DNA of 64,000 bases from Cytophagaceae bacterium (GTDB taxonomy: Bacteria > Bacteroidota > Bacteroidia > Cytophagales > Flexibacteraceae). Shown piece after piece: positions 1-64,000 of this stretch. Position 1 is the first letter of the stretch, and the number at the start of each line of letters is the position of its first letter. The notes beneath the pieces were generated by a model. That model was not told where the DNA came from, ran no database searches, and worked only from the letters and a program-made list of their open reading frames with translations. The position numbers and the translations under genes were made by a program. The DNA lies in the NCBI GenBank assembly GCA_947458545.1, contig CANGYH010000001.1, forward strand, positions 868,001-932,000, given 5' to 3'.

Positions 1-246
1 GAAAGAGCGGGTATTGCGTACGGAGATGTGCTGGTGTCTGTGGCTGGCAAAAAGCTGACGGAGCCTTACAAAGAAGACGAGTTTGCCTTTACCGAAGGCC
101 AGACGGTGCCCGTAGAAGTGCTGCGCCAAGGCCAGCCGATGACGTTCAATCTGGCTGTGGCCCCGAGCCAGCGGATGCGCTGGCAGATAGGCTGGAGCGG
201 CAACAAGACACCCAAAACCCTGAAGGGTTGGGTGGAGAAGCGGTAG
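1..246 (+). CDS. C-terminal PDZ domain of an M61-type (glycyl aminopeptidase-like) protease, 5'-truncated by the window
   Basis: The frame is open from the first base and ends with TAG at 244-246, so only about the last 81 residues are present. The opening residues ERAGIAYGDVLVSVAGKKL have the glycine-aspartate-valine-leucine pattern of a PDZ carboxylate-binding strand. The following VPVEVLRQGQPMTFNLAVAP is the closing strand pair, after which there is a short basic tail. This arrangement, a PDZ domain at the very end of the protein, is typical of M61 peptidases in Bacteroidota, but the HExxH catalytic part lies outside the window. Another PDZ-containing protease is possible. A GTG at 28 is internal to the domain and is not the start. 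Confidence 0.6.
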   Translation, partial: ERAGIAYGDVLVSVAGKKLTEPYKEDEFAFTEGQTVPVEVLRQGQPMTFNLAVAPSQRMRWQIGWSGNKTPKTLKGWVEKR

Positions 247-261
247 GATGATGGTCTTTTG

Positions 262-374
262 GCTATTAGCCTAATATTACGCCAGGGGCGCACCCCCTCA
301 CCTCCCACCCCCCTTCTCTGCTCAAAGCGCAGAATCCCTCCAGGGGAGAGGGGGAGCAAAACGTTGTTAGGCTA
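262..374. repeat. Intergenic structured element with 8-bp inverted ends and a C-rich/G-rich core
   Basis: TAGCCTAA at 267-274 is matched by its exact inverse TTAGGCTA at 367-374. Between them is a C-rich tract (about 289-320) and a complementary GGGGAGAGGGGG stretch (about 342-353), with TCTGC/GCAGA pairing in the middle, so the whole segment can fold. The first 25 bases (262-286) recur with 21 of 25 identities at 5593-5617. It lies just downstream of a stop codon. It could be a dispersed repeat or a large terminator-like structure; no gene is seen in it. Confidence 0.4.
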
Positions 375-394
375 TTTGTGAAATTACCGTCAAC

Positions 395-2116
395 CTACCG
401 GCCTATGTCGGCAGCCTTCTTAAGGAAAACGAAGCCGTTGCGGCGGCCGGTTTCTTGCAGGAGGGGGTAGCGTTGCCAGGTTTGCTGCTCGGTTACTTTC
501 GAGATGACATAGACCGGGCGATCTGACGGTTGGGTGAGGAGTGAGTCTGCCCAGCGGTCTGGTATAAAGGTGAAGCTTTGGGCATAGGCGGCATTTGGGG
601 CTTGCTCTGGCCGGAGTTGGGCATAAAACATGGGCGCATACGAGCGATAGCCCAGGGGTAGCACATAGCCTTGTTTGCCCTGCAACCCTTGCTGCCAGGC
701 AATGGCTGCTCCTTGAGACAGGGCCTCGGCTCGGCCGATGTATGCCCAGAGCACCAGCATTACTGTTAGGGCCGTCCCACCGAAGAGCGTCCACATAGCC
801 TGGAGAAGTCTGGCACGGTTGAGCAGCGCGATGGCCATGCACGGCACCCCGATGGCCCACAGGCCTACGGCGGGCTCTAGGCCAGTGAAGTGCATATCGG
901 CCAGGGCGTCTAGGTTGGCTTGGGCAAACGGGTCTTCCGCGAGCAAGGGTTTGACGACCTCGGCATAGTGGGCCAGCAGCGGGAAGGCCAGGCAGGCCAG
1001 GCCAAGGATGCTGCCGACAAGTATCCAGCCCGCCTTGGCATATCCAGGCACCCGCAGGCGCTGCTCTACGATTGCTTGCACGGCCAGCGCCGCTCCAAAG
1101 GTGAGCGGCGGGTAGCAGAGTGAGCTGTAGTGGACAATCTTGCTCTTGACGATGCTAAAGACTACCAGCACCACCCAGAAGAGGATTTGCATCAACGGCC
1201 AGAAAGCGTGCAGATCTTGATGGTGGGTTAAGGTTGGGCCTGCGGCTGGCCCTAAGAGCTGGCCAGGTTTGCGGGCTGTAAGCGCCCGGATAAAAAGAAA
1301 CGAGGCGGGGAAGCACCCAAATAGTAGCACCACAACGTGGTAACCCGGGAAGCCGCCGTGGCCGGCGTCTTCTGTTTGGGCCAGGCGGGTTTGGTAGGCG
1401 GTAAACTGCTCTAGGAGGGTAGCATCGTATTGGCGGGCATAGGCCCCTACCCAGAGGCCGGGTACCAGGACTGCAAGGCCCGCAAAGAGCAAAAGCCCCG
1501 CCCAGGCAAAGTGTATGCGGAACCGATGCACCAGGGCCCAGTAAAAGAACGCCGTGAGCCCGATAAGCAGCAGCGCCACCGGCCCCTTGGTAAGTACGGC
1601 CAGCCCTGCCGCCAACCCACCGAAGGCTATGGCTGCCCAGCCCCCCTCGCCTCGCTGCCGGGCCTGGGTATGGAAGAAAAGGCCCAAGAGGCTCCAGAAG
1701 ATGAGCAGGTTCCACCACGGGTCTATAAGGCCAGAGCGGAGGTAGAATTGCGGCAGCACTGACCCCAGGTACACCAGCGGCCACCACAGTTGCAGGCCTG
1801 GCCCTTGCAGACGCTTACCCAACCAAGCCAAGGTGCAAACGGTGGCCACCGAGCATAGGGCGGCGTTGGGGAATCGGGCCGCAAACTCGCCAACCCCAAA
1901 AAGGTGCATGGCTGCGGCTTGCATCCAGAAGAAGAGAGGCGGCTTTTCCCAGAAGGGCAAGAAGTTGATGGTGGGCTGGATGTAGTTGCCGCGGACGAGC
2001 ATCTCGCGGGCGGCCTCGGCGAAGTTGATCTCGTCCCAGTCGAAGAGGTGGACGGCTCCGCAGAAGGGCAGCACCAGGGCCAGCGTGGCCGCCGCGAGCC
2101 AGAAGTAAAACCGCAT
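395..2116 (-). CDS. ArnT/PMT-like membrane glycosyltransferase (GT-C fold)
   Basis: A 573-residue integral membrane protein with about a dozen hydrophobic segments. Near the N terminus it has FDWDEINFAEAAREM followed by FWEKPPLFFWM. These are the acidic catalytic DE motif of the first periplasmic loop and the EKPPL motif typical of ArnT/PMT-family enzymes that move sugars from a polyprenyl-phosphate donor to lipid or protein acceptors outside the inner membrane. The C-terminal third is a small soluble periplasmic-type domain. The ATG at 2116 is preferred over an in-frame TTG at 2125. It stands alone, so the acceptor cannot be inferred; lipid A or a surface glycan are the usual targets of the family. 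Confidence 0.75.
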   Translation of the reverse strand: MRFYFWLAAATLALVLPFCGAVHLFDWDEINFAEAAREMLVRGNYIQPTINFLPFWEKPPLFFWMQAAAMHLFGVGEFAARFPNAALCSVATVCTLAWLGKRLQGPGLQLWWPLVYLGSVLPQFYLRSGLIDPWWNLLIFWSLLGLFFHTQARQRGEGGWAAIAFGGLAAGLAVLTKGPVALLLIGLTAFFYWALVHRFRIHFAWAGLLLFAGLAVLVPGLWVGAYARQYDATLLEQFTAYQTRLAQTEDAGHGGFPGYHVVVLLFGCFPASFLFIRALTARKPGQLLGPAAGPTLTHHQDLHAFWPLMQILFWVVLVVFSIVKSKIVHYSSLCYPPLTFGAALAVQAIVEQRLRVPGYAKAGWILVGSILGLACLAFPLLAHYAEVVKPLLAEDPFAQANLDALADMHFTGLEPAVGLWAIGVPCMAIALLNRARLLQAMWTLFGGTALTVMLVLWAYIGRAEALSQGAAIAWQQGLQGKQGYVLPLGYRSYAPMFYAQLRPEQAPNAAYAQSFTFIPDRWADSLLTQPSDRPVYVISKVTEQQTWQRYPLLQETGRRNGFVFLKKAADIGR

Positions 2117-2145
2117 AGGCAACAAAGTTGGGGCCTGCCTGCCTG

Positions 2146-2181
2146 AAAAAGACAGAAGCCCCGGCGTTGGCCGGGGCTTCT
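2146..2181 (-). terminator. Rho-independent terminator after the 181-residue lipoprotein gene
   Basis: A 12-bp perfect stem (2154-2165 with 2170-2181, arm AGAAGCCCCGGC) with a 4-base loop. On the minus strand it is followed by GTCTTTTT (2146-2153). Confidence 0.8.
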
Positions 2182-2204
2182 GTTGGGTTGGAGCGGGCTT
2201 GGGC

Positions 2205-2750
2205 CTACTTCTCGAACTTAACGTCGATGGTTACGGCACCGTCGAAGTTGGTCGAGGCATTTACGTTGCTGACATAGATGAGGCCAGACTTGTTCTCTGC
2301 ATTGAGGAACGAGTACACTTTGCCTTGCTCTACGCCTTGAGAGGCGCTAGCACCAGCCTGAGCGGCTACGAAGCCGTTTGACACGGTGTCAAACTGGGCT
2401 TTTGTTAGGGTTGTGAGCGAGAAAAGGGTGTTGCGGTTTACGGTAACTACACGCGTCAGGCCAGCGCCACGGCGGGCAGCGGGGGCCAAGAAGGTAGGCG
2501 TACCGGTTTGGCTCAGGTTAGCGAAGGTGATGTCCACCTTGTTGTTTACAAAACCGGCAGAGTCGCCTGTAACGTACACGGCACCTGTAGTGGGAGAGAA
2601 GAAAGAGCCTGCGTTGTTGCGCTGCGCACCCAACAGCTTGGCTGTCCAAGAGGTAGGCAACACTTTGGTTGGGCCGTTTTCGTTGTCATCGCCGCAGGCG
2701 GTGGTAAACAGCATGCCGGCACAGGCGGCAAGAACGAGTAGTTTTTTCAT
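2205..2750 (-). CDS. Secreted lipoprotein of unknown function, 181 residues
   Basis: The N terminus MKKLLVLAACAGMLFTTAC is a short signal peptide ending in a lipobox. The cysteine is followed by GDDNENG, an acidic stretch that in Bacteroidota acts as an export signal directing lipoproteins to the cell surface. The mature part is predicted to be mostly beta strand and contains SFFSPTTGAVYVTGDSAGF and ITFANLSQTGTP. I do not recognise an enzymatic motif. It is monocistronic: a TACATTTG promoter element lies upstream and a strong terminator downstream. It is probably a small surface-exposed beta-sandwich lipoprotein, but the function is unknown. Confidence 0.8.
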   Translation of the reverse strand: MKKLLVLAACAGMLFTTACGDDNENGPTKVLPTSWTAKLLGAQRNNAGSFFSPTTGAVYVTGDSAGFVNNKVDITFANLSQTGTPTFLAPAARRGAGLTRVVTVNRNTLFSLTTLTKAQFDTVSNGFVAAQAGASASQGVEQGKVYSFLNAENKSGLIYVSNVNASTNFDGAVTIDVKFEK

Positions 2751-2809
2751 AAACTAAACAGATACAGGGGAAATCTGAAAAGGCTTAACGCTGTGAATCA
2801 ACGTCTCCA

Positions 2810-2817
2810 CAAATGTA
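2810..2817 (-). promoter_or_regulatory. Bacteroidota -7 element TACATTTG upstream of the 2205-2750 lipoprotein gene
   Basis: On the minus strand the sequence reads TACATTTG, matching the TAnnTTTG consensus of Bacteroidota sigma-A. It is 59 bases from the ATG. No clear -33 TTG lies at ideal spacing. Confidence 0.45.
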
Positions 2818-2882
2818 TGCGACGACGATGCAACTAGCCCGCTTGAACGCAAGGCAGGGCGATTGGTTGTAGCTTTACAGGT

Positions 2883-3023
2883 ATGTTTAGACCTGCTATG
2901 GGCCAGGCGTTTTGCGCTCTGGTGCTGGTATTACTTTTATTAAGTAGCTGTGCATCAAACAGAAACAGACCAAGACGCATCCCGCCGGGCGGGCCTATCC
3001 CCTGCCCGATTAAAGATTGTTAA
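2883..3023 (+). CDS. Very small lipoprotein, 46 residues
   Basis: The frame from ATG 2883 reads MFRPAMGQAFCALVLVLLLL then SSC, followed by ASNRNRPRRIPPGGPIP and CPIKDC before TAA at 3021. This is a complete signal peptide with an Arg n-region, a leucine-rich h-region and a LSSC lipobox, and then only about 29 mature residues, basic and proline-rich with two further cysteines. Short lipoproteins of this build are common in Bacteroidota and are usually missed by gene callers. An alternative in-frame ATG at 2898 lacks the positive charge, so 2883 is favoured. It lies in an otherwise empty 470-bp interval. The function is unknown. Confidence 0.6.
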   Translation: MFRPAMGQAFCALVLVLLLLSSCASNRNRPRRIPPGGPIPCPIKDC

Positions 3024-3223
3024 ATGGGTGCCAGGGCCTGGGCTAACCGAGGCCACGGAGCGTTGTAGGTGCAAGGCAGAGGTCGCCAGGCTGCTTTACC
3101 AACGGTTGCGGGCCTTGGCAGCGCGTAAGGTTTGGCGTTAAACTTGCACTGCAATTGGCAGCCTGCCCAGCGCTGGCCCGGCCAAGATCCTCCTTGGAAT
3201 TACACTCATTAGCTAAAAACTGT

Positions 3224-5542
3224 ATGCGCAAGCCTCTGGCTTGGTTGTTGGCAATTTTGCCCGCCGCCACCGTATTTGCCCAAAGCGGAAAGCAGGCCAC
3301 CCCTGCCCAAGCTGCCGCCAAAGACAATACTCCGATCCTTACGATAGGTACGGTGCAGGTCCCTTACTCGGAGTTTGAGTACGTCTATAAGAAGAACAAT
3401 GCCAATGCCGACGACGCTTTCTCTGAAAAGAGCGTGCGCGAGTATGTGGACCTGTACTCTAAGTTTAAGCTGAAGGTGATGGACGCCGAGCGACTGCGGC
3501 TCGATACCGCGGCCGGCTTTAAGACCGAGCTGGATGGCTACCGCCGCCAACTGGCACAGCCCTACCTGACAGAGAAGGCCGTAACCGAAAAGCTGGTGCG
3601 TGAGGCCTATGACCGCATGAAAGAAGAGGTGCGGGCCCAGCATATCCTCATCAACGTGGATGCGCAGGCAGACCCGAAGGATTCGGCCAAGGCGTTTGCT
3701 AAGATTCAGGACATCCGCCGCCGGGCACTGGCCGGGGAGTCTTTTGAGAAGCTGGCCAAGGAGTACAGCGAAGACCCCTCTGCCAAGCAGAATGGTGGAG
3801 ACCTGGGCTATTTCTCGGCCATGCAGATGGTGTATCCTTTTGAGAACGCTGCCTTTGCTACAGCCAAGGGGCAGATCAGCCAGCCAGTGCGGACCCGGTT
3901 TGGGTACCACATCGTGAAAGTGCTAGACCGCCGCCCAAGCCAGGGGCAGGTGCAGGTGGCTCACATCATGGTGAAGGCCAACCCAGGTATGCCTGCCGAC
4001 GACTCAGTGGCAGCCGTAAAGAAGATCAACGAGATTTATCAAAAGGTAACCACAGGCAAAGAGAACTGGAGCCTGACGGCAGCCACCTTCTCTGAAGACC
4101 CGGGCAGCAAGACACAGGGCGGGCAACTGCCGATGTTCGGCTCTGGGCAGATGATCCCTGAGTTTGAAGAGGTAGCCTTTGCCATGCGAGACACGGGAAC
4201 GATCAGCAAGCCTTTCCAGACGCCGTACGGTTGGCACATTGTGAAGCTGCTGGCGCGCAAGCCGCTGGAAAAGTTTGAGGAGCTGGAGCCTACGCTGAAG
4301 TCTCGCGTCGGGCGCGACTCTCGCGCAGAGCTGAACAAAACGGCCCTGCTGGCCCGCTTGCGCAAAGAGAACAATCTGAAAGAGATGCCCAAGGTAAAGG
4401 CCAAGGCGCTGGCCAAAGGCGACACCTCTCTGCTGACAGCGCGGTGGCGCTATAAGCGGGCAGATAAGCTCAACAAAGAGGTGTTGTTCAGCATCAATGG
4501 TGAGACGCGGACGGTGGAAGACTTCTTTACCTACGTGGAAAGCAACCAGGCCGAAAACCGCAAGAGCAGCCCAGACTATCAGATGCAACTGGCCTACAAC
4601 ACCTACGTGGACGACCAGATGATGAAGTACGAGGAGAAGCACCTGGCCGACAAGTACGAGGACTACCGGATGCTGATGAAGGAGTACCGCGATGGCATCT
4701 TACTATTCACGCTGATGGACCAGAAAGTGTGGACAAAGGCGCTGGAAGACACGGCCGGGCTGAAGAAGTTTCACGAAGGCAATAAGGGCAACTACCGCTG
4801 GGACCGCCGCGCCGTGGCAACAATCTACAACGTGGCCAACGCCAAGACGCTGGAAGAGGTGAAGAAGCGCGCCGCCGTGCGCCGGTATTCTGTAAACGAG
4901 CCTGCCAAGCAAACCATTAGCTACGACCTGAACGCCTTTACCTTGACGGCGAAGCAGATGGTAGAGGTACGCTCGATTGCGTTTAACCTACGCAACGACG
5001 ATAACCTGACGGCCGACATCAGCGGATTTGCCTTTGCAGGCGAGAAGCCCGGCGTAAGCCGCAAGCGGGCCAAGATGGTGCAAGACAGCCTGGTGAAGCT
5101 CGGTATCGCCGCTGACAGGGTAACGGTGAAAGATGGTGGGGTGCTACCCAAAACAGGCAAGGCCGAAGAAAGCCGCAAGGTAGATGTAGCCTACTACAGC
5201 AAGAGCCTTAAGGCGCTGGAGCGCAACATGAACCTAAACTCTCCGCTGGCGGTGCAGATTACGGAGGGCAAGTTTCAGAAGGGCGACAACCCTGTGCTGG
5301 ACAAGCTGACCTGGCGCGTAGGCGACTTTACCATTCTGGATGACCCAAGCGGCAAAGGACGGGTTACGTATGTTGTTATCTCTGCCGTTGAGGAGCCTCG
5401 GCTGAAGACGCTGGACGAAGCCCGTGGCCTGGTTATCTCTGACTACCAAAATGAGCTGGAACGCACCTGGATTGAAGGGCTAAAGAAGGAGTTTCCGGTG
5501 ACGGTCCACGAGCCGCAGGTTAAGAAGCTGGTGCGGAAATAA
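3224..5542 (+). CDS. Periplasmic peptidyl-prolyl isomerase/chaperone with two parvulin domains and an OmpA-like segment
   Basis: A 772-residue SurA-like folding factor for outer-membrane proteins. The ATG at 3224 is chosen because it opens a signal peptide (MRKPLAWLLAILPAATVFAQ); longer in-frame starts do not. After an N-terminal helical region there are two consecutive rotamase domains. The first runs from about residue 138 (RAQHILINV ... GGDLGYFS ... FGYHIVKV) and the second from about residue 243 (VAHIMVKA ... GGQLPMFGSGQMIPEFE ... YGWHIVKLL). Around residues 595-660 there is an OmpA-like stretch (ISGFAFAGEK, SRKRAKMVQDSLVKLGI, ESRKVDVAYY) embedded in the helical C-terminal part. The gene is monocistronic with a terminator downstream. 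The isomerase call is firm; the role of the embedded segment is inferred. Confidence 0.88.
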   Translation: MRKPLAWLLAILPAATVFAQSGKQATPAQAAAKDNTPILTIGTVQVPYSEFEYVYKKNNANADDAFSEKSVREYVDLYSKFKLKVMDAERLRLDTAAGFKTELDGYRRQLAQPYLTEKAVTEKLVREAYDRMKEEVRAQHILINVDAQADPKDSAKAFAKIQDIRRRALAGESFEKLAKEYSEDPSAKQNGGDLGYFSAMQMVYPFENAAFATAKGQISQPVRTRFGYHIVKVLDRRPSQGQVQVAHIMVKANPGMPADDSVAAVKKINEIYQKVTTGKENWSLTAATFSEDPGSKTQGGQLPMFGSGQMIPEFEEVAFAMRDTGTISKPFQTPYGWHIVKLLARKPLEKFEELEPTLKSRVGRDSRAELNKTALLARLRKENNLKEMPKVKAKALAKGDTSLLTARWRYKRADKLNKEVLFSINGETRTVEDFFTYVESNQAENRKSSPDYQMQLAYNTYVDDQMMKYEEKHLADKYEDYRMLMKEYRDGILLFTLMDQKVWTKALEDTAGLKKFHEGNKGNYRWDRRAVATIYNVANAKTLEEVKKRAAVRRYSVNEPAKQTISYDLNAFTLTAKQMVEVRSIAFNLRNDDNLTADISGFAFAGEKPGVSRKRAKMVQDSLVKLGIAADRVTVKDGGVLPKTGKAEESRKVDVAYYSKSLKALERNMNLNSPLAVQITEGKFQKGDNPVLDKLTWRVGDFTILDDPSGKGRVTYVVISAVEEPRLKTLDEARGLVISDYQNELERTWIEGLKKEFPVTVHEPQVKKLVRK

Positions 5543-5570
5543 CAAGGTACCAACGAAGCCTGAAACAGAT

Positions 5571-5626
5571 AGCCACCTGGTAGATTTAGACCGCTAATAG
5601 CCTAAATTTATGCCAGGTGGCTTTTA
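5571..5626 (+). terminator. Terminator with large loop after the parvulin chaperone gene
   Basis: AGCCACCTGG (5571-5580) pairs with CCAGGTGGCT (5613-5622) and is followed by TTTT. The 32-base loop carries the copy of the 25-base repeat also seen at 262-286. Confidence 0.6.
5593..5617 (+). repeat. Second copy of the 25-base intergenic repeat
   Basis: Aligned without gaps to 262-286 it matches at 21 of 25 positions, sharing TAGCCTAA and GCCAGG. It lies inside the loop and 3' arm of the terminator at 5571-5626. Confidence 0.4.
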
Positions 5627-5645
5627 ACTTAGTGGCACTCCTGCC

Positions 5646-5653
5646 TATATTTG
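5646..5653 (+). promoter_or_regulatory. Bacteroidota -7 element TATATTTG for rpmH-rnpA
   Basis: TATATTTG fits TAnnTTTG and lies 23 bases before the rpmH ATG, directly after a terminator. This is the right place for the promoter of the rpmH transcript. Confidence 0.6.
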
Positions 5654-5676
5654 CACCCCGATTCGGATAGACCGCG

Positions 5677-5832
5677 ATGAAACGTACCTACCAACCTTCC
5701 CGCCGCAAGCGCGTCAACAAGCACGGTTTCCGCAGCCGTATGGCTACCGTTGCAGGCCGCAAAGTGCTTGCCCGCCGCCGCGCCCGTGGCCGCAAGCGCC
5801 TCACCGTATCTGACGCCAAGAGCACCAAATAA
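5677..5832 (+). CDS. rpmH: 50S ribosomal protein L34
   Basis: A 51-residue, very basic protein beginning [20 protein letters not shown] and continuing [20 protein letters not shown]. This is the nearly invariant L34 sequence. It is part of the large ribosomal subunit. It precedes rnpA by 92 bases, the widespread rpmH-rnpA order, and has its own TATATTTG promoter element upstream. Confidence 0.97.
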
Positions 5833-5924
5833 GGCCGGTGCCACCCCCTAGCCGCGAGCTAAAGCACGCGGTAGCATAAGGAGGTAGGCTGGTCTGCTGC
5901 CGGTGGTTATGGCTTTGGCTATAC

Positions 5925-6350
5925 ATGTCTGAGCGGTTACCCAAAGAATTTCGCCTGTCAGGTCTGACGAAGACTGACAGGCTTTTTCGTTTAGGGCAGT
6001 CGCTCAAGGCGTGGCCCTTTAAACTGGTATACCTGCTGGAGCCAGCGGCTGGGCCTGCCCTACCCCAGGTTTTATTTTCGGTGCCCAAGCGCCAGCACAA
6101 GCGGGCCACAGAGCGCAATCTGATACGGCGCCGCTGCCGCGAGGCTTACAGAAAGCAAGTGCGCTTGCACCTGCTACCTGCCGTGCAGACCCGGGGCCAG
6201 GCGCTGCTGCTGGCCTTTATTTACACCGGGGGCAAAACAAGTGTGAGCGCGGCCGACTTAGAAAAGAAATTATCTGGGGCATTGAAGCGTTTAGCCTTAG
6301 AACTGGCACCGCCCTCACAGAACACAGGCGCAGAGCCTGCGCCGAATTAG
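5925..6350 (+). CDS. rnpA: Ribonuclease P protein component
   Basis: The 141-residue basic protein subunit of RNase P, which helps the catalytic RNA cut 5' leaders from pre-tRNAs. The family signature is clear: RLFRLGQSLKAWPFKLVYL near the N terminus, VLFSVPKRQHKRATERNLIR for substrate and RNA contact, and RRRCREAYRKQ in the conserved RNR helix. It follows rpmH in the usual order. The C-terminal tail (about 12 residues rich in Pro and Ala) is longer than average. No yidD follows; an S41 protease gene follows instead. Confidence 0.95.
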   Translation: MSERLPKEFRLSGLTKTDRLFRLGQSLKAWPFKLVYLLEPAAGPALPQVLFSVPKRQHKRATERNLIRRRCREAYRKQVRLHLLPAVQTRGQALLLAFIYTGGKTSVSAADLEKKLSGALKRLALELAPPSQNTGAEPAPN

Positions 6351-6403
6351 GCTTTGCCAGCTACAATTTGCAAATCAATCCCATACCAGAGACAAACCGC
6401 CCT

Positions 6404-8071
6404 TTGAAAACACCCCTGCGCCGCCCTCTGCTGCTTGCTGCCGGCAGTATTGCTTTGCTGGGCCTGGGCCTGATGGCCGCCCGCCCCGCCGAGCGCTACT
6501 TTGACATTGCCAAGAACCTGGACATCTTCGCCACGCTCTACAAAGAGGTGAATACTTACTATGTGGACGAGGTGAACCCCAATACGCTGATGAAAGAAGG
6601 CATCGACAAGATGCTGGAGAGCCTGGATCCGTACACGAACTATATTCCGGAAGACGAGATTGAGGACTTTCGGACTATGACGACGGGGCAGTATGCGGGC
6701 ATCGGATCCATCATCGGGCGTCGGAAAGAGCGGCCTACGGTGCTGATGAACTACGATGGGTACCCGGCACAGAAGGCAGGTATACTGATTGGTGATGAGG
6801 TGCTGGAGGTGGACGGCATCGACGTGGCCAAACGCGGCGGGGTGGACATCAGCAAGCTGCTGAAAGGGCAGGCTGGCACCAAGGTGAAGCTAAAGCTGCG
6901 CCGCCCCGGCAAAGAGACGCCCTTTGTGGTAGATCTGACCCGGGAGCGAATCAAAATCAACAACGTGCCTTACCACGGCATGATTGGGGCCGACATTGGT
7001 TACATCCAACTGAAAGACTTTAACCAGGATGCCGGGCGCGATGTGAAGAAAGCCTTGGTGGATCTGAAGGAGAAAGGGGCCAAATCTATCGTGCTGGACC
7101 TGCGGGATAACCCCGGCGGCCTGCTGCACGAGGCTGTGAACATCTGTAACCTGTTTTTGCCCAAAGACCTGGAGATGGTCTCGACCAAAGGCAAGGTGTC
7201 TGACTGGAACAAGCAGTACCGGTCGCTGTCGGCCCCGGTGGATACCGCCATTCCGGTTGCGGTGCTGGTGAACAATTACTCGGCGTCGGCCTCAGAGATT
7301 GTGAGCGGGGTGATGCAGGACTATGACCGGGGTGTTTTGATTGGCATCCGCACCTATGGAAAGGGCCTGGTGCAAACCACCCGCCCGCTGAGCTACAACA
7401 GCACGCTGAAGGTGACGACGGCCAAGTACTACATCCCCAGTGGCCGGTGCATCCAGTCTATTGATTACAGCCGCCGCAGCTCAGAGGGCAAGGCACTGAC
7501 GATAGCCGATTCGGCACGGGCGGCATTTAAGACGCGGCGCGGGCGGCCGGTGTACGACGGTGGCGGCGTATCTCCGGATATGGAGGTGAAGCCCCCTACC
7601 CTGACGCCCATTGCCCAGAGCCTGGTGGCCAAGGGGTTGATTTTTGACTATGCTACAGAGTATCGCCTGGCGCACCCAACGGCCCCTGCCGTAGATAAGT
7701 TCGGCATTGACGATGCGGAGTATGCCCGCTTTGTAAAGTGGGTGAGCGGCAAAGACTACGACTACACCACCAAGGTAGAAACAACGCTTTCAGACCTGGA
7801 AGAGACGGCCAAGAAGGAGAATTACTACGCCGACATTAAGGACCAGATCGAAAGCCTGCGCCGCAAGATGACCCACAACAAAGACCAGGATCTTGCCAAG
7901 AACCGGACCGAGATCACTGAGCTGCTTGAGCAGGAAATCTTATCGCGCTACTACCTGGAGCGGGGCATCAAAGAGGCCAGCTTTGACAGCGACCCTCAGT
8001 TGCTAGAGGCCTTGGCGGTATTGCGCAGCCCGGCCCGCTATCAGGGCATTTTGGCGGGGAAGAGCAAGTAG
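6404..8071 (+). CDS. S41 family C-terminal processing peptidase (CtpA-like)
   Basis: A 555-residue serine protease of the envelope. After a membrane anchor (about residues 8-25) comes a helical region, then a PDZ domain (GYPAQKAGILIGDEVLEVDG). The protease core follows with GYIQLKDFNQDAG, the substrate-binding DLRDNPGGLLHEAV, the nucleophile in NYSASASEIVSG and the general-base lysine in TYGKGLVQ. A C-terminal helical region of about 150 residues follows. There is no ATG at the start: TTG at 6404 (MKTPLRRPLLLAAG) is preferred because it begins with a charged n-region, although TTG at 6368 is also open. The rnpA-S41 order is common in Bacteroidota. Confidence 0.9.
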   Translation: MKTPLRRPLLLAAGSIALLGLGLMAARPAERYFDIAKNLDIFATLYKEVNTYYVDEVNPNTLMKEGIDKMLESLDPYTNYIPEDEIEDFRTMTTGQYAGIGSIIGRRKERPTVLMNYDGYPAQKAGILIGDEVLEVDGIDVAKRGGVDISKLLKGQAGTKVKLKLRRPGKETPFVVDLTRERIKINNVPYHGMIGADIGYIQLKDFNQDAGRDVKKALVDLKEKGAKSIVLDLRDNPGGLLHEAVNICNLFLPKDLEMVSTKGKVSDWNKQYRSLSAPVDTAIPVAVLVNNYSASASEIVSGVMQDYDRGVLIGIRTYGKGLVQTTRPLSYNSTLKVTTAKYYIPSGRCIQSIDYSRRSSEGKALTIADSARAAFKTRRGRPVYDGGGVSPDMEVKPPTLTPIAQSLVAKGLIFDYATEYRLAHPTAPAVDKFGIDDAEYARFVKWVSGKDYDYTTKVETTLSDLEETAKKENYYADIKDQIESLRRKMTHNKDQDLAKNRTEITELLEQEILSRYYLERGIKEASFDSDPQLLEALAVLRSPARYQGILAGKSK

Positions 8072-8103
8072 AGCTGCGGGTAGTGAAGGAGTAAACCTTA
8101 GAC

Positions 8104-8925
8104 TTAAAGCACGGCCTTCAGGCCACGCTCGGTGCGCTCTATGGCGCAGGTGGGGCGTTGGTGGTCGTGCTCTAGCAGGAGGGTGATGCCTTCGTCGGCG
8201 CAGCGTCCGAGGATGCGGGCCTTTTCTTCCAGCGTTTGCAGGGGGCGCATGTCGTAGCCCATCACATACGGCAGGGGTACGTGGGCGGCGCTGGGCACCA
8301 GGTCTGCCCCGAAGAGGTAGCGGGTGCCGCCAGCCGTGAAGAGGGGCAGCATCATCTGCTCGGTGTGGCCATCTACGGTGATCAGCTCGATTTCGGGGCC
8401 GAAAGGTTGGTTGTCAGCATCTTCTACAAAGTGAAGCTGGCCGCTCTCTTGCAAAGGCAGGATGTTCTCTGCCAGAAAGCTGGCGCGCTCGCGGGCGTTT
8501 GGCTGGACGGCCCAGGCCCAGTGGCGACGGTTGCTCCAGTAGCGGGCGTTGGTAAAGGTGGGCCGGAGACTACCGTCGGCCTGGCGGCGCACGGCCCCGC
8601 CGACATGGTCGAAGTGCAGGTGGGTAAGTAGGACGTCTGTCACCTCAGCCAGGCTGAAGCCGGCTTTTTGGATGGAGCTCTCCAGCGAGCCCTCGCCATG
8701 GAGGTAGTAGTGGCTGAAGAACTTGGCGTCTTGCTTGTCTCCGATGCCGGTATCTACCAGGATGAGCCGGTCGCCATGCTCGAGCAGGAGGCAACGCATG
8801 GCCCAGGTACACATGTTGTTGTCGTCTGCAGGGTTGAGCTTGTGCCAGATGCTTTTGGGCACGACGCCGAACATGGCGCCGCCGTCTAGCTTAAAGAGGC
8901 CGGTATCGAGGGTGTGCAGGTGCAT
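8104..8925 (-). CDS. Metallo-beta-lactamase-fold hydrolase
   Basis: 273 residues with the zinc-binding HLHFDHVGG motif (about residue 105), a preceding ILVDTGIGD strand, a later VDGHTEQMMLP histidine and a FGADLVPSAAH aspartate, completing the two-metal site. The general plan matches AHL-lactonase and related MBL hydrolases of Bacteroidota with an N-terminal FGVVPK segment. The substrate cannot be told from the sequence; lactonase activity is only one possibility. It is single and minus-strand, between two plus-strand genes. Confidence 0.82.
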   Translation of the reverse strand: MHLHTLDTGLFKLDGGAMFGVVPKSIWHKLNPADDNNMCTWAMRCLLLEHGDRLILVDTGIGDKQDAKFFSHYYLHGEGSLESSIQKAGFSLAEVTDVLLTHLHFDHVGGAVRRQADGSLRPTFTNARYWSNRRHWAWAVQPNARERASFLAENILPLQESGQLHFVEDADNQPFGPEIELITVDGHTEQMMLPLFTAGGTRYLFGADLVPSAAHVPLPYVMGYDMRPLQTLEEKARILGRCADEGITLLLEHDHQRPTCAIERTERGLKAVL

Positions 8926-8983
8926 GGTTAGGCGAGCAGGTGGGGTAGCAAACAGGGCTGCAAGTTGCAGCCTTGGGCCAGGT

Positions 8984-9016
8984 TTTGGCTTGCGACACAG
9001 GCTTGTTTTAGCTTTG
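8984..9016 (+). promoter_or_regulatory. Bacteroidota promoter for the 9046 gene
   Basis: TTTG at 8984-8987, then 21 bases, then TAGCTTTG at 9009-9016 (TAnnTTTG). The ATG follows 29 bases later. Confidence 0.5.
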
Positions 9017-9045
9017 CGGCACTAACCTGTTTGTTGAAAATCCCT

Positions 9046-9723
9046 ATGCGTTCTCTAATAATTGCCCTTTGCTTCCTCTTGATGATGGCAGGCCGCGTAT
9101 TCGCCCAACAAAAGCCAGATGTCATCATCAAACGTGATGGCTCTAAGATTGAAGGGATGGTGAGCACCATATCGTCGACAGAAGTCTTTTATGGGACGGC
9201 GGATATGCCGACCAACGTTTTCAAAACGGTGCCCATTTCGGAGGTGGCTGCCATCCTATACAGAGACGGCAAGGTGCAGAGCTTTGAGGCAGCTTCGACG
9301 CCCCAGCCAAGCACTCAGGTGTCAGCCGTCCTGTCATCGCAGAGTAATCCATCGGATTCACATATCCCTCTTACGTATGAGGATCCTAAACCTACACTTT
9401 CTCCAGAGCAGCTCTACATGAAAGGTAAAATGGACGGGGACAGGTACTACACCCGTACTGGCGGGGCGTTGGCAAGTTCGCTCCTTTCAGGTCTATTCCT
9501 GACCCCCCTTTGGGGAGTAATAACTCCTATTGCCATAAGTTCTACACCACCGCCTATTGCCAATTGGGACGTTCCTGTATCAGGTTATTCCTCAGACCCT
9601 AATTATCTGCAAGGATACAAAATGTCTGTCCGTAAAAAGAAGAGCCGAAAGACATGGTCTGGTTATGCAATAGGGGCAGGGATATGGATAGTCCCTTTGA
9701 TCTTAATTTCTACCATTCAATGA
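9046..9723 (+). CDS. Exported hypothetical protein with C-terminal membrane segments
   Basis: 225 residues. The ATG at 9046 gives a good signal peptide (MRSLIIALCFLLMMAGRVFA) and sits correctly downstream of a promoter. The first mature part, QKPDVIIKRDGSKIEGMVST followed by VPISEVAAILYRDGKV, resembles small beta-strand modules found in Bacteroidota envelope proteins. A Ser/Pro-rich linker and a hydrophobic stretch (ALASSLLSGLFLTPLWGVIT) follow. Then come a basic KKKSRKTW motif and a last membrane segment. The second half is visibly richer in A and T than its neighbours. I do not recognise a named family with known function. Confidence 0.65.
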   Translation: MRSLIIALCFLLMMAGRVFAQQKPDVIIKRDGSKIEGMVSTISSTEVFYGTADMPTNVFKTVPISEVAAILYRDGKVQSFEAASTPQPSTQVSAVLSSQSNPSDSHIPLTYEDPKPTLSPEQLYMKGKMDGDRYYTRTGGALASSLLSGLFLTPLWGVITPIAISSTPPPIANWDVPVSGYSSDPNYLQGYKMSVRKKKSRKTWSGYAIGAGIWIVPLILISTIQ

Positions 9724-9734
9724 TTTAAGGCCTG

Positions 9735-9765
9735 TTTGGGCCCACCTATGCATCTGCTACCTTTG
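9735..9765 (+). promoter_or_regulatory. Bacteroidota promoter for rmlA
   Basis: TTTG (9735-9738), a 19-base spacer, then TACCTTTG (9758-9765). This is an almost ideal TTTG-N19-TAnnTTTG arrangement, 21 bases before the ATG. Confidence 0.65.
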
Positions 9766-9786
9766 CCGGGTCTTTAACCTACGCGC

Positions 9787-10659
9787 ATGAAAGGCATAAT
9801 TCTGGCGGGGGGCTCGGGTACCCGGCTGCATCCGTTGACGTTGGCCGTAAGCAAGCAGTTGATGCCTGTTTACGACAAGCCGATGATCTACTACCCGCTC
9901 TCTACGCTGATGCTGGCGGGTATCCGGGAGGTACTTATCATCAGCACACCGCACGACCTGCCCCACTTTGAGAAGCTGCTGGGCGACGGTAGCCGCCTGG
10001 GCTGCCGGTTTACCTATGCCGTGCAACCCAGCCCAGATGGACTGGCGCAGGCTTTTGTGATAGGCAAAGACTTTATCGGCACAGACAGTGTGGCCCTAGT
10101 GTTGGGCGACAACATCTTTTACGGCAGCGGGATGGCCAAGCAGTTGCAGGCCAGCACCGCACCCGAGGGTGGTATCATCTATGCTTACCACGTGCACGAC
10201 CCGGAGCGGTACGGTGTGGTAGAGTTTGACGCTGCCGGCAAGGTGCTAAGCATCGAAGAAAAGCCTACCCAGCCTAAAAGTCATTTTGCTGTGCCGGGGC
10301 TGTACTTCTACGACAACTCTGTGGTGGAGATTGCCGCCAACCTGAAGCCCAGCCCCCGGGGCGAGCTTGAAATTACAGACGTGAATAAGGTGTACCTGGC
10401 CCAAGGGAAGCTGCGGGTGCAGGTGCTGAACCGTGGCACTGCCTGGCTAGATACTGGCACCTTTGCCAGCCTGATGCAGGCCGGGCAATTTGTCCATGTT
10501 ATAGAGGAGCGGCAAGGCCTGAAAATTGGCTGCCCAGAAGAGGTGGCCTATCGTATGGGCTTTATTGATGGTGCCCAACTTGAAGCACTGGCTGCCCCGC
10601 TGATGAAGAGCGGCTATGGGCAGTATCTGCTACATGTGGTGCGCGACGGGCGGGCGTAA
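9787..10659 (+). CDS. rmlA: Glucose-1-phosphate thymidylyltransferase
   Basis: 290 residues. It makes dTDP-glucose from dTTP and glucose-1-phosphate, the first step to dTDP-rhamnose and other dTDP-sugars. Visible motifs are the nucleotide-binding [34 protein letters not shown], the [10 protein letters not shown] metal-site aspartate, [35 protein letters not shown] and GTAWLDTGT. Length and motifs fit RmlA throughout. It is not next to rmlB, rmlC or rmlD, so the rest of the pathway must be elsewhere. It has its own strong promoter. Confidence 0.95.
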
Positions 10660-10689
10660 AGCCAGCCTGGCAATGGGTGCTATCTGAGT

Positions 10690-11946
10690 ATGAAGCAATC
10701 TCCTATCCTACGCATTGCAGTTACGCATCTGGTATCTAAAAAGCGCCAGACGCTGGTGGCTATGCTGGGAGTGATGTTCGGCATCATGGTGTTCATCTTC
10801 CAGGCGGGGTTGATCACGGGCTTGCAGAAGTACATGACGGATAAGATTATCAACAACTCGCCGCATGTTCACCTATTTAGAGACTCCGAGAAAAGTGCCA
10901 CGCCACTGATGGCCAGGGCCTACGGAAGCCATGCGCCATGGATTGTACTACGCCATCCTAAAGCTCCTGAGCGGGAGGCTAAGATTAGAGGGGCAGGCAA
11001 GCTGGTGGCAGACCTGGCCCGAGACCCAGCCGTAGAAGGCGTGGCACCGCTGGTGATGGCCCAAGGCATTTTGAAGAATGGCTTTAAGGAGGTGCCCGCC
11101 AGCATAAACGGGGTGGATGTTGAGGCCGAAAACCGCCTCTTTAACTTGGAAAAAGACCAGGTGGCCGGCAACTACAAAGAGATGCTGGAGCTGGCCTCGG
11201 GCATTATCCTGGGCATTGGCGTGGCCGAGAAGCTGGGCGCAGAAGTCGGCGATTTGATGACCCTCTCTACTGCCTATGGGCAGATGGACGTGAAGGTGGT
11301 TTCTGTAACCCAAACGGGCATTACGCAGATAGACGACAACCGCGCCTATGTAAACCTAGCCCAGGCCCAGAAGATGCTCAACAAAGACATGCTCTACTTG
11401 ACAGACCTGAACATCAAGCTGAAGCAGGTGGATAATGCCGATGCCTTTGCCGCAGACTTAGAGGCCGAGACCGGCCTGCAGGCTCAGAGCTGGAAGGAGG
11501 CCAATGCGGGCATCTTCGGGGTGTTTAAGATTCAGAACCTGGCTACGGTGTTGGTGATTGTGTCTATTTTGGTGGTGGCGGGGTTTGGCATCTTTAACAT
11601 CCTGATGATGATGATTTATGAGAAGATGACCGACATCGCCATCCTGAAGAGCATGGGCTACCGCAACCGAGATATCCGCCGGCTGTTTATGCTGGAGGCG
11701 ATGTTTATTGGGGTGGTGGGCGGCATTTTGGGTGTGTTGGCGGGCTATGCCGTATCTGTAGCCGCGACCAAGATTGAGGTGAAGATCAAGGGCCTGGTAA
11801 CGCTGGATCACCTGACGATAAACTTCGACCCGCTGTTTTACCTGTCGGGGTTCTTGTTTGCGCTGGTGTCTACGGCGGCGGCGGGGTTCTTCCCGGCGCG
11901 GAAGGCGAGCCTGATAGATCCGGTAGAGATTATCCGGGGCAAGTAG
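10690..11946 (+). CDS. FtsX/LolE-type ABC transporter permease
   Basis: 418 residues with one N-terminal membrane helix (about 18-42), a large extracytoplasmic MacB-type domain (about 45-275) and three C-terminal helices (about 280-400). The QNLATVLVIVSILVVAGFGI segment and the EKMTDIAILKSMGYRNRDIR coupling loop are typical of FtsX-like permeases of the LolC/LolE and MacB class, which act in lipoprotein release or efflux. The C terminus FFPARKASLIDPVEIIRG is also characteristic. No ATP-binding subunit is adjacent, so its partner is encoded elsewhere. Lipoprotein sorting is the likeliest role but unproven. Confidence 0.82.
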   Translation: MKQSPILRIAVTHLVSKKRQTLVAMLGVMFGIMVFIFQAGLITGLQKYMTDKIINNSPHVHLFRDSEKSATPLMARAYGSHAPWIVLRHPKAPEREAKIRGAGKLVADLARDPAVEGVAPLVMAQGILKNGFKEVPASINGVDVEAENRLFNLEKDQVAGNYKEMLELASGIILGIGVAEKLGAEVGDLMTLSTAYGQMDVKVVSVTQTGITQIDDNRAYVNLAQAQKMLNKDMLYLTDLNIKLKQVDNADAFAADLEAETGLQAQSWKEANAGIFGVFKIQNLATVLVIVSILVVAGFGIFNILMMMIYEKMTDIAILKSMGYRNRDIRRLFMLEAMFIGVVGGILGVLAGYAVSVAATKIEVKIKGLVTLDHLTINFDPLFYLSGFLFALVSTAAAGFFPARKASLIDPVEIIRGK

Positions 11947-11962
11947 GCCTCGTTGCCATAGG

Positions 11963-12472
11963 CTAAGCCATTGGAAAGGGCACGCGATCGCCTAAGGTTT
12001 GGAGCATACGGAGCAGGGCCGCGGGGTCTTGGCAGATGAGGTGGGCTTGCTGATAGATCGGTGCGCGTTCTTGCAGTAGGGCCGCCCACCGCTCTGCTGG
12101 ATTGGGGGCCAGCAAGGGACGGCTTTGGGCGTCGGCAGCCAGGCGCTCTAGCGCAAGCGTAGGCTCTGCGGCCAGGTAGATGACCAGGCCGGCGGCTTTC
12201 ATAGCTGCCATGGCTCCGGGGTCTATGGGCGTGCCGCCACCAGTAGCTATTACCTGCGGGGCATCGGCCAGGGCATCGGCTAGCACCTCTGCCTCTAGCT
12301 GGCGGAAGGCGGGCTCGCCCTCTGCGGCAAAGAGGGTGGCCACATCTGCCCCGGCGCGTTTTTCAACCTCCCAGTCCAGATCCGTAAAGGGCAGACAGAG
12401 TTGAGCGGCTAACTGCTTGCCCAGGTAGGATTTGCCCGCGCCGGGCATACCGATCAGTATCAGGTGCATCAT
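11963..12472 (-). CDS. aroK: Shikimate kinase
   Basis: 169 residues. It phosphorylates shikimate on the route to chorismate. The P-loop GMPGAGKSYLGKQLA, the shikimate-binding DLDWEVEKRAGADV, EVLADAL-VIATGGGTPID, and the lid arginine in SRPLLAPNPAERWAALLQER are all present. Two consecutive ATG codons (12472 and 12469) open the gene. It converges with the FtsX-type gene at 16 bp and diverges from the SDR gene. Confidence 0.93.
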   Translation of the reverse strand: MMHLILIGMPGAGKSYLGKQLAAQLCLPFTDLDWEVEKRAGADVATLFAAEGEPAFRQLEAEVLADALADAPQVIATGGGTPIDPGAMAAMKAAGLVIYLAAEPTLALERLAADAQSRPLLAPNPAERWAALLQERAPIYQQAHLICQDPAALLRMLQTLGDRVPFPMA

Positions 12473-12501
12473 GGGGCAAAACTAAGGCTGGTTGGCCGGG
12501 C

Positions 12502-12509
12502 TACCTTTA
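12502..12509 (+). promoter_or_regulatory. Near-consensus -7 element TACCTTTA for the extended SDR gene
   Basis: TACCTTTA differs from TAnnTTTG only in the last base and lies 20 bases before the ATG at 12530, a distance similar to that for rmlA and rpmH. Confidence 0.35.
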
Positions 12510-12529
12510 TACCCGCAAAGCACAAACCC

Positions 12530-13486
12530 ATGGAGGCACCGCAAGAGACCATCTTACTGACAGGCGCAACGGGCGTAGTAGGCCTAGCCGTAGCGGCACG
12601 GTTGGCGGCAGAGGGTTACCGCCTCAAGGTGCTGGCCCGCAAGCCAGCGCTTGCCCGCGGGCTGCTGCCTGCCGGCACAGAGATGGTGGCAGGCTCGCTG
12701 CAAGATGTGGTGGCCTTGGAGGAGGCTTTGCAAGGTTGTACGGCGTGTGTCCACATGGCGGGGCTGGTATCTTTTGCCAACAAGGATAGAGACGCCCTGC
12801 TGGAGACCAACCACCGAGGCACCCAAACCGTGGTAAATGCCTGCCTGGCCCAGCCGGGGCTTGGCCACCTGGTACATATAGGCTCCGTGGCTGCCATTCC
12901 GCAGGCCTTGGCAGACGTACGCACCGTGCCGAGGCCGGGCCAGTTTAGCAGTTATTATGGGTACACCAAGCGCCTCTCTGAGCTTGAGGTGGAGCGTGGT
13001 GCCGCCGAGGGCCTGGGTACGACGATTCTACGGCCGAGCGTGGTGCTGGGCAAGCACCCGGCAGGCCGCAGCTCTAGCGCGGTGTTGCGTATTGCGGAGC
13101 GGCCCACCACGGCCTGCCCGCCAGGGCAGTTGCATTGGGTGGCCGTGCAAGACGTGGCCGAGGCCGTAGCACAGGCCTTGCTAAAAGGGCCCGGCGGCCA
13201 AACCTATGTGCTAGATGCAGAGCCAACCACATGGCGCACCCTTTTTGCGGCTTACAGAAGGCAGCGCGGTATAGAGGGCCGTGTCTATCAGCTAAGCAAG
13301 GGTATGGTAGCCATCGCCGGACGGCTGTCGGGCATGGTGGGCAGCTTGCTAGACTTGCCGGTACCCAGCAAACGGCAACTGCTTGCCATGCTAGAAGAAA
13401 AGCACTATGGTGGCCGGGCCGAGGCAACGGCCCTGCTGGGCAGGCCGTTTACATCGCTTGAGGCTACCGTTGCCGGGCTGGTGTAA
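12530..13486 (+). CDS. NAD(P)-dependent epimerase/dehydratase-like extended SDR
   Basis: 318 residues. The ATG at 12530 places the Rossmann motif LLTGATGVVGLAVAARL right at the N terminus, as expected; an upstream in-frame ATG adds nothing conserved. Further family marks are VAGSLQDVVALEEALQGC, the NHRGTQTVVNAC segment, and the catalytic YxxxK in SSYYGYTKRLSELEVE. VVLGKHPAGRSSS forms part of the substrate-side region. The substrate is unknown; relatives act on sugar nucleotides, sterols or flavonoids. It lies just upstream of an aldo/keto reductase, with a 55-bp gap. Confidence 0.85.
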   Translation: MEAPQETILLTGATGVVGLAVAARLAAEGYRLKVLARKPALARGLLPAGTEMVAGSLQDVVALEEALQGCTACVHMAGLVSFANKDRDALLETNHRGTQTVVNACLAQPGLGHLVHIGSVAAIPQALADVRTVPRPGQFSSYYGYTKRLSELEVERGAAEGLGTTILRPSVVLGKHPAGRSSSAVLRIAERPTTACPPGQLHWVAVQDVAEAVAQALLKGPGGQTYVLDAEPTTWRTLFAAYRRQRGIEGRVYQLSKGMVAIAGRLSGMVGSLLDLPVPSKRQLLAMLEEKHYGGRAEATALLGRPFTSLEATVAGLV

Positions 13487-13541
13487 GCGAGCTAAGTCTG
13501 GAGTGGCTGGGCCATATTCGCCCCCAGTAAAAACCGAAACT

Positions 13542-14540
13542 ATGGAAATGGAATACCGCCGCCTGGGCAAGGCGGGCTTGCAAGTGTCGGCCCTATCACT
13601 GGGATCTTGGCTCACGTTTGGCAACCAGATTGCCGACAACGTGGCCGAGCGACTGATGCATGTGGCCTATGACAACGGCATCAACTTTTTTGACAATGCC
13701 GAAACCTACGCAAAGGGCAAAAGCGAAGAAGTAATGGGCCACATCTTGAAGCGAAGCGGATGGAGCAGAGATACCTTTATTGTAAGCAGCAAGGTGTTTT
13801 GGGGTGGAGACCTGCCTAACCAGAAGGGCCTTAGCCGCAAGCATGTGGTAGAAGCCTGCCATGCGGCATTGCGTCGTTTGCAAGTAGATTACCTGGACCT
13901 GTACTACTGCCACAGGCCCGACCATCTGACGCCGATGGAAGAGACCGTGCGCGCCATGAGCGACTTGATTGCCCAGGGAAAGGTGCTCTACTGGGGCACC
14001 AGCGAATGGAGTGCGCAGGAGATTGCAGAAGCCATTGGGATGGCCCGCCGGTTTAACCTGGTGCCGCCCGTGGTAGAGCAGCCGCAGTACAACCTATTCC
14101 ACCGCCAGCGCGTAGAGGCGGAGTATTACAAACTCTACCGCACTGAAACGGGGCTGGGCACCACAATCTGGAGCCCGCTGGCCAGCGGATTGCTGACCGG
14201 CAAGTACCAAGACACCACCCAACTGGAAGGAACACGGACCACCGCCCATGCCGTAAACTGGGTAGAGCGGGGCGCCGGTGCAGACCTGGATGAGCGCAAA
14301 GCTAAAGTTGCCAAACTGATGACCCTTGCCGGTAAGGTGGGCACCAAGGTTACCCTGCTGGCCTTGGCCTGGTGCCTGAAGAACCCAAACGTGAGCACTG
14401 TAATCTTAGGGGCCAGCAAAGTGGAGCAGCTGGAAGAGAATCTGCAGGCCTTGGAGGTTCAGAATCTACTGACCGAAGAGGTGATGGCAGAGATTGAGCA
14501 GATTGTACAGAACAAACCCAATTTTGCCACTTACATATAA
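13542..14540 (+). CDS. Aldo/keto reductase of the potassium-channel beta-subunit type (AKR6)
   Basis: 332 residues forming a TIM-barrel NADPH oxidoreductase. The catalytic tetrad is visible: Asp and Tyr in NFFDNAETYAKGKSEEVMG, Lys in IVSSKVFWGG and His in LYYCHRPDH. WGTSEWSAQEI, VVEQPQYNLFHR, SPLASGLLTGKY and VILGASKVEQLEENLQA are signatures of the Kv-beta/YghZ group. Start at ATG 13542; a second ATG two codons later is equally possible. It could be co-transcribed with the SDR gene upstream. The physiological substrate is unknown, probably small aldehydes. Confidence 0.9.
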   Translation: MEMEYRRLGKAGLQVSALSLGSWLTFGNQIADNVAERLMHVAYDNGINFFDNAETYAKGKSEEVMGHILKRSGWSRDTFIVSSKVFWGGDLPNQKGLSRKHVVEACHAALRRLQVDYLDLYYCHRPDHLTPMEETVRAMSDLIAQGKVLYWGTSEWSAQEIAEAIGMARRFNLVPPVVEQPQYNLFHRQRVEAEYYKLYRTETGLGTTIWSPLASGLLTGKYQDTTQLEGTRTTAHAVNWVERGAGADLDERKAKVAKLMTLAGKVGTKVTLLALAWCLKNPNVSTVILGASKVEQLEENLQALEVQNLLTEEVMAEIEQIVQNKPNFATYI

Positions 14541-14556
14541 TCAACTGCCCAACGCC

Positions 14557-14587
14557 TTGCAGCCTAAGGGCCCAAACCGTACTTTTG
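14557..14587 (+). promoter_or_regulatory. Bacteroidota promoter for fbaB
   Basis: TTG at 14557-14559, a 20-base spacer, and TACTTTTG at 14580-14587. The ATG follows at 14637. Confidence 0.55.
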
Positions 14588-14636
14588 TACCTACGCGAGC
14601 ACTCAGCCTGAGCGGGCTCCATTGTAACAAAGATTC

Positions 14637-15710
14637 ATGAACGCTACTGCCACATCTCCCACGATAACCCTGCTGGAGCAGCTGGGTACGGAAGCCGTCG
14701 CTCTGCTAGAGCACGAGTGTAAAGCCATCTGTAAAGAGACGCTTCATTTGCCTGGCCCTGACTTTGTGGACCGCATTTTTGCCCAGACCAACCGCAGCCC
14801 CCAGGTATTGCGCTCTTTGCAGACGCTCTACAACTCGGGCCGCTTGTCTGGCTCGGGCTACATCTCTATCCTGCCGATAGATCAGGGCATCGAGCATACG
14901 GCCGGGGCCAGCTTTGGCAAGAACCCGCTGTTTTTTGACCCTGAGTACATCGTAAAACTGGCCATAGATGGCGGCTGCAACGCCGTGGCTACCACGTTTG
15001 GCGTGCTGGGTATGATGTCTCGGAAGTATGCGCACAAGATCCCCTTCATCGTCAAGATCAACCACAACGAGCTGCTGACCTACCCTACCAAGTACCGTCA
15101 GATCATGTTCGGGTCTGTAGAAGAGGCTTGGAACTTGGGTGCCGTGGCCGTAGGCGCTACGATTTACTTTGGATCAGACGACAGCTCTAACCAAATCATT
15201 GCCGTAGCCGAGGCCTTTGAGCGTGCGCACGAGCTGGGTATGGCCACCATCTTGTGGTGCTACACCCGCAACGGTGCCTTTGTGAAAGACGGCAAAGACT
15301 ACCACACCGCAGCCGATATGGCCAGCCAGGCCAACCACCTGGGTGCCACCATCCAGGCCGATATTCTGAAGCAGAAGCTGCCTGAGACCAACCATGGATT
15401 CGACACCATCGGTTTCAGCAAGCACAGCAAGGAGATGTACCAACTGACGGGCGACAGCCCCATCGACTGGACGCGCTACCAGGTGATGAATGGCTACGCC
15501 GGCCGCGCTGGCTTGATCAGCTCGGGCGGGGATGCCAAAGGCGCTACGGACTTGGCCGAAGCCGTACGCACGGCTGTAATTAACAAGCGCGCGGGCGGCA
15601 CGGGGCTGATTCTGGGCCGCAAGGCTTTTCAGAAGCCTTATGCCGAGGCGGTAGCTATGCTGAATCAGATTCAGGACGTGTACCTGGACAACAGCATTAC
15701 CATTGCCTAG
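14637..15710 (+). CDS. fbaB: Class I fructose-bisphosphate aldolase (DhnA/FbaB type)
   Basis: 357 residues. It cleaves or forms fructose-1,6-bisphosphate through a Schiff base. Marks of the archaeal/DhnA-type class I enzyme include [56 protein letters not shown], the [13 protein letters not shown] strand bearing the active-site lysine region, and the phosphate-binding [11 protein letters not shown] and [13 protein letters not shown] loops. It has its own promoter and a strong terminator, followed by accD. Confidence 0.94.
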
Positions 15711-15739
15711 TGCCCAAGCAACCTAAGATGGTTGATGAG

Positions 15740-15768
15740 AAGCCCGGCCCACAAGGCCGGGCTTTTTT
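15740..15768 (+). terminator. Rho-independent terminator after fbaB
   Basis: AAGCCCGGCC (15740-15749) pairs with GGCCGGGCTT (15755-15764) and runs into TTTTTT. Confidence 0.88.
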
Positions 15769-15827
15769 GTGTTTTACCATGGGCCTTGGCCGGGTCGAAA
15801 AAACAGCATGGTAGGAGAAATAACGAT

Positions 15828-15835
15828 TACCTTTG
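15828..15835 (+). promoter_or_regulatory. Bacteroidota -7 element TACCTTTG for accD
   Basis: A TAnnTTTG match between the fbaB terminator and accD, 40 bases before the accD ATG. It suggests accD is transcribed separately. Confidence 0.5.
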
Positions 15836-15875
15836 CAGACCGCCGCCTCTGGCAAAGAGGGGCGCAATCCTCCGC

Positions 15876-16718
15876 ATGGCTTGGTTTACCCGCTCAGAAA
15901 AAGGCATCAATACGCCGACGGAACTGAAGAAAGAGGCACCCGATGGCCTCTGGTACAAGTGCCCCGAATGCAAGACCGTAATGCTGACCAGCGCCCACCA
16001 GGAAAACGCCTGGACGTGCACCAGCTGCAACCACCACGAGCGCATAGGGTCTGCCGAGTATTTTGAGCTCCTCTTTGATGACCATGCCTTTACAGAGCTA
16101 GACCCAGACATGACCAGCGCCGACCCGCTGGGCTTTAAGGACACCAAAGACTATAAAGGCCGCGTAAAGCAGACGATTGAAAAGACCGGCCTGAAAGACG
16201 CCGTGCGCACAGCCTATGGCAAAGTGCATGGCCAGCCCATAACGGTTGCTTGCATGGACTTTGGGTTTATTGGTGGCTCTATGGGCTCGGTGGTGGGCGA
16301 GAAGATTGCCCGCGCCATAGACCATGCCCTGGAGACGCGCTCTGGCCTTATGATTATCTCTAAAACGGGGGGCGCGCGGATGATGGAGGCGGGCTTCTCT
16401 TTGATGCAGATGGCCAAAACCAGTGCGAGGCTGGCCCGGTTGGCAGAGGCTAAGGTGCCCTACATAAGCCTGCTGACAGACCCTACCACCGGCGGCGTGA
16501 CGGCAAGCTTTGCCATGTTGGGCGACTTTAACATTGCTGAACCCAAGGCCTTGATTGGTTTTGCAGGCCCGCGCGTAATCCGCGAGACGATTGGGAAGGA
16601 TTTACCGGAGGGATTCCAGTCTGCCGAGTTTGTGCAAGAGCATGGCTTTTTGGACTTTATAGTAGACCGCAAGCTGCTCAAGACACGGGTGGCCAACCTG
16701 CTTAAAATGCTGGCCTAG
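15876..16718 (+). CDS. accD: Acetyl-CoA carboxylase carboxyltransferase subunit beta
   Basis: 280 residues. With AccA it transfers carboxyl from carboxybiotin to acetyl-CoA, the first step of fatty-acid synthesis. The N-terminal zinc ribbon is complete: C29, C32, C48 and C51 (KCPECKT ... CTSCNHH). The crotonase-fold core shows [56 protein letters not shown] and [10 protein letters not shown]. The ATG at 15876 begins [11 protein letters not shown], the normal start for Bacteroidota AccD; a longer upstream frame is not conserved. accA is not nearby. Confidence 0.96.
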
Positions 16719-16732
16719 CAGCATGGTTGCTT

Positions 16733-16776
16733 ATAAAACACCAAAGCCAGAGCAAGCTCTGGCTTTGGTGTTTTAT
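16733..16776. terminator. Bidirectional terminator between accD and mscL
   Basis: A 21-bp perfect inverted repeat (16733-16753 with 16756-16776) with a 2-base centre. It ends in TTTTAT on both strands and serves the converging accD and mscL genes. Confidence 0.88.
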
Positions 16777-16792
16777 GGGTTAAGCTGAGGGC

Positions 16793-17218
16793 TTAGTTGC
16801 GGGTTTTGAGCAGGTCTCGAATTTCGGCCAGGAGTTTTTCTTGGGCCGACACTTCTGGCTCGGCTGGGGCTGCTACGGCTTCTTCTTTTTTGCGCTCGAG
16901 CTTCATCATAGCCTGCACGATTAGGAATATGACGAAAGCGACGATTAGAAACTGCAACGTAATCTGCAAGAAGTTGCCGTAGCGGATCATGACGGGGTCT
17001 CCCAGGGTGCCGTCGGCATTGGGGGCGCCGTCTGCCAGCTTAAAGGCCAGCTTGGTAAAGTCTATTTTGCCGGTGAGCATCCCAAGCGGTGGCATCAGGA
17101 CGTCTTCTACAAGGCTGGTAACGATTTTGCCGAAAGCGGCACCGATAATCACACCGACGGCTAAGTCGATAACGTTACCTTTGAGGGCGAAGGCTTTAAA
17201 GTCGTTCAGTAGTCCCAT
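16793..17218 (-). CDS. mscL: Large-conductance mechanosensitive channel
   Basis: 141 residues, two membrane helices. The N-terminal amphipathic helix and first pore helix read [20 protein letters not shown] then [20 protein letters not shown]. Helix two is [20 protein letters not shown], followed by a charged cytoplasmic coil ending in [14 protein letters not shown]. The protein opens under membrane tension to release solutes during osmotic downshock. Length and topology are normal. Confidence 0.96.
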
Positions 17219-17288
17219 TACGGAGGAGGCTTAAAAGTTTAGACAAAGAAAGGCCTATACTTCAAGTTTTTCCAAATTTTACAATCTT

Positions 17289-17900
17289 TTGATCACGCTT
17301 TTTGAAGGAGCACCCATTGCCCGCTTGTTTGAAGGTAAAACAGGCATAAGTCTTCTCTCCGTTGCCGAGCTTGAGCAGGGCACTTTGCCTGAAGCTCAGA
17401 TTCTCTTCTTACCAGAGTATTACCAGATAGACGAGGATATGGTGCCAGCCGACCTTTCTGCCATGTTGGTAGGTGTTGCTGAGGTTTGCGCGCCTGAGCT
17501 AGACAGACTGCCTGACGGTGTCTTTTATTACAACTTCTGGCCTGCGCCCAATGCCAAGCTATCTGTGCTGGAAGTGGTAGCCCAGCCAAACGTGCTAGCC
17601 TTGCTGCAAGACGTACTGGGCAGACTAGACATAGGCGTTGTGGCTGCCCCGGCTACCCCGGGTATGATTGCGCCGCGGGTGGTGGCTATGATCATCAACG
17701 AGGCCCATCTGCTATTGCAAGAGGGTGCGGCATCGGCGGCAGACATTGACCTGTCAATGAAGCTGGGCACGGGCTATCCACTGGGGCCCTTCGAGTGGGA
17801 AGCACTGGTTGGTGTAGAAAGAGTTCGGGCTCTGCTTGGCGCTATGGCCGAGCGAGAGCCCGAAGTAATTGTACCCTATTGGACCGTGGGCAGCAATTAA
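17289..17900 (+). CDS. Stand-alone 3-hydroxyacyl-CoA dehydrogenase C-terminal-domain protein
   Basis: 203 residues. The second half matches the helical C-terminal domain of 3-hydroxyacyl-CoA dehydrogenases: TPGMIAPRVVAMIINEAHLL, EGAASAADIDLSMKLGTGYP and LGPFEWEALVGVERV. Upstream, FYYNFWPAPNAKLSVLEVV recalls the substrate-side loop between the two domains. The first 75 residues are too short for a Rossmann fold and no GxGxxG is present, so NAD binding is unlikely. No ATG fits; TTG at 17289 is the probable start. The stop overlaps that of the converging gene within a TTAA palindrome. It may be a non-catalytic acyl-CoA-binding relative; the function is unknown. Confidence 0.7.
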   Translation: MITLFEGAPIARLFEGKTGISLLSVAELEQGTLPEAQILFLPEYYQIDEDMVPADLSAMLVGVAEVCAPELDRLPDGVFYYNFWPAPNAKLSVLEVVAQPNVLALLQDVLGRLDIGVVAAPATPGMIAPRVVAMIINEAHLLLQEGAASAADIDLSMKLGTGYPLGPFEWEALVGVERVRALLGAMAEREPEVIVPYWTVGSN

Positions 17901-18091
17901 GCTGCCTTGGCCTTTTTGCGTGCTTTGAGCTTCCGGTAGGCATAGATGCCACCCGTAACGGCAAGGGCGCTGAGGCCACCGTCGGCCGGAATAGGATCTG
18001 GGCTGCCCCCGATGGGTGGGGGATCGTCTGCTAGGGCTACCGAGGCTATAGCAAACAAGCAATAAGCCAGCAGGTAAAGGTGTTTTTTCAT
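17897..18091 (-). CDS. Small secreted protein with a PID-CTERM-like sorting tail, 64 residues
   Basis: ATG 18091 opens a signal peptide (MKKHLYLLAYCLFAIASVALA). It is followed by only a short proline-rich segment (DDPPPIGGSPDPIPADGG), a hydrophobic stretch (LSALAVTGGIYAYRKL) and a basic end (KARKKAKAA). The tripartite tail, a short motif then a helix then basic residues, is the layout of C-terminal sorting signals processed by exosortase-like or archaeosortase-like enzymes. The IPADGGL motif is close to the PIDGGL motif I know from Bacteroidota. A GTG at 18103 is an alternative start. No sortase gene is in the window. Confidence 0.6.
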   Translation of the reverse strand: MKKHLYLLAYCLFAIASVALADDPPPIGGSPDPIPADGGLSALAVTGGIYAYRKLKARKKAKAA

Positions 18092-18294
18092 ACGAAAAGG
18101 CACTGAAAAAAGATGAACGGCCGGGGCACGCGGCCGATGGAATGGTTAGTTTTTTGGAGTGCGTAGCTGCTGTTAATACAGTTGCTGGGCTAAAAGTAAC
18201 TGATTATTTGGTAATTTTTACGCTTCGCCGAAAAAAAATCTACTTATACCTTACTTACCCAAAGAAGAGAATGCCAAGAAATTGAACTTGGCTC

Positions 18295-18321
18295 AAAAAA
18301 AAGCCCCGCACTGCGGGGCTT
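18295..18321 (-). terminator. Rho-independent terminator after the CAU tRNA
   Basis: AAGCCCCGC (18301-18309) pairs with GCGGGGCTT (18313-18321). On the minus strand the stem is followed by eight T residues (18295-18302, overlapping the stem base). Confidence 0.85.
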
Positions 18322-18357
18322 GTAAGAGAAAGGCCGCATTTAGATGTCTGCGGCATG

Positions 18358-18431
18358 TGGGCCCACCTGGGCTCGAACCAGGGACCGCCTGATTATGAGT
18401 CAGGAGCTCTAACCGACTGAGCTATAGGCCC
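18358..18431 (-). tRNA. tRNA with CAU anticodon (elongator Met or Ile2)
   Basis: A 74-base cloverleaf on the minus strand. The acceptor arm GGGCCTA pairs with TGGGCCC (one G-U pair). The D arm is GCTC-AGTCGGTTA-GAGC. The anticodon stem is CCTGA/TCAGG with loop CTCATAA, giving anticodon CAT at 18395-18397. The T arm is CCTGG-TTCGAGC-CCAGG and the discriminator is A. CCA is not encoded. CAU can mean elongator methionine, or AUA-reading isoleucine if the C is modified to lysidine; the acceptor sequence is isoleucine-like but this cannot be settled here. Initiator tRNA is unlikely because position 1 pairs with 72. Confidence 0.93.
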
Positions 18432-18450
18432 GCCTCTTGTGGAGGGGCTG

Positions 18451-18458
18451 CAAAAATA
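18451..18458 (-). promoter_or_regulatory. Bacteroidota -7 element TATTTTTG for the tRNA gene
   Basis: The minus strand reads TATTTTTG (TAnnTTTG), 19 bases before the first tRNA nucleotide. Confidence 0.45.
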
Positions 18459-18559
18459 CACCTGAAAGCGCAAATAGCGATGCTTTGACGCCCAAAAGTG
18501 GCTGGCCTTTCGCGGATTTTATGTACACTTGCCGGTGACGATATGCTATTGAGAAGGGT

Positions 18560-18600
18560 AAAAACTGCAGAGCCAGGCGCATTGGCCTGGCTTTGCAGTT
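18560..18600 (-). terminator. Rho-independent terminator after the 75-residue membrane protein gene
   Basis: AACTGCA plus GCCAGGC pairs with GCCTGGC plus TGCAGTT (18563-18600, one internal bulge) and is followed on the minus strand by TTTTT. Confidence 0.8.
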
Positions 18601-18620
18601 AAGTATGGTTGGGACGACCG

Positions 18621-18848
18621 TCAGGCCTGCCGGACAAAGCTGCGAAAGAGCAAATATGCTGTGGCTGGCATGGTAAAGAGCAGAGCCTTGAGGACTACTT
18701 CTGCCGGAGGTGCCGTGGCAATAATCCAGAAGCAAGCAGCCATGGTGATGGCCAGGCATAAGAGGGCAAGCCAGCGGCTGGCAGGGCGGCCAAAGAAACC
18801 CGGCTCTTCTAGCCGAATACGGGTGGAGGTTCTTGCGAAGGTAGCCAT
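18621..18848 (-). CDS. Small two-helix membrane protein of unknown function
   Basis: 75 residues starting at ATG 18848. A basic, partly polar N terminus (MATFARTSTRIRLEEPGFFG) is followed by two hydrophobic segments, WLALLCLAITMAACFWIIA and VVLKALLFTMPATAYLLF, and a short basic end. A longer frame starting at 18887 is open but adds only an unlikely extension. A clear terminator follows, supporting a real transcript. No recognisable family. Confidence 0.6.
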   Translation of the reverse strand: MATFARTSTRIRLEEPGFFGRPASRWLALLCLAITMAACFWIIATAPPAEVVLKALLFTMPATAYLLFRSFVRQA

Positions 18849-19007
18849 GGTGGTTTTGGCACTAAAATCAAAACCAAATAACGGCAAACCTTACATGAGG
18901 TTGCATACCATTCTGACTTTCTGCAAATGGGGCCTCAAAAAAATTGGCCAGGCTTCTGCTGGTGGCTATGAAGGCCTAAGCAAAAGCATGTAAGGTCTTA
19001 AGCTGTA

Positions 19008-20036
19008 TTAAAGGATATTAACCTCAGGCGATAAGGTGATGCCGAACTTGGCGCTTACATCGGCCTGGATGTCTTGGGCAAGCTGCAGCAGCTCTGCCCC
19101 GGTGCCGCCGCCGTAGTGCACAAGCACAAGCGCCTGGCGGGGATGTACACCCACGTGGGGGCGGCGGTGGCCCTTCCAGCCGGCTTGCTCTATTAGCCAA
19201 CCCGCCGGGATTTTGATTAACCCACCGGCACCAGGGTAGTTTGGCATGAGCGGATGGCGCGCCTGCAAGGCAGCGGCAATGTCTGGTGCTACCTCTGGAT
19301 TCTTAAAAAAGCTGCCTGCATTGCCCTCTTGGCGAGGGTCGGGCAGTTTGCTGGTGCGGATGGCAGCCACGGCCCGGCTGACGTCTTGCACGGTAGGCTC
19401 ATTAACCTCCATCTCGTCTAGCGTTTTGCGGATATCGCCGTAATTGAGGTTGAGCCTGGGATTGTTGGCAAGCCTGAAGGTAACGCCGGTAATCCAGTAC
19501 TTGCCTTTGAGGGTATGTTTGAAGACAGAATCGCGGTAGCCGAAGGCGCACTCTGCGTTGGAGAAAATACGGGCTTGGCCCGTAGCGGCATCTAGCGTGT
19601 GGACTTGGGTAATGGTATCCTTAACCTCTGCGCCATAGGCACCGATGTTTTGCATAGGGGCTGCGCCTACCCAGCCCCAAATGAGGGTGAGGTTCTCTAG
19701 CCCACCTAGCCCGCGGGCTACGGTCTGCTGCACCAGATTGTTCCAGACGACACCGGCACCGGCATATACATCCGTAAAAGCTTCAGACACTGGCGTGAAG
19801 GTTACCTCTTGCAGGCAGAGTTGTACGACCGTACCTGGCCAGTCTTTGGTAAAAAGAACGTTAGATCCTCCGCCAAGCACTAAAACTGGCTCATTACCGC
19901 TGCCCTTTGCCTGCAGAAATGCCTGGGCCTCGGCCACGGAATGGATCTGAACGAGGCTACGAGCATGCGCCCGCAAGCCAAAGGTGTTGAGGTGGGCAAT
20001 ATCTACCAAGGCAAAAAAGACTAAAGGCCACGGCAA
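19008..20036 (-). CDS. murB: UDP-N-acetylenolpyruvoylglucosamine reductase
   Basis: The 342-residue FAD enzyme that reduces UDP-GlcNAc-enolpyruvate to UDP-MurNAc. Visible are NTFGLRAHARS at the N terminus, the FAD loop VLVLGGGSNVLF, GLGGLENLTLI then GAAPMQNIGAYG, YRDSVFK, the catalytic serine in GNAGSFFKNP, LIEQAGWKG and the terminal SPEVNIL with the catalytic glutamate. Two normally conserved spots differ: IPGxVG reads IWGWVG, and the GxRxGD-type loop reads GHRRPHVG. No ATG is available. TTG at 20036 is the longest start and TTG at 20009 (MVDIAHLNTFGL) is plausible too. Confidence 0.93.
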   Translation of the reverse strand: MPWPLVFFALVDIAHLNTFGLRAHARSLVQIHSVAEAQAFLQAKGSGNEPVLVLGGGSNVLFTKDWPGTVVQLCLQEVTFTPVSEAFTDVYAGAGVVWNNLVQQTVARGLGGLENLTLIWGWVGAAPMQNIGAYGAEVKDTITQVHTLDAATGQARIFSNAECAFGYRDSVFKHTLKGKYWITGVTFRLANNPRLNLNYGDIRKTLDEMEVNEPTVQDVSRAVAAIRTSKLPDPRQEGNAGSFFKNPEVAPDIAAALQARHPLMPNYPGAGGLIKIPAGWLIEQAGWKGHRRPHVGVHPRQALVLVHYGGGTGAELLQLAQDIQADVSAKFGITLSPEVNIL

Positions 20037-20087
20037 AATGAGGTTGTGCAGCCAGCCGCCTGCGAAGGTACAACCACCTTAAATGCA

Positions 20088-20132
20088 CTGCGGGCTGCCC
20101 CAGGGTGCCATGCACCCTGAGGCAGCCCGCAG
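20088..20132 (-). terminator. Long hairpin between the DUF2383 gene and murB
   Basis: CTGCGGGCTGCC (20088-20099) pairs with GGCAGCCCGCAG (20121-20132), with a second AGGGTGC/GCACCCT stem inside. The following minus-strand bases (TGCATTT) are only weakly T-rich, so it may be a terminator or an RNA-stabilising hairpin. Confidence 0.55.
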
Positions 20133-20148
20133 AAAGGGACAAGATTGG

Positions 20149-20655
20149 TTAGGCTTCTACCCGGGCCAGGCCTTTTACGCGGGTATAGGCCTCTTGGATG
20201 GACTGGTATTGCTGGCGCAGCATTTGAGCGACGTCTTGCGGAAAGGGCTGCTCTAGGGCAGACTGGTAGGCCTGAATGGCGATTTCGTCGCCCCGCTCGC
20301 ACTCGTCTAGAATGGCGCTTTCTCCGCCGCCCGTGATGGCAGATTTGATGTTGATCCAGCCACGGTGCAGGGCGCCGGCGGCAGACTCTAGCATACCGCC
20401 GGCAGACTTGGCTTCGGGGTCTCCGCCGAGGCGGGCTACGCATTGCTTTAGCTCATGCTCAAAGGTTTGGCGCTGTTGGGCGAAGCCTCTGAAGAGGGCG
20501 GCGTACTCAGGGTTTTTGACGTTGTCGGCGGCGGTGTTGTAGCCTTCGTGGCCGGTGTGGGCAATGTCCACCAGGTTTTTGATGGCCATGCGGACGCTGT
20601 CGTTTTGCTCAGAGCTCATCTGGCTGGTGCTGTTGCCTTGCAGTTGGTTGTCCAT
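20149..20655 (-). CDS. PA2169-type four-helix-bundle protein (DUF2383)
   Basis: 168 residues, helical, cytoplasmic, no signal. It contains the ferritin-like pattern of the family: IKNLVDIAHTGHEGYNTAAD, AALFRGFAQQRQTFEHELKQ, GGDPEAKSAGG, HRGWINIKSAI, ESAILDECERGDEIAIQAYQ and a final MLRQQYQSIQEAYTRVK helix. Proteins of this group are often stress-induced and may store or sense metal, but the biochemical function is unknown. Gln/Ser-rich N-terminal 20 residues are variable. Confidence 0.85.
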   Translation of the reverse strand: MDNQLQGNSTSQMSSEQNDSVRMAIKNLVDIAHTGHEGYNTAADNVKNPEYAALFRGFAQQRQTFEHELKQCVARLGGDPEAKSAGGMLESAAGALHRGWINIKSAITGGGESAILDECERGDEIAIQAYQSALEQPFPQDVAQMLRQQYQSIQEAYTRVKGLARVEA

Positions 20656-20787
20656 AATAAGGGTTAGGGCTTCTGTGAGAGAAAATGGGGGTTTCTATGG
20701 CCGGTTTACGCAAGTGCTTAAGTGTTAGTTGCCACTGGGCAGCACCGCAGATTGCATGGCCGCAACCGGCTAGCCTGGGGCAGCCTG

Positions 20788-20795
20788 TATCTTTG
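20788..20795 (+). promoter_or_regulatory. Bacteroidota -7 element TATCTTTG upstream of yidC
   Basis: A TAnnTTTG match, 91 bases before the yidC ATG. This would give a rather long leader. Confidence 0.4.
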
Positions 20796-20886
20796 CGGCT
20801 TTTACGGCGCTAGCCAGTGACCGACCCTAGCGATTAATTGCCTGCCCGACCGGGATGGCGACGCTGGGTTGAATAAAAAACCTATC

Positions 20887-22659
20887 ATGGACAGAAATCA
20901 GGCCGTTGGCCTTGTACTCATTATTGCTATTCTGCTTGGGTATTTCACCTTCTTCGCACCCAAACCGACGCCGCCGGCAGAAAAGCAAAATCAGACGACA
21001 ACTACCGCCGCCAAACCCAACCTCTTGGCAGATTCGGCTGCCCAATCGGCTGGTTTAGATAGTGGCGTGGCAACTTTCAGCCCAGAGCTCATTAAACTAG
21101 AGAACGAAGACCTGGAGCTGACCATCTCTACCCTGGGCGGGCGCCTAGAGGCCGCCCGACTGAAGAAGTACAAAACCTACCACGGCAACGCGCTGGAGGT
21201 ACTATCTGCCAAAACCAGCCAGATGCGCTGGCAACTAGGCCCCCTGAAGCTAGACCAACTGCGATTTAAGGCTGCCCTCGCGGGCAGAAAGCTAACCTTA
21301 ACCAGCGACGGCACCCCAAGCGCCGTACTGACATATGCCCTGGACGATAAAGGCTACCTGGTAAAAACCCAGGCCCAACTGGTGGGCCAGCCCCTGGAAA
21401 AGGCCCATCTAACCTGGAGCCAAGACTTGCTCAATACAGAGAAAGACTTTGCGCAAAGCCGGCAGGTAGCCACCACCAATTACCTGACGGTGGACAAGCA
21501 GTTTAACCACCTCTCTGAAACAAGCACGGATGCTCAGGACGAAAAGATTGAGGAGCCGGTCCGTTGGATAACGCACAAGACCAAGTTTTTCTCGGCTGGC
21601 ATCATAAACCGAGGGGCGGGTTTTACCCAGGTGGCACTGGGCAGCAAGCTAGACGTGGCCGATACCGTGGTGCTCAAAAGCCAGCTTTCTGCCTTGCACT
21701 GGCAATCTGCTGACCTGAAGGGCGGCGCAGCTGCCGCAGACCTATACCTGGGGCCCAACGACTATAAGCTGCTGGGCAAGATTGCGCCAGACTTTGAGAA
21801 GAACGTATACCTGGGCTGGCCGATCATCCGGTGGGTAAACAAGTATATCGTGGTGAACGTGTTTCACTGGTTGCAGGGGGCTATCTCTAATTACGGCATC
21901 ATCATCGTGCTGCTGGTGTTGTTTATCAGGCTACTGCTGCTGCCGCTGGGCTACCGCAGCTACCTGAGCATGGCCAAAATGCGGGTGCTGAAGCCCGAGC
22001 TAGACGAGATAAAAGCCAAGCATGGCGACGATATGACGGCCGTGCAGCAAGAGCAGATGAAGCTCTACCAACAGGTGGGCATCAATCCGCTCTCGGGTTG
22101 CATTCCGTTGTTGTTGCAGATGCCGATACTACTGGCGATGTTCAACTTCTTCCCCAACTCGATAGAGCTACGCCAAGAGCAGCTTTGGTGGGCAGAAGAT
22201 CTCTCGGCGTGGGACTCTGTGGCCTCGCTGCCCTTTGCTCTGCCGGGTTATGGTAGCCATGTTAGCCTGTTTACCATCTTGATGACAATCTCTACGCTGG
22301 GGGTAACCTACATAAACTCGGCCTCTAGCAGCGTAACGGGCCCGATGGCCACGTTGCAGTATGTGATGCCGGTTGTGTTCATGTTCATTTTGAACTCTCT
22401 GCCGGCGGGCCTGTCTTTCTACTACCTGGTGAGCAACGTTGTCTCCATTGGGCAGCAATTCATCATCAAGGCCACCGTGAACGATGCCTCTATAAGAGCC
22501 AAGTTAGAGGAAAACAAAACCAAGAACGCCACCAAAAAGCCGGGCAAGTTTGCCAGCCGCCTGCAAGAGGCGCTGCGCCAGGCCGAGGAGATGCGCAAAG
22601 CCCAGGACGTTGAAAAACAACTGAAGCAACGCCCCGACGGAGGCAAAAAAGGCAAGTAA
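20887..22659 (+). CDS. yidC: Membrane protein insertase YidC
   Basis: 590 residues. It inserts and folds inner-membrane proteins alone or with SecYEG. The N-terminal anchor (RNQAVGLVLIIAILLGYFTF) is followed by the large periplasmic beta-sandwich domain typical of Gram-negative YidC (about 40-330). The conserved core comes next: NYGIIIVLLVLFIRLLLLPL (with the groove arginine), GCIPLLLQMPILLAMFNFFP, and two final helices ending GLSFYYLVSNVVSIGQQF. The C-terminal tail is basic. ATG 20887 (MDRNQAVG) is the normal Bacteroidota start; a TTG six codons earlier is less likely. Confidence 0.96.
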   Translation: MDRNQAVGLVLIIAILLGYFTFFAPKPTPPAEKQNQTTTTAAKPNLLADSAAQSAGLDSGVATFSPELIKLENEDLELTISTLGGRLEAARLKKYKTYHGNALEVLSAKTSQMRWQLGPLKLDQLRFKAALAGRKLTLTSDGTPSAVLTYALDDKGYLVKTQAQLVGQPLEKAHLTWSQDLLNTEKDFAQSRQVATTNYLTVDKQFNHLSETSTDAQDEKIEEPVRWITHKTKFFSAGIINRGAGFTQVALGSKLDVADTVVLKSQLSALHWQSADLKGGAAAADLYLGPNDYKLLGKIAPDFEKNVYLGWPIIRWVNKYIVVNVFHWLQGAISNYGIIIVLLVLFIRLLLLPLGYRSYLSMAKMRVLKPELDEIKAKHGDDMTAVQQEQMKLYQQVGINPLSGCIPLLLQMPILLAMFNFFPNSIELRQEQLWWAEDLSAWDSVASLPFALPGYGSHVSLFTILMTISTLGVTYINSASSSVTGPMATLQYVMPVVFMFILNSLPAGLSFYYLVSNVVSIGQQFIIKATVNDASIRAKLEENKTKNATKKPGKFASRLQEALRQAEEMRKAQDVEKQLKQRPDGGKKGK

Positions 22660-22739
22660 ACGCTAAGCCCAGGCAAAGTCTCATAAGCCCACTGTAGCCA
22701 ACATAGGCGAACTTTGGGGCGCACAAATCATCCATACAA

Positions 22740-23717
22740 TTGCCTGTGGCTCGTATTCTGACCGGTATTCAATCGTCTGGCCGCCCGCATCTGGGCAATT
22801 TGTTGGGGGCCATCCTGCCTGCCATAGCCTTGAGCCGGCAGGGCGGGCACGAGTCGCTCTACTTCATAGCCGACCTGCACTCGCTGACTTCTATCAAGGA
22901 TGCAGAAGAGCGGCGGGCCAACACCCGGGCCGTGGCCGCAGCCTGGCTGGCCTGCGGGTTTGATGCCGAGGCCAATACGCTCTTTGTGCAAAGCCACGTG
23001 CCCGAGGTGACGGAGCTGGCCTGGTATCTGAACTGCTTTACCCCCTACCCCATGCTGGCCAACGCCCACAGCTTTAAGGACAAGCGCGAGCGGCTGGCCG
23101 ACGTGAACGCGGGGCTGTTCGTCTATCCGGTGCTGATGGCGGCAGATATCCTGCTCTATGACGTGAACTTGGTGCCCGTTGGCAAAGACCAGGTGCAGCA
23201 CCTGGAGATTGCCGCCGACATTGCCCGCAGCGTGAACCACCTCTATCAGCAAGAAGTGTTTGTGGTGCCCGAGGCGCGGGTAGATGAAGCCGTGATGACG
23301 ATTCCGGGTCTGGATGGGCAAAAGATGAGCAAGAGCTACGGCAATACGCTGGACGTGTTTGCCCCCGAGGCCGAACTTAAGAAGCGGGTAATGAGCATCT
23401 TGAGCGACTCTACCCCGCTGGAAGATCCGAAGAACCCGGATACGGACATCACGGCGCGACTCTTTGCCTTGGTGGCAGACCCTGCCGCCGTGGCCGAGAT
23501 GCGCCAACAGTACCTGGCAGGCGGCTATGGCTATGGCCATGCCAAAAAGGCCCTTCTGGCCGCGCTGCTGGAGCGGTTTGGCCCGGCGCGCCAGGCTTTT
23601 GACCGCTATATGGCCGACCCGGCCGAGCTAGACCGCATCTTGCAGCGCGGGGCAGACAAGGCCCGGGCGCTGGCCCACAAGCGGCTAGCCGTGGTGCGGG
23701 GCGTGATGGGGTTTTAG
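22740..23717 (+). CDS. trpS: Tryptophanyl-tRNA synthetase
   Basis: A 325-residue class I synthetase that charges tRNA-Trp. The HIGH-type motif appears as GRPHLGNLLGAI at about residues 14-25 and the KMSKS loop as GQKMSKSYGN at about 193-202. FIADLHSLT, LNCFTPYPMLANAHSFKD and VPVGKDQVQHLEIAADIARS are the tryptophan-binding and HUP-fold parts. No ATG fits; TTG at 22740 or GTG at 22746 must serve. It is followed closely by the Cry-DASH gene. Confidence 0.95.
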   Translation: MPVARILTGIQSSGRPHLGNLLGAILPAIALSRQGGHESLYFIADLHSLTSIKDAEERRANTRAVAAAWLACGFDAEANTLFVQSHVPEVTELAWYLNCFTPYPMLANAHSFKDKRERLADVNAGLFVYPVLMAADILLYDVNLVPVGKDQVQHLEIAADIARSVNHLYQQEVFVVPEARVDEAVMTIPGLDGQKMSKSYGNTLDVFAPEAELKKRVMSILSDSTPLEDPKNPDTDITARLFALVADPAAVAEMRQQYLAGGYGYGHAKKALLAALLERFGPARQAFDRYMADPAELDRILQRGADKARALAHKRLAVVRGVMGF

Positions 23718-23753
23718 GCAAAACCCAGGCCCGGTGCGCGCGGTTGTAGGGGC

Positions 23754-25154
23754 ATGTCTGCTTCTGTTGCGCTGGTTTGGTTTCGGAACGATTTGCGCCT
23801 GCACGACCATGCACCCCTGGTGGCGGCGCTGCGTGCGCATGCAGTGGTTGTCCCTGTTTTTGTGTTAGACCCGGCCCTGCTGGCAGAGACAGATTTTGGG
23901 TGGCGCAAAACGGGCAGCGCCCGGCTGGCCTTTATGCTGGAAGCCGTGGCCGACCTGCGGGCTAGCCTACGGGCACGAGGCAGCAACCTGGTGGTGAGCC
24001 ATGCCGCACCGGCCCAAGCTCTGGCCACCCTGGCCCAGCAGGTGGGGGCGACGGCCGTGTATGCCACCGGCTACGCCACGCCCGAAGAGCAGCGCGATGA
24101 GCGTCGGGTAGCCAAAGCCCTAGCAACACTGGGTGCCACGCTGCACCTGAGCTACGGACACCCCCTGCTCCACCCCGATGACCTGCCCGACCGGGTTACC
24201 CCACTCCCGGAGATTTTTACCCAGTGGCGCAAAGAGGTGGAGCGTCGCCTAAAGGTGCGGCAGCCCCTGCCTGCCCCCGGCAAGCTACCTGCCCTGCCTG
24301 CCAGTGTGGAGGCCGGAGCCCTACCTACCTTGGCATCGCTGGGCTATGAGTCTTTGCCGCGCGCTGCGGAGGCGGACTATGCGGCTGAAGGTGGCGAGAC
24401 GGCAGGCCTGGCCCACTGGGAGGCCTATCTGGAGGCTGAGTACTTATCTACTTATAAAGAGACGCGCAATGGGTTGCTGGGTATGCCCTTCAGCAGCAAG
24501 CTGTCGGCCTGGTTGGCGCAGGGTTGCCTCTCGCCCCGGCAGATTTATTGGGACATAAAACGCTACGAGGCCGAAGTAGCCAGCAACGAGAGTACGTATT
24601 GGCTGGTGTTCGAGCTGCTTTGGCGCGATTACTTCTACTATGTGGCGCGGCAATATGGTAGCCGCCTCTTCAGGCCCGGGGGGCTGCGAGGCCACGAGAC
24701 GCGTAAGCTACGGCGAGACAGGGGCACGCTAGAAGCCTGGCGCACCGGGCAGACGGGCGTACCGCTGGTAGATGCCTGCATGCGGCAACTGCTGGCCACC
24801 GGCTTTATGAGCAACCGCGGCAGGCAAAATGTGGCCAGCTACCAGGTGCACGACCTGCACCAAGACTGGATTTACGGCGCAAGCTGGTTTGAGCACGCGC
24901 TGGTGGACTATGACCCGGCCAGCAATTGGGCCAACTGGTGCTATGTGGCAGGCGTTGGGAACGACCCTCGGCCTAGCCGCAAGTTCAACGTAGTGAAACA
25001 GGGGTACGATTATGACCCGGACGGGGCCTTTGTGCGGCACTACCTGCCAGAGCTCAAGGGCGTGCCCAACCACGCCATCCACGAGCCGCACAGGCTCTCG
25101 CCGCTGGAGGCGCAGGCACTGGGGATGCAGTTTGCCGAGCCGCTGCATTTGTAA
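23754..25154 (+). CDS. Cryptochrome/photolyase of the DASH type
   Basis: A 466-residue flavoprotein that uses blue light to repair cyclobutane dimers, chiefly in single-stranded DNA. The N-terminal photolyase alpha/beta domain (VALVWFRNDLRLHDH) is followed by the helical FAD domain. Signature DASH sequences are YKETRNGLLGMPFSSKLSAW, LLWRDYFYYVARQYG, VDACMRQLLATGFMSNRGRQ with NVASYQ, and WANWCYVAGVGNDPRPSRKF. The KQGYDYDPDGAFVRHYLPEL segment is also typical. It lies between trpS and a WbqC-like gene with short gaps and is possibly co-transcribed. Confidence 0.94.
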   Translation: MSASVALVWFRNDLRLHDHAPLVAALRAHAVVVPVFVLDPALLAETDFGWRKTGSARLAFMLEAVADLRASLRARGSNLVVSHAAPAQALATLAQQVGATAVYATGYATPEEQRDERRVAKALATLGATLHLSYGHPLLHPDDLPDRVTPLPEIFTQWRKEVERRLKVRQPLPAPGKLPALPASVEAGALPTLASLGYESLPRAAEADYAAEGGETAGLAHWEAYLEAEYLSTYKETRNGLLGMPFSSKLSAWLAQGCLSPRQIYWDIKRYEAEVASNESTYWLVFELLWRDYFYYVARQYGSRLFRPGGLRGHETRKLRRDRGTLEAWRTGQTGVPLVDACMRQLLATGFMSNRGRQNVASYQVHDLHQDWIYGASWFEHALVDYDPASNWANWCYVAGVGNDPRPSRKFNVVKQGYDYDPDGAFVRHYLPELKGVPNHAIHEPHRLSPLEAQALGMQFAEPLHL

Positions 25155-25180
25155 AGCCTGAGATTGCAGAGCTTTGCGGG

Positions 25181-25816
25181 ATGTTTGCGATGTTTCCGCC
25201 GCTGGCTGATTTTGCGGTACTGGCCAGGCAGCCGACCATATCTCTAGACCTGGGGCACAGGTATCAGAAGCGCTCGCTGCTGAACAGATACTACATCCAG
25301 ACAGCTCAGGGCCCGCTCGGCCTGACCGTGCCGGTAGAGGGCCCGCAGTGGAATGTTGCTTATGGCGACATTCGCCTGCACTATGGCGATGACTGGCCGC
25401 GCAAGCACCTACGTGCGCTGGAGACCGCATACCGCCCCGCCCCCTACTACGAAGAGTACAGCCCAAGGCTGGCCAAGCTATTGAACCATAGGTATGACTT
25501 TTTGCACCAGCTCTCTGAGGCGGCCCTGTCATTTTGTCTGGAGCGGGCGGGGGTAAGCAAAAAGGTAGAAATTATTACAGCAGAGGCACACCCACCGAGC
25601 CAAAGTATCCGTTTTACGCCTATAATTACGCCCAATACCGCAACAGAAACGGGCGCGGAGGCCATGCTGGCATACCGCTCTGTTTTTGGTGCAGTATTTG
25701 ACCATCGCGTTTCAGTGTTAGATGCCCTTTTTTGCGCAGGGCCTCGACGCTTGCAGGCCTGGGTACAGGCAGCAGCGGAGGCAGCCACCGGCGGCGAAAC
25801 TTTGGCTTCGGACTAA
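25181..25816 (+). CDS. WbqC family protein
   Basis: 211 residues with the WbqC-like pattern: YQKRSLLNRYYIQTAQGPLG, LTVPVEGP, then the RKHLRALETAYRPAPYYEEY segment with aromatic and basic residues shared by the family, and LLNHRYDFLHQLSEAAL. Members occur in Bacteroidota and in O-antigen loci, where they are thought to assist sugar or glycan modification; the activity is not established. ATG at 25181 or 25190. It sits between the Cry-DASH gene and clpC; no glycan genes are adjacent. Confidence 0.82.
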   Translation: MFAMFPPLADFAVLARQPTISLDLGHRYQKRSLLNRYYIQTAQGPLGLTVPVEGPQWNVAYGDIRLHYGDDWPRKHLRALETAYRPAPYYEEYSPRLAKLLNHRYDFLHQLSEAALSFCLERAGVSKKVEIITAEAHPPSQSIRFTPIITPNTATETGAEAMLAYRSVFGAVFDHRVSVLDALFCAGPRRLQAWVQAAAEAATGGETLASD

Positions 25817-25844
25817 CAGTTAATTTTTACAGAAAGAACCACAC

Positions 25845-28400
25845 ATGGAGGCAAAGTTTTCTAACAGGGTCAAAGAGGTGATAACCCTCAGCCGGGAAGA
25901 GGCCCTGCGCCTCGGGCATGACTATATAGGCACCGAACACCTGCTGTTGGGCATGATCCGCGAAGGTGAAGGCATTGCTATCGGTGTCTTGAAAAAAATG
26001 GGCGTAGCGCTGGACGAGTTGCGCACGGCCATCGAAAAAGCTATCAAGGGTACGGCCACCCACAACGTAAAGAGCCAGTCTCAGATTCCGCTGACGCGGC
26101 AGTCTGAGAAGACGCTGAAGATCACCTACCTGGAGGCGCGTATCTTCAAGTCAGAGCTCATCGGCACGGAGCACCTGCTGCTGTCTATCCTGCGCGATCC
26201 GGACAATCTGGCCTCCCAGATTCTGTCTCGGTTCAACGTGACGTATGACACCGTGAAGGAGCTGCTTGAGTTCCAGACCGGGCCTACACCACGGAATGCG
26301 AGCGACACAGACGATGACTCGGACGATACGGGCCGCACATTTGGCTCGGGCTCTGGCTCGGGTGGCGGATCGGGATCTGGTAAAGAAGGTAAAGGGGGCG
26401 AGAAAAGCCGTACCCCTGTGCTGGACAACTTTGGCCGAGATTTGACCAAAGCCGCCGAAGACGGCAAGCTAGACCCCATCGTAGGCCGCGAGAAGGAGAT
26501 TGAGCGCGTGGCCCAGATCTTGAGCCGCCGCAAGAAGAACAACCCCATCTTGATTGGGGAGCCTGGCGTGGGTAAAACAGCCATTGCCGAAGGCCTGGCG
26601 CTGCGCATCATTCAAAAGAAGGTGAGCCGGGTGCTTTTCAACAAGCGTGTGGTAACGCTGGACCTGGCCTCGCTGGTGGCAGGTACCAAGTACCGGGGGC
26701 AGTTTGAGGAGCGCATGAAGGCCGTGATGAACGAGCTGGAAAAGTCGCCCGAGGTCATCCTGTTTATCGACGAGATTCACACGATTGTGGGTGCCGGCGG
26801 TGCCTCCGGGTCGCTGGATGCCAGCAATATGTTCAAGCCAGCGCTGGCCCGGGGCGACATCCAATGCATCGGGGCCACCACGCTGGACGAGTACCGGCAG
26901 TATATCGAGAAGGACGGTGCCTTGGCCCGCCGCTTCCAGATGGTGATGGTTGATGCTACCTCGCCGGAGGAGACGGTCCAGATCCTGGACAACATCAAGG
27001 AGAAGTACGAGAGCCACCACCACGTGAACTACACGGCCGAGGCCATCGACGCTTGCGTGAAGCTGTCGGACCGCTACATCAGCGATCGCTTCTTGCCGGA
27101 TAAGGCCATTGACGTCCTCGACGAGGCCGGTGCCCGCGTACACATCAACAACATCCACGTACCGAAGGAGATCGTGGACCTGGAGGACTCTATCGAGAAT
27201 ATCAAAAAGGAGAAAAACCGGGTCGTAAAGAGCCAGAAGTACGAGGAAGCTGCTCAACTGCGCGACAAGGAGAAAAAGCTGCTCGACCAATTGGAGCAGG
27301 CCAAGCTGCGCTGGGAAGAGGAGACCAAGACCAAGCGCTACACCGTAGACGAGCAAAACGTGGCCGAGGTAATCGGCATGATGACGGGCATCCCCGTGAA
27401 CCGCATTGCGCAGTCTGAAGGGCAGAAGCTGCTGACGATGGGCACCGAGCTGCAAGGTAAGGTCATCGGGCAGGAAGAAGCCATCAAGAAGCTGACCAAG
27501 GCCATCCAGCGTACTCGGGTGGGCTTGAAGGATCCGAAAAAGCCAATTGGCTCGTTCATCTTCCTGGGCCCGACGGGCGTGGGTAAGACGGAGCTGGCCA
27601 AGGTGCTTGCCACCTACCTCTTCGACAAAGACGATGCGCTGGTGCGTATCGATATGTCGGAGTACATGGAGAAGTTCTCCGTATCTCGGCTGGTGGGAGC
27701 GCCTCCCGGCTACGTAGGCTACGAAGAGGGTGGACAGTTGACGGAGAAAATCCGCCGCAAGCCCTACTCTGTCGTATTGCTGGACGAGATAGAAAAGGCG
27801 CATCCCGACGTGTTCAACATCCTGCTGCAGGTGCTGGACGACGGCATCTTGACGGATGGCCTGGGCCGCCGGGTGGACTTCCGCAACACGATCATCATCA
27901 TGACCTCCAACATCGGTGTACGAGACCTGAAGGACTTTGGCACCGGCATCGGCTTTGCCACCAAGGCCAAGATGGAGCAACAGGATGAGATCATGAAGCA
28001 GACGATCCAAAACGCGCTGCGCAAGGCTTTCTCGCCTGAGTTTTTGAACCGCCTCGACGACGTGATCGTGTTCAACTCGCTGCAACGCGAGCATATCCAC
28101 AAGATAATCGACATCTCTCTGGGCAAACTTTTCAGCCGGATTACAAGTCTCGGCTATCAAGTAGAGCTGTCAGAAAAGGCCAAAGACTTCTTGTCTGAAA
28201 AAGGCTACGACCAGCAATACGGTGCCCGTCCGCTGAACCGGGCCATCCAGAAGTATCTGGAGGATCCGGTAGCGGAAGAAATTCTGAAAGGCGAGGTGCA
28301 GCCAGGCGACACGCTGGTAGCCGAGCACACTGAAGGCGCCGAGGAGTTGACTATTGAGGTACGCAAGGCGGTGCCGGCCGAAGACAACCCGAAGTCTTAA
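25845..28400 (+). CDS. clpC: ATP-dependent Clp protease ATP-binding subunit ClpC
   Basis: An 851-residue Hsp100 unfoldase that feeds proteins to ClpP. The domains are an N-terminal Clp repeat pair (about 1-145), a Gly/Ser-rich flexible linker (about 165-185), and AAA-1 with [13 protein letters not shown] (about 239) and VILFIDEIH. The UVR/middle coiled region follows ([20 protein letters not shown], about 466), then AAA-2 with [12 protein letters not shown] (about 574) and [16 protein letters not shown], and a C-terminal D2 small domain. The Gly/Ser linker is unusually long. It has a strong terminator. Confidence 0.96.
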
Positions 28401-28420
28401 GCCTAACCAGATACATTTCT

Positions 28421-28460
28421 AACGGCTGGCCCTCCATTTGGGGCCAGCCGTTTTGTTTTT
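28421..28460 (+). terminator. Rho-independent terminator after clpC
   Basis: AACGGCTGGCCC (28421-28432) pairs with GGGCCAGCCGTT (28441-28452) and is followed by TTGTTTTT. Confidence 0.88.
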
Positions 28461-28488
28461 GGGGCTTTCAACCATCAGATTAACGGGG

Positions 28489-28517
28489 TTGTCTAGTTTG
28501 GGACAGGCGTATATTTG
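28489..28517 (+). promoter_or_regulatory. Bacteroidota promoter for the T9SS cargo gene
   Basis: TTG at 28489-28491, 18-base spacer, TATATTTG at 28510-28517. The ATG is 17 bases downstream. Confidence 0.6.
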
Positions 28518-28533
28518 GGCCTAACTGCACATC

Positions 28534-31667
<3,134 letters not shown>

Positions 31668-31702
31668 CCCAACCGTGGCCTTGCCTGCCATATTTGCAAG
31701 GC

Positions 31703-34240
31703 ATGAACCTCCAACTGCTTTTGCGGCGTGCGCTGCCGCATGTTCTGGTGCTGGCCTCTTTTGTGTTGGCCATTTCGGTGTATTTCAATCCGCTGGTGTT
31801 CAAAGGCTATGCGCTCAAACAAGGCGACGCGGGCCAATGGGCCGGTGCCGCTCAGGAGATCATCGAGCACCGGGCCAAGCATGGCGAGGAGCCGCTCTGG
31901 AGCAACGGGATGTTCGGAGGGATGCCTGCCTACGTTATCTCGGTAGTGTACCCCGGTGAGGCTGTGGCCTATGTAGAGAAGGTACTGACACTGGGCCTCC
32001 CCTACCCGGCCAACATTTTGCTGGTGGCGCTGATTTGCTACTACATCCTAATGCTAGCCCTAGGCCGACGACCGGCCGAGGCCGCCCTCGGAGCAGTGGC
32101 GTTTACCTTCTTCACGTTCTCTTTCGTGTCTATAGAAGCGGGGCACAACTCCAAGGTTCGAGCTATGGCTATGGCGCCGCTGGTGCTGGCAGGCATTGCC
32201 CTGATGTACCGAGACAGGCGCTGGCTGGGCTTTGCGCTCACGGCGCTGGGCATGGCGCTGCACATCCACGCGGGGCACTATCAGATAACGTATTACCTGG
32301 CCATGTTCTGCGCCTTCATCGGCGTGGGGATGTTTTTGGAGGCGCTTCGGGTACGACAGGTGCAGGCATTCATCATCCAGAGCGCATTGCTGGTGCTGGC
32401 CGCCGGTGTCGGTGTGGGGGCCAATGCAGGCCGCCTGCTGACGCTGCAAGAGTATGCGCCTTACTCTATGCGGGGCAAGTCTGAACTTACGCCCAAGGCC
32501 CCGGAAGCCGGACTGGCCAACAAACCCACAGACGGCGGCCTAGACCGCGACTATGTGTTCCGCTGGAGCAACCAGGTGGGCGAGACCTTCACACTGCTGG
32601 TACCCAGCTTCCGCGGCGGCGGCAGCCAAGAGCCCATCGACAAGAAGGGCCCCGTGGCCGACTTTCTGCGCAACCAAGGCTATGACGCCAGCCAGATCCA
32701 AGGGCTGCCGCTCTATTGGGGCGACCAGCCCTTCACCTCTGGCCCGGTATATGCCGGGGCTATTGTGATACTGCTGGCCGTGCTAGGCCTGGCCGTGTTG
32801 CCGGGCACCACGGGCATCTGGCTTAGCCTGGCCATCCTCTTTAGCGTGGTGCTGACCTGGGGCAAGCACTGGGAGGGGTTCAACTACTTCATGTACGATC
32901 ACTTTCCGGCCTACCGGCAGTTCCGCAGCGTTACGATGGCCATCGTCATTGCACAATGGGCGCTGCCCTGGCTGGGTGTGCTGGGCCTGGGGCGCTTTGT
33001 GCAGATGGTAGAGCAAGACAATGCTACGGCTGCACCCCAACTGCGCCGCAAGCTGATGCTGGCGGCAGGCATCGTAGGTGGGCTGCTGCTGGCCTTTGCG
33101 CTCATCCCCAGCCTGGCAGGCGATTTTACCACGCCCAACGATGAGCAGATGGGCAAAGACAACATGGCCCTGGTCTCTGCCATGATCGAGGAGCGCGAGT
33201 CTATGCTGCGCGGCGATGCCTTCCGCTCGTTGGTGTTTGTATTGCTGGCCGTGGGGTTGCTTTGGGCGCTGATGCGCCGGTGGCTTAAACCTGCGTTGGT
33301 GGTGCCCGCCTTGGCCGTGTTGGTGTTGGCCGACCTGTGGGCCGTCAACAGCCGGTACCTCAATAAGAGCAGCTTTGAGCGCAACTACTACGAGCAGCGC
33401 TTTACCCCCTCTGCCGCCGACGAGCGTATGCGCCAGGCCTTACCTTACCACGAGTATCGGGTGCTCAACCTGCGGGGCACGTTTGAAGAAACGCAGACGA
33501 GCTACTTCCACCAAAGCCTGGGAGGCTACAGCCCTGCCAAGGTACGCCGCTACCAAGACCTGATCGAAGGGCCGCTGTCGGAGAACATCCAGCGGTTGAC
33601 GCAGATGTTTTCTACAGGAGCCACTTCAGCTGACTCAGTATTTGGGCAACTGCCGGTGCTCAATATGCTCAACACGCGCTTTGTCAAGTTTGGAGACAAG
33701 GCCGAGGAGGTCATCGACAACCCCCGCGCCTTGGGCACAGCTTGGTTTGTGGGCAGCGTGCGGGCCGTAAACAGCCCCGATGAGGAGATTGCAGCCATCA
33801 ACGCACCCGGCTTTGACCCCAGAGCCGTGGCGGTGATAGACCAGTCTAAATTCAAGACCAAGGCCAACCTCTTCAACACGGCCGGGGCAACCGCTAAGAC
33901 CACCGATTGGCGCAGCAACAAGCTGACCTACGAGGTGAACACCCCCGGCCCCGGCCTGCTGGTGATGAGTGAGATCTATTACCCCAAAGGCTGGGTAGCC
34001 ACCATAGACGGCCAGCCCGCTGAACTGCTGCGGGCCGACTATGCCCTGCGCGCCCTGGAGGTGCCCGCCGGCAAGCATACGGTAGTGCTCAGCTTCGAGC
34101 CGGAGAGCTTCAAGCTGGGCAACCTGGTCTCGTCTATCTCTTCTGTCCTGATATATGTGCTGCTGGGGGCCGGTATATGGATGGCCTACAAGCGCCAAAA
34201 AGCAACCGCGCAAGCGCCTGCAGCAGAGCCGGTGGCCTAA
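31703..34240 (+). CDS. YfhO-family polytopic membrane protein
   Basis: 845 residues with about a dozen membrane helices in the first two thirds and a soluble C-terminal part. The order ALKQGDAGQWAGAAQEIIEH, LWSNGMFGGMPAYVIS, NSKVRAMAMAPLVLAGI, HIHAGHYQITYYLAMF and FPAYRQFRSVTM is typical of Bacteroidota YfhO-type proteins, which have a GT-C glycosyltransferase-like architecture. ATG at 31703, just 35 bases after ligA. The family is tied to lipid-linked sugar transfer in Firmicutes; the substrate here is unknown. A terminator follows. Confidence 0.85.
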   Translation: MNLQLLLRRALPHVLVLASFVLAISVYFNPLVFKGYALKQGDAGQWAGAAQEIIEHRAKHGEEPLWSNGMFGGMPAYVISVVYPGEAVAYVEKVLTLGLPYPANILLVALICYYILMLALGRRPAEAALGAVAFTFFTFSFVSIEAGHNSKVRAMAMAPLVLAGIALMYRDRRWLGFALTALGMALHIHAGHYQITYYLAMFCAFIGVGMFLEALRVRQVQAFIIQSALLVLAAGVGVGANAGRLLTLQEYAPYSMRGKSELTPKAPEAGLANKPTDGGLDRDYVFRWSNQVGETFTLLVPSFRGGGSQEPIDKKGPVADFLRNQGYDASQIQGLPLYWGDQPFTSGPVYAGAIVILLAVLGLAVLPGTTGIWLSLAILFSVVLTWGKHWEGFNYFMYDHFPAYRQFRSVTMAIVIAQWALPWLGVLGLGRFVQMVEQDNATAAPQLRRKLMLAAGIVGGLLLAFALIPSLAGDFTTPNDEQMGKDNMALVSAMIEERESMLRGDAFRSLVFVLLAVGLLWALMRRWLKPALVVPALAVLVLADLWAVNSRYLNKSSFERNYYEQRFTPSAADERMRQALPYHEYRVLNLRGTFEETQTSYFHQSLGGYSPAKVRRYQDLIEGPLSENIQRLTQMFSTGATSADSVFGQLPVLNMLNTRFVKFGDKAEEVIDNPRALGTAWFVGSVRAVNSPDEEIAAINAPGFDPRAVAVIDQSKFKTKANLFNTAGATAKTTDWRSNKLTYEVNTPGPGLLVMSEIYYPKGWVATIDGQPAELLRADYALRALEVPAGKHTVVLSFEPESFKLGNLVSSISSVLIYVLLGAGIWMAYKRQKATAQAPAAEPVA

Positions 34241-34296
34241 CCCGGCTGGCATGCCGTGCGTTTGATGAAAACGATTAGGGGCTATTTGACCTTATA

Positions 34297-34336
34297 ACAG
34301 AGGCGAGGCCAGGCAGGCCTCGTCTCTGTTGATTTT
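34297..34336 (+). terminator. Rho-independent terminator after the YfhO gene
   Basis: ACAGAG-G-CGAGGCC (34297-34310) pairs with GGCCTCG-T-CTCTGT (34316-34329), followed by TGATTTT. Confidence 0.7.
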
Positions 34337-34365
34337 AAGGGCCTTGGTGCCCGGCACCGCTATGT

Positions 34366-36822
34366 ATGTTGCATCCACGGTTACAGCACTGGCTTGATGA
34401 AAAGGGGCTGCAGCCCTTTGCCTTTCAGCAAACGTGTTGGGCACACATTGAGGCCGGGCAGAGCGGACTACTGAACGCCCCGACGGGCTCGGGCAAGACG
34501 TACGCCGTGCTGCTGGGCTTTCTGAACCGCTTTCTGCATGAGGGGGCTGACGCCCGCCACGGCCTGCACCTGCTCTGGATAACCCCGCTGAAGGCGCTGG
34601 CCAAAGACTTCCACCAAGGCCTGGAGGCTGTGCTGGCCGATTTGATGCCTGCATGGAAGGCCGGGCTGCGCATGGGCGACACCTCTACCAAAGAGCGGGC
34701 TGCCCAGAAGCGGGCCATGCCCCAGGTGCTGGTTACCACACCTGAGAGCCTGCATTTGCTCATCAGCCAAAAAGGCCATGCAGAGCTGTTTATGCACCTG
34801 CAGGGGGTGGTGATTGATGAGTGGCACGAGCTGCTGGGCAGCAAGCGCGGTGTGCAGACGGAGCTGGGCCTGGCCCATTTGCGGCGCATCGTGCCCGGCA
34901 CCTTGCAGGTATGGGGCGTGTCGGCCACCATAGGCAACATGGCGCAGGCCCAAGAGGTACTGCTAGGCCCCGGCCGCGCCAAGCAAGCTGCCACCGTAAG
35001 GGCAGATGTGCCCAAGCACTACCGGGTAGAGACGGTCATCCCCGAGCACATAGACAACTTCCCCTGGAGCGGGCATTTGGGGCTGAACATGATCAGGCAG
35101 GTGATTCCGCTGCTAGAGGAGCCGCGCACCTGCCTGGTCTTTACCAACACCCGCGCCCAGGCCGAAATGTGGTACCGCGGCCTGCTGGAGGTCATGCCCG
35201 ACCTGGCCGGACAGTCGGCCCTGCACCACGGCTCGCTGGAGCGCGACATCCGAGCCTGGGTAGAAGATGCCCTGCGGGCAGGCAAGGTGAAGGTAGTCGT
35301 CACGACGAGCAGCCTGGATTTGGGCGTGGACTTCTCGCCGGTGGACAGGGTCGTTCAGATCGGTAGCCCCAAGGGTGTGGGGCGTATGCTGCAACGGGCG
35401 GGCCGCAGCGGCCACCGGCCGGGTGCCACCTCGGAGCTTTTCCTGGTGCCGACCAATGCCCTGGAGATTGTCGAGTTTGAGGCCCTAAAGGTGGGAATGC
35501 AGGCCGGTGACATCGAGAGCCGGCCGCCGGTGCTTTACCCGCTGGATGTGCTGATCCAGTATCTGATGACGCTGGCCATCGGCGACGGTTTCCGCCTGGA
35601 GGAGGTTCGCCAAGAGCTGCAAGACACCTATGCCTACTCGCACCTGGAGCTGGACAGGCTCAGTTGGGCGCTACACTTTTTGCTGCACGGCGGCCAGGCC
35701 CTGCAACAGTACGACGAATACGCCAAGCTGGAGGAGCCCGTGCCGGGGTTCTTTAAGGTAGAGAGCAAGCGCGTTGCCATGCGCCATCGGATGAGCATGG
35801 GTACCATCGTGAGCTCGGCCAGTATCCGCATCAAGTTTGTGACGGGGGGCTACATCGGCACCGTAGAGGAGACTTTCTTGACCAGCCTGCAGCCAGGAGA
35901 TACGTTCTGGTTTGCTGGCCGGCCGCTGGAGTTTGTGCAGGTAAAGGGGCTGGACATGCTGGTGCGCAAGAGCAAGGCCAAAAAAGGTCTGGTGCCTCGC
36001 TGGGGCGGCGGACGTATGCCGCTCAGCAGCAACCTGTCAGACCTGCTGCGCATGCAGCTGGGCCGCCAAGGCCGGCACGACGACCCGGCCGACCCGCTCC
36101 ATGCCGTGCAGAACCTGCTCGACATCCAGCAGCGGTGGAGCCTGGTGCCCGATGCAAGCACCTTTTTGGTAGAACACTTGGCAGACCGGGAGGGGATGCA
36201 CCTGTTCTTCTACCCCTTTGAGGGGCGGGCCGTGCATGAGATTCTGAGCAGCCTGGTGGCCTGGCGGATTGCCCAGGTCTATGAGGCCACCTTCTCGATT
36301 GCCATGAACGACTATGGCTTTGAGCTGGCCTGCGACCAGAAGCTGGACCCCGAAGACCTACTGGCGCTCGACTTATTCTCTACCGACTATCTGCGGCAAG
36401 ACCTGGAGCAGTCCATCAACAAGACAGACATGGCCCGGCGGCGCTTTCGGGATGTGGCCACAATTTCTGGGCTGCTTTTTACGGGTATGCCCGGCCAGCG
36501 CGTGAAGGACAAGCACCTGCAAAGCGGCAGCAACCTGCTCTACGACGTTTTCCGCCAATACGAGCCGGACAACCTGCTGCTGACCCAGGCCATGGACGAG
36601 GTTTTCAACTTCGAAGTAGAGGAAAGCCGCCTCGTGCGCACACTGGAGCGCATACAGCAACAAAAGGTTGTGCTCAAGAGACTGACGCGGCCTACCCCGT
36701 TTGCCTTCCCGATTCTGACAGATGGCTTGCGCGAGAAGCTGTCGGGCGAAACGCTGGATAACCGCATCCGCCGCATGCTGGAGAGCCTGGAAAAGGCCGC
36801 GGCAGGCAAAGCAGAGGCTTAG
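34366..36822 (+). CDS. Ligase-associated DEXH-box helicase (Lhr-like)
   Basis: An 818-residue superfamily 2 helicase. Walker A is APTGSGKT at about 38-45, motif Ia is WITPLKALAKDF, motif II is VIDEWHELLGSKRG (DEWH, near residue 150), and motif III is VSATIGN. Motifs V and VI are seen in TSSLDLGVDFSPVDRVVQIG and QRAGRSGHRPG. A winged-helix and Lhr-type C-terminal region follows (about 410-800). Bacteroidota usually encode this protein next to an ATP-dependent DNA ligase, an exonuclease and a PdeM phosphoesterase; none of these neighbours is here. It is followed by an unrelated minus-strand gene. Confidence 0.9.
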   Translation: MLHPRLQHWLDEKGLQPFAFQQTCWAHIEAGQSGLLNAPTGSGKTYAVLLGFLNRFLHEGADARHGLHLLWITPLKALAKDFHQGLEAVLADLMPAWKAGLRMGDTSTKERAAQKRAMPQVLVTTPESLHLLISQKGHAELFMHLQGVVIDEWHELLGSKRGVQTELGLAHLRRIVPGTLQVWGVSATIGNMAQAQEVLLGPGRAKQAATVRADVPKHYRVETVIPEHIDNFPWSGHLGLNMIRQVIPLLEEPRTCLVFTNTRAQAEMWYRGLLEVMPDLAGQSALHHGSLERDIRAWVEDALRAGKVKVVVTTSSLDLGVDFSPVDRVVQIGSPKGVGRMLQRAGRSGHRPGATSELFLVPTNALEIVEFEALKVGMQAGDIESRPPVLYPLDVLIQYLMTLAIGDGFRLEEVRQELQDTYAYSHLELDRLSWALHFLLHGGQALQQYDEYAKLEEPVPGFFKVESKRVAMRHRMSMGTIVSSASIRIKFVTGGYIGTVEETFLTSLQPGDTFWFAGRPLEFVQVKGLDMLVRKSKAKKGLVPRWGGGRMPLSSNLSDLLRMQLGRQGRHDDPADPLHAVQNLLDIQQRWSLVPDASTFLVEHLADREGMHLFFYPFEGRAVHEILSSLVAWRIAQVYEATFSIAMNDYGFELACDQKLDPEDLLALDLFSTDYLRQDLEQSINKTDMARRRFRDVATISGLLFTGMPGQRVKDKHLQSGSNLLYDVFRQYEPDNLLLTQAMDEVFNFEVEESRLVRTLERIQQQKVVLKRLTRPTPFAFPILTDGLREKLSGETLDNRIRRMLESLEKAAAGKAEA

Positions 36823-36825
36823 GGC

Positions 36826-37746
36826 CTAGACCCTGACTGACTGCCCTACGACGGGCGTGCCGTCCTCGTAGCTGAGGATGATGTCTTGGGGCAGCAGCTG
36901 GTGGGTGGTAGGATGGATAAAGTCTCGCATGATGGTGCCCGTGCAATAATTGTCTATGTTGGGGGCACCGATGTGGTGGCGGGCATCGTCTAGGTGCACG
37001 GTGCGGAAGTCTATCGAAAAGCGCGTCTTGCCAGAATGGTTGGGTATGGAAGCGTGCAGGTGCGTACCCGAGAAGACGATCATAGATCCAACGGGCGGAA
37101 TGATGACCATCTCGTTGCTGTCGTCTATGGGCTCAAGGGGTAGTGGGCGTTTGCGGCCGTTTTCTTGTGCCAGGCCTTGGGCAATGAGGCGGCTTCGCTG
37201 GTTCCATTCATGGCAATTGTAACCCTTGCTGCCGTTTTCTACATGACGGCTGTAATAGTCTGGGTAAAAGACCATGGCGTTTTGCGGCGACACATCGTAG
37301 ATGGGGAACCACCAGTTGATCTGACACAGCGGGCCAGAGAACCAGGTGTCGCGGTGGGCGTCAAAGGCGTAAGCGATGCCGGTCGTCAGGTAATTGTCGC
37401 TAGTGCTGGTGCGCATACGCGGCAGGTCGAAGTAGGTCTTCTCGACGTCGCAGCCAACATCAGCCAAGATGTCTCGCATGATACGCTTACCCTCGGGCGA
37501 GTTGACAAACCTGGGCTTGAGGTCATTAAGCAGTGCCTCGTAGGCTTGCACGTCCATTTCATACTGTGCCAACTCTGGATTGCGCCCGCCGAAGGCGTCT
37601 TCAATCATTTGTCGGGCCAGGGTTACCAGATCAAGCACTGGTTTACGTGGACTGTAGAGGTAGAGATGCCCCCTATACAGATTTTGCCGGCGCTCGTCGT
37701 CGGCATGGGCACTATCCAGATAAAGTATGTTTTTGGCGTTGAGCAT
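36826..37746 (-). CDS. Putative Fe(II)/2-oxoglutarate-dependent oxygenase (phytanoyl-CoA dioxygenase-like)
   Basis: 306 residues from ATG 37746; longer starts up to 37866 are not supported. A double-stranded beta-helix metal site is suggested by AFDAHRDTWFSG (His and Asp two residues apart) and, much later, GTHLHASIPNHSGKTRFSID, which can supply the distal His and the 2-oxoglutarate-binding Arg. INWWFPIYDVSPQNAMVFYP, with several aromatic residues, lies between. The overall pattern fits a PhyH-like hydroxylase acting on a small molecule. The substrate is unknown and no biosynthetic genes are adjacent. It overlaps none of its neighbours and ends 4 bases from the helicase gene. Confidence 0.6.
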   Translation of the reverse strand: MLNAKNILYLDSAHADDERRQNLYRGHLYLYSPRKPVLDLVTLARQMIEDAFGGRNPELAQYEMDVQAYEALLNDLKPRFVNSPEGKRIMRDILADVGCDVEKTYFDLPRMRTSTSDNYLTTGIAYAFDAHRDTWFSGPLCQINWWFPIYDVSPQNAMVFYPDYYSRHVENGSKGYNCHEWNQRSRLIAQGLAQENGRKRPLPLEPIDDSNEMVIIPPVGSMIVFSGTHLHASIPNHSGKTRFSIDFRTVHLDDARHHIGAPNIDNYCTGTIMRDFIHPTTHQLLPQDIILSYEDGTPVVGQSVRV

Positions 37747-38005
37747 ACGGAGAGTTGCAGCAACAAGTGGATGTCTGTGGAAGGGCAAGCGTAAAACGGC
37801 GCATGAAGACCAATAGCCGGGACGCTTTCTTATAAAAGTAACAAAGCCAGGGCACAATCCAGCCATGGTAGGCCCTAATCTGTGCCGATGCCAAGGTAGC
37901 AGGGCCAGACTAACAAGTTAAAAGAACATTGCAGATAAAACTAACACCATTAGACGGCATGTCCTTTTTAGTTTATGGGCTGGCAGTGCGGGGCAGGCGT
38001 TTGCG

Positions 38006-38013
38006 TATCTTTG
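38006..38013 (+). promoter_or_regulatory. Bacteroidota -7 element TATCTTTG for the DUF3467 gene
   Basis: A TAnnTTTG match only 4 bases before the ATG at 38018. If used, the transcript would start at or inside the first codons; the second in-frame ATG at 38021 could then serve. Confidence 0.35.
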
Positions 38014-38017
38014 CCTT

Positions 38018-38353
38018 ATGATGCAACAGCCCATCGCAGACCAAGATCAGGCCCAAGACCCTAACCAGCTCTCTGTAGAACTGTCGGAAGAGATGGCTGA
38101 GGGCGTGTTTTGCAATCTTGCCATGATAGCGCACTCCAATGGCGAGTTTGTGCTTGACTTTATCCGCGTAATGCCCGGGCTGCCTAAGGCTAAGGTTAAA
38201 AGCCGCGTGGTGGTAACGCCCGAGCATGCGCTGCGCCTGCTCAATGCACTGCAAGACAACATAGGCCGGTACGAAGAGACCTTCGGGCCCATCAAGCGCG
38301 ACGACTTCGCGCAGATTCCTTTTAATTTTGGCGGCCAAATGGGCCAAGCCTAA
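38018..38353 (+). CDS. DUF3467 domain-containing protein
   Basis: 111 residues. It matches the small DUF3467 family of Bacteroidota and others: LSVELSEEMAEGVFCNLAMI, AHSNGEFVLDFIRVMPGLPK, AKVKSRVVVTPEHALRLLNA and LQDNIGRYEETFGPI. It is a soluble cytoplasmic protein with no known biochemical role. It stands just upstream of pdhA, with a 73-bp gap, and may be co-transcribed. The acidic, Gln-rich N-terminal 20 residues are variable. Confidence 0.85.
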   Translation: MMQQPIADQDQAQDPNQLSVELSEEMAEGVFCNLAMIAHSNGEFVLDFIRVMPGLPKAKVKSRVVVTPEHALRLLNALQDNIGRYEETFGPIKRDDFAQIPFNFGGQMGQA

Positions 38354-38426
38354 GCAGGTAGGTATCCAACTGCATCCCATCTGACTTTTGCCCTAGCTAC
38401 AACACAACTGCATTTACCACAGATAC

Positions 38427-39494
38427 ATGCCCAAGACCGCTGCATCCTCCTCGGCAACGAACGGGCAGGCTGGCAAAGCCGCCGCCAAAAAAGGCAAGGC
38501 TGTTGCCGGCCCGCGCTACCCCAAAGAGCAATACCGCTGGTGGTTTGAAAACATGCTGCTTATGCGCCGCTTTGAAGAGAAGGCGGGGCAGTTGTATGGC
38601 CAGCAAAAAATCCGCGGCTTTTGCCATCTCTACATAGGGCAAGAGGCCTGCGCCTCGGGCACAGTTTCTGCCCTCAAACAAGGCGATAAGTACATCACTG
38701 CCTACAGAGACCACGCCCTGCCCATTGCCCTAGGCACCAATCCGGACGTATTGATGGCCGAGCTTTTTGCCAAAGCTACGGGCTGCAGCAAAGGCAAAGG
38801 CGGCTCAATGCACTTTTTTGACCGTGAGGTCAACTTCGCAGGAGGGCATGGTATTGTAGGTGCGCAAGTGCCTATGGGTGCCGGTTTGGCCTTTGCAGAA
38901 AAATACAATAAGACAGACAACCTCTCCATCACCTTTATGGGCGATGGCGCCGTGCGCCAAGGTGCCTTCCACGAGGCGCTGAACATGGCCATGACGTGGA
39001 AGCTGCCAGCCATATTCGTGATCGAGAACAATGGCTATGCCATGGGTACCAGCGTAGAGCGGACGTCTAACGTGACGGAGCTATACAAGCTGGGCCTTGC
39101 CTACGACATGCCCTCCGAGCCCGTTAACGGCATGAGCGTAGAGGCCGTGCACGATGCCGTAAGCCGGGCCGCCGAGCGTGCTCGTGCCGGTGAGGGCCCT
39201 ACCCTGCTGGAGTTCAGAACGTACCGCTACAAAGGCCACTCTATGAGTGACCCGGCCAAGTATCGGACCAAAGAAGAACTGGAAGAATACAAGGAGCAAG
39301 ACCCCATCGAGCAAATCCGGGCCATCTTGCTGAACAACGGATGGGCTACCGAGGCCGAACTGGATCAGGTGGATGAGCAAATCAAAACCCGTGTGGCCCA
39401 GACTGTGGACTTTGCCGAGCAAAGCCCCTACCCAGTAGCCAGCGAAATCTACCGCGACGTGTACGTTGAGGATTACCCCTTCATTGTAGAGTAA
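38427..39494 (+). CDS. pdhA: Pyruvate dehydrogenase E1 component alpha subunit
   Basis: 355 residues. It decarboxylates pyruvate with thiamine diphosphate together with the beta subunit. Motifs: LLMRRFEEKAGQLYGQQKIR, GFCHLYIGQEACASG, ITAYRDHALPIALG, GGSMHFFDREVNFAGGHGIV and the TPP/Mg-binding FMGDGAVRQGAFHEALNMA through VIENNGYAMGTSV. The phosphorylation-loop equivalent is YRYKGHSMSDPAKYRT. A Lys/Ala-rich N-terminal extension of about 28 residues precedes the core. The beta subunit and E2 are not in the window, so the complex genes are scattered. Confidence 0.95.
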   Translation: MPKTAASSSATNGQAGKAAAKKGKAVAGPRYPKEQYRWWFENMLLMRRFEEKAGQLYGQQKIRGFCHLYIGQEACASGTVSALKQGDKYITAYRDHALPIALGTNPDVLMAELFAKATGCSKGKGGSMHFFDREVNFAGGHGIVGAQVPMGAGLAFAEKYNKTDNLSITFMGDGAVRQGAFHEALNMAMTWKLPAIFVIENNGYAMGTSVERTSNVTELYKLGLAYDMPSEPVNGMSVEAVHDAVSRAAERARAGEGPTLLEFRTYRYKGHSMSDPAKYRTKEELEEYKEQDPIEQIRAILLNNGWATEAELDQVDEQIKTRVAQTVDFAEQSPYPVASEIYRDVYVEDYPFIVE

Positions 39495-39558
39495 CTTTGT
39501 CTTTTATTTAGCAGACGTATCAGTTCTGACTGCCCGCTTTCTTTAGACTTTAAGCCCC

Positions 39559-40284
39559 ATGGCCCAAGCTACCCAGCCTACCAACGCCCCTACCCCGCAG
39601 CCTGCCGACAACGAGCACGTACCTACCCTAGGTGCAGAGATCCTAGATGATACCGGCAGTTGGCTTCAGAATAACATGAAGCCTTTGCTGTATGTGGTTG
39701 GCGGCATCATCGCTATCGTTTGCGCGGTGGTGGGCTACAAAGCCTGGCAGGCCAGCCAGAACGACGAGGCCCAGCGCGAGATGTTCGGGGCGATGTACTA
39801 CTTTGAGGCCGACTCTTTGAACAAAGCCCTGAAAGGCGATGGCCAAGCCCCTGGCTTTGAGGCCATATCTGAAGATTACTCTGGCACGGCATCAGGGCAA
39901 TTGGCCAACTTTTACAAGGGTGCCATCTACCTAAAACAGGGCAAGTTTGACCAGGCCATCGAGGCGCTGGAAGGGTTTAGCGCCGACGATATTCTGGTGC
40001 AAGCCCGGGCCTACAGCCTGCTGGGCGATGCCTACAGCGAGAAGAACGACTACGAAAACGCTGCCGCCAACTACCTGAAGGCAGCCAACCACCGCCCCAA
40101 CAAGTTTTTTACGCCCGGTTATTTGATGAAACTGGCAGTGGTGCAAGAGTCACAAAAAGATTACAAAGGCGCCGTTGCCACCTACGACCGCATCATTAAA
40201 GAGTATTTTGAAAGCTCTGAGGCCTCGGATGCACGCAAGTTCAAAGCACGGGCCCTAGGCCTGGCCGGCGGCGATTCCAATTAA
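39559..40284 (+). CDS. Membrane-anchored tetratricopeptide repeat protein (YfgM-like)
   Basis: 241 residues. One membrane helix at about 41-62 (KPLLYVVGGIIAIVCAVVGY) follows an N-terminal Pro/Thr-rich cytoplasmic segment; the C-terminal part holds TPR units (LANFYKGAIYLKQGKFDQAI, ARAYSLLGDAYSEKNDYENA, AVVQESQKDYKGAVATYDRI). The layout matches the YfgM/TPR-21 group, envelope proteins associated with the Sec translocon in other bacteria. It is followed by ribH as in many Bacteroidota, separated by a long inverted repeat. Confidence 0.82.
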   Translation: MAQATQPTNAPTPQPADNEHVPTLGAEILDDTGSWLQNNMKPLLYVVGGIIAIVCAVVGYKAWQASQNDEAQREMFGAMYYFEADSLNKALKGDGQAPGFEAISEDYSGTASGQLANFYKGAIYLKQGKFDQAIEALEGFSADDILVQARAYSLLGDAYSEKNDYENAAANYLKAANHRPNKFFTPGYLMKLAVVQESQKDYKGAVATYDRIIKEYFESSEASDARKFKARALGLAGGDSN

Positions 40285-40301
40285 GTTGTAGCTTACAATT
40301 A

Positions 40302-40353
40302 CCCACAAACGGCGCGGCCTTCTCTGCACAGAGAAGGCCGCGCCGTTTGTGGG
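40302..40353. repeat. 25-bp perfect inverted repeat without a U-tract
   Basis: Bases 40302-40326 are exactly complementary in reverse to 40329-40353, leaving a 2-base centre. Arms begin CCCACAAACGGCGCGG. The downstream base run is CATAGCC, not T-rich on either strand. It may act as an RNA-stabilising hairpin or an atypical terminator between the TPR gene and ribH. Confidence 0.85.
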
Positions 40354-40384
40354 CATAGCCGAGGGGGCTCTAGGGGCTGCGGCG

Positions 40385-40392
40385 TATGTTTG
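40385..40392 (+). promoter_or_regulatory. Bacteroidota -7 element TATGTTTG for ribH
   Basis: A TAnnTTTG match 39 bases before the ribH ATG and after the long inverted repeat. Confidence 0.5.
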
Positions 40393-40431
40393 CACCTCTT
40401 ATCTGATCAAGCAACAGCACCAACGCAAACC

Positions 40432-40947
40432 ATGGGCAAAGGCCTCAAGATTACGCCGAAAGATTACGCACATCTGGCAGGCAAAAAGGTTGCCATCGTA
40501 ACGGCTGAGTGGAACGAGGGCATCACCTTCGCCATGCGTGATGCCGCGCTGGCTACGCTGAAAGCCCAGGGATGGGCCGAGGATAAGCTAGACACCTATT
40601 TGGTGCCGGGTACCTTTGAGCTAACCGTTGGGGCTAAATGGATGGCCGAGCGCTCGGATGTAGAAGCCGTAATAGCACTGGGTTGCGTAATCCAGGGAGA
40701 GACGCGACATTTTGAGTTTATCTGCCAGGCCGTAGCGCAGGGCCTCAGCAACCTAGGCCTTGTAACGGGCAAACCGGTGGTTTTCGGCGTGCTGACGACG
40801 GACACCTATGCACAAGCCGAGGCGCGCGCAGGCGGCAGCATGGGCAACAAAGGCGAAGAAGCTGCCTGGACGGCAATCAAAATGCTGGATTTTAAAGAGG
40901 CGCTCCGCACGGCATCGCTTGCGGGTGGTATCGGTTTCAGGCCATAA
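40432..40947 (+). CDS. ribH: 6,7-dimethyl-8-ribityllumazine synthase
   Basis: 171 residues. It condenses the ribityl pyrimidine with dihydroxybutanone phosphate, the penultimate riboflavin step, usually in a 60-subunit or pentameric assembly. Motifs: VAIVTAEWNEGIT, VPGTFELTVGAKW (substrate site), ALGCVIQGETRHFEFICQAV with the catalytic histidine, VVFGVLTTDTYAQAEARAG and NKGEEAAWTAIKML. ATG 40432 opens MGKGLKITPKD; the upstream in-frame ATG at 40390 overlaps the promoter element and is rejected. No other rib gene is near. Confidence 0.95.
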   Translation: MGKGLKITPKDYAHLAGKKVAIVTAEWNEGITFAMRDAALATLKAQGWAEDKLDTYLVPGTFELTVGAKWMAERSDVEAVIALGCVIQGETRHFEFICQAVAQGLSNLGLVTGKPVVFGVLTTDTYAQAEARAGGSMGNKGEEAAWTAIKMLDFKEALRTASLAGGIGFRP

Positions 40948-40998
40948 CGACCCTGCCGGGGTTGCTATCTTTAGCGTATCGCCAACGGAAGAGACTGC

Positions 40999-42981
40999 CT
41001 GCGCCGGGTATTGTGGATGCTGTGCCTGCTTGGCTTTAGGCAGGCGCACGGGCAGGTATTGGATTCGGCAAGGACAACCGTACGGCGTAGCCCGCGGGCA
41101 GACTCCACGGCATGGGTATCACTGCGCAACAGTCGGATCGGCTTTAACAGCTTTGTGTTTGCCAATGCCGCCGCGAGCCGGTACGCCCAAGGGAGATGGC
41201 TGCTGAGGGCAGACGCTGGCCATGCCATCTTGTATAACTTGAGCCTGGGCGGCGGCCAGGGCCGATTTGTGCAAGAGGACTATTACCTGCGAGCAGAGCA
41301 GTATTATTACCTGCGCCCTACCCTGACGCTGGGGCAGCGGTTGGCGGGCTATCGATTTAAGGCTATTGGCAACGCCTTTGGGCGCTACGAGGCCTTGATA
41401 GGCTGGGCACCAAAAGGCAGGCGGGTCCAGCTCTTCAACGAGGCAACGGCCGGAGTAGCCTTAGACGAGCGCGGCACCGTTACGAACACCGGCCCCACCT
41501 ACGGCATACGCATCCAGGGAGCGGCCCAGAGCAAAGACAGCAGCACACGCTATACCTGGCAGGCACAAGCAGGCCAGGCCTTCATTACGCCAAGGCATAT
41601 GGCACTGTGGGCAGCGAGAGGGGCATTGGTACAAGCGCTCGGTGGCTTTGCCGAGACACGCCTCTCGGCCGGTTTTTTGCGGAGGCGGGTAGAAGATTAT
41701 CTGCTTGGCCAAATCCAGCAGATTGTGTCTGACTCGGTAGAAGGCGGGTTGTTCTTGGGCTCTCAGCTGGGGCGTAGGGCCTACCTGCAGAGCGACAACA
41801 GGATCTTGCTACCCAACAGGCAGTTTAATTATAGAACGCTAGACACGGGCACGGGCAATCTGCAAAATAGCCGCTTTAGGCAGGTGGAGTATTACAGCCG
41901 GCAAACACTGGGATTGCAAGGCAGCATGGTGCAGCAAAGCTTTTACATAGAACTATCGGGGCGCAACCGGAGCTACGACTTGCGCAACAACCTACGGCTG
42001 GTGCCCAGAGCTTACGAGCGGGCCCTGGTATCAGAACGGATTAAGGACATCAGCGAGGAAACCGTGAGCTATGGCTACACCGGCGGTTGGCAGATAAATA
42101 ACCGCAGCAGCCTGCGCGGCACCTGGACAGGCACGCGCCTACGTGTGAACACCCCCTCTGAACAGAACGACCAAGACCGGGACGAGATTTTTTACACGGG
42201 CGAGCTGGCCTGGAGCCACCGCTGGCTGCGCACCCTGCGCAGTGGATTGCGGCTATCGGGCTCTTACCGAGAGGTGGTGTTTATCAAAGCGACACAGTCT
42301 GCCCAGAATTATATGGAGCAGGTCCTCAGGCTAGAGCCGTCGCTAAGCTATGGGTTGGGGCCCGTGCGGCTGACGAGCACTTTTGGGGTATGGGCTACTT
42401 ACAACGTGCGGCAGTTTGCCCAAGAGCAGGCCAAAAACCGCAGCAACCGTATCTGGATTCAGACCTACCAGGCGCGCTACCAGGCCCCCAGGCAATTTTA
42501 CTGGCTGACGGACTACATCCGCCGAGAGAACCGGATTGCGCAACTGAACTGGGAGCGGTTTACAGAAAGCCCCATAGATACAGTGGTGATCAACGACTTG
42601 CACACCCGGGTGGGAAAGACGCTGCGCTGGGCGGGCTCAGCGGCCACCGTCAGCCTCGAGGCTGGCTATAAACTCTTTAAGCAAGACCGCCACTTTATAG
42701 GTGGGGTGAGCACAGCCGGCTTGCCTACGCGGCAGGCCGCTTTGCACAACATTACCCTGCAGCATGGGCCCACAACGGCAGTAGTTTGGGAGCTGCCAGG
42801 CCGAGGGCGCATTGTGGCCGACGGGTGGGTGCAATGGGCGCGGACACGTAACCGCTTTAAGATTACGGAAGAGCCCTTCGTAGGGCAGACCTATCGTGCT
42901 GAAGACTTACAGGCCGTAGAGCGCAGGCTGTACTTCTTTTTTAATGTGCAGGGCCAAGTGCTTTTTGGCAGGCGGAGCTAG
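40999..42981 (+). CDS. Unrecognised outer-membrane beta-barrel-like protein
   Basis: About 656-660 residues. It is rich in aromatic residues and in alternating polar/hydrophobic strands, for example EDYYLRAEQYYYLRPTLTLG, ISEETVSYGYTGGWQINNRS, LRSGLRLSGSYREVVFIK and LYFFFNVQGQVLFG at the end. That is the look of an outer-membrane barrel ending in a strand. The N terminus is a short hydrophobic stretch (VLWMLCLLGFRQAHG) that would be a signal peptide. The start is unclear: TTG at 41011 lacks a charged n-region, while CTG at 40999 would add LRRV. An in-frame stop at 40972 limits any extension. The stop overlaps that of dxs within CTAG. No name can be given. Confidence 0.65.
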   Translation: MRRVLWMLCLLGFRQAHGQVLDSARTTVRRSPRADSTAWVSLRNSRIGFNSFVFANAAASRYAQGRWLLRADAGHAILYNLSLGGGQGRFVQEDYYLRAEQYYYLRPTLTLGQRLAGYRFKAIGNAFGRYEALIGWAPKGRRVQLFNEATAGVALDERGTVTNTGPTYGIRIQGAAQSKDSSTRYTWQAQAGQAFITPRHMALWAARGALVQALGGFAETRLSAGFLRRRVEDYLLGQIQQIVSDSVEGGLFLGSQLGRRAYLQSDNRILLPNRQFNYRTLDTGTGNLQNSRFRQVEYYSRQTLGLQGSMVQQSFYIELSGRNRSYDLRNNLRLVPRAYERALVSERIKDISEETVSYGYTGGWQINNRSSLRGTWTGTRLRVNTPSEQNDQDRDEIFYTGELAWSHRWLRTLRSGLRLSGSYREVVFIKATQSAQNYMEQVLRLEPSLSYGLGPVRLTSTFGVWATYNVRQFAQEQAKNRSNRIWIQTYQARYQAPRQFYWLTDYIRRENRIAQLNWERFTESPIDTVVINDLHTRVGKTLRWAGSAATVSLEAGYKLFKQDRHFIGGVSTAGLPTRQAALHNITLQHGPTTAVVWELPGRGRIVADGWVQWARTRNRFKITEEPFVGQTYRAEDLQAVERRLYFFFNVQGQVLFGRRS

Positions 42982-44939
42982 GCAGTTACCAGGGCAGGTT
43001 TGCCGTACAGAGCAGCGGATTGTACCATGTCTTTGATGGCCAGCGCAATGCCCTCAGGGTCAAAACCGCACTCGCGGTGGAGCTCTTCTTGTTCGCCATG
43101 CTCGACGACACGGTCTGGAATGCCCAGACGGCGCACGGGTACGGCATAGCCGTGGTCTGCGGCAAACTCCAGTATGGCTGAGCCAAAGCCTCCCTGCAGG
43201 CAGCCGTCTTCCACCGTCAGGATGTGGTGGTAGGTAGAGAACACCTCGTGCAGTAGGGCCTCGTCTAGCGGCTTGCAGAAGCGCATATCGAAATGAGCGG
43301 GATCAATACCGGTACCCTCCAGATGTGCCAGTGTGCGGGGTATGTAATTACCAATGGCACCTATGGTTAGTATGGCTACGCCTTCGCCATCCTTCACCTT
43401 TCGGCCACGGCCAATCTCGATCTCCTCCAGCGGGGTGCGCCACTCGGGCATTACGCCCTCGCCCCGGGGATAGCGGATAGACATTGGGCCCTCGTTGCGC
43501 ACGCCACGCAGGTAGGCCGTGTACATGAGGTTGCGCAGCTCCTGCTCGTTCATGGGCGCCGAGACGACCAGGTTGGGCACGCAGCGGAAGTAGGCTATAT
43601 CATAGGCGCCGTGGTGGGTGGGGCCGTCGGCACCGGCAAAGCCAGCCCTGTCAAGGCAAAAAACTACGGGAAGGTTCTGCAGGCATACATCGTGCACCAC
43701 CTGGTCGTAGGCACGCTGCATGAAGGTGCTGTAGATGTTACAGAAAGGCACCATGCCTTGCGTTGCCAGGCCAGCAGAAAAAGTAACGGCGTGTTGCTCG
43801 GCAATGCCGACATCGAAGGCGCGGTCGGGCAGCTCGCGCATCATGATGTTCATGCTGCTGCCGCTAGGCATGGCCGGAGTCACGCCGACAACGCGCTCGT
43901 CTTGCTTGGCAATTTCTACCAAGGTATGGCCAAAGACGTCCTGATACTTAGGTGGCTGTGGCTTGTCGTAAACCTTCTTGAAGATTTCGCCAGTGACCTT
44001 GTCGAACTTGCCGGGGGCGTGCCACTTAGTCTGGTCTTGCTCGGCCAGGGCGTATCCTTTGCCTTTGACGGTTACGCAGTGTAGAATCTTGGGCCCGGGG
44101 ATGTGGGCCATGTCTTGCAGCAATTGGGCCAGGTGCGTAACGTCGTGCCCATCAACGGGGCCGAAGTAGCGCAGGTGCAGGGCCTCGAAGAGGTTGCTGC
44201 TCTTAAGCAAAGAGCCCTTGAGGCTGCCCTCTACCTTGCTGATAATCTCTTGTGCGCTGGAGCCAAAGCGGCTTAGTTTACCGAGCAGGTTCCAGACTTC
44301 ATCTCGCATCCGGTTATAGGTGGGCGAGGTGGTGATGTCTGTCAGGTACTCTTTCAGGGCCCCTACGTTGGGGTCTATGCTCATGCAGTTGTCGTTGAGG
44401 ACGATGAGCAGATCTGAGTTGGGGTCTGCCCCGGCATGGTTCATGGCCTCGAAAGCCATACCACCGGTGAGGGCACCGTCGCCTATGACGGCGACGTGGC
44501 GCCGTTTGGGCTGCCCCTGCAGGCGGCTGGCTACGGCCATGCCCAAGGCTGCAGAGATGCTGGTGCTGCTGTGGCCTACGCCGAAGGTGTCGTACTCCGA
44601 TTCTTTCCGCTTAGGAAAGCCTGATAGCCCGCCATACACCCGGTTGGTGTGAAAATCGTCGCGGCGGCCGGTGAGGATTTTGTGGCCATAGGCCTGATGG
44701 CCCACATCCCAAACGAGCTGGTCGTCGGGTGTATGCAGGGCGTAGTGCAGGGCTACGGTAAGCTCTACTACGCCGAGGCTGGCCCCAAAGTGGCCGCCGT
44801 AGATAGACACGTTATCTATAATGAACTGCCGCAGCTCTTGGCAGAGCTGAGGTAGTTGCTCTGCATCCAGTTGCCTGACGTCGGCCGGGGTCTGGATGTT
44901 GGCCAGCAGCGGGCCGGGGGTGATCAACGTGTTTGGCAT
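42978..44939 (-). CDS. dxs: 1-deoxy-D-xylulose-5-phosphate synthase
   Basis: 653 residues. It condenses pyruvate and glyceraldehyde-3-phosphate with TPP, the first step of the MEP isoprenoid pathway. YGGHFGASLGVVELTVALHY, LVWDVGHQAYGHKILTGRRD, GVGHSSTSISAALGMA and the TPP motif VIGDGALTGGMAFEAMNHAG through LNDNCMSIDPNVG are seen, with the transketolase-like VGIAEQHAVTFSAGLATQGM later. Full length. It converges tail to tail with the barrel-like gene; the two TAG stops share four bases. Confidence 0.96.
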   Translation of the reverse strand: MPNTLITPGPLLANIQTPADVRQLDAEQLPQLCQELRQFIIDNVSIYGGHFGASLGVVELTVALHYALHTPDDQLVWDVGHQAYGHKILTGRRDDFHTNRVYGGLSGFPKRKESEYDTFGVGHSSTSISAALGMAVASRLQGQPKRRHVAVIGDGALTGGMAFEAMNHAGADPNSDLLIVLNDNCMSIDPNVGALKEYLTDITTSPTYNRMRDEVWNLLGKLSRFGSSAQEIISKVEGSLKGSLLKSSNLFEALHLRYFGPVDGHDVTHLAQLLQDMAHIPGPKILHCVTVKGKGYALAEQDQTKWHAPGKFDKVTGEIFKKVYDKPQPPKYQDVFGHTLVEIAKQDERVVGVTPAMPSGSSMNIMMRELPDRAFDVGIAEQHAVTFSAGLATQGMVPFCNIYSTFMQRAYDQVVHDVCLQNLPVVFCLDRAGFAGADGPTHHGAYDIAYFRCVPNLVVSAPMNEQELRNLMYTAYLRGVRNEGPMSIRYPRGEGVMPEWRTPLEEIEIGRGRKVKDGEGVAILTIGAIGNYIPRTLAHLEGTGIDPAHFDMRFCKPLDEALLHEVFSTYHHILTVEDGCLQGGFGSAILEFAADHGYAVPVRRLGIPDRVVEHGEQEELHRECGFDPEGIALAIKDMVQSAALYGKPALVTA

Positions 44940-45081
44940 GTGCGGTGTTAACTTTTAACCTGTTACAGCTAAAAATGTTCTGACCAGACAGATACAGTTG
45001 GGTAAAGATACTGCCCTACGTTGGCCAGAAGGGTACCCGGTACAAACAGCGCGCCTCGGGCTGGCCGCCGGGCAAGTTGGG

Positions 45082-46197
45082 TCAGGCCCGGGATTGGCCC
45101 AACCGCAGCGGCGTGGAGTCTTCGCTATCGCCAGGCTTGCGGGCCTGGGCGGGTTTCTGGCGCTTAAGGCTGAAGGTAAACTCTGTGCCCTGCCCTAACT
45201 CGCTAGAAACCTTGATGGGGGTGTTGTGCGCCTCCAGGATTTGTTTGACGATAGCTAGGCCCAGGCCAATGCCGCCCATGTCTCGACTGCGGCTTTTTTC
45301 TACCCTGTAGAAACGCTCAAAGATTCGATTGAGGTGCTCGCTAGGTATGCCCGGGCCATCGTCTTGCACGCAGACGCGCACCTGGTCTCGCTCGGTGTCG
45401 AGTATTAGGTTTACCTGCCCTGCCTCTTTGCCATACTTGATGGCATTCTCCGACAGATTGACCAAAACCTGGCGCAGACGGCTACGGTCAGCCTCTACCC
45501 ATAAGGGCCTGTCTGGCTTGCTTATGGTAATGGTCTGGCTGCGGGCGGCGGCCTTTTCTTCTAACTGCTCTACGACCTCTTGGGCCAGGCGGCCCAGTTC
45601 AAAGATTTCGCTTTTCATGCGGAGCACACCTGTCTCTAGCTGGCTGAGCAGCAGTAACTCTTGGACCATTTCGCCCAAGCCGTCGAGGCTATTGGCGGCT
45701 TTTTTGAGGAATCGGTGGCGGAGGCTCTCATCTTCGGCAGCGCCGTCTATGAGGGTATGGATGAAACCCTGGGCCGCGAAGAGGGGTGTCTTGAGCTCGT
45801 GGCTGATGTCTGCCAGAAACTCGCGCCGGTAAGCTTCGAGGCGGCGCAGCTCGTCGATCTCAGACTGTTTCCGGTTTGCAAGGTCTAAAATCTCCCTGTT
45901 TAGCTTTTGGATCGGGTTTCCGGCCAGGGTGCCGGCCGACTGGCTCATCTGCCGTTTTACAGACCGGGCATCGCGCTTGTTGATGCGCTCGAGGAGTTTG
46001 TAGATCTTCTGTATCTCCTGGAAGACTAAAAATTCCAGCGTGATGTAGATAAGCAGAAAGCTACTGGTAAAGGATAACCCTCCGACCAGTACAATGGCCT
46101 GCACCGGTACCCCAGCCACCAGCGAGAGCATGGCCGTGCAGGCCACACAAATCAACAAGGCAAGTACAAATGCCGTAGAGCGCGAGGTGTAATGCAC
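45082..46197 (-). CDS. Membrane sensor histidine kinase (PhoR-like)
   Basis: 371 residues. Two adjacent membrane helices (about 9-58) with almost no periplasmic loop, a coiled region, then the dimerisation domain with the phospho-acceptor histidine in FLADISHELKTPLFAAQGF. The ATPase domain shows NLSENAIKYG (N box), DDGPGIP (G1), RVEKSRSRDMGGIGLGLAIV (F/G2) and GTEFTF. The start is GTG at 46197. No response regulator gene is adjacent. The very short sensing region suggests sensing within the membrane or through a partner. The stimulus is unknown. Confidence 0.88.
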   Translation of the reverse strand: MHYTSRSTAFVLALLICVACTAMLSLVAGVPVQAIVLVGGLSFTSSFLLIYITLEFLVFQEIQKIYKLLERINKRDARSVKRQMSQSAGTLAGNPIQKLNREILDLANRKQSEIDELRRLEAYRREFLADISHELKTPLFAAQGFIHTLIDGAAEDESLRHRFLKKAANSLDGLGEMVQELLLLSQLETGVLRMKSEIFELGRLAQEVVEQLEEKAAARSQTITISKPDRPLWVEADRSRLRQVLVNLSENAIKYGKEAGQVNLILDTERDQVRVCVQDDGPGIPSEHLNRIFERFYRVEKSRSRDMGGIGLGLAIVKQILEAHNTPIKVSSELGQGTEFTFSLKRQKPAQARKPGDSEDSTPLRLGQSRA

Positions 46198-46236
46198 GGT
46201 AAGTGTAGGCTAGCTGGCGTTGAATGTATTTATGGC

Positions 46237-46548
46237 TCACATGAAACCCAGCTCCAGGCGTGCAGCCTCAGACATCATGTCTTGGGTGTAGGGTGGGTCG
46301 AAGGTGAGCTCTAGCTGTACGTCGTTGATTCCCTCGATTGTGCGCACCTTTTGCTCTACCTCGCCAGGTAACGATCCTGCCGACGGGCAACTGGGCGAGG
46401 TAAGCGTCATCTGGATGTAGACGTTGTTGACGGGGAATATCTCGATTTTATAGATCAGGCCCAGCTCATATACGTCAACCGGTATTTCGGGGTCGTACAC
46501 GGTTTTGATGGCCTCTATGATACGCTCTCGGAGTTCGGCTTCTGTCAT
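46237..46548 (-). CDS. SUF-type iron-sulfur assembly protein (DUF59/MIP18 family)
   Basis: 103 residues. It carries the MIP18 core: IKTVYDPEIPVDVYELGLIY, a strand, then TLTSPSCPSAGSLPGEVEQK with the conserved TSPxCP cysteine, and LELTFDPPYTQDMMSEAARL. Relatives assist iron-sulfur cluster delivery (SufT, PaaD). In Bacteroidota such proteins usually sit in the suf cluster; here it is alone, next to the histidine kinase gene. It precedes the kinase on the same strand by 39 bp, possibly in one transcript. Confidence 0.88.
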   Translation of the reverse strand: MTEAELRERIIEAIKTVYDPEIPVDVYELGLIYKIEIFPVNNVYIQMTLTSPSCPSAGSLPGEVEQKVRTIEGINDVQLELTFDPPYTQDMMSEAARLELGFM

Positions 46549-46585
46549 GATGGTATAAAGTTACTAGGCAGCTAAAAGTTTGGCA

Positions 46586-46617
46586 TAAAGCAAAAGGCCC
46601 CTTTCGGGGCCTTTTGC
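46586..46617 (-). terminator. Rho-independent terminator ending the ribosomal operon after rplQ
   Basis: GCAAAAGGCCCC (46590-46601) pairs with GGGGCCTTTTGC (46606-46617). On the minus strand the stem is followed by TTTAT. Confidence 0.8.
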
Positions 46618-46646
46618 GGTCGGTATCGAGGCTTGAGCCAGGATAC

Positions 46647-47264
46647 TTATACGGTTGGCTCGTCGCCCTCGGTGGCCTCGGTGGCGGGTGCCTCGGGAGC
46701 CTCTGGGGCAGGAGCTTCTGCTACTGTCGGGGCTTCGGCTTCTGCAGCCGGGGCTGCTTCAACTTCGGCTACGGGGGTAGCGGTCTCTTCAGCAACGATG
46801 GCCTCTGGAGCAGCGGCGGCTACGGGTGCAGCAGCGCCGGCACCGGCGCCACGGCGGCTACGGCGGGTACGGGCCTTGGCAGGCTTGGCTTCGCTGAGCA
46901 TGAGCTCGTTGAAATCTACCAGCTCGATGAGGGCCATGTCTGCATTATCGCCCAGGCGGTTGCCAAGTTTGATGATGCGCGTGTAACCACCCGGGCGGTT
47001 AGCGATTTTCTCTGCTACGGTGCCGAACAGCTCTGTGATCACCTCTTTGTTTTGGAGGTAGCTGAAAGCAATACGGCGGCTGTGGGTAGAGTCGGTTTTA
47101 GCCTTGGTAAGGATTGGCTCTACGTATTTGCGGAGTTCGCGGGCCTTGGGCAGCGTGGTTTCGATACGCTTGTGCTCTATGAGGGAGCAAGCCAGGTTGG
47201 AGAGCATAGCCACGCGGTGGCTGTGGGTGCGCCCCAAGTGGTTGTGACTTTTGCCGTGTCTCAT
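46647..47264 (-). CDS. rplQ: 50S ribosomal protein L17 with long C-terminal extension
   Basis: 205 residues. The first about 125 are standard L17: [55 protein letters not shown] and [20 protein letters not shown]. After a basic linker ([10 protein letters not shown]) a tail of about 70 residues follows, made almost only of Ala, Pro, Glu, Val and Thr. Such low-complexity tails occur on Bacteroidota L17. Last gene of the operon, 5 bases after rpoA. Confidence 0.95.
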
Positions 47265-47269
47265 GTTTT

Positions 47270-48259
47270 CTAGTCTTCGTCGAGATTGTATTTGGAGAGA
47301 TCCATCCCGAACGTGAGGCCTTTCTCAGCAACAAGCTGCTCGAGTTCCGTCAGGGACTTTTTGCCGAAGTTGCGGAATTTCATCATGTCCGACACTTCGA
47401 GTTTGGCGAGGTCGCCTAGGGTGCGCACGTCTGCCGCTTTGAGGCAGTTGTAGGCACGTACTGACAGATCCAGGTCTGACAGCGGGGTTTTGAGCATTTT
47501 GCGCATCTGCACAAACTCCTCGTCTACCGGCTCCTCTTCTACGGGGCGGGGTGCCTCGAAGGTGAGGTTCTGGTCTGCAAAGAGCATGAAGTGCTTGATG
47601 AGGATGCTAGCTGCTCCTTTGAGGGCATCTTCTGGGTGGATAGAGCCATCGGTCTGGATATCGAGCAGAAGGCGCTCGTAATCCGTCTTTTGCTCTACGC
47701 GGGTGTTTTCTACCTGATACTTTACGTTCACGATGGGCGTGAAGATGGTATCGATAGGAATCACACCAGAGAGTTGCTCGGGCTGCTTGTTCTCTTCAGC
47801 AGGAACGTAGCCACGGCCTTTGTCTACGGTGAGCTCAATCTCGAAATCTACGCCGGGTTGCAGGCGGCAGATGACGAGGTCTTTGTTGAGCACCTCGAAG
47901 GCGGCCGAAAAGCGAGAGATGTCTCCGGCTTTAAAAACGTCCTGCCCTTTGATTTGAACGGTGATCTTGGCATCGTTTACCTCGGAGATGCGCTTCATGC
48001 GCACCATTTTGAGGTTGAGTATGATTTCAGATACGTCTTCCATCACGCCCTCAAGCGTGGAGAACTCGTGCAGAACGCCAGGGATGCGGATGGAGGTAAT
48101 CCCGTAGCCTTCAAGCGAAGACAGCAGGATGCGACGCAGTGCGTTGCCGATGGTTACGCCATACCCCTTCTCTAACGGCTTGAACTCGAAAGTACCGTGG
48201 AAGTTGTCGGCCTTTTCCATCACTACCTTATCAGGCATCTGGAAATTGAGTAGCGACAT
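47270..48259 (-). CDS. rpoA: DNA-directed RNA polymerase subunit alpha
   Basis: 329 residues. The N-terminal dimerisation domain shows [20 protein letters not shown] with [18 protein letters not shown]. The C-terminal domain (about 240-329) has [20 protein letters not shown] and [18 protein letters not shown], which contact UP elements and activators. ATG 48259 ([13 protein letters not shown]) is the right start; a longer open frame reaching 48442 is not conserved. Between rpsD and rplQ as usual in Bacteroidota. Confidence 0.97.
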
Positions 48260-48336
48260 AGGTTCTGTTGTTTGATGCCGGCCCGGAGTAGGCCTCTGGG
48301 CCGGCAGGGTTGAGGGATAGAGTGAAAGAAGCTGGA

Positions 48337-48942
48337 TTACTTCGAGTAGAGTTCGACGATGGCCTGCTCGTTGATATTCTCCGGGATTTGATCGCGGTTG
48401 GGATATGCAACGAAGCTGCCTTGGAGCTCTTGCTGGTTCCACTCAAGCCAGGTGTAGCGGCGGCTGTTGCGCGCTGCCAGGCTGTTGGTGATGGCCTCGA
48501 GGTTCTTGCTGCTCTCGCGGATGGAGATAACGTCGCCGGGCTTCACCTGGTAGCTGGGGATGTTTACCAGTTCGCCGTTGACGGTGATGTGCTTGTGCAA
48601 CACAAGCTGGCGTGCACCCCGACGGGTGGGAGCGATGGAGAGGCGGAAGACCACGTTGTCGAGGCGAGCCTCGAGGAAACGGAGGAGGTTTTCACCCGTG
48701 ATACCCTCCTTCACCTGTGCGCGGTGGAAGAGATTCTCGAACTGGCGCTCCAGCACACCGTAGGTGTACTTGGCCTTTTGCTTCTCGGCCAATTGGAGCG
48801 AGTATTCAGATTGCTTGCGGCGGCGGCCACGGCCGTGCTGGCCTGGGCCGTAGGCTTTCTTTTGCGCAGCCTTTTGGAAGCCGAAGATTGCCTCGCCGAA
48901 GCGGCGGGCGATTTTAGCGCGGGGTCCGGTAAAACGTGCCAT
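48337..48942 (-). CDS. rpsD: 30S ribosomal protein S4
   Basis: 201 residues: [55 protein letters not shown] and the S4 RNA-binding fold [13 protein letters not shown] through [15 protein letters not shown]. It nucleates 30S assembly and in many bacteria also regulates its operon. The zinc-binding cysteines found in some S4 proteins are absent. In the usual position between rpsK and rpoA. Confidence 0.97.
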
Positions 48943-48985
48943 TACAGATGTTTGCGTGTTTTAACTGATACCGAAGTGGGTAGCG

Positions 48986-49378
48986 TTAGACGCGGCGCCG
49001 CTTCGGAGGACGGCAACCATTGTGTGGCAGGGGCGTAACGTCGGTGATGGTAGTCACCTCGATTCCGGAGTTTTGGATGGTACGGATGGCAGACTCACGG
49101 CCAGAGCCGGGGCCTTTCACGAATACCTCTACCTTACGCAGGCCAAGCTCGTAGGCGCCTTGGCTGGCTTTGGCAGCTGCTTGTTGAGCAGCGTAGGGCG
49201 TGTTCTTTTTAGAACCACGGAAGCCCATGTTGCCCGCAGAGCCCCAGGTGATAACCTCACCGGCTTGGTTGGTAAGGCTGATGATGATGTTGTTGAAGCT
49301 GGCGCGGATGTGTGCTTGCCCAACGGGCTCCACCACGACCACGCGCTTCTTGGCTTTGTCTTTGCGCTTTTGTGCCAT
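48986..49378 (-). CDS. rpsK: 30S ribosomal protein S11
   Basis: 130 residues. [40 protein letters not shown] and the C-terminal [19 protein letters not shown] are diagnostic. It forms part of the 30S platform near the Shine-Dalgarno-binding site. Located between rpsM and rpsD. Confidence 0.97.
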
Positions 49379-49417
49379 GTGACGAAATTGAAACCCCTGA
49401 CGGGGAGGTGATCTAGA

Positions 49418-49795
49418 TTACTTGGTGGCCTTTTTCTTGTTAGCAACCGTTTTACGCTTGCCTTTGCGGGTACGCGTGTTGTTTTTGGTGCGCTGTCCGC
49501 GGACGGGCAGGCCTTTGCGGTGACGCAAGCCACGGTAGCAGCCAATGTCCATCAAGCGTTTGATGGAGAGGCTGATCTCTGACTTGAGGGCACCTTCTAC
49601 CCGAAACTCTGCACCGATGAGGGCGCGGATTTCGTTAACCTCAGACTCGCTCCAGTCTTTGGCTTTTTTGTCGAAGTCTATGCTCAGGCGCGAGAGAATG
49701 TTGCGCGCAGAGCTGCGGCCGAGGCCGAAGATGTAGGTGAGGGCGATCTCGCCCCGCTTGTTGTCGGGTATGTCTACCCCAGCAATCCTTGCCAT
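49418..49795 (-). CDS. rpsM: 30S ribosomal protein S13
   Basis: 125 residues: [54 protein letters not shown] and [20 protein letters not shown] with a basic tail. It sits in the 30S head, touching the P-site tRNA and the 50S bridge. Follows rpmJ. Confidence 0.97.
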
Positions 49796-49839
49796 GTGTT
49801 TGTGCGTTGAGGTGTTTGCAGGTAACTATGCCTTGCGGC

Positions 49840-49956
49840 TTAGCCCTGGCGTTGCTTGTAACGGGGGTTCTTTTTGTTGATCACGAAAAGTTTCCCCTTG
49901 CGGCGAATGACGATGCAATCTTCGCTTCGCTTCTTGATGGAGGCTTTGACTTTCAT
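49840..49956 (-). CDS. rpmJ: 50S ribosomal protein L36
   Basis: 38 residues: [20 protein letters not shown], then [18 protein letters not shown]. Only one cysteine (C14) remains of the four ligands of zinc-binding L36, so this is the zinc-free form common in Bacteroidota. Its place between infA and rpsM is canonical. Confidence 0.95.
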
Positions 49957-50007
49957 TGGGTTTGCTTTTGGTAAAGCGGATTTGCCTTTGGCGGGCGTTT
50001 TATACAA

Positions 50008-50226
50008 TTACCGGTAACGGTACGTAATGCGGGCTTTGGAGAGGTCGTAGGGCGACATTTCGAGCTTTACTCTGTCGCCTGGCAGGATACGGATGTAGTG
50101 CATCCGCATCTTGCCTGAGATGTGGGCGATAACCTGGTGGCCGTTTTGCAGCTCTACCCGGAACATCGCGTTGGAGAGCGCCTCTTTGATGACGCCGTCT
50201 TGTTCGATTGAGGTTTGCTTTGGCAT
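50008..50226 (-). CDS. infA: Translation initiation factor IF-1
   Basis: 72 residues, a single OB fold: [40 protein letters not shown] and [20 protein letters not shown], ending KARITYRYR. It binds the ribosomal A site during initiation. Located between map and rpmJ as in most Bacteroidota. Confidence 0.97.
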
Positions 50227-50281
50227 TCGGGTTAACGCGTGGGCGGTAAAAAGGTCAAGTTGACTTGTTTGGGTCTATGGG

Positions 50282-51058
50282 CTAGTAGTCGAACTTCTCG
50301 TCGATGTAGCTGAAGGTGGTTACCAGCTCAGGTTTGCCGTCGAGAATGGCTACGGTATGTTCGAAGTGGGCGGCAGGTTTACGATCCGAGGTGCGGATCG
50401 TCCACCCATCCTTTTCTTGGACAACGGACCGGCGCCCCAGCGTGATCATCGGCTCGATGGCCAAGACCATGCCTTCGGCGAGGCGAGGACCGCGCCCGCG
50501 CTGCCCATAATTGGGCACCTCGGGCTTCTCGTGCAGGTTTCGGCCAACGCCATGGCCCACCAGCTCTCTGACGACCCCATAACCCCGAGCCTCTGTATAG
50601 CTCTGGATGGCGTGGCCGATGTCTCCTACTCGGTTGCCGGTGCGCGCCTGGGCTATGCCCAAGTGTAAACTGGCTTTGGTATGCTTGAGCAGGTTCATCA
50701 CCTGGGGCGATACCTGGCCTACCGTATAGGTGTAGGCCGAATCGGAGTGGTAGCCGCGGTAGTGTACTCCGCAATCTACCGATACGATGTCTCCGTCTTT
50801 AAGCTCGTAGTTGCCGGGGATACCGTGCACTACAACCTCGTTGACAGAAATACAGAGGGCCCCCGGAAACGGCGTAGGGGCAGAGCCTCTGTATCCTTTA
50901 AAGGAAGGCACCGCCCCATGGTCGGTGATGAACTGCTGCGCCATGGCGTCCAGTTGCATCGTTCTCACTCCAGGCTGTACCATGCGGCTGATGAGGCCGT
51001 GTACTTTGCCCAGAATTTGAGCTCCCTCCTTTTGAATTTCTACTTCTTCACGCGTCAT
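50282..51058 (-). CDS. map: Methionine aminopeptidase type I
   Basis: 258 residues. It removes N-terminal methionine from new proteins. The five metal ligands are visible: two Asp in SVDCGVHYRGYHSDSAYTYT, His in ELVGHGVGRNLHEKPEVPNY, Glu in VLAIEPMIT and Glu in HFEHTVAILDG. The substrate His lies in VVHGIPGNYELKDGD. Inside the ribosomal operon, 41 bases after secY. Confidence 0.96.
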   Translation of the reverse strand: MTREEVEIQKEGAQILGKVHGLISRMVQPGVRTMQLDAMAQQFITDHGAVPSFKGYRGSAPTPFPGALCISVNEVVVHGIPGNYELKDGDIVSVDCGVHYRGYHSDSAYTYTVGQVSPQVMNLLKHTKASLHLGIAQARTGNRVGDIGHAIQSYTEARGYGVVRELVGHGVGRNLHEKPEVPNYGQRGRGPRLAEGMVLAIEPMITLGRRSVVQEKDGWTIRTSDRKPAAHFEHTVAILDGKPELVTTFSYIDEKFDY

Positions 51059-51099
51059 TCCTAAGTATCCAGACCTGTGATTTGTCTCCCAGCCAGGGG

Positions 51100-52425
51100 C
51101 TAAGAGGCAAAGGCCATGTTCTGAGGCTCGTCGCTGAACTTGCCGGTTTTCATCATACCCTCGTATTGCTTCATAAGAAGGTAAGACTCTATCTGTTGCA
51201 GGGTATCCAGAATTACCCCGACCATAATCAACAGCGAGGTACCGCCGAAGAACTGGGCAAAGTCTCTGGAAATGCCAGCCTCTGTGGCCAAGGCAGGCAT
51301 GATGGCAATGGCGATCAGGAAGAGGGCACCAGGCAGGGTGATGCGGTCGATGATCTCGTCCAGATACTGGGCAGTGGCCTCGCCGGGTTTGATGCCGGGG
51401 ATGAAGCCGTTGTTGCGCTTGAGGTCGTCAGCAATTTGCTGGCTGTTTACCGAGATGGCCGTGTAGAAGTAGGTAAACAGGATGATCAGCACGGCAAAGA
51501 GCAGGTTGTACTGCCAACTGCCTATGTCTGAGAAGGTGGCACCTATGCTGGCGGCCAGGTCTGACTCGTTGCCGCCGGCGTTTACCAGCAGGGCTGGCAA
51601 GAACATCAGCGACTGGGCAAAGATGATGGGCATTACACCAGAGCTGTTCAGCTTAAGCGGAATGTACTGACGGGCACCCTGGGCATTACGGGCTGAAATG
51701 GCCTGACGGGCATACTGCAGGGGTACGCGGCGCACAGCCTGGGTAAGCATAACAGTTCCCATAACCACGAAGAAGAGAACCACCAGCTCTAGAAGGAAGA
51801 TGAGGGCTCCGTCCATGCCACGCTGGCCAGCCTCTTTGATGATGGCACCGGGGAAGCGCGAGATGATGCCGATCATGATCAGCATAGAGATACCGTTGCC
51901 GATGCCTTTCTCGGTGATCTTCTCCCCCATCCACATGCAGAAGACAGTGCCAGCGGTGAGGCAGAGGACGGAAGAGACGTTGAAGAGAGCACCCGAAAAC
52001 TCAGGAAAAATCGCTTCTGCCGGAATGGTGGTTGCGATATAACCTACCGACTGCCCCGCCGTGATGGCAATGGTGAGCAGGCGTGTCCACTGATTGAGCT
52101 TTTTGCGGCCAGACTCACCCTCGCGCTGCATCTTTTGGATGGTAGGCACGGCTACGGTGAGCAGTTGGATGAAGATGGAGGCCGTGATGTAGGGCATGAT
52201 GCCCAGGCCGAAGATGGATGCGTTGCTGAAAGCACCGCCCAAGAAGGTATCCAGCAGGCCGAAGATGCCGCTGGTGGGTGCCTCGAGCTTGGTAGAATCT
52301 ACCCCAGGCAGCACGATGTAGCTACCCAGGCGAAATACCGCCAGGAACAGGAAGATATTCAAGATCCTGGTGCGCAGGTCCTCGATAGAAAAAATATTCC
52401 GGAAGGTCTCTACCAGCTTATTCAT
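51100..52425 (-). CDS. secY: Protein translocase subunit SecY
   Basis: 441 residues, ten membrane helices, the channel of the Sec translocon. Diagnostic segments: LGIMPYITASIFIQLLTVAV (helix 2), the RTLLTIAITAGQS-type loop (QWTRLLTIAITAGQSVGYIA), MWMGEKITEKGIGNGISMLI and the cytoplasmic loop NNGFIPGIKPGEATAQYLDE. Length normal. Preceded by a 140-bp gap with a strong hairpin. Confidence 0.97.
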   Translation of the reverse strand: MNKLVETFRNIFSIEDLRTRILNIFLFLAVFRLGSYIVLPGVDSTKLEAPTSGIFGLLDTFLGGAFSNASIFGLGIMPYITASIFIQLLTVAVPTIQKMQREGESGRKKLNQWTRLLTIAITAGQSVGYIATTIPAEAIFPEFSGALFNVSSVLCLTAGTVFCMWMGEKITEKGIGNGISMLIMIGIISRFPGAIIKEAGQRGMDGALIFLLELVVLFFVVMGTVMLTQAVRRVPLQYARQAISARNAQGARQYIPLKLNSSGVMPIIFAQSLMFLPALLVNAGGNESDLAASIGATFSDIGSWQYNLLFAVLIILFTYFYTAISVNSQQIADDLKRNNGFIPGIKPGEATAQYLDEIIDRITLPGALFLIAIAIMPALATEAGISRDFAQFFGGTSLLIMVGVILDTLQQIESYLLMKQYEGMMKTGKFSDEPQNMAFAS

Positions 52426-52528
52426 GGCGTGTTGGCAGGGGGCTCGGGGGTAGCTCTGGTTAAGAGCTGGTCGGGCGTGTAGGGCGCGGGAGGTCTGAAG
52501 GGAGAGGAAGTACTTGTTGAAAAGCCAG

Positions 52529-52555
52529 AGGGCCGGTGGCAGAACCGCCGGCCCT
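52529..52555 (-). terminator. Hairpin between rplO and secY (possible attenuator)
   Basis: An 11-bp stem (52529-52539 with 52545-52555, arm AGGGCCGG) and 5-base loop. On the minus strand it is followed by CTGGCTTTTC, moderately T-rich. It lies within the operon, so partial termination or RNA processing is more likely than a full stop. Confidence 0.45.
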
Positions 52556-52566
52556 TGGCCTATGCC

Positions 52567-53046
52567 TTAGGCTGCAGTTTCAGCCTTGGCGTGGATTTCG
52601 AAGACGGAAAGGCTACCCCCTGCGGCTTCGATGGCTGCTTTGGCCGTGGCAGAGAAGGCATGCGCCTGCACCTGCACGTTGGCTTTTAGCTCGCCGTTGC
52701 CGAGGATTTTAACCATGTCTTTCTTGGCTACCAGACCGTGTTGGGCAAAGAAAGCCAGGTCTAGCGTCTGGCCGGGGAACGACTCTGAAAGCTGCTGTAA
52801 GGTGCTCAGGTTAAGCACCTTGAAGTAAACCTTGTTGTTGTTCTTAAAGCCGAATTTAGGCACACGGCGCTGCAGAGGCATCTGGCCACCCTCGAAACCG
52901 AGCTTGGCAGAGTAGCCTGAGCGAGACTGGGCACCTTTATGACCACGGGTAGAGGTACCACCTTTGCCAGAGCCGGTACCCCGGCCCTTACGGGTGTTGT
53001 TGCGCACCGAGCCAGCGGCCGGGCGGATGTTGGATAGGCTGCTCAT
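52567..53046 (-). CDS. rplO: 50S ribosomal protein L15
   Basis: 159 residues. MSSLSNIRPAAGSVRNNTRK, GRGTGSGKGGTSTRGHKGAQ, GFEGGQMPLQRRVPKFGF and the LGNGELKANVQVQAHAFSAT strand are typical. The C terminus continues with SVFEIHAKAETAA, slightly longer than the bacterial average. Starts 4 bases after the rpmD stop. Confidence 0.96.
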   Translation of the reverse strand: MSSLSNIRPAAGSVRNNTRKGRGTGSGKGGTSTRGHKGAQSRSGYSAKLGFEGGQMPLQRRVPKFGFKNNNKVYFKVLNLSTLQQLSESFPGQTLDLAFFAQHGLVAKKDMVKILGNGELKANVQVQAHAFSATAKAAIEAAGGSLSVFEIHAKAETAA

Positions 53047-53050
53047 CGTC

Positions 53051-53227
53051 TTAGATCTGCTCTACGGTGACGAGGTGCTTCACCTTGTTGACCTTGCCTT
53101 GTACGGTTGGGGTCAGCTCCACCTCGATGGACTTATTGATTTTACCAAGGCCGAGGGCCTTCATGTTGAGTTTTTGGTTGGCAGGCGTCTTGATGGTGCT
53201 GCGAACCTGCGTGATGCGAACTTTCAT
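53051..53227 (-). CDS. rpmD: 50S ribosomal protein L30
   Basis: 58 residues: MKVRITQVRSTIKTPANQKL, NMKALGLGKINKSIEVELTP and TVQGKVNKVKHLVTVEQI. This is the normal bacterial L30 with its lysine-rich N terminus and the GLGKINKS loop. Between rpsE and rplO. Confidence 0.95.
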   Translation of the reverse strand: MKVRITQVRSTIKTPANQKLNMKALGLGKINKSIEVELTPTVQGKVNKVKHLVTVEQI

Positions 53228-53239
53228 GGCCGGGCTAGC

Positions 53240-53782
53240 TTAGGCGGTTTGTTTGGTTGCGTTGCCGTTGAAAACCGATTGCAGCGAGATGCCGCGGCGC
53301 TTGGCCACGGTAGCGGCGTCGCTCATGTTGATGAGGGCGTCTATGGTAGCTTTCACCACGTTATGTGGGTTAGAGCTGCCCTTAGACTTGGCCAGTACGT
53401 TGTGTACACCAGCAGCCTCTAGCACGGCGCGCATGGCACCACCGGCGATAACACCAGTACCAGCCGCGGCAGGCTTGAGGAATACGTAACCACCAGAGAA
53501 CTTACCATAGTTCTCGTGGGGAACGGTGTCTTTGTAGAGGGGTACGCGCACCAGGTTTTTCTTGGCGTCTTCTACGCCTTTGGTGATGGCGTCTTGTACC
53601 TCGTTGGCTTTACCGAGACCGAAGCCTACGATGCCTTTACCGTCGCCTACGACGACGATGGCAGCGAAGCTAAAGCGGCGTCCACCTTTTACGACCTTGG
53701 CCACACGGTTGATGGCCACTACTTTTTCTTTAAGCTCGGCGTCTGAGGCGCGGAGCACTTTGTTTGCAGCGGGTATGTGCAT
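53240..53782 (-). CDS. rpsE: 30S ribosomal protein S5
   Basis: 180 residues. The N-terminal dsRNA-binding-like domain reads [40 protein letters not shown], followed by [20 protein letters not shown] and [16 protein letters not shown]. It influences decoding accuracy. Located between rplR and rpmD. Confidence 0.97.
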
Positions 53783-53802
53783 TGTTGTCCGTGTGTGCGG
53801 GT

Positions 53803-54153
53803 TTAGAAGATGAGGCCACCTTCGCGGGCAGCATCGGCCAGGGCCTTCACACGGCCGTGGTATAGATAACCGTTGCGGTCAAAAACGACCTTGTCGACAC
53901 CGGCGGCTTTGGCGGCGGCTGCAATGGCAGAGCCCACAGCTTTGGCGGTGTCTGTTTTGGTGCCGGTGCCTTCCAATTTGGCAGAGCTAGCGGCAGCCAG
54001 GGTAACGCCGGCCTCGTCGTTGATGACTTGGGCGTAAATCTCTTTGTTTGAGCGGAAAACCGACAACCGGGGGCGCTCTGCAGAGCCGCTGAGTTTGCGG
54101 CGGATAGAGGCCTTAATCTTGGCGCGACGTTCCAGTTTCTGTGTTTGTGACAT
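53803..54153 (-). CDS. rplR: 50S ribosomal protein L18
   Basis: 116 residues. [40 protein letters not shown] and [20 protein letters not shown], ending REGGLIF. It binds 5S rRNA with L5. Located between rplF and rpsE. Confidence 0.97.
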
Positions 54154-54174
54154 GACTTTCTGCGTAGGGCTAGA

Positions 54175-54729
54175 TTACTTGGCTGAGGTTTTACCGGCTT
54201 TACGACGAACGATCTCTCCGACGAAGCGTACGCCTTTGCCTTTGTAAGGCTCTACTTTGCGCAGTTCGCGGATTTTGGCAGCAACCTGGCCGATGAGCTC
54301 TTTGTCGGCGCTCTCCAGGGTGATGATGGGGTTCTTACCTTTTTCGGTAAGGGTGGTGGCCTTCACCTCGTCGGGCAGGGCCATAACGATGGCGTGAGAG
54401 TAGCCGAGAGACAGGTCTAGGTTTTTGCCAGACATGGCAGCCTTGAAACCTACACCTACAAGCTCAAGCTGCTTGGTGAATCCTTTGCTGACGCCTTCTA
54501 CCATGTTGGCCAGCAGCGCGCGGTAAAGGCCGTGCATGGCACGGTGGCGCTTCTGGTCTGTGGGACGGGTAACGAGCAGGTCTGAGCCCTCTTGGGAGAT
54601 GGTGATGTCAGAATCTACCAGGCGGGTGAGGGTGCCCTTGGGGCCTTTTACGGTCACCAGGTTGTTGGTGCCGACGGTCACCTGCACGCCAGCGGGCACG
54701 GTGATGGGTTGTTTTCCTATGCGAGACAT
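54175..54729 (-). CDS. rplF: 50S ribosomal protein L6
   Basis: 184 residues. MSRIGKQPITVPAGVQVTVG, VKGPKGTLTRLV, LVGVGFKAAMSGKNLDLSLG and the C-terminal motif EPYKGKGVRFVGEIVRRKAG are diagnostic. It lies near the factor-binding stalk base of the 50S. Second gene of this cluster. Confidence 0.97.
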   Translation of the reverse strand: MSRIGKQPITVPAGVQVTVGTNNLVTVKGPKGTLTRLVDSDITISQEGSDLLVTRPTDQKRHRAMHGLYRALLANMVEGVSKGFTKQLELVGVGFKAAMSGKNLDLSLGYSHAIVMALPDEVKATTLTEKGKNPIITLESADKELIGQVAAKIRELRKVEPYKGKGVRFVGEIVRRKAGKTSAK

Positions 54730-54752
54730 GGATGTGTGCTGGAGGCTAGGGT

Positions 54753-55154
54753 TTAGTAAACAAAACAGAGAACCTCTCCGCCCACGTTTTCTACGCGGGC
54801 CTCTTTTTCTGTCATCACGCCCTTGGGGGTGCTCATGATGGCAATGCCCAGGCCGTTCATTACGCGGGGCAGGTTGCCTGCTTTCACGTAGCGGCGGAGG
54901 CCGGGGCGGCTTACGCGCTCAAGCTTAATGATGGCCGGCTCTTTTGAGGCGGCATCGTACTTGAGGGCGATTTTGATGGTGCCTTGGGGGCCGTTGTCAT
55001 CCTCGAACTTGTAGTTCTGGATGAAACCCTTCTGGAAGAGCACCTTGGTGATCTCCTTCTTAAGGTTGCTGGCAGGGATCTCTACGATCCGGTGGCGGGC
55101 CCGGATGGCGTTGCGAACCCTGGTTAGGTAATCGGCGATTGGATCGGTAACCAT
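54753..55154 (-). CDS. rpsH: 30S ribosomal protein S8, first gene of the cluster here
   Basis: 133 residues: [45 protein letters not shown]-type motif [20 protein letters not shown] and [20 protein letters not shown] ending GGEVLCFVY. In most bacteria rplN-rplX-rplE-rpsN precede it. Here the next 290 bp are non-coding and then a divergent gene begins, so rpsH opens the transcript. A TACCTTTG element lies 60 bases upstream. Confidence 0.97.
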
Positions 55155-55213
55155 AGGTTGTTATAAATCCATCGCTTGCAGACCGTATGGGTGGTCTTTA
55201 AGCAAATGGCCTG

Positions 55214-55221
55214 CAAAGGTA
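55214..55221 (-). promoter_or_regulatory. Bacteroidota -7 element TACCTTTG upstream of rpsH
   Basis: On the minus strand the sequence is TACCTTTG (TAnnTTTG), 59 bases before the rpsH ATG. A TTTTTTG run (55247-55253) lies farther upstream than ideal. This would drive the shortened spc-alpha operon. Confidence 0.5.
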
Positions 55222-55388
55222 AGAAAGAAAGGTCAGTTATAAAAGCACTCTACAAAAAAGGTTTGGCCAGGGCCTTATAGAGTTCTAGGCCTGCCTCTTG
55301 AGCCTTGACACCGCTACAGCGTTGCGGCAAATGGTACGCACAGCCTATTGGCTAAGGGTTTGGCTATGTAGCCCGCCCTTGGGTTGGT

Positions 55389-55396
55389 TAGCTTTG
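55389..55396 (+). promoter_or_regulatory. Bacteroidota -7 element TAGCTTTG for the SulP gene
   Basis: A TAnnTTTG match 49 bases before the TTG start, divergent from the rpsH promoter 170 bases away. Confidence 0.45.
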
Positions 55397-55445
55397 CTGC
55401 CCATCAGATTCAACCATAAAGTGTAAGTATGGCCCTGCTGCCTGC

Positions 55446-57032
55446 TTGCCCTCGCCTTCTAAAGCGTTGCCAACCGAGACGTTGCCATTAGTATCTGGCC
55501 CAACCAACCCGCCCGACGGCTGGGCCGGGCTGCGTGCCTATGGGCGCAAAGACTTTACCTCTGGCTTTCTGGTATCGTTGCTAGCGCTGCCGTTGTGTTT
55601 GGGCATTGCCCAGGCATCGGGCTTTCCGCCGCTGGCAGGTTTAACTACGGCCATTGTTGGCGGCATCATCGGTGGGCTGCTGAGTGGTGCGCCCCTTACG
55701 ATAAAAGGGCCTGCCGCCGGGCTGATTGCCATTGCTCTGGGCAGCTTGCAGGCTTTTGACGTGCCAGGCCATGCGTTGGCTGGCTACCAGACTACGCTGG
55801 GCGCCATTGTGGCGGCTGCGGTCTTGCAGATCATTCTGGGTAAGCTGCGGGTGGGACAGTTGGCGGCGTTTTTTCCGGGAGCAGCGGTCCACGGCATGCT
55901 GGCGGCCATCGGACTCATTATCGTGGCCAAGCAAGTGCACACGCTAATGGGCGTAAGGCCCCAGGCCAAAAGCCCGTTGGCACTGCTGGCAGCTATCCCA
56001 GAAGGTATGCTCCATTTGCAGCCGCAGGTGGCTTTGATTGGTGGTGCCTCTGTGCTTATTCTGCTCGGCTGGCCTGCCTTAAAGTCTCGTTGGCTGGCAC
56101 AGATACCGTCGCCGGTGGTAGTGCTGGCGGCAGCCATCCCTATGGGGCGATACTTTGGGCTGGCCGATGCAGTACCATCTGTTGCCTCAGGCGGCATGGC
56201 TTACCTGGTAGAGCTGCCAAACCGATTGCTGGATGGGCTGGTACACCCAACGTTTGGTGGCTTGCTTAGCTGGCAAGGACTAAAGTACACGCTCATGTTC
56301 GCCATAGTAGGCTCTGTAGAAAGTCTGCTAACGGTGCAAGCCATTGACTTGCAAGACCCCTTCCACCGCAGGGCCGATGTAGATAAAGACCTGCGCGCCA
56401 TCGGGGCCGGCAACCTGATTGCCGGCCTTTTGGGCGGCTTGCCTATGATTGCCGAGGTGCTGCGCAGCTCTGCCAACGTGGCCAATGGTGCTATTACCCG
56501 GTGGGCCAACGTGGCGCATGGGCTCTTTTTGCTAGCCTTTTTGGTGCTGTTCAAAGATGCGATACACTCCATACCACTGGCGGCTTTGGCAGCCATGTTG
56601 GTGCTTGCTGGGGCAAGGCTGGCCAGGCCCAAACACTGGGCCGATGCCTGGCGGACAGGCAAGACACCCTTTGCCGTCTTTGTAGTGACGGTGGGCCTTA
56701 CGCTTGGGATAGACCTTTTGGTAGGAATGGCCGCCGGCGTAGTCGTAAACCTTTTGATGAACCTGTGGCAAGGCGCCAAACTGGCAGAAACGTTTAAGGC
56801 TAAGGTATCCGTCAGCGATGAGGATGGCACTCTAATACTTAGGCTCTATGGAGCGGCGGTGTTCTCTAATTGGCTGAGCGTAAAGCAAAAGCTAGAGGCC
56901 TTAGAGCGAGATAGACCCATGGTAATTGATCTGCGGGAGGCCACGCTGGTAGATGCCTCGTTTACCGAAAACCTAGAGCGGTACCGGCTAATGCTCCAAA
57001 ATGAAGGGGGCTCGGTAAGAATTTTGAAGTAG
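55446..57032 (+). CDS. SulP family anion transporter
   Basis: 528 residues. About 12 membrane segments with the SulP opening: GRKDFTSGFLVSLLALPLCL, GIAQASGFPPLAGLTTAIVG and LTIKGPAAGLIAIALGSLQA. Later the SVESLLTVQAIDLQDPFHRR and RADVDKDLRAIGAGNLIAGL segments are typical of bacterial SulP/bicarbonate-type transporters. A degenerate STAS-like domain closes the protein (from about 455: VSVSDEDGTLILRLYGAAVF). The anion (sulfate, bicarbonate or other) is not predictable. TTG at 55446 is the only reasonable start. The gene occupies the place where upstream ribosomal genes would be expected. Confidence 0.88.
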   Translation: MPSPSKALPTETLPLVSGPTNPPDGWAGLRAYGRKDFTSGFLVSLLALPLCLGIAQASGFPPLAGLTTAIVGGIIGGLLSGAPLTIKGPAAGLIAIALGSLQAFDVPGHALAGYQTTLGAIVAAAVLQIILGKLRVGQLAAFFPGAAVHGMLAAIGLIIVAKQVHTLMGVRPQAKSPLALLAAIPEGMLHLQPQVALIGGASVLILLGWPALKSRWLAQIPSPVVVLAAAIPMGRYFGLADAVPSVASGGMAYLVELPNRLLDGLVHPTFGGLLSWQGLKYTLMFAIVGSVESLLTVQAIDLQDPFHRRADVDKDLRAIGAGNLIAGLLGGLPMIAEVLRSSANVANGAITRWANVAHGLFLLAFLVLFKDAIHSIPLAALAAMLVLAGARLARPKHWADAWRTGKTPFAVFVVTVGLTLGIDLLVGMAAGVVVNLLMNLWQGAKLAETFKAKVSVSDEDGTLILRLYGAAVFSNWLSVKQKLEALERDRPMVIDLREATLVDASFTENLERYRLMLQNEGGSVRILK

Positions 57033-57039
57033 GGCTGGC

Positions 57040-57735
57040 TTACCCTATCTGGGCCAGGGCCTTGAGGCGCTCTTGGGCACAGGCCGTAACAAAATCCACC
57101 TGCTGCTCTACCGAAAGGCTGGTATTGTCTAGCAAGATGGCATCCTCGGCCTGTGTTAGGGGGCTCTCTTTGCGGGTGGTGTCGATATGGTCTCGGTGGC
57201 AGAGGTTGTCTTTTACCTCTTCCAGACTGATGAGCTGCCCTTTGGCCAGTAGCTCTTGCTGGCGGCGGTGGGCCCGCACGTCCATGTCAGAGGTCATAAA
57301 GATCTTTAGCTCAGCCTCCGGAAAAACACGGGTGCCGATGTCTCGGCCGTCCATCACCAAGCCCTTCTTGCGCCCCATGCGCTGTTGCTGGGCCACCATG
57401 GCATGGCGCACCTCTGGCAGGGCCGATACCTCAGACACTTGGTCTGATACGTACATCTTTCGTATTTCTTCTTCTACGTTAAGGCCGTTCAGATAGGTCT
57501 CGTTCTCGTTCGTTTTCTCTGACCGGATGAAAGAGATATGCACCTCTGCCAAGGCGCGCTCAACCTCGGCGTGGTTGGTGAGGGTAACAAAGTTGCGCAG
57601 AAAGTGCAGCGTGACAGCGCGGTACATCGCGCCAGTGTCTATATAAGCATAACCCAAATGCTTGGCCACGGCTTTGGCAGTGGTGCTTTTGCCGCAAGCA
57701 GAGTAGCCGTCTATGGCAATGATGATCTTTTTCAT
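57040..57735 (-). CDS. cmk: Cytidylate kinase
   Basis: 231 residues. It phosphorylates CMP and dCMP. The P-loop IAIDGYSACGKSTTAKAVA, the YIDTGAMYRAVTL substrate region, VMDGRDIGTRVFPEAELKIF and the DHIDTTRKESPLTQAEDAIL lid are conserved. ATG 57735 (MKKIIIAIDGYS) is right; an upstream extension to 57834 is not conserved. Convergent with sulP, 7 bases apart. Confidence 0.96.
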   Translation of the reverse strand: MKKIIIAIDGYSACGKSTTAKAVAKHLGYAYIDTGAMYRAVTLHFLRNFVTLTNHAEVERALAEVHISFIRSEKTNENETYLNGLNVEEEIRKMYVSDQVSEVSALPEVRHAMVAQQQRMGRKKGLVMDGRDIGTRVFPEAELKIFMTSDMDVRAHRRQQELLAKGQLISLEEVKDNLCHRDHIDTTRKESPLTQAEDAILLDNTSLSVEQQVDFVTACAQERLKALAQIG

Positions 57736-57802
57736 AGAAGGCTTAGGCGCTCTGGCATCAGCCAAGGCTGGGCGGGCTCTAACAGCTTTGGCCAAAACAG
57801 CG

Positions 57803-57854
57803 GCAAAAATAGGCCCTGGCTCTACCCCTAGCAAGCTACGGGTAGAGCCAGGGC
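57803..57854 (-). terminator. Rho-independent terminator after the divergent SDR gene
   Basis: A 15-bp stem (57813-57827 with 57840-57854, arm GCCCTGGCTCTACCC), 12-base loop. On the minus strand it is followed by CTATTTTTGC. Confidence 0.82.
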
Positions 57855-57881
57855 AGAGATTCTCCCGATTCAGCCGAACGG

Positions 57882-58577
57882 TTATTTCAGAGAGCCCATT
57901 CCGCCATCTACACCCAACGTTTGGCCTGTTACCCAGCCAGAGGCGTCGGCCAAGAGGTAGCAGGTAGCTTCGGCCAGGTCTTGAGGGGTGCCAACCCGGC
58001 CCAGGGGGTGACGTTTGGCACCGCCGGCCTTCTTCTCTTCAGAGTCTAGCAGGTGGGCTGCCAGGGGGGTATCTGTCAGGCTGGGGGCAACTACGTTGAC
58101 CCGAATTTGGCTAGAAGCCAACTCTGCAGCCAGCGAGCGCGCCATGGCCTCTAGGCCACCTTTGGCGGCAGCAATGCCGGTATGGAAAGGCATACCCAAC
58201 TTGGCCGCTACCGTGCCGAAAAAGACAACTGACCCATTGCCGCCGCGCTTAAGGGCTTTCAGGCTCTGCTGCAATGCACGGAAGGCACCTACCACATTTA
58301 GGTTAAACTCCTCGGCCAGGGCCTCGGGCTTCAGCGTGGTGGCGGGCTTCAGATTTATAGACCCCGGGCAATAGACCAAGCCATGCAGTTGGTCTGGCAA
58401 GAAGCCCTCCGGAAAGGTGAACGGTTGGGACGCGTCTATTTGCGCCGTGTTGGGGCCCTGGGCCGTACGGCTGGCCTGATAAACAGTAGCACCCCGGCTG
58501 GCGGCCAGGCTGGCGGTAGCTGCCCCAATGCCGTGGCTTGCCCCGATGATGAGGATGTTTTTTCTGGTTAAGTCCAT
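57882..58577 (-). CDS. Short-chain dehydrogenase/reductase with non-canonical active site
   Basis: 231 residues. The Rossmann part is intact: ILIIGASHGIGAATASLAAS for cofactor, then LHGLVYCPGSINLKP and FNLNVVGAFRALQQ. The catalytic region, however, reads SVVFFGTVAAKLGMPFHTGI then AAAKGGLEAM. The lysine is kept but the tyrosine four residues before it is isoleucine, and no serine stands at the usual place. The C-terminal APSLTDTPLA, RHPLGRVGTPQDLAEATCYL and VTGQTLGVDGGM are normal. Similar divergent SDRs exist in Bacteroidota. ATG 58577 (MDLTRKNILI) is favoured over 58595. Confidence 0.85.
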   Translation of the reverse strand: MDLTRKNILIIGASHGIGAATASLAASRGATVYQASRTAQGPNTAQIDASQPFTFPEGFLPDQLHGLVYCPGSINLKPATTLKPEALAEEFNLNVVGAFRALQQSLKALKRGGNGSVVFFGTVAAKLGMPFHTGIAAAKGGLEAMARSLAAELASSQIRVNVVAPSLTDTPLAAHLLDSEEKKAGGAKRHPLGRVGTPQDLAEATCYLLADASGWVTGQTLGVDGGMGSLK

Positions 58578-58637
58578 GGAGTGGTAAACTGACATTCTGG
58601 TTGTAGGTTTAGGCAAGTTTCATTTCTAGGGGCATTG

Positions 58638-59312
58638 ATGCTGGGTTTGTTCTTTCCGCGGTTGTGCCTGGGGTGCCAGCAAGGGTTGGTACCGGGCGAG
58701 CAGCATGTTTGCCTGCATTGCCTGGAAGGCCTGCACCGGCCAGACCTTAGCAGCCTGACAGACAATGCCGTGGCCCGCAAGCTTTGGGGCCGCCTGCCGC
58801 TGAACGGTGCCGTTTGCCTTTGGGATTTTGCCGCCGGCAGCCAGGTGCAGCGCATCATCCATCAGATGAAATACAACCACCACCCAAAGGCTTGCCGATA
58901 TCTGGGGCGGCAGCTTGGCAGGCTCTGCCAAAGCGTCAGCCCGGGCGGAGCTGTACCGTGGGACGCCGTCGCCTTTGTACCCATGCACCGGCGTAAGTAT
59001 TACCAGCGAGGGTACAACCAGGCCGAACTTCTGGCCCAGGGTGTGGCAGAGACACTAGGCCTACCTATTTTACAGGCTGTGCAAAAACACTTGCATACTG
59101 GCAGCCAAACCCGGCTGAGCAGGGCTGCCAGGTGGCGCAATGTACAGGCGGCTTTCTCGCTTAGGCCAAAAGCAGAGACGCTGGCAGGCAAGCGCGTGTT
59201 GATGGTTGACGATGTGCTAACGACCGGCGCAACCATAGAGGGTGCTGCAAAACCGCTGCTGCAGGCTGGCGTGCACCAAATTGGCATTGCCGTACTGGCC
59301 AGTGTGGTATAG
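58638..59312 (+). CDS. ComF family phosphoribosyltransferase-like protein
   Basis: 224 residues. It starts with a cysteine zinc-ribbon (FPRLCLGCQQ, HVCLHCLEGL), continues with IIHQMKYNHHPKACRYLGRQ, FVPMHRRKYYQRGYNQAELL, and the PRPP loop VLMVDDVLTTGATIEGAAKP. In transformable bacteria ComF assists single-stranded DNA uptake, but many non-competent species carry it. ATG 58638; TTG just before is also open. No other competence gene is adjacent. Confidence 0.92.
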   Translation: MLGLFFPRLCLGCQQGLVPGEQHVCLHCLEGLHRPDLSSLTDNAVARKLWGRLPLNGAVCLWDFAAGSQVQRIIHQMKYNHHPKACRYLGRQLGRLCQSVSPGGAVPWDAVAFVPMHRRKYYQRGYNQAELLAQGVAETLGLPILQAVQKHLHTGSQTRLSRAARWRNVQAAFSLRPKAETLAGKRVLMVDDVLTTGATIEGAAKPLLQAGVHQIGIAVLASVV

Positions 59313-59390
59313 AATTTGCCTTAATTTTGTAGGGAGCGTGGGCAGCCTGGTGGCTGTTGCGAACGCCCTTGTGCTTAAACACTTAAAACT

Positions 59391-59801
59391 ATGTACCCTG
59401 CCGAAGCGGTATTGCCCCTAAAAAACGAACTGCTCCAAAGCGGTTTTTCTGAACTTACGCCCGAGAGCGTGAGTGCTAGCCTGGAGTCTAAGGGCACAGC
59501 TCTTGTCGTCATAAACTCTATCTGCGGCTGCGCTGCCCGCACCGCCCGCCCCGGTGTGTTGCTTGCCCTAGAGGAGACCTCTAAAAAGCCAGATCACCTC
59601 TACACCGTATTCGCCGGGTTCGACACGGACGCCGTGGCTGCCGTGCGCCAGCATACCAAGCCTTATCCGCCCAGCAGCCCCTCAATCGGGTTGTTTAAAG
59701 ATGGAGAGCTGGTGCATTTTGTAGAGCGCCATATGATCGAAGGCCGCCCTGCCGAAATGATTGCCCAGCACTTAGAGGCTGTATTTGAAGAGTATTGCTA
59801 G
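59391..59801 (+). CDS. Bacilliredoxin (BrxA/BrxB, YphP/YqiW family)
   Basis: 136 residues. MYPAEAVLPLKNELLQSGFS is the usual start. The redox motif is CGC in VVINSICGCAARTARPGVLL, the form found in BrxA/BrxB of bacillithiol users. The rest, FAGFDTDAVAAVRQHTKPYP, PSSPSIGLFKDGELVHFVER, completes the thioredoxin fold. In Bacillus these proteins remove bacillithiol from oxidised proteins; some Bacteroidota also make bacillithiol. Monocistronic with terminator. Confidence 0.93.
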   Translation: MYPAEAVLPLKNELLQSGFSELTPESVSASLESKGTALVVINSICGCAARTARPGVLLALEETSKKPDHLYTVFAGFDTDAVAAVRQHTKPYPPSSPSIGLFKDGELVHFVERHMIEGRPAEMIAQHLEAVFEEYC

Positions 59802-59840
59802 GGCCACTGCCGGGCCAACTGCCCCCTGCCCTATCATAAA

Positions 59841-59880
59841 CGCGAGGCCGCTCTGGTATGGAGCGGCCTCGCGCGTTTTT
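59841..59880 (+). terminator. Rho-independent terminator after the bacilliredoxin gene
   Basis: CGCGAGGCCGCTC (59841-59853) pairs with GAGCGGCCTCGCG (59861-59873) and is followed by CGTTTTT. Confidence 0.88.
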
Positions 59881-59898
59881 CAGGGCTAAATGATTAGG

Positions 59899-60534
59899 CT
59901 AGGCCCGTACCCCTTGCTCAAAAAAGGTAAACCCGGCCAGGTCCCAAAAGGCCAGCACCTTGGCGCCCATCTCCCGTAGGGCGACACGGTTGCCTGCCCA
60001 GCCCGGCACATCGGCCGCATTGAGGGCAATAGCGTTGAGGCCCACGTACCTGGCCAAAAAGACGGCGCGCTGGTTATGGAAGCGCTGAGATACGATGACG
60101 CAGTCCGTCTGCCCAAAGACCCTGCGGCAGCGGCGGATGGAGTCTATGGTGCGGGTGCCGCCGTAGTCTGTCCAGATGGCATGCTCGGGTACGCCTAGGC
60201 GCAGCAAGGCGCGGCGCATCATAGCAGGCTCGTTGTAATAGGGGCTGCGCGCGTCGCCGCTGCAAAGGAGCACCTGTACCCTACCCTGCCGCCATAGCTT
60301 GTAGGCAGCTTGTATCCGATTGTCGAAGAACGGGTTGCGCCCGCCGCCTGCCAGCCGCTCGCTGGTGCCCAAGATGAGGGCAACACGGTGTCGGGGCACG
60401 TCTGCCGGGGTGTCGTAGAGCTTACCCTCGGCCGCCAGGTTTACGGCCAGGTTGCAGGCCGCCAGGCAAAACAACACGGCCAGCGTTGCCGCCAGGCTAT
60501 ACCGCGCCGTTTTATGTGCCCAGGCCCATTGCAT
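59899..60534 (-). CDS. SanA/YdcF-like envelope protein (DUF218)
   Basis: 211 residues. One N-terminal membrane helix (YSLAATLAVLFCLAACNLAV), then the DUF218 domain: VALILGTSERLAGGGRNPFF, DNRIQAAYKLWRQGRVQVLL, CSGDARSPYYNEPAMMRRAL, WTDYGGTRTIDSIRRCRRVF and VIVSQRFHNQRAVFLARYVG. Closest in plan to SanA, which affects envelope permeability to vancomycin; the reaction is unknown. Downstream of uvrC on the same strand, 50 bases apart. Confidence 0.88.
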   Translation of the reverse strand: MQWAWAHKTARYSLAATLAVLFCLAACNLAVNLAAEGKLYDTPADVPRHRVALILGTSERLAGGGRNPFFDNRIQAAYKLWRQGRVQVLLCSGDARSPYYNEPAMMRRALLRLGVPEHAIWTDYGGTRTIDSIRRCRRVFGQTDCVIVSQRFHNQRAVFLARYVGLNAIALNAADVPGWAGNRVALREMGAKVLAFWDLAGFTFFEQGVRA

Positions 60535-60584
60535 TCTGGCGCTAATATGTGGGTGCGCCGTGCATAAAGCGGCAAAGCCCTGCC

Positions 60585-62465
60585 TTACACCTCTGGCTCT
60601 GCCAGGCCAAGGTGGCGTGCCAGCAGGTCGGCCTTGGCTTTCCCGATGAGCTCGCCAAGCTCAGGCAAGTGCTCTGCCCGGATAGACTTGAGACTTTTAA
60701 AGCGCTGCTGCACCTTCTCCATCGTCTTGGGGCCCAGGCCACGTACTTCTTGCGCAGTTAGGGCGGTGGCAGCTTTCGAGCGACGGTCTCGGTGGTGCGT
60801 TATGCCGAACCGGTGGGCCTCGTCGCGCAAGCGTTGGATGAGCTTAAGGCTCTCGGATTTCTTCTCTAAATGGAGGGGATAGGGATCTTCAGGGTAATAA
60901 AGCTCCTCAAGTCGCTTGGCAATACCTACGATGGGGATGCGCCCATATAGCCCCAGCTCCTTCAGGCTCTCCACCGCGGCCGAGAGCTGGCCTTTGCCCC
61001 CGTCTATGATGATGAGCTTGGGCAGCGGCTCGTTCTCGTCGAGCTGGCGCCGATAGCGGCGGAAGATGACCTCGCGCATGCTGGCAAAATCATCCGGCCC
61101 CTCTACCGTCCGCACGTTGAAGTGCCGGTAGTCTTTCTTGCTGGGCACCCCGTTCTTGAAGCAAACCATCGCCGAGACCGGGTTGGTCCCCTGGATGTTG
61201 GAGTTATCAAAGCACTCGATGTGGTCTGGATACTCCTTCAGCCGCAGGTCTTGCTGCAGCTTGAGCAGGATGCGCTGATTGGGATTGGTGCGCGGCTGCT
61301 CTTTGGCTTTCTCTTGCTTGTTATGCTTGTAGTAGATCGTGTTCTTGACAGAGAGGTCCACCAGCTTCTTTTTGTCGCCCTGCTGAGGGATGGTAACCTT
61401 GATGCCCTCTTGCGGAAAGGCAATCGGTAGGTTGGTCAGTATCTCCGTGGCATCTGACTGGAAAGCGGTGCGCATGGCAAGGATGGCGGTCTGCATGACC
61501 TCTTCATCGGTTTCCTCCATTCGCCGTTTAAACTCCAGCGTATCGGTATTTACAATCATGCCTGATCGTATCTGCAGGTAATTGACAAACACGCCGGCAC
61601 CGGCTTCCGCCTCATCGTTGCCATCGTTTAGCATGGTAAAGACGTCAAAGTCGCCCAGGTCAGGATTTACGATAAGGCTTTTGGCCTCGTAGCGCTCCAG
61701 CAGGGCCAGGCGCTCTTTGATGCGCTGGGCCTTTTCGAACTCCATAGCCTCGGCGTATTGGGCCATCAATTGGCGGAAGTACGCCTTGGCGGGGGCCAGA
61801 TGGCCCTTCAGGATCCGGATGGCCTGCCCCACCTCGTCCATGTAGTCAGACTCCGTCTGGTAGGCCTGGCAGGGGCCCTTGCAATTGCCCAGGTGGTACT
61901 CGAGGCAGACTTTGAACTTGCCTGCCGTCACGTTTTCTTCCGTAAGCAGCAGATTGCAAGTGCGGAAGGTGAAGACCTTGCGCAGCAGGTCTAGCAGGGC
62001 CTTCATGGTGGCCACCGAGGAGTAGGGGCCAAAGTACTGGCCTTTGCCCTTTACCAACTGCCGGGTAGGGTAAATCTTCGGGAAGCGGTCGTGCGTGACG
62101 ATGACCCACGGGTAGCTCTTATCGTCTTTTAGGTTGATGTTGTACTTGGGCTGAAACTGCTTGATAAGGTTATTCTCCAGCAGCAGGGCCTCAAACTCTG
62201 TATTAACGACGGTGTACTCTATACGGCGGATAGACAGCACCAAGCGCCAGGTCTTCCGGTCTTTGCCATCGCGCTTGGTAAAGTAGCTGGCCACCCGTTT
62301 GCGCAGGCTTTTGGCTTTACCCACGTAGATGAGGGTGTCTTCCTTATCGTAGTAGCGATATACCCCGGGGGCATCGGGCAGGGTGCGGATCTGCACCTTT
62401 AGCTCGTCTGGGGCATTCATGGCGGGGTCTGGCGGCAGGCCGTGGGTGGCAGCGGGGTTTTCCAT
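60585..62465 (-). CDS. uvrC: Excinuclease ABC subunit C
   Basis: 626 residues. It makes both incisions in nucleotide excision repair. The GIY-YIG domain (APGVYRYYDKEDTLIYVGKA, KSLRKRVASYFTK) is followed by a cysteine-rich segment (CLEYHLGNCKGPC), a UVR motif (EFEKAQRIKERLALLERYEA), and the RNase H-like nuclease (HIECFDNSNIQGTNPVSAMV, LIIIDGGKGQLSAAV). It ends in HhH motifs (VRGLGPKTMEKVQQRFKSLK). A second in-frame ATG at 62420 is an alternative start. Complete and apparently functional. Confidence 0.97.
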   Translation of the reverse strand: MENPAATHGLPPDPAMNAPDELKVQIRTLPDAPGVYRYYDKEDTLIYVGKAKSLRKRVASYFTKRDGKDRKTWRLVLSIRRIEYTVVNTEFEALLLENNLIKQFQPKYNINLKDDKSYPWVIVTHDRFPKIYPTRQLVKGKGQYFGPYSSVATMKALLDLLRKVFTFRTCNLLLTEENVTAGKFKVCLEYHLGNCKGPCQAYQTESDYMDEVGQAIRILKGHLAPAKAYFRQLMAQYAEAMEFEKAQRIKERLALLERYEAKSLIVNPDLGDFDVFTMLNDGNDEAEAGAGVFVNYLQIRSGMIVNTDTLEFKRRMEETDEEVMQTAILAMRTAFQSDATEILTNLPIAFPQEGIKVTIPQQGDKKKLVDLSVKNTIYYKHNKQEKAKEQPRTNPNQRILLKLQQDLRLKEYPDHIECFDNSNIQGTNPVSAMVCFKNGVPSKKDYRHFNVRTVEGPDDFASMREVIFRRYRRQLDENEPLPKLIIIDGGKGQLSAAVESLKELGLYGRIPIVGIAKRLEELYYPEDPYPLHLEKKSESLKLIQRLRDEAHRFGITHHRDRRSKAATALTAQEVRGLGPKTMEKVQQRFKSLKSIRAEHLPELGELIGKAKADLLARHLGLAEPEV

Positions 62466-62649
62466 ACAACGCTAGAGCAGCAGACGGGGTTAGCAGCGCC
62501 GAAATTAGACCTGCAAGCAGGATTGAGCATTAGGACTAATTGCTAATCCCGGTTTGTTACCGGGCCCATCTACTGTGCAATGGCTTGGCCATTGTCACGT
62601 GCTCTTGCGAGGCTGTGCCTCGCTTGTGGGCCAGGGCAGCAGGCCTGGC

Positions 62650-62915
62650 AGCCTGCGGAGGGAGTTCACCCCAGGCTAAAGCCAGGGGCTACTGCTATGG
62701 CGACGGCTAAAGCCGAACGCTTTGAGCCTTCGGCATTCTATGGGGATGCTGTTCGAGGGCTCCAGCCCTCGTAACCCTCTCTGGCAGGGCTCCAGCCCTG
62801 CAGACCTCCCTACCGCAAGCACGGCCAACGGCACAAAAACGGCTTGGGCATAGCCTATGGCATACCTTGCCCAAAGCCCGCAACGCGCAACCTGTCGCAA
62901 GTCTTTAGCGACCTG
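62650..62915. repeat. Gene-free region with a cluster of GGCT-NN-AGCC palindromes
   Basis: The interval 62466-63135 (670 bp) contains no credible gene. Within it are four short palindromes with the same core: CCCC-A-GGCTAAAGCC-A-GGGG at 62669-62688, CGGCTAAAGCCG at 62704-62715, CGAGGGCTCCAGCCCTCG at 62754-62771 and GCAGGGCTCCAGCCCTGC at 62784-62801. The last two repeat with a 30-base period. Farther on, GTCGC and GCGAC (62896-62914) form another hairpin. They look like REP-type intergenic repeats; no transposase is near. Confidence 0.55.
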
Positions 62916-63135
62916 ATTAGGGGAACGATGACTTGTGACGCCCATTGACGAGCAGCCTTCAGCCTGGCACCCCACCCGACAAACCCTCCAACAATCTCCG
63001 ACAAAAACCCTTACAACCCACTGCCTTTCAATTGTTTATGATAGTTCAAAAATCTGACACATGCATCCTGCTACAAACCGACCATCATTTTCCATCATGC
63101 ACCATCAGGCAACCCCGATGCCGTTTCTTTGCAGC

Positions 63136-64000
63136 ATGAAAACGATGCTACCCCGCCTGCGGGCACTGGTGCTTTGGCCTGCCCTGGCCTGGCTTGCCGC
63201 CTGCACCAGCATGAGCGACAAACCCAAAGACGGCTTTCTGGTAGAAGGAACCATCGAAAACCCTCAAAAAGGCAAGGTGGTGGCCCTCTATAAGGTGACG
63301 CCCGAGCAGAGCGTGCTGGTAGATTCTGTGGCCTTGGAGGAGGATGGCAAGTTCCGCTTCGTGGGCAAGGTAGATCAGTTGCAGATGTTCATGCTCATGC
63401 TCTACGGGCAGCAGCCGGCCTTCTTTGTGGCGGGTAATCAAGACGTCGAAATTGAGGTAAAGGGTGCCGTACCCCAGGCTACTGTGAAGGTAGAGGCTGG
63501 GGAGGAGCAGCAAAAGCTGGAGCCCGTTCTGGCCCTGTTCCGCCGCCAAAGCGAGGAGTTTGGCCCCATCAACTATGAGTACCAACTGGCCGTGCAAAAC
63601 CGAGACATACCCCGGGCCGAGCGCTACCGGGGCATGCTGGAGCGGGGCCAGGCTTTCTACGTCCGCCGCTACAAGCACCTGATTGACTCGCTCGGGCCCA
63701 GCTTTGGGGCCTACACCGCCGCCACCCGCCTCAACCTGGAGACCGAGATCGGCGTCCTGGACACCCTGGCCCAGAAACTAACGGCCAAGTACCCGCAAGA
63801 GCCCTGGGTAAAATCGTTTGCAGCCCAAATTGCTGATGCCAAGCAACTGGGTGCAGGGGCAGCGGCGCCCGGCTTCGAGCAGCCCACGCCCGACGGTAAG
63901 ATGCTGGGGCCGGCCGCGTTCAAAGGCAAGGTGCTCGTGCTGGACTTTTGGGCCAGTTGGTGCCGCCCCTGCCGGATGAACAGCCCGGCCATGGTGGCCC
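63136..64000 (+). CDS. TlpA-family thiol-disulfide lipoprotein with DUF4369-like N-terminal domain, 3'-truncated by the window
   Basis: 288 residues are visible and the frame runs off the window. The signal peptide ends in the lipobox LAACTS. The first mature part (about 30-130: GFLVEGTIENPQKGKVVALY, DSVALEEDGKFRFVGKV) matches the DUF4369 beta domain common in Bacteroidota TlpA-like proteins. A helical linker follows, then the thioredoxin domain with GKVLVLDFWASWCRPCRMNS, including the CxxC redox pair. It probably reduces or oxidises envelope disulfides. ATG at 63136, or the fourth codon. Confidence 0.88.
   Translation, partial: MKTMLPRLRALVLWPALAWLAACTSMSDKPKDGFLVEGTIENPQKGKVVALYKVTPEQSVLVDSVALEEDGKFRFVGKVDQLQMFMLMLYGQQPAFFVAGNQDVEIEVKGAVPQATVKVEAGEEQQKLEPVLALFRRQSEEFGPINYEYQLAVQNRDIPRAERYRGMLERGQAFYVRRYKHLIDSLGPSFGAYTAATRLNLETEIGVLDTLAQKLTAKYPQEPWVKSFAAQIADAKQLGAGAAAPGFEQPTPDGKMLGPAAFKGKVLVLDFWASWCRPCRMNSPAMVA

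Follow-up and report, generated by a model that had tools for sequence, protein, structure and literature searches.

In the PEP-CTERM/exosortase systems (EpsH, XrtA), the substrate carries a signal peptide, a short motif, a hydrophobic stretch and a basic tail, the membrane enzyme has Cys, Arg and His residues, and polysaccharide genes sometimes adjoin; all of these traits recur in the system described here, the signal peptide as judged by eye. PEP-CTERM substrates normally carry a passenger protein, whereas the estimated mature part of the proteins considered here measures about 8–50 residues and the gene is, in relatives, mostly paired with one for a cargo protein of the type 9 secretion system (T9SS). 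In the current exosortase model, as given in the accessible parts of two papers, cleavage takes place near the motif and a new group is proposed on the resulting C-terminus (PMC7468200, PMC11980579). A related Bacteroidota exosortase is XrtF of Flavobacterium johnsoniae, whose deletion much reduces the biofilm and abolishes zorbs, as do deletions of porU, porV and sprA, and whose substrates are left to future research in the accessible text of that study (PMC10936215).

Also close is the PID-CTERM/XrtX/NF046082 system of the NCBIfam models, with which the genome studied here shares the tail and the enzyme family; in addition, the gene that follows one XrtX gene weakly matches the model of the companion membrane protein. 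Neither the term “PID-CTERM” nor “exosortase X” gave a match in the open-access literature, where three XrtX papers were unrelated by title. The accessible text of the study on the adhesins RemZ and RemA of F. johnsoniae contains no mention of a micro-protein (PMC10994853), and no report of a micro-protein paired with RemA-like adhesins was found in the open-access literature, as far as its texts were accessible (PMC10936215, PMC7468200, PMC7662799, PMC12645872, PMC10994853, PMC10202324, PMC11980579, PMC12618676).

The window, by which we mean the whole stretch of 64,000 nucleotides that was analysed, comes from a Cytophagaceae genome of 3.23 Mb in 9 contigs and contains the small gene whose parts are collected in Table 1. 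The open reading frame runs on the minus strand from an ATG at 18091 to a TAA at 17897–17899, and thus lies where the initial annotation had placed it; its signal peptide, judged by eye to comprise residues 1–21 and to end in ...ASVALA, leaves the mature part of about 43 residues that had been given there. Between the signal peptide and PADGG lie some 13 residues rich in Pro, Asp and Gly, and PADGG, the hydrophobic stretch and the basic tail form the extreme C-terminus.

Table 1. Features of the micro-protein gene and of the region upstream of it (positions in the window).
Feature	Position	Strand	Basis
Micro-protein gene, 64 aa, PID-CTERM type	17897..18091	-	ORF; NCBIfam NF046080 match; three paralogues
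Signal peptide, residues 1-21, MKKHLYLLAYCLFAIASVALA	18029..18091	-	judged by eye; cleavage after ALA
Presumed mature peptide, residues 22-34, DDPPPIGGSPDPI	17990..18028	-	three unlinked identical copies
Sorting motif PADGG, residues 35-39	17975..17989	-	P.D anchor; PIDGG in most relatives
Hydrophobic segment, residues 40-52, LSALAVTGGIYAY	17936..17974	-	sequence; PID_CTERM match = residues 37-58
Basic tail, residues 53-64, RKLKARKKAKAA	17900..17935	-	sequence
Terminator-like hairpin between tRNA-Met and micro-protein gene	18301..18321	-	consensus scan only
tRNA-Met upstream of the micro-protein gene	18357-18431		

The 265 bases upstream of the gene include the terminator-like hairpin, which suggests transcription separate from that of the tRNA-Met gene; given these two features, the micro-protein gene is probably transcribed alone. 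A sigma-70 scan of the upstream region found no promoter, and the best match to the Bacteroidota-type promoter consensus is imperfect. There is no same-strand gene with a T9SS tail directly upstream, the tRNA-Met gene standing there instead, and neither an adhesin gene nor XrtX adjoins. On the other side, the gene and a convergent open reading frame (17289–17900, plus strand) overlap in their stop codons; the convergent frame matches the C-terminal domain of 3HCDH only (PF00725), and partial homologues of this frame, of 220–235 codons, occur in 4 of 10 other genomes of the family, so that a short family is possible rather than a broken gene. Elsewhere in the window, at 28534–29523 on the plus strand, a 329-residue protein bears a T9SS type A tail (TIGR04183 match at genome position C1:897299-897511); by eye its gene stands between ClpC-like and LigA-like genes, and the genome scan placed no PID_CTERM match beside it.

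The C-terminal sorting signal that had been read from the sequence is also what the family models report, at a level that is marginal for this copy. The NCBIfam model PID_CTERM (NF046080) matches the protein with 23.3 bits (E 4.2e-5; 22.9 bits in the genome scan), 2.7 bits less than the curated cut-off (26); it was the only NCBIfam match, Pfam gave nothing at E<=10, and no PEP-CTERM model of either collection matched, under HMMER filters that drop most weak matches. For comparison, 8 of 14 control genomes match PID_CTERM at E<=1 and none exceeds the cut-off. The initial annotation had proposed to look for the same tail elsewhere in the genome, and three more PID-CTERM genes are indeed present (C8:45350, C1:1706762 and C1:1298210), all above the cut-off (31.9, 43.6 and 38.0 bits); a fifth match, with E 0.66, was taken as chance. 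Two of these paralogues, unlinked to the window copy, align with it over nearly their full length (E 1.6e-16 and 1.7e-16; identity 56 and 58%), and the third aligns over residues 25–61 of the window protein (E 0.0032). All three have a same-strand gene with a T9SS tail directly upstream. The window copy thus differs from the described PID-CTERM system in its score, in having PADGG for PIDGG and in standing alone.

The exosortase-family genes for which a search had likewise been proposed number two, both of the XrtX type. The enzyme at C2:100204 scores 182.2 bits against the NF046081 cut-off of 170 and fits XrtX better than XrtF (182 vs 81 bits); the one at C1:1297555 scores 143.1 bits, below 170, and lies directly behind the PID gene at C1:1298210. 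Neither reaches the cut-off of the Pfam exosortase model (22.2 and 20.6 vs 25.7 bits). In an alignment of 20 of 72 XrtX matches, made up of the best-scoring ones and the genome's own C1 copy, Cys106, Arg147 and His166 (numbering of the first row) are invariant, both own copies included, and we take these to be the exosortase catalytic residues. The gene after the C2 enzyme weakly matches the model of the XrtX-associated membrane protein, NF046082 (32.7 bits, E 5e-8, below the cut-off of 75). The order at the C1 locus is a giant cargo protein, the micro-protein, XrtX and a small T9SS protein, the last being a 358-residue protein with a T9SS tail (L012:6342-7415, minus strand). Just before the C2 enzyme lies a permease that by eye is EamA-like (L011:605-1522, plus strand), and three relatives have genes resembling drug/metabolite exporters immediately ahead of PID genes (L148, L149 and L152), a hint of a rearranged common locus.

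A survey of 146 genomes of the order, with matches to both models taken at E<=0.001, found PID_CTERM in 52 and XrtX in 60, both in 51, PID_CTERM alone in one, XrtX alone in nine and neither in 85 (Fisher p 1e-28, a value not corrected for ancestry). Only 30 of the 60 XrtX genomes exceed the XrtX cut-off, and some of these enzymes may therefore be sister exosortases; among 14 control genomes, three match and none is over the cut-off. PorU, the sortase of the T9SS, is found in 136 of the 146 genomes, including every PID genome, and being nearly ubiquitous it makes the T9SS the background and XrtX the discriminator.

The surroundings of all 110 PID_CTERM matches in the 52 genomes were analysed, with start codons assigned by a simple rule. 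That the window protein has practically no passenger, as had been remarked, is true, yet it is no oddity: 108 of the 110 matches lie in frames of at most 153 codons, and the recognisable presumed substrates of XrtX are almost only passenger-less micro-proteins. The two long frames have 995 and 248 codons, and the former (L189, G036:C1:2167132-2167203) ends in a PID-like tail, PIDGEVW. P.D, which served as the anchor, is present in all 110 matches, followed by a Gly in 109 and by a second Gly in 107, and Lys or Arg occupies the first tail position in 98 and the second in 94; the window copy alone has Ala between the Pro and the Asp.

An upstream neighbour of these genes, defined as the nearest same-strand open reading frame of at least 90 residues, was available at 103 of the 110 loci, and 79 of the 102 that were scanned after one duplicate had been dropped bear the T9SS type A tail (TIGR04183, E<=0.01). 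With a local profile of the tail, 80 of the 110 PID genes follow a same-strand T9SS cargo gene and 30 do not; this profile was trained on some of the sequences that it counts, and 79 of 102 is the independent figure. Of 104 downstream neighbours, 103 were scanned after removal of one duplicate; 22 of them are XrtX, and the 25 families listed for the set, which go down to families with two matches, do not include TIGR04183. The loci divide into 59 with a T9SS partner only, 21 with both a T9SS partner and XrtX, 11 with XrtX only and 19 with neither in the stretch read, and the window copy belongs to the last class. The T9SS-paired genes come from 24 of 29 genera and 11 of 12 families; their median distance from the cargo gene is 76 bases, with 72 of 80 within 150, and 77 of the 80 partners have at least 600 residues as far as read. 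In genus g16, PID genes (L097, L119 and L132) follow a transaldolase/phosphoglucose isomerase gene, assigned by sequence, instead of a T9SS gene. The pairing with T9SS cargo genes is new relative to the initial annotation.

It is a single kind of cargo protein that recurs in this position. A C-terminal module of about 380 residues, which stops some 70–100 residues before the end of the protein, is common to 78 of the 80 T9SS partners, and the two without it are 310-residue proteins of one genus. A single sequence finds the module in 38 of the 80 and a profile iterated within the partners finds it in 78, so that specificity is to be read from the count in the bacterium's own genome: there the module occurs at 8 of 90 loci with a T9SS tail (84 over the tail cut-off), and the three PID-paired cargo proteins are among these eight (hypergeometric p 0.0005). 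The other five have no PID-like open reading frame behind them, as judged by eye. In 45 rows chosen for mutual dissimilarity, identity to the first is 20–35%, and the profile of these rows has two clear matches among the chain sequences of the PDB, RemZ (E 1.4e-55) and RemA (E 3.6e-51); a third, with E 0.63, was taken as chance, and a profile made from named genomes retrieved the same two proteins. The relatives' partners thus share with RemA and RemZ both the C-terminal module and the T9SS type A tail, and on this homology they would act as adhesins; the window copy differs in that no such gene adjoins it. In the three partners of the bacterium's own genome, no Pfam or NCBIfam family was assigned to the module, and a PDB sequence search with the C-terminal 458 residues of one partner gave only unrelated-looking chains at E 0.04 and 0.09. 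The predicted structure of the module of one named partner (pLDDT 87, pTM 0.84, 29 rows) had no Foldseek match at E<=0.001 and a best VIA-align Z of 5.4, by which a known fold is neither shown nor excluded.

Module and exosortase also go together across genomes. At E<=1e-20 the module is found in 63 of the 146 genomes, 56 with XrtX and seven without, while four genomes have XrtX without the module and 79 have neither; in other words, XrtX matches in 56 of 63 module genomes and in 4 of 83 others. When one genome per genus was drawn 500 times from the 136 PorU-positive genomes, the association kept a median p of 4e-15 and a worst value of 4e-12, in a procedure that lessens shared ancestry and does not remove it. 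Five genera vary for XrtX, and within them module and enzyme are mostly, not always, found together; in genus g34 the module is present in three of five XrtX-negative genomes. In three genomes (G013, G099 and G115), PID and XrtX occur while the module is absent at E<=1e-20, and in at least two of these the PID/XrtX pair adjoins polysaccharide genes.

The nine genomes with XrtX and no PID_CTERM match were inspected for related small genes, G041 at XrtX only, with G133 outside the set read. In four of the nine (G026, G065, G077 and G127), a tiny variant with P-I-[ST]-G lies directly behind a module protein, at distances of -4, -4, -4 and 7 bases, three of them overlapping its stop, and G117 has a variant of 121 residues 49 bases behind a module protein; the module proteins read in G010 and G101, and a second one of G065, had no such variant visible behind them. 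Among named genomes, tblastn with the window protein found no relative. A survey of these genomes with the XrtX alignment as query gave 126 loci, of which 80 were kept, mostly of Hymenobacter, together with Pontibacter, Rufibacter, Adhaeribacter, Flammeovirga, Spirosoma and Flavobacteriales assemblies. A PID-like match lies within up to 6 kb on each side at 57 of the 80, which yields, with frames of more than 200 codons excluded, 58 PID-like genes, one of them (L271) lacking P-x-D; 28 of the 58 stand directly behind a module protein, in a sample that is not fully independent since some named records repeat genomes of the 146.

The short peptide between the two signals is itself conserved in three copies within the genome. 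In the 18-residue segment DDPPPIGGSPDPIP(V/A)DGG, 17, 17 and 18 residues agree in the pairwise comparisons of the window copy and two unlinked paralogues, while the codons differ synonymously at 6, 6 and 9 places; the window copy differs from each of the two adhesin-linked paralogues by 6 synonymous changes over 18 codons, the peptide DDPPPIGGSPDPI being identical. Conservation through synonymous changes is more than a non-coding stretch would show. In the same three proteins, signal peptides agree in 8–9 of 21 positions and tails in 9–15 of 25. A comparable case is genome G036, where three unlinked copies keep QGPGNGGPQPGATNAPIDGG while 7, 8 and 10 of 20 codons differ synonymously; the mature peptides are identical within each of these two genomes and different between them. 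This pattern is not general, however, since over 106 within-genome pairs from 24 genomes it is the tail that has the highest mean identity (0.59, vs 0.50 for the mature part and 0.24 for the signal). In genus g16, mature peptides are more alike within a genome (0.60, 50 pairs) than between genomes (0.48, 356 pairs; label shuffles, p 0.0005).

As to composition, Pro, Gly and Asp make up about half of the 108 estimated mature peptides, 104 of which lack Lys; 18 have at least two Cys, and 83 start with Gln, a count inflated by a cleavage rule that favoured Q, D or E at position 1. In a tree built from 22 modules, 14 from the family of the window's bacterium and 8 from elsewhere, with 12 two-Cys peptides of other families left out, the six modules that precede two-Cys micro-proteins form one clade with a support of 100/100, drawn from four genera of family f1. 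Four of the two-Cys genomes also hold the other type of pair, and module identity averages 22% over 7 same-genome cross-type pairs vs 41% over 15 between-genome two-Cys pairs. Adjacent genes are inherited together, and the clade therefore shows linkage that has long been kept, not binding.

Taken together, these observations lead us to propose, with a probability only a little better than even (about 0.55), that XrtX cuts the micro-protein, that the peptide serves RemA/RemZ-like adhesins and that the window copy acts in trans. The micro-protein would be exported by Sec and cut by signal peptidase after ...ALA; PADGG, the hydrophobic stretch and the basic tail would hold it in the inner membrane; and XrtX would cut near PADGG, probably joining the new C-terminus to a putative carrier. 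These steps of export, retention and cleavage are taken over from the accepted model of exosortase systems. A Pro/Gly/Asp peptide of 13–18 residues would remain, and this peptide, rather than the signal, would be the product. In most relatives the gene follows a cargo gene of the RemA/RemZ type, and the peptide would on that account most likely serve the adhesins at the cell surface, in the docking, anchoring or maturation of their shared module, a role that we infer from the gene pairing, the co-occurrence and the conservation of the peptide. The genome has eight module proteins and four micro-protein genes, and the window copy would add to a shared pool of peptide. On this view it is a relative, divergent and solitary, of the PID-CTERM micro-proteins and would serve the two XrtX-type enzymes of the genome as a substrate. 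The initial annotation had left the choice between an exosortase signal, a regulator and a peptide released by processing; of these, an exosortase substrate with a short mature peptide, conserved in three copies of this genome, is the best supported.

The peptide might instead form part of the matrix in association with exopolysaccharide, a role that has been proposed for PEP-CTERM proteins, the adhesin genes being mere neighbours in one surface programme. Loci that combine PID and XrtX with polysaccharide genes and no module speak for this: the upstream neighbour at L124 (G115) matches WcaJ, and at L227 (G099) a Wzc-like kinase exceeds the cut-off of its model while an EpsE-like protein stays under that of its own. 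In addition, one PID pair of the bacterium's own genome lies about 5 kb from a Polysacc_synt_2 protein, and the accessible text of two papers ties exosortases to exopolysaccharide in other bacteria (PMC7468200, PMC11980579). We consider it unlikely all the same, as partners drawn from one family (78 of 80) and the co-occurrence of XrtX with the module are left unexplained. A species-specific signal between cells, released as a peptide, would agree with the shortness of the product, with its identity within two genomes and difference between genomes, and with the higher within-genome similarity in g16; but gene conversion or duplication could also make the copies of one genome alike, no regulator family is among the 25 commonest downstream families, although two single neighbours (L121 and L125) resemble response regulators, and most of the genes are paired with T9SS cargo, all of which makes a signal distinctly improbable.

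Two further possibilities concern the value of the gene product itself. The window copy, being solitary, below the cut-off and unique in the Ala of its PxD, could be the decaying orphan of a lost adhesin gene; its frame is intact, however, its peptide is that of two adhesin-linked paralogues from which it differs synonymously, and its 265 bases of upstream space hold the terminator-like hairpin, so that decay appears very unlikely. Still harder to credit is a mere decoy or regulator of XrtX with a functionless peptide: the protein is little but signals, and over the 106 pairs the tail is better kept than the peptide (0.59 vs 0.50), yet in the three copies of its own genome and in those of G036 it is the peptide that has changed least, the divergence lying in the tail and the signal.

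A broader and more tentative view, to which we give less than even odds, is that XrtX and PID-CTERM constitute an unrecognised peptide arm of type 9-dependent adhesion, in which a short modified peptide would be the dedicated ligand, anchor or acceptor for the RemA/RemZ-like module and would link exosortase sorting at the inner membrane with T9SS display at the outer membrane. One form of it, to which we assign a low probability, has PorU couple the adhesin to the amine of the peptide; against it stand the peptides without Lys and the frequent Gln at position 1, even allowing for the inflated count of the latter. An N-terminal Gln can cyclise.

What the survey brings out is that most recognisable XrtX substrates are micro-proteins whose genes are paired with genes for a single family of T9SS cargo. 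Should the peptide serve these cargo proteins, two surface-sorting machines that are usually treated apart would join in one pathway, and it would become possible to test how the cell holds and uses adhesins of the RemA type.
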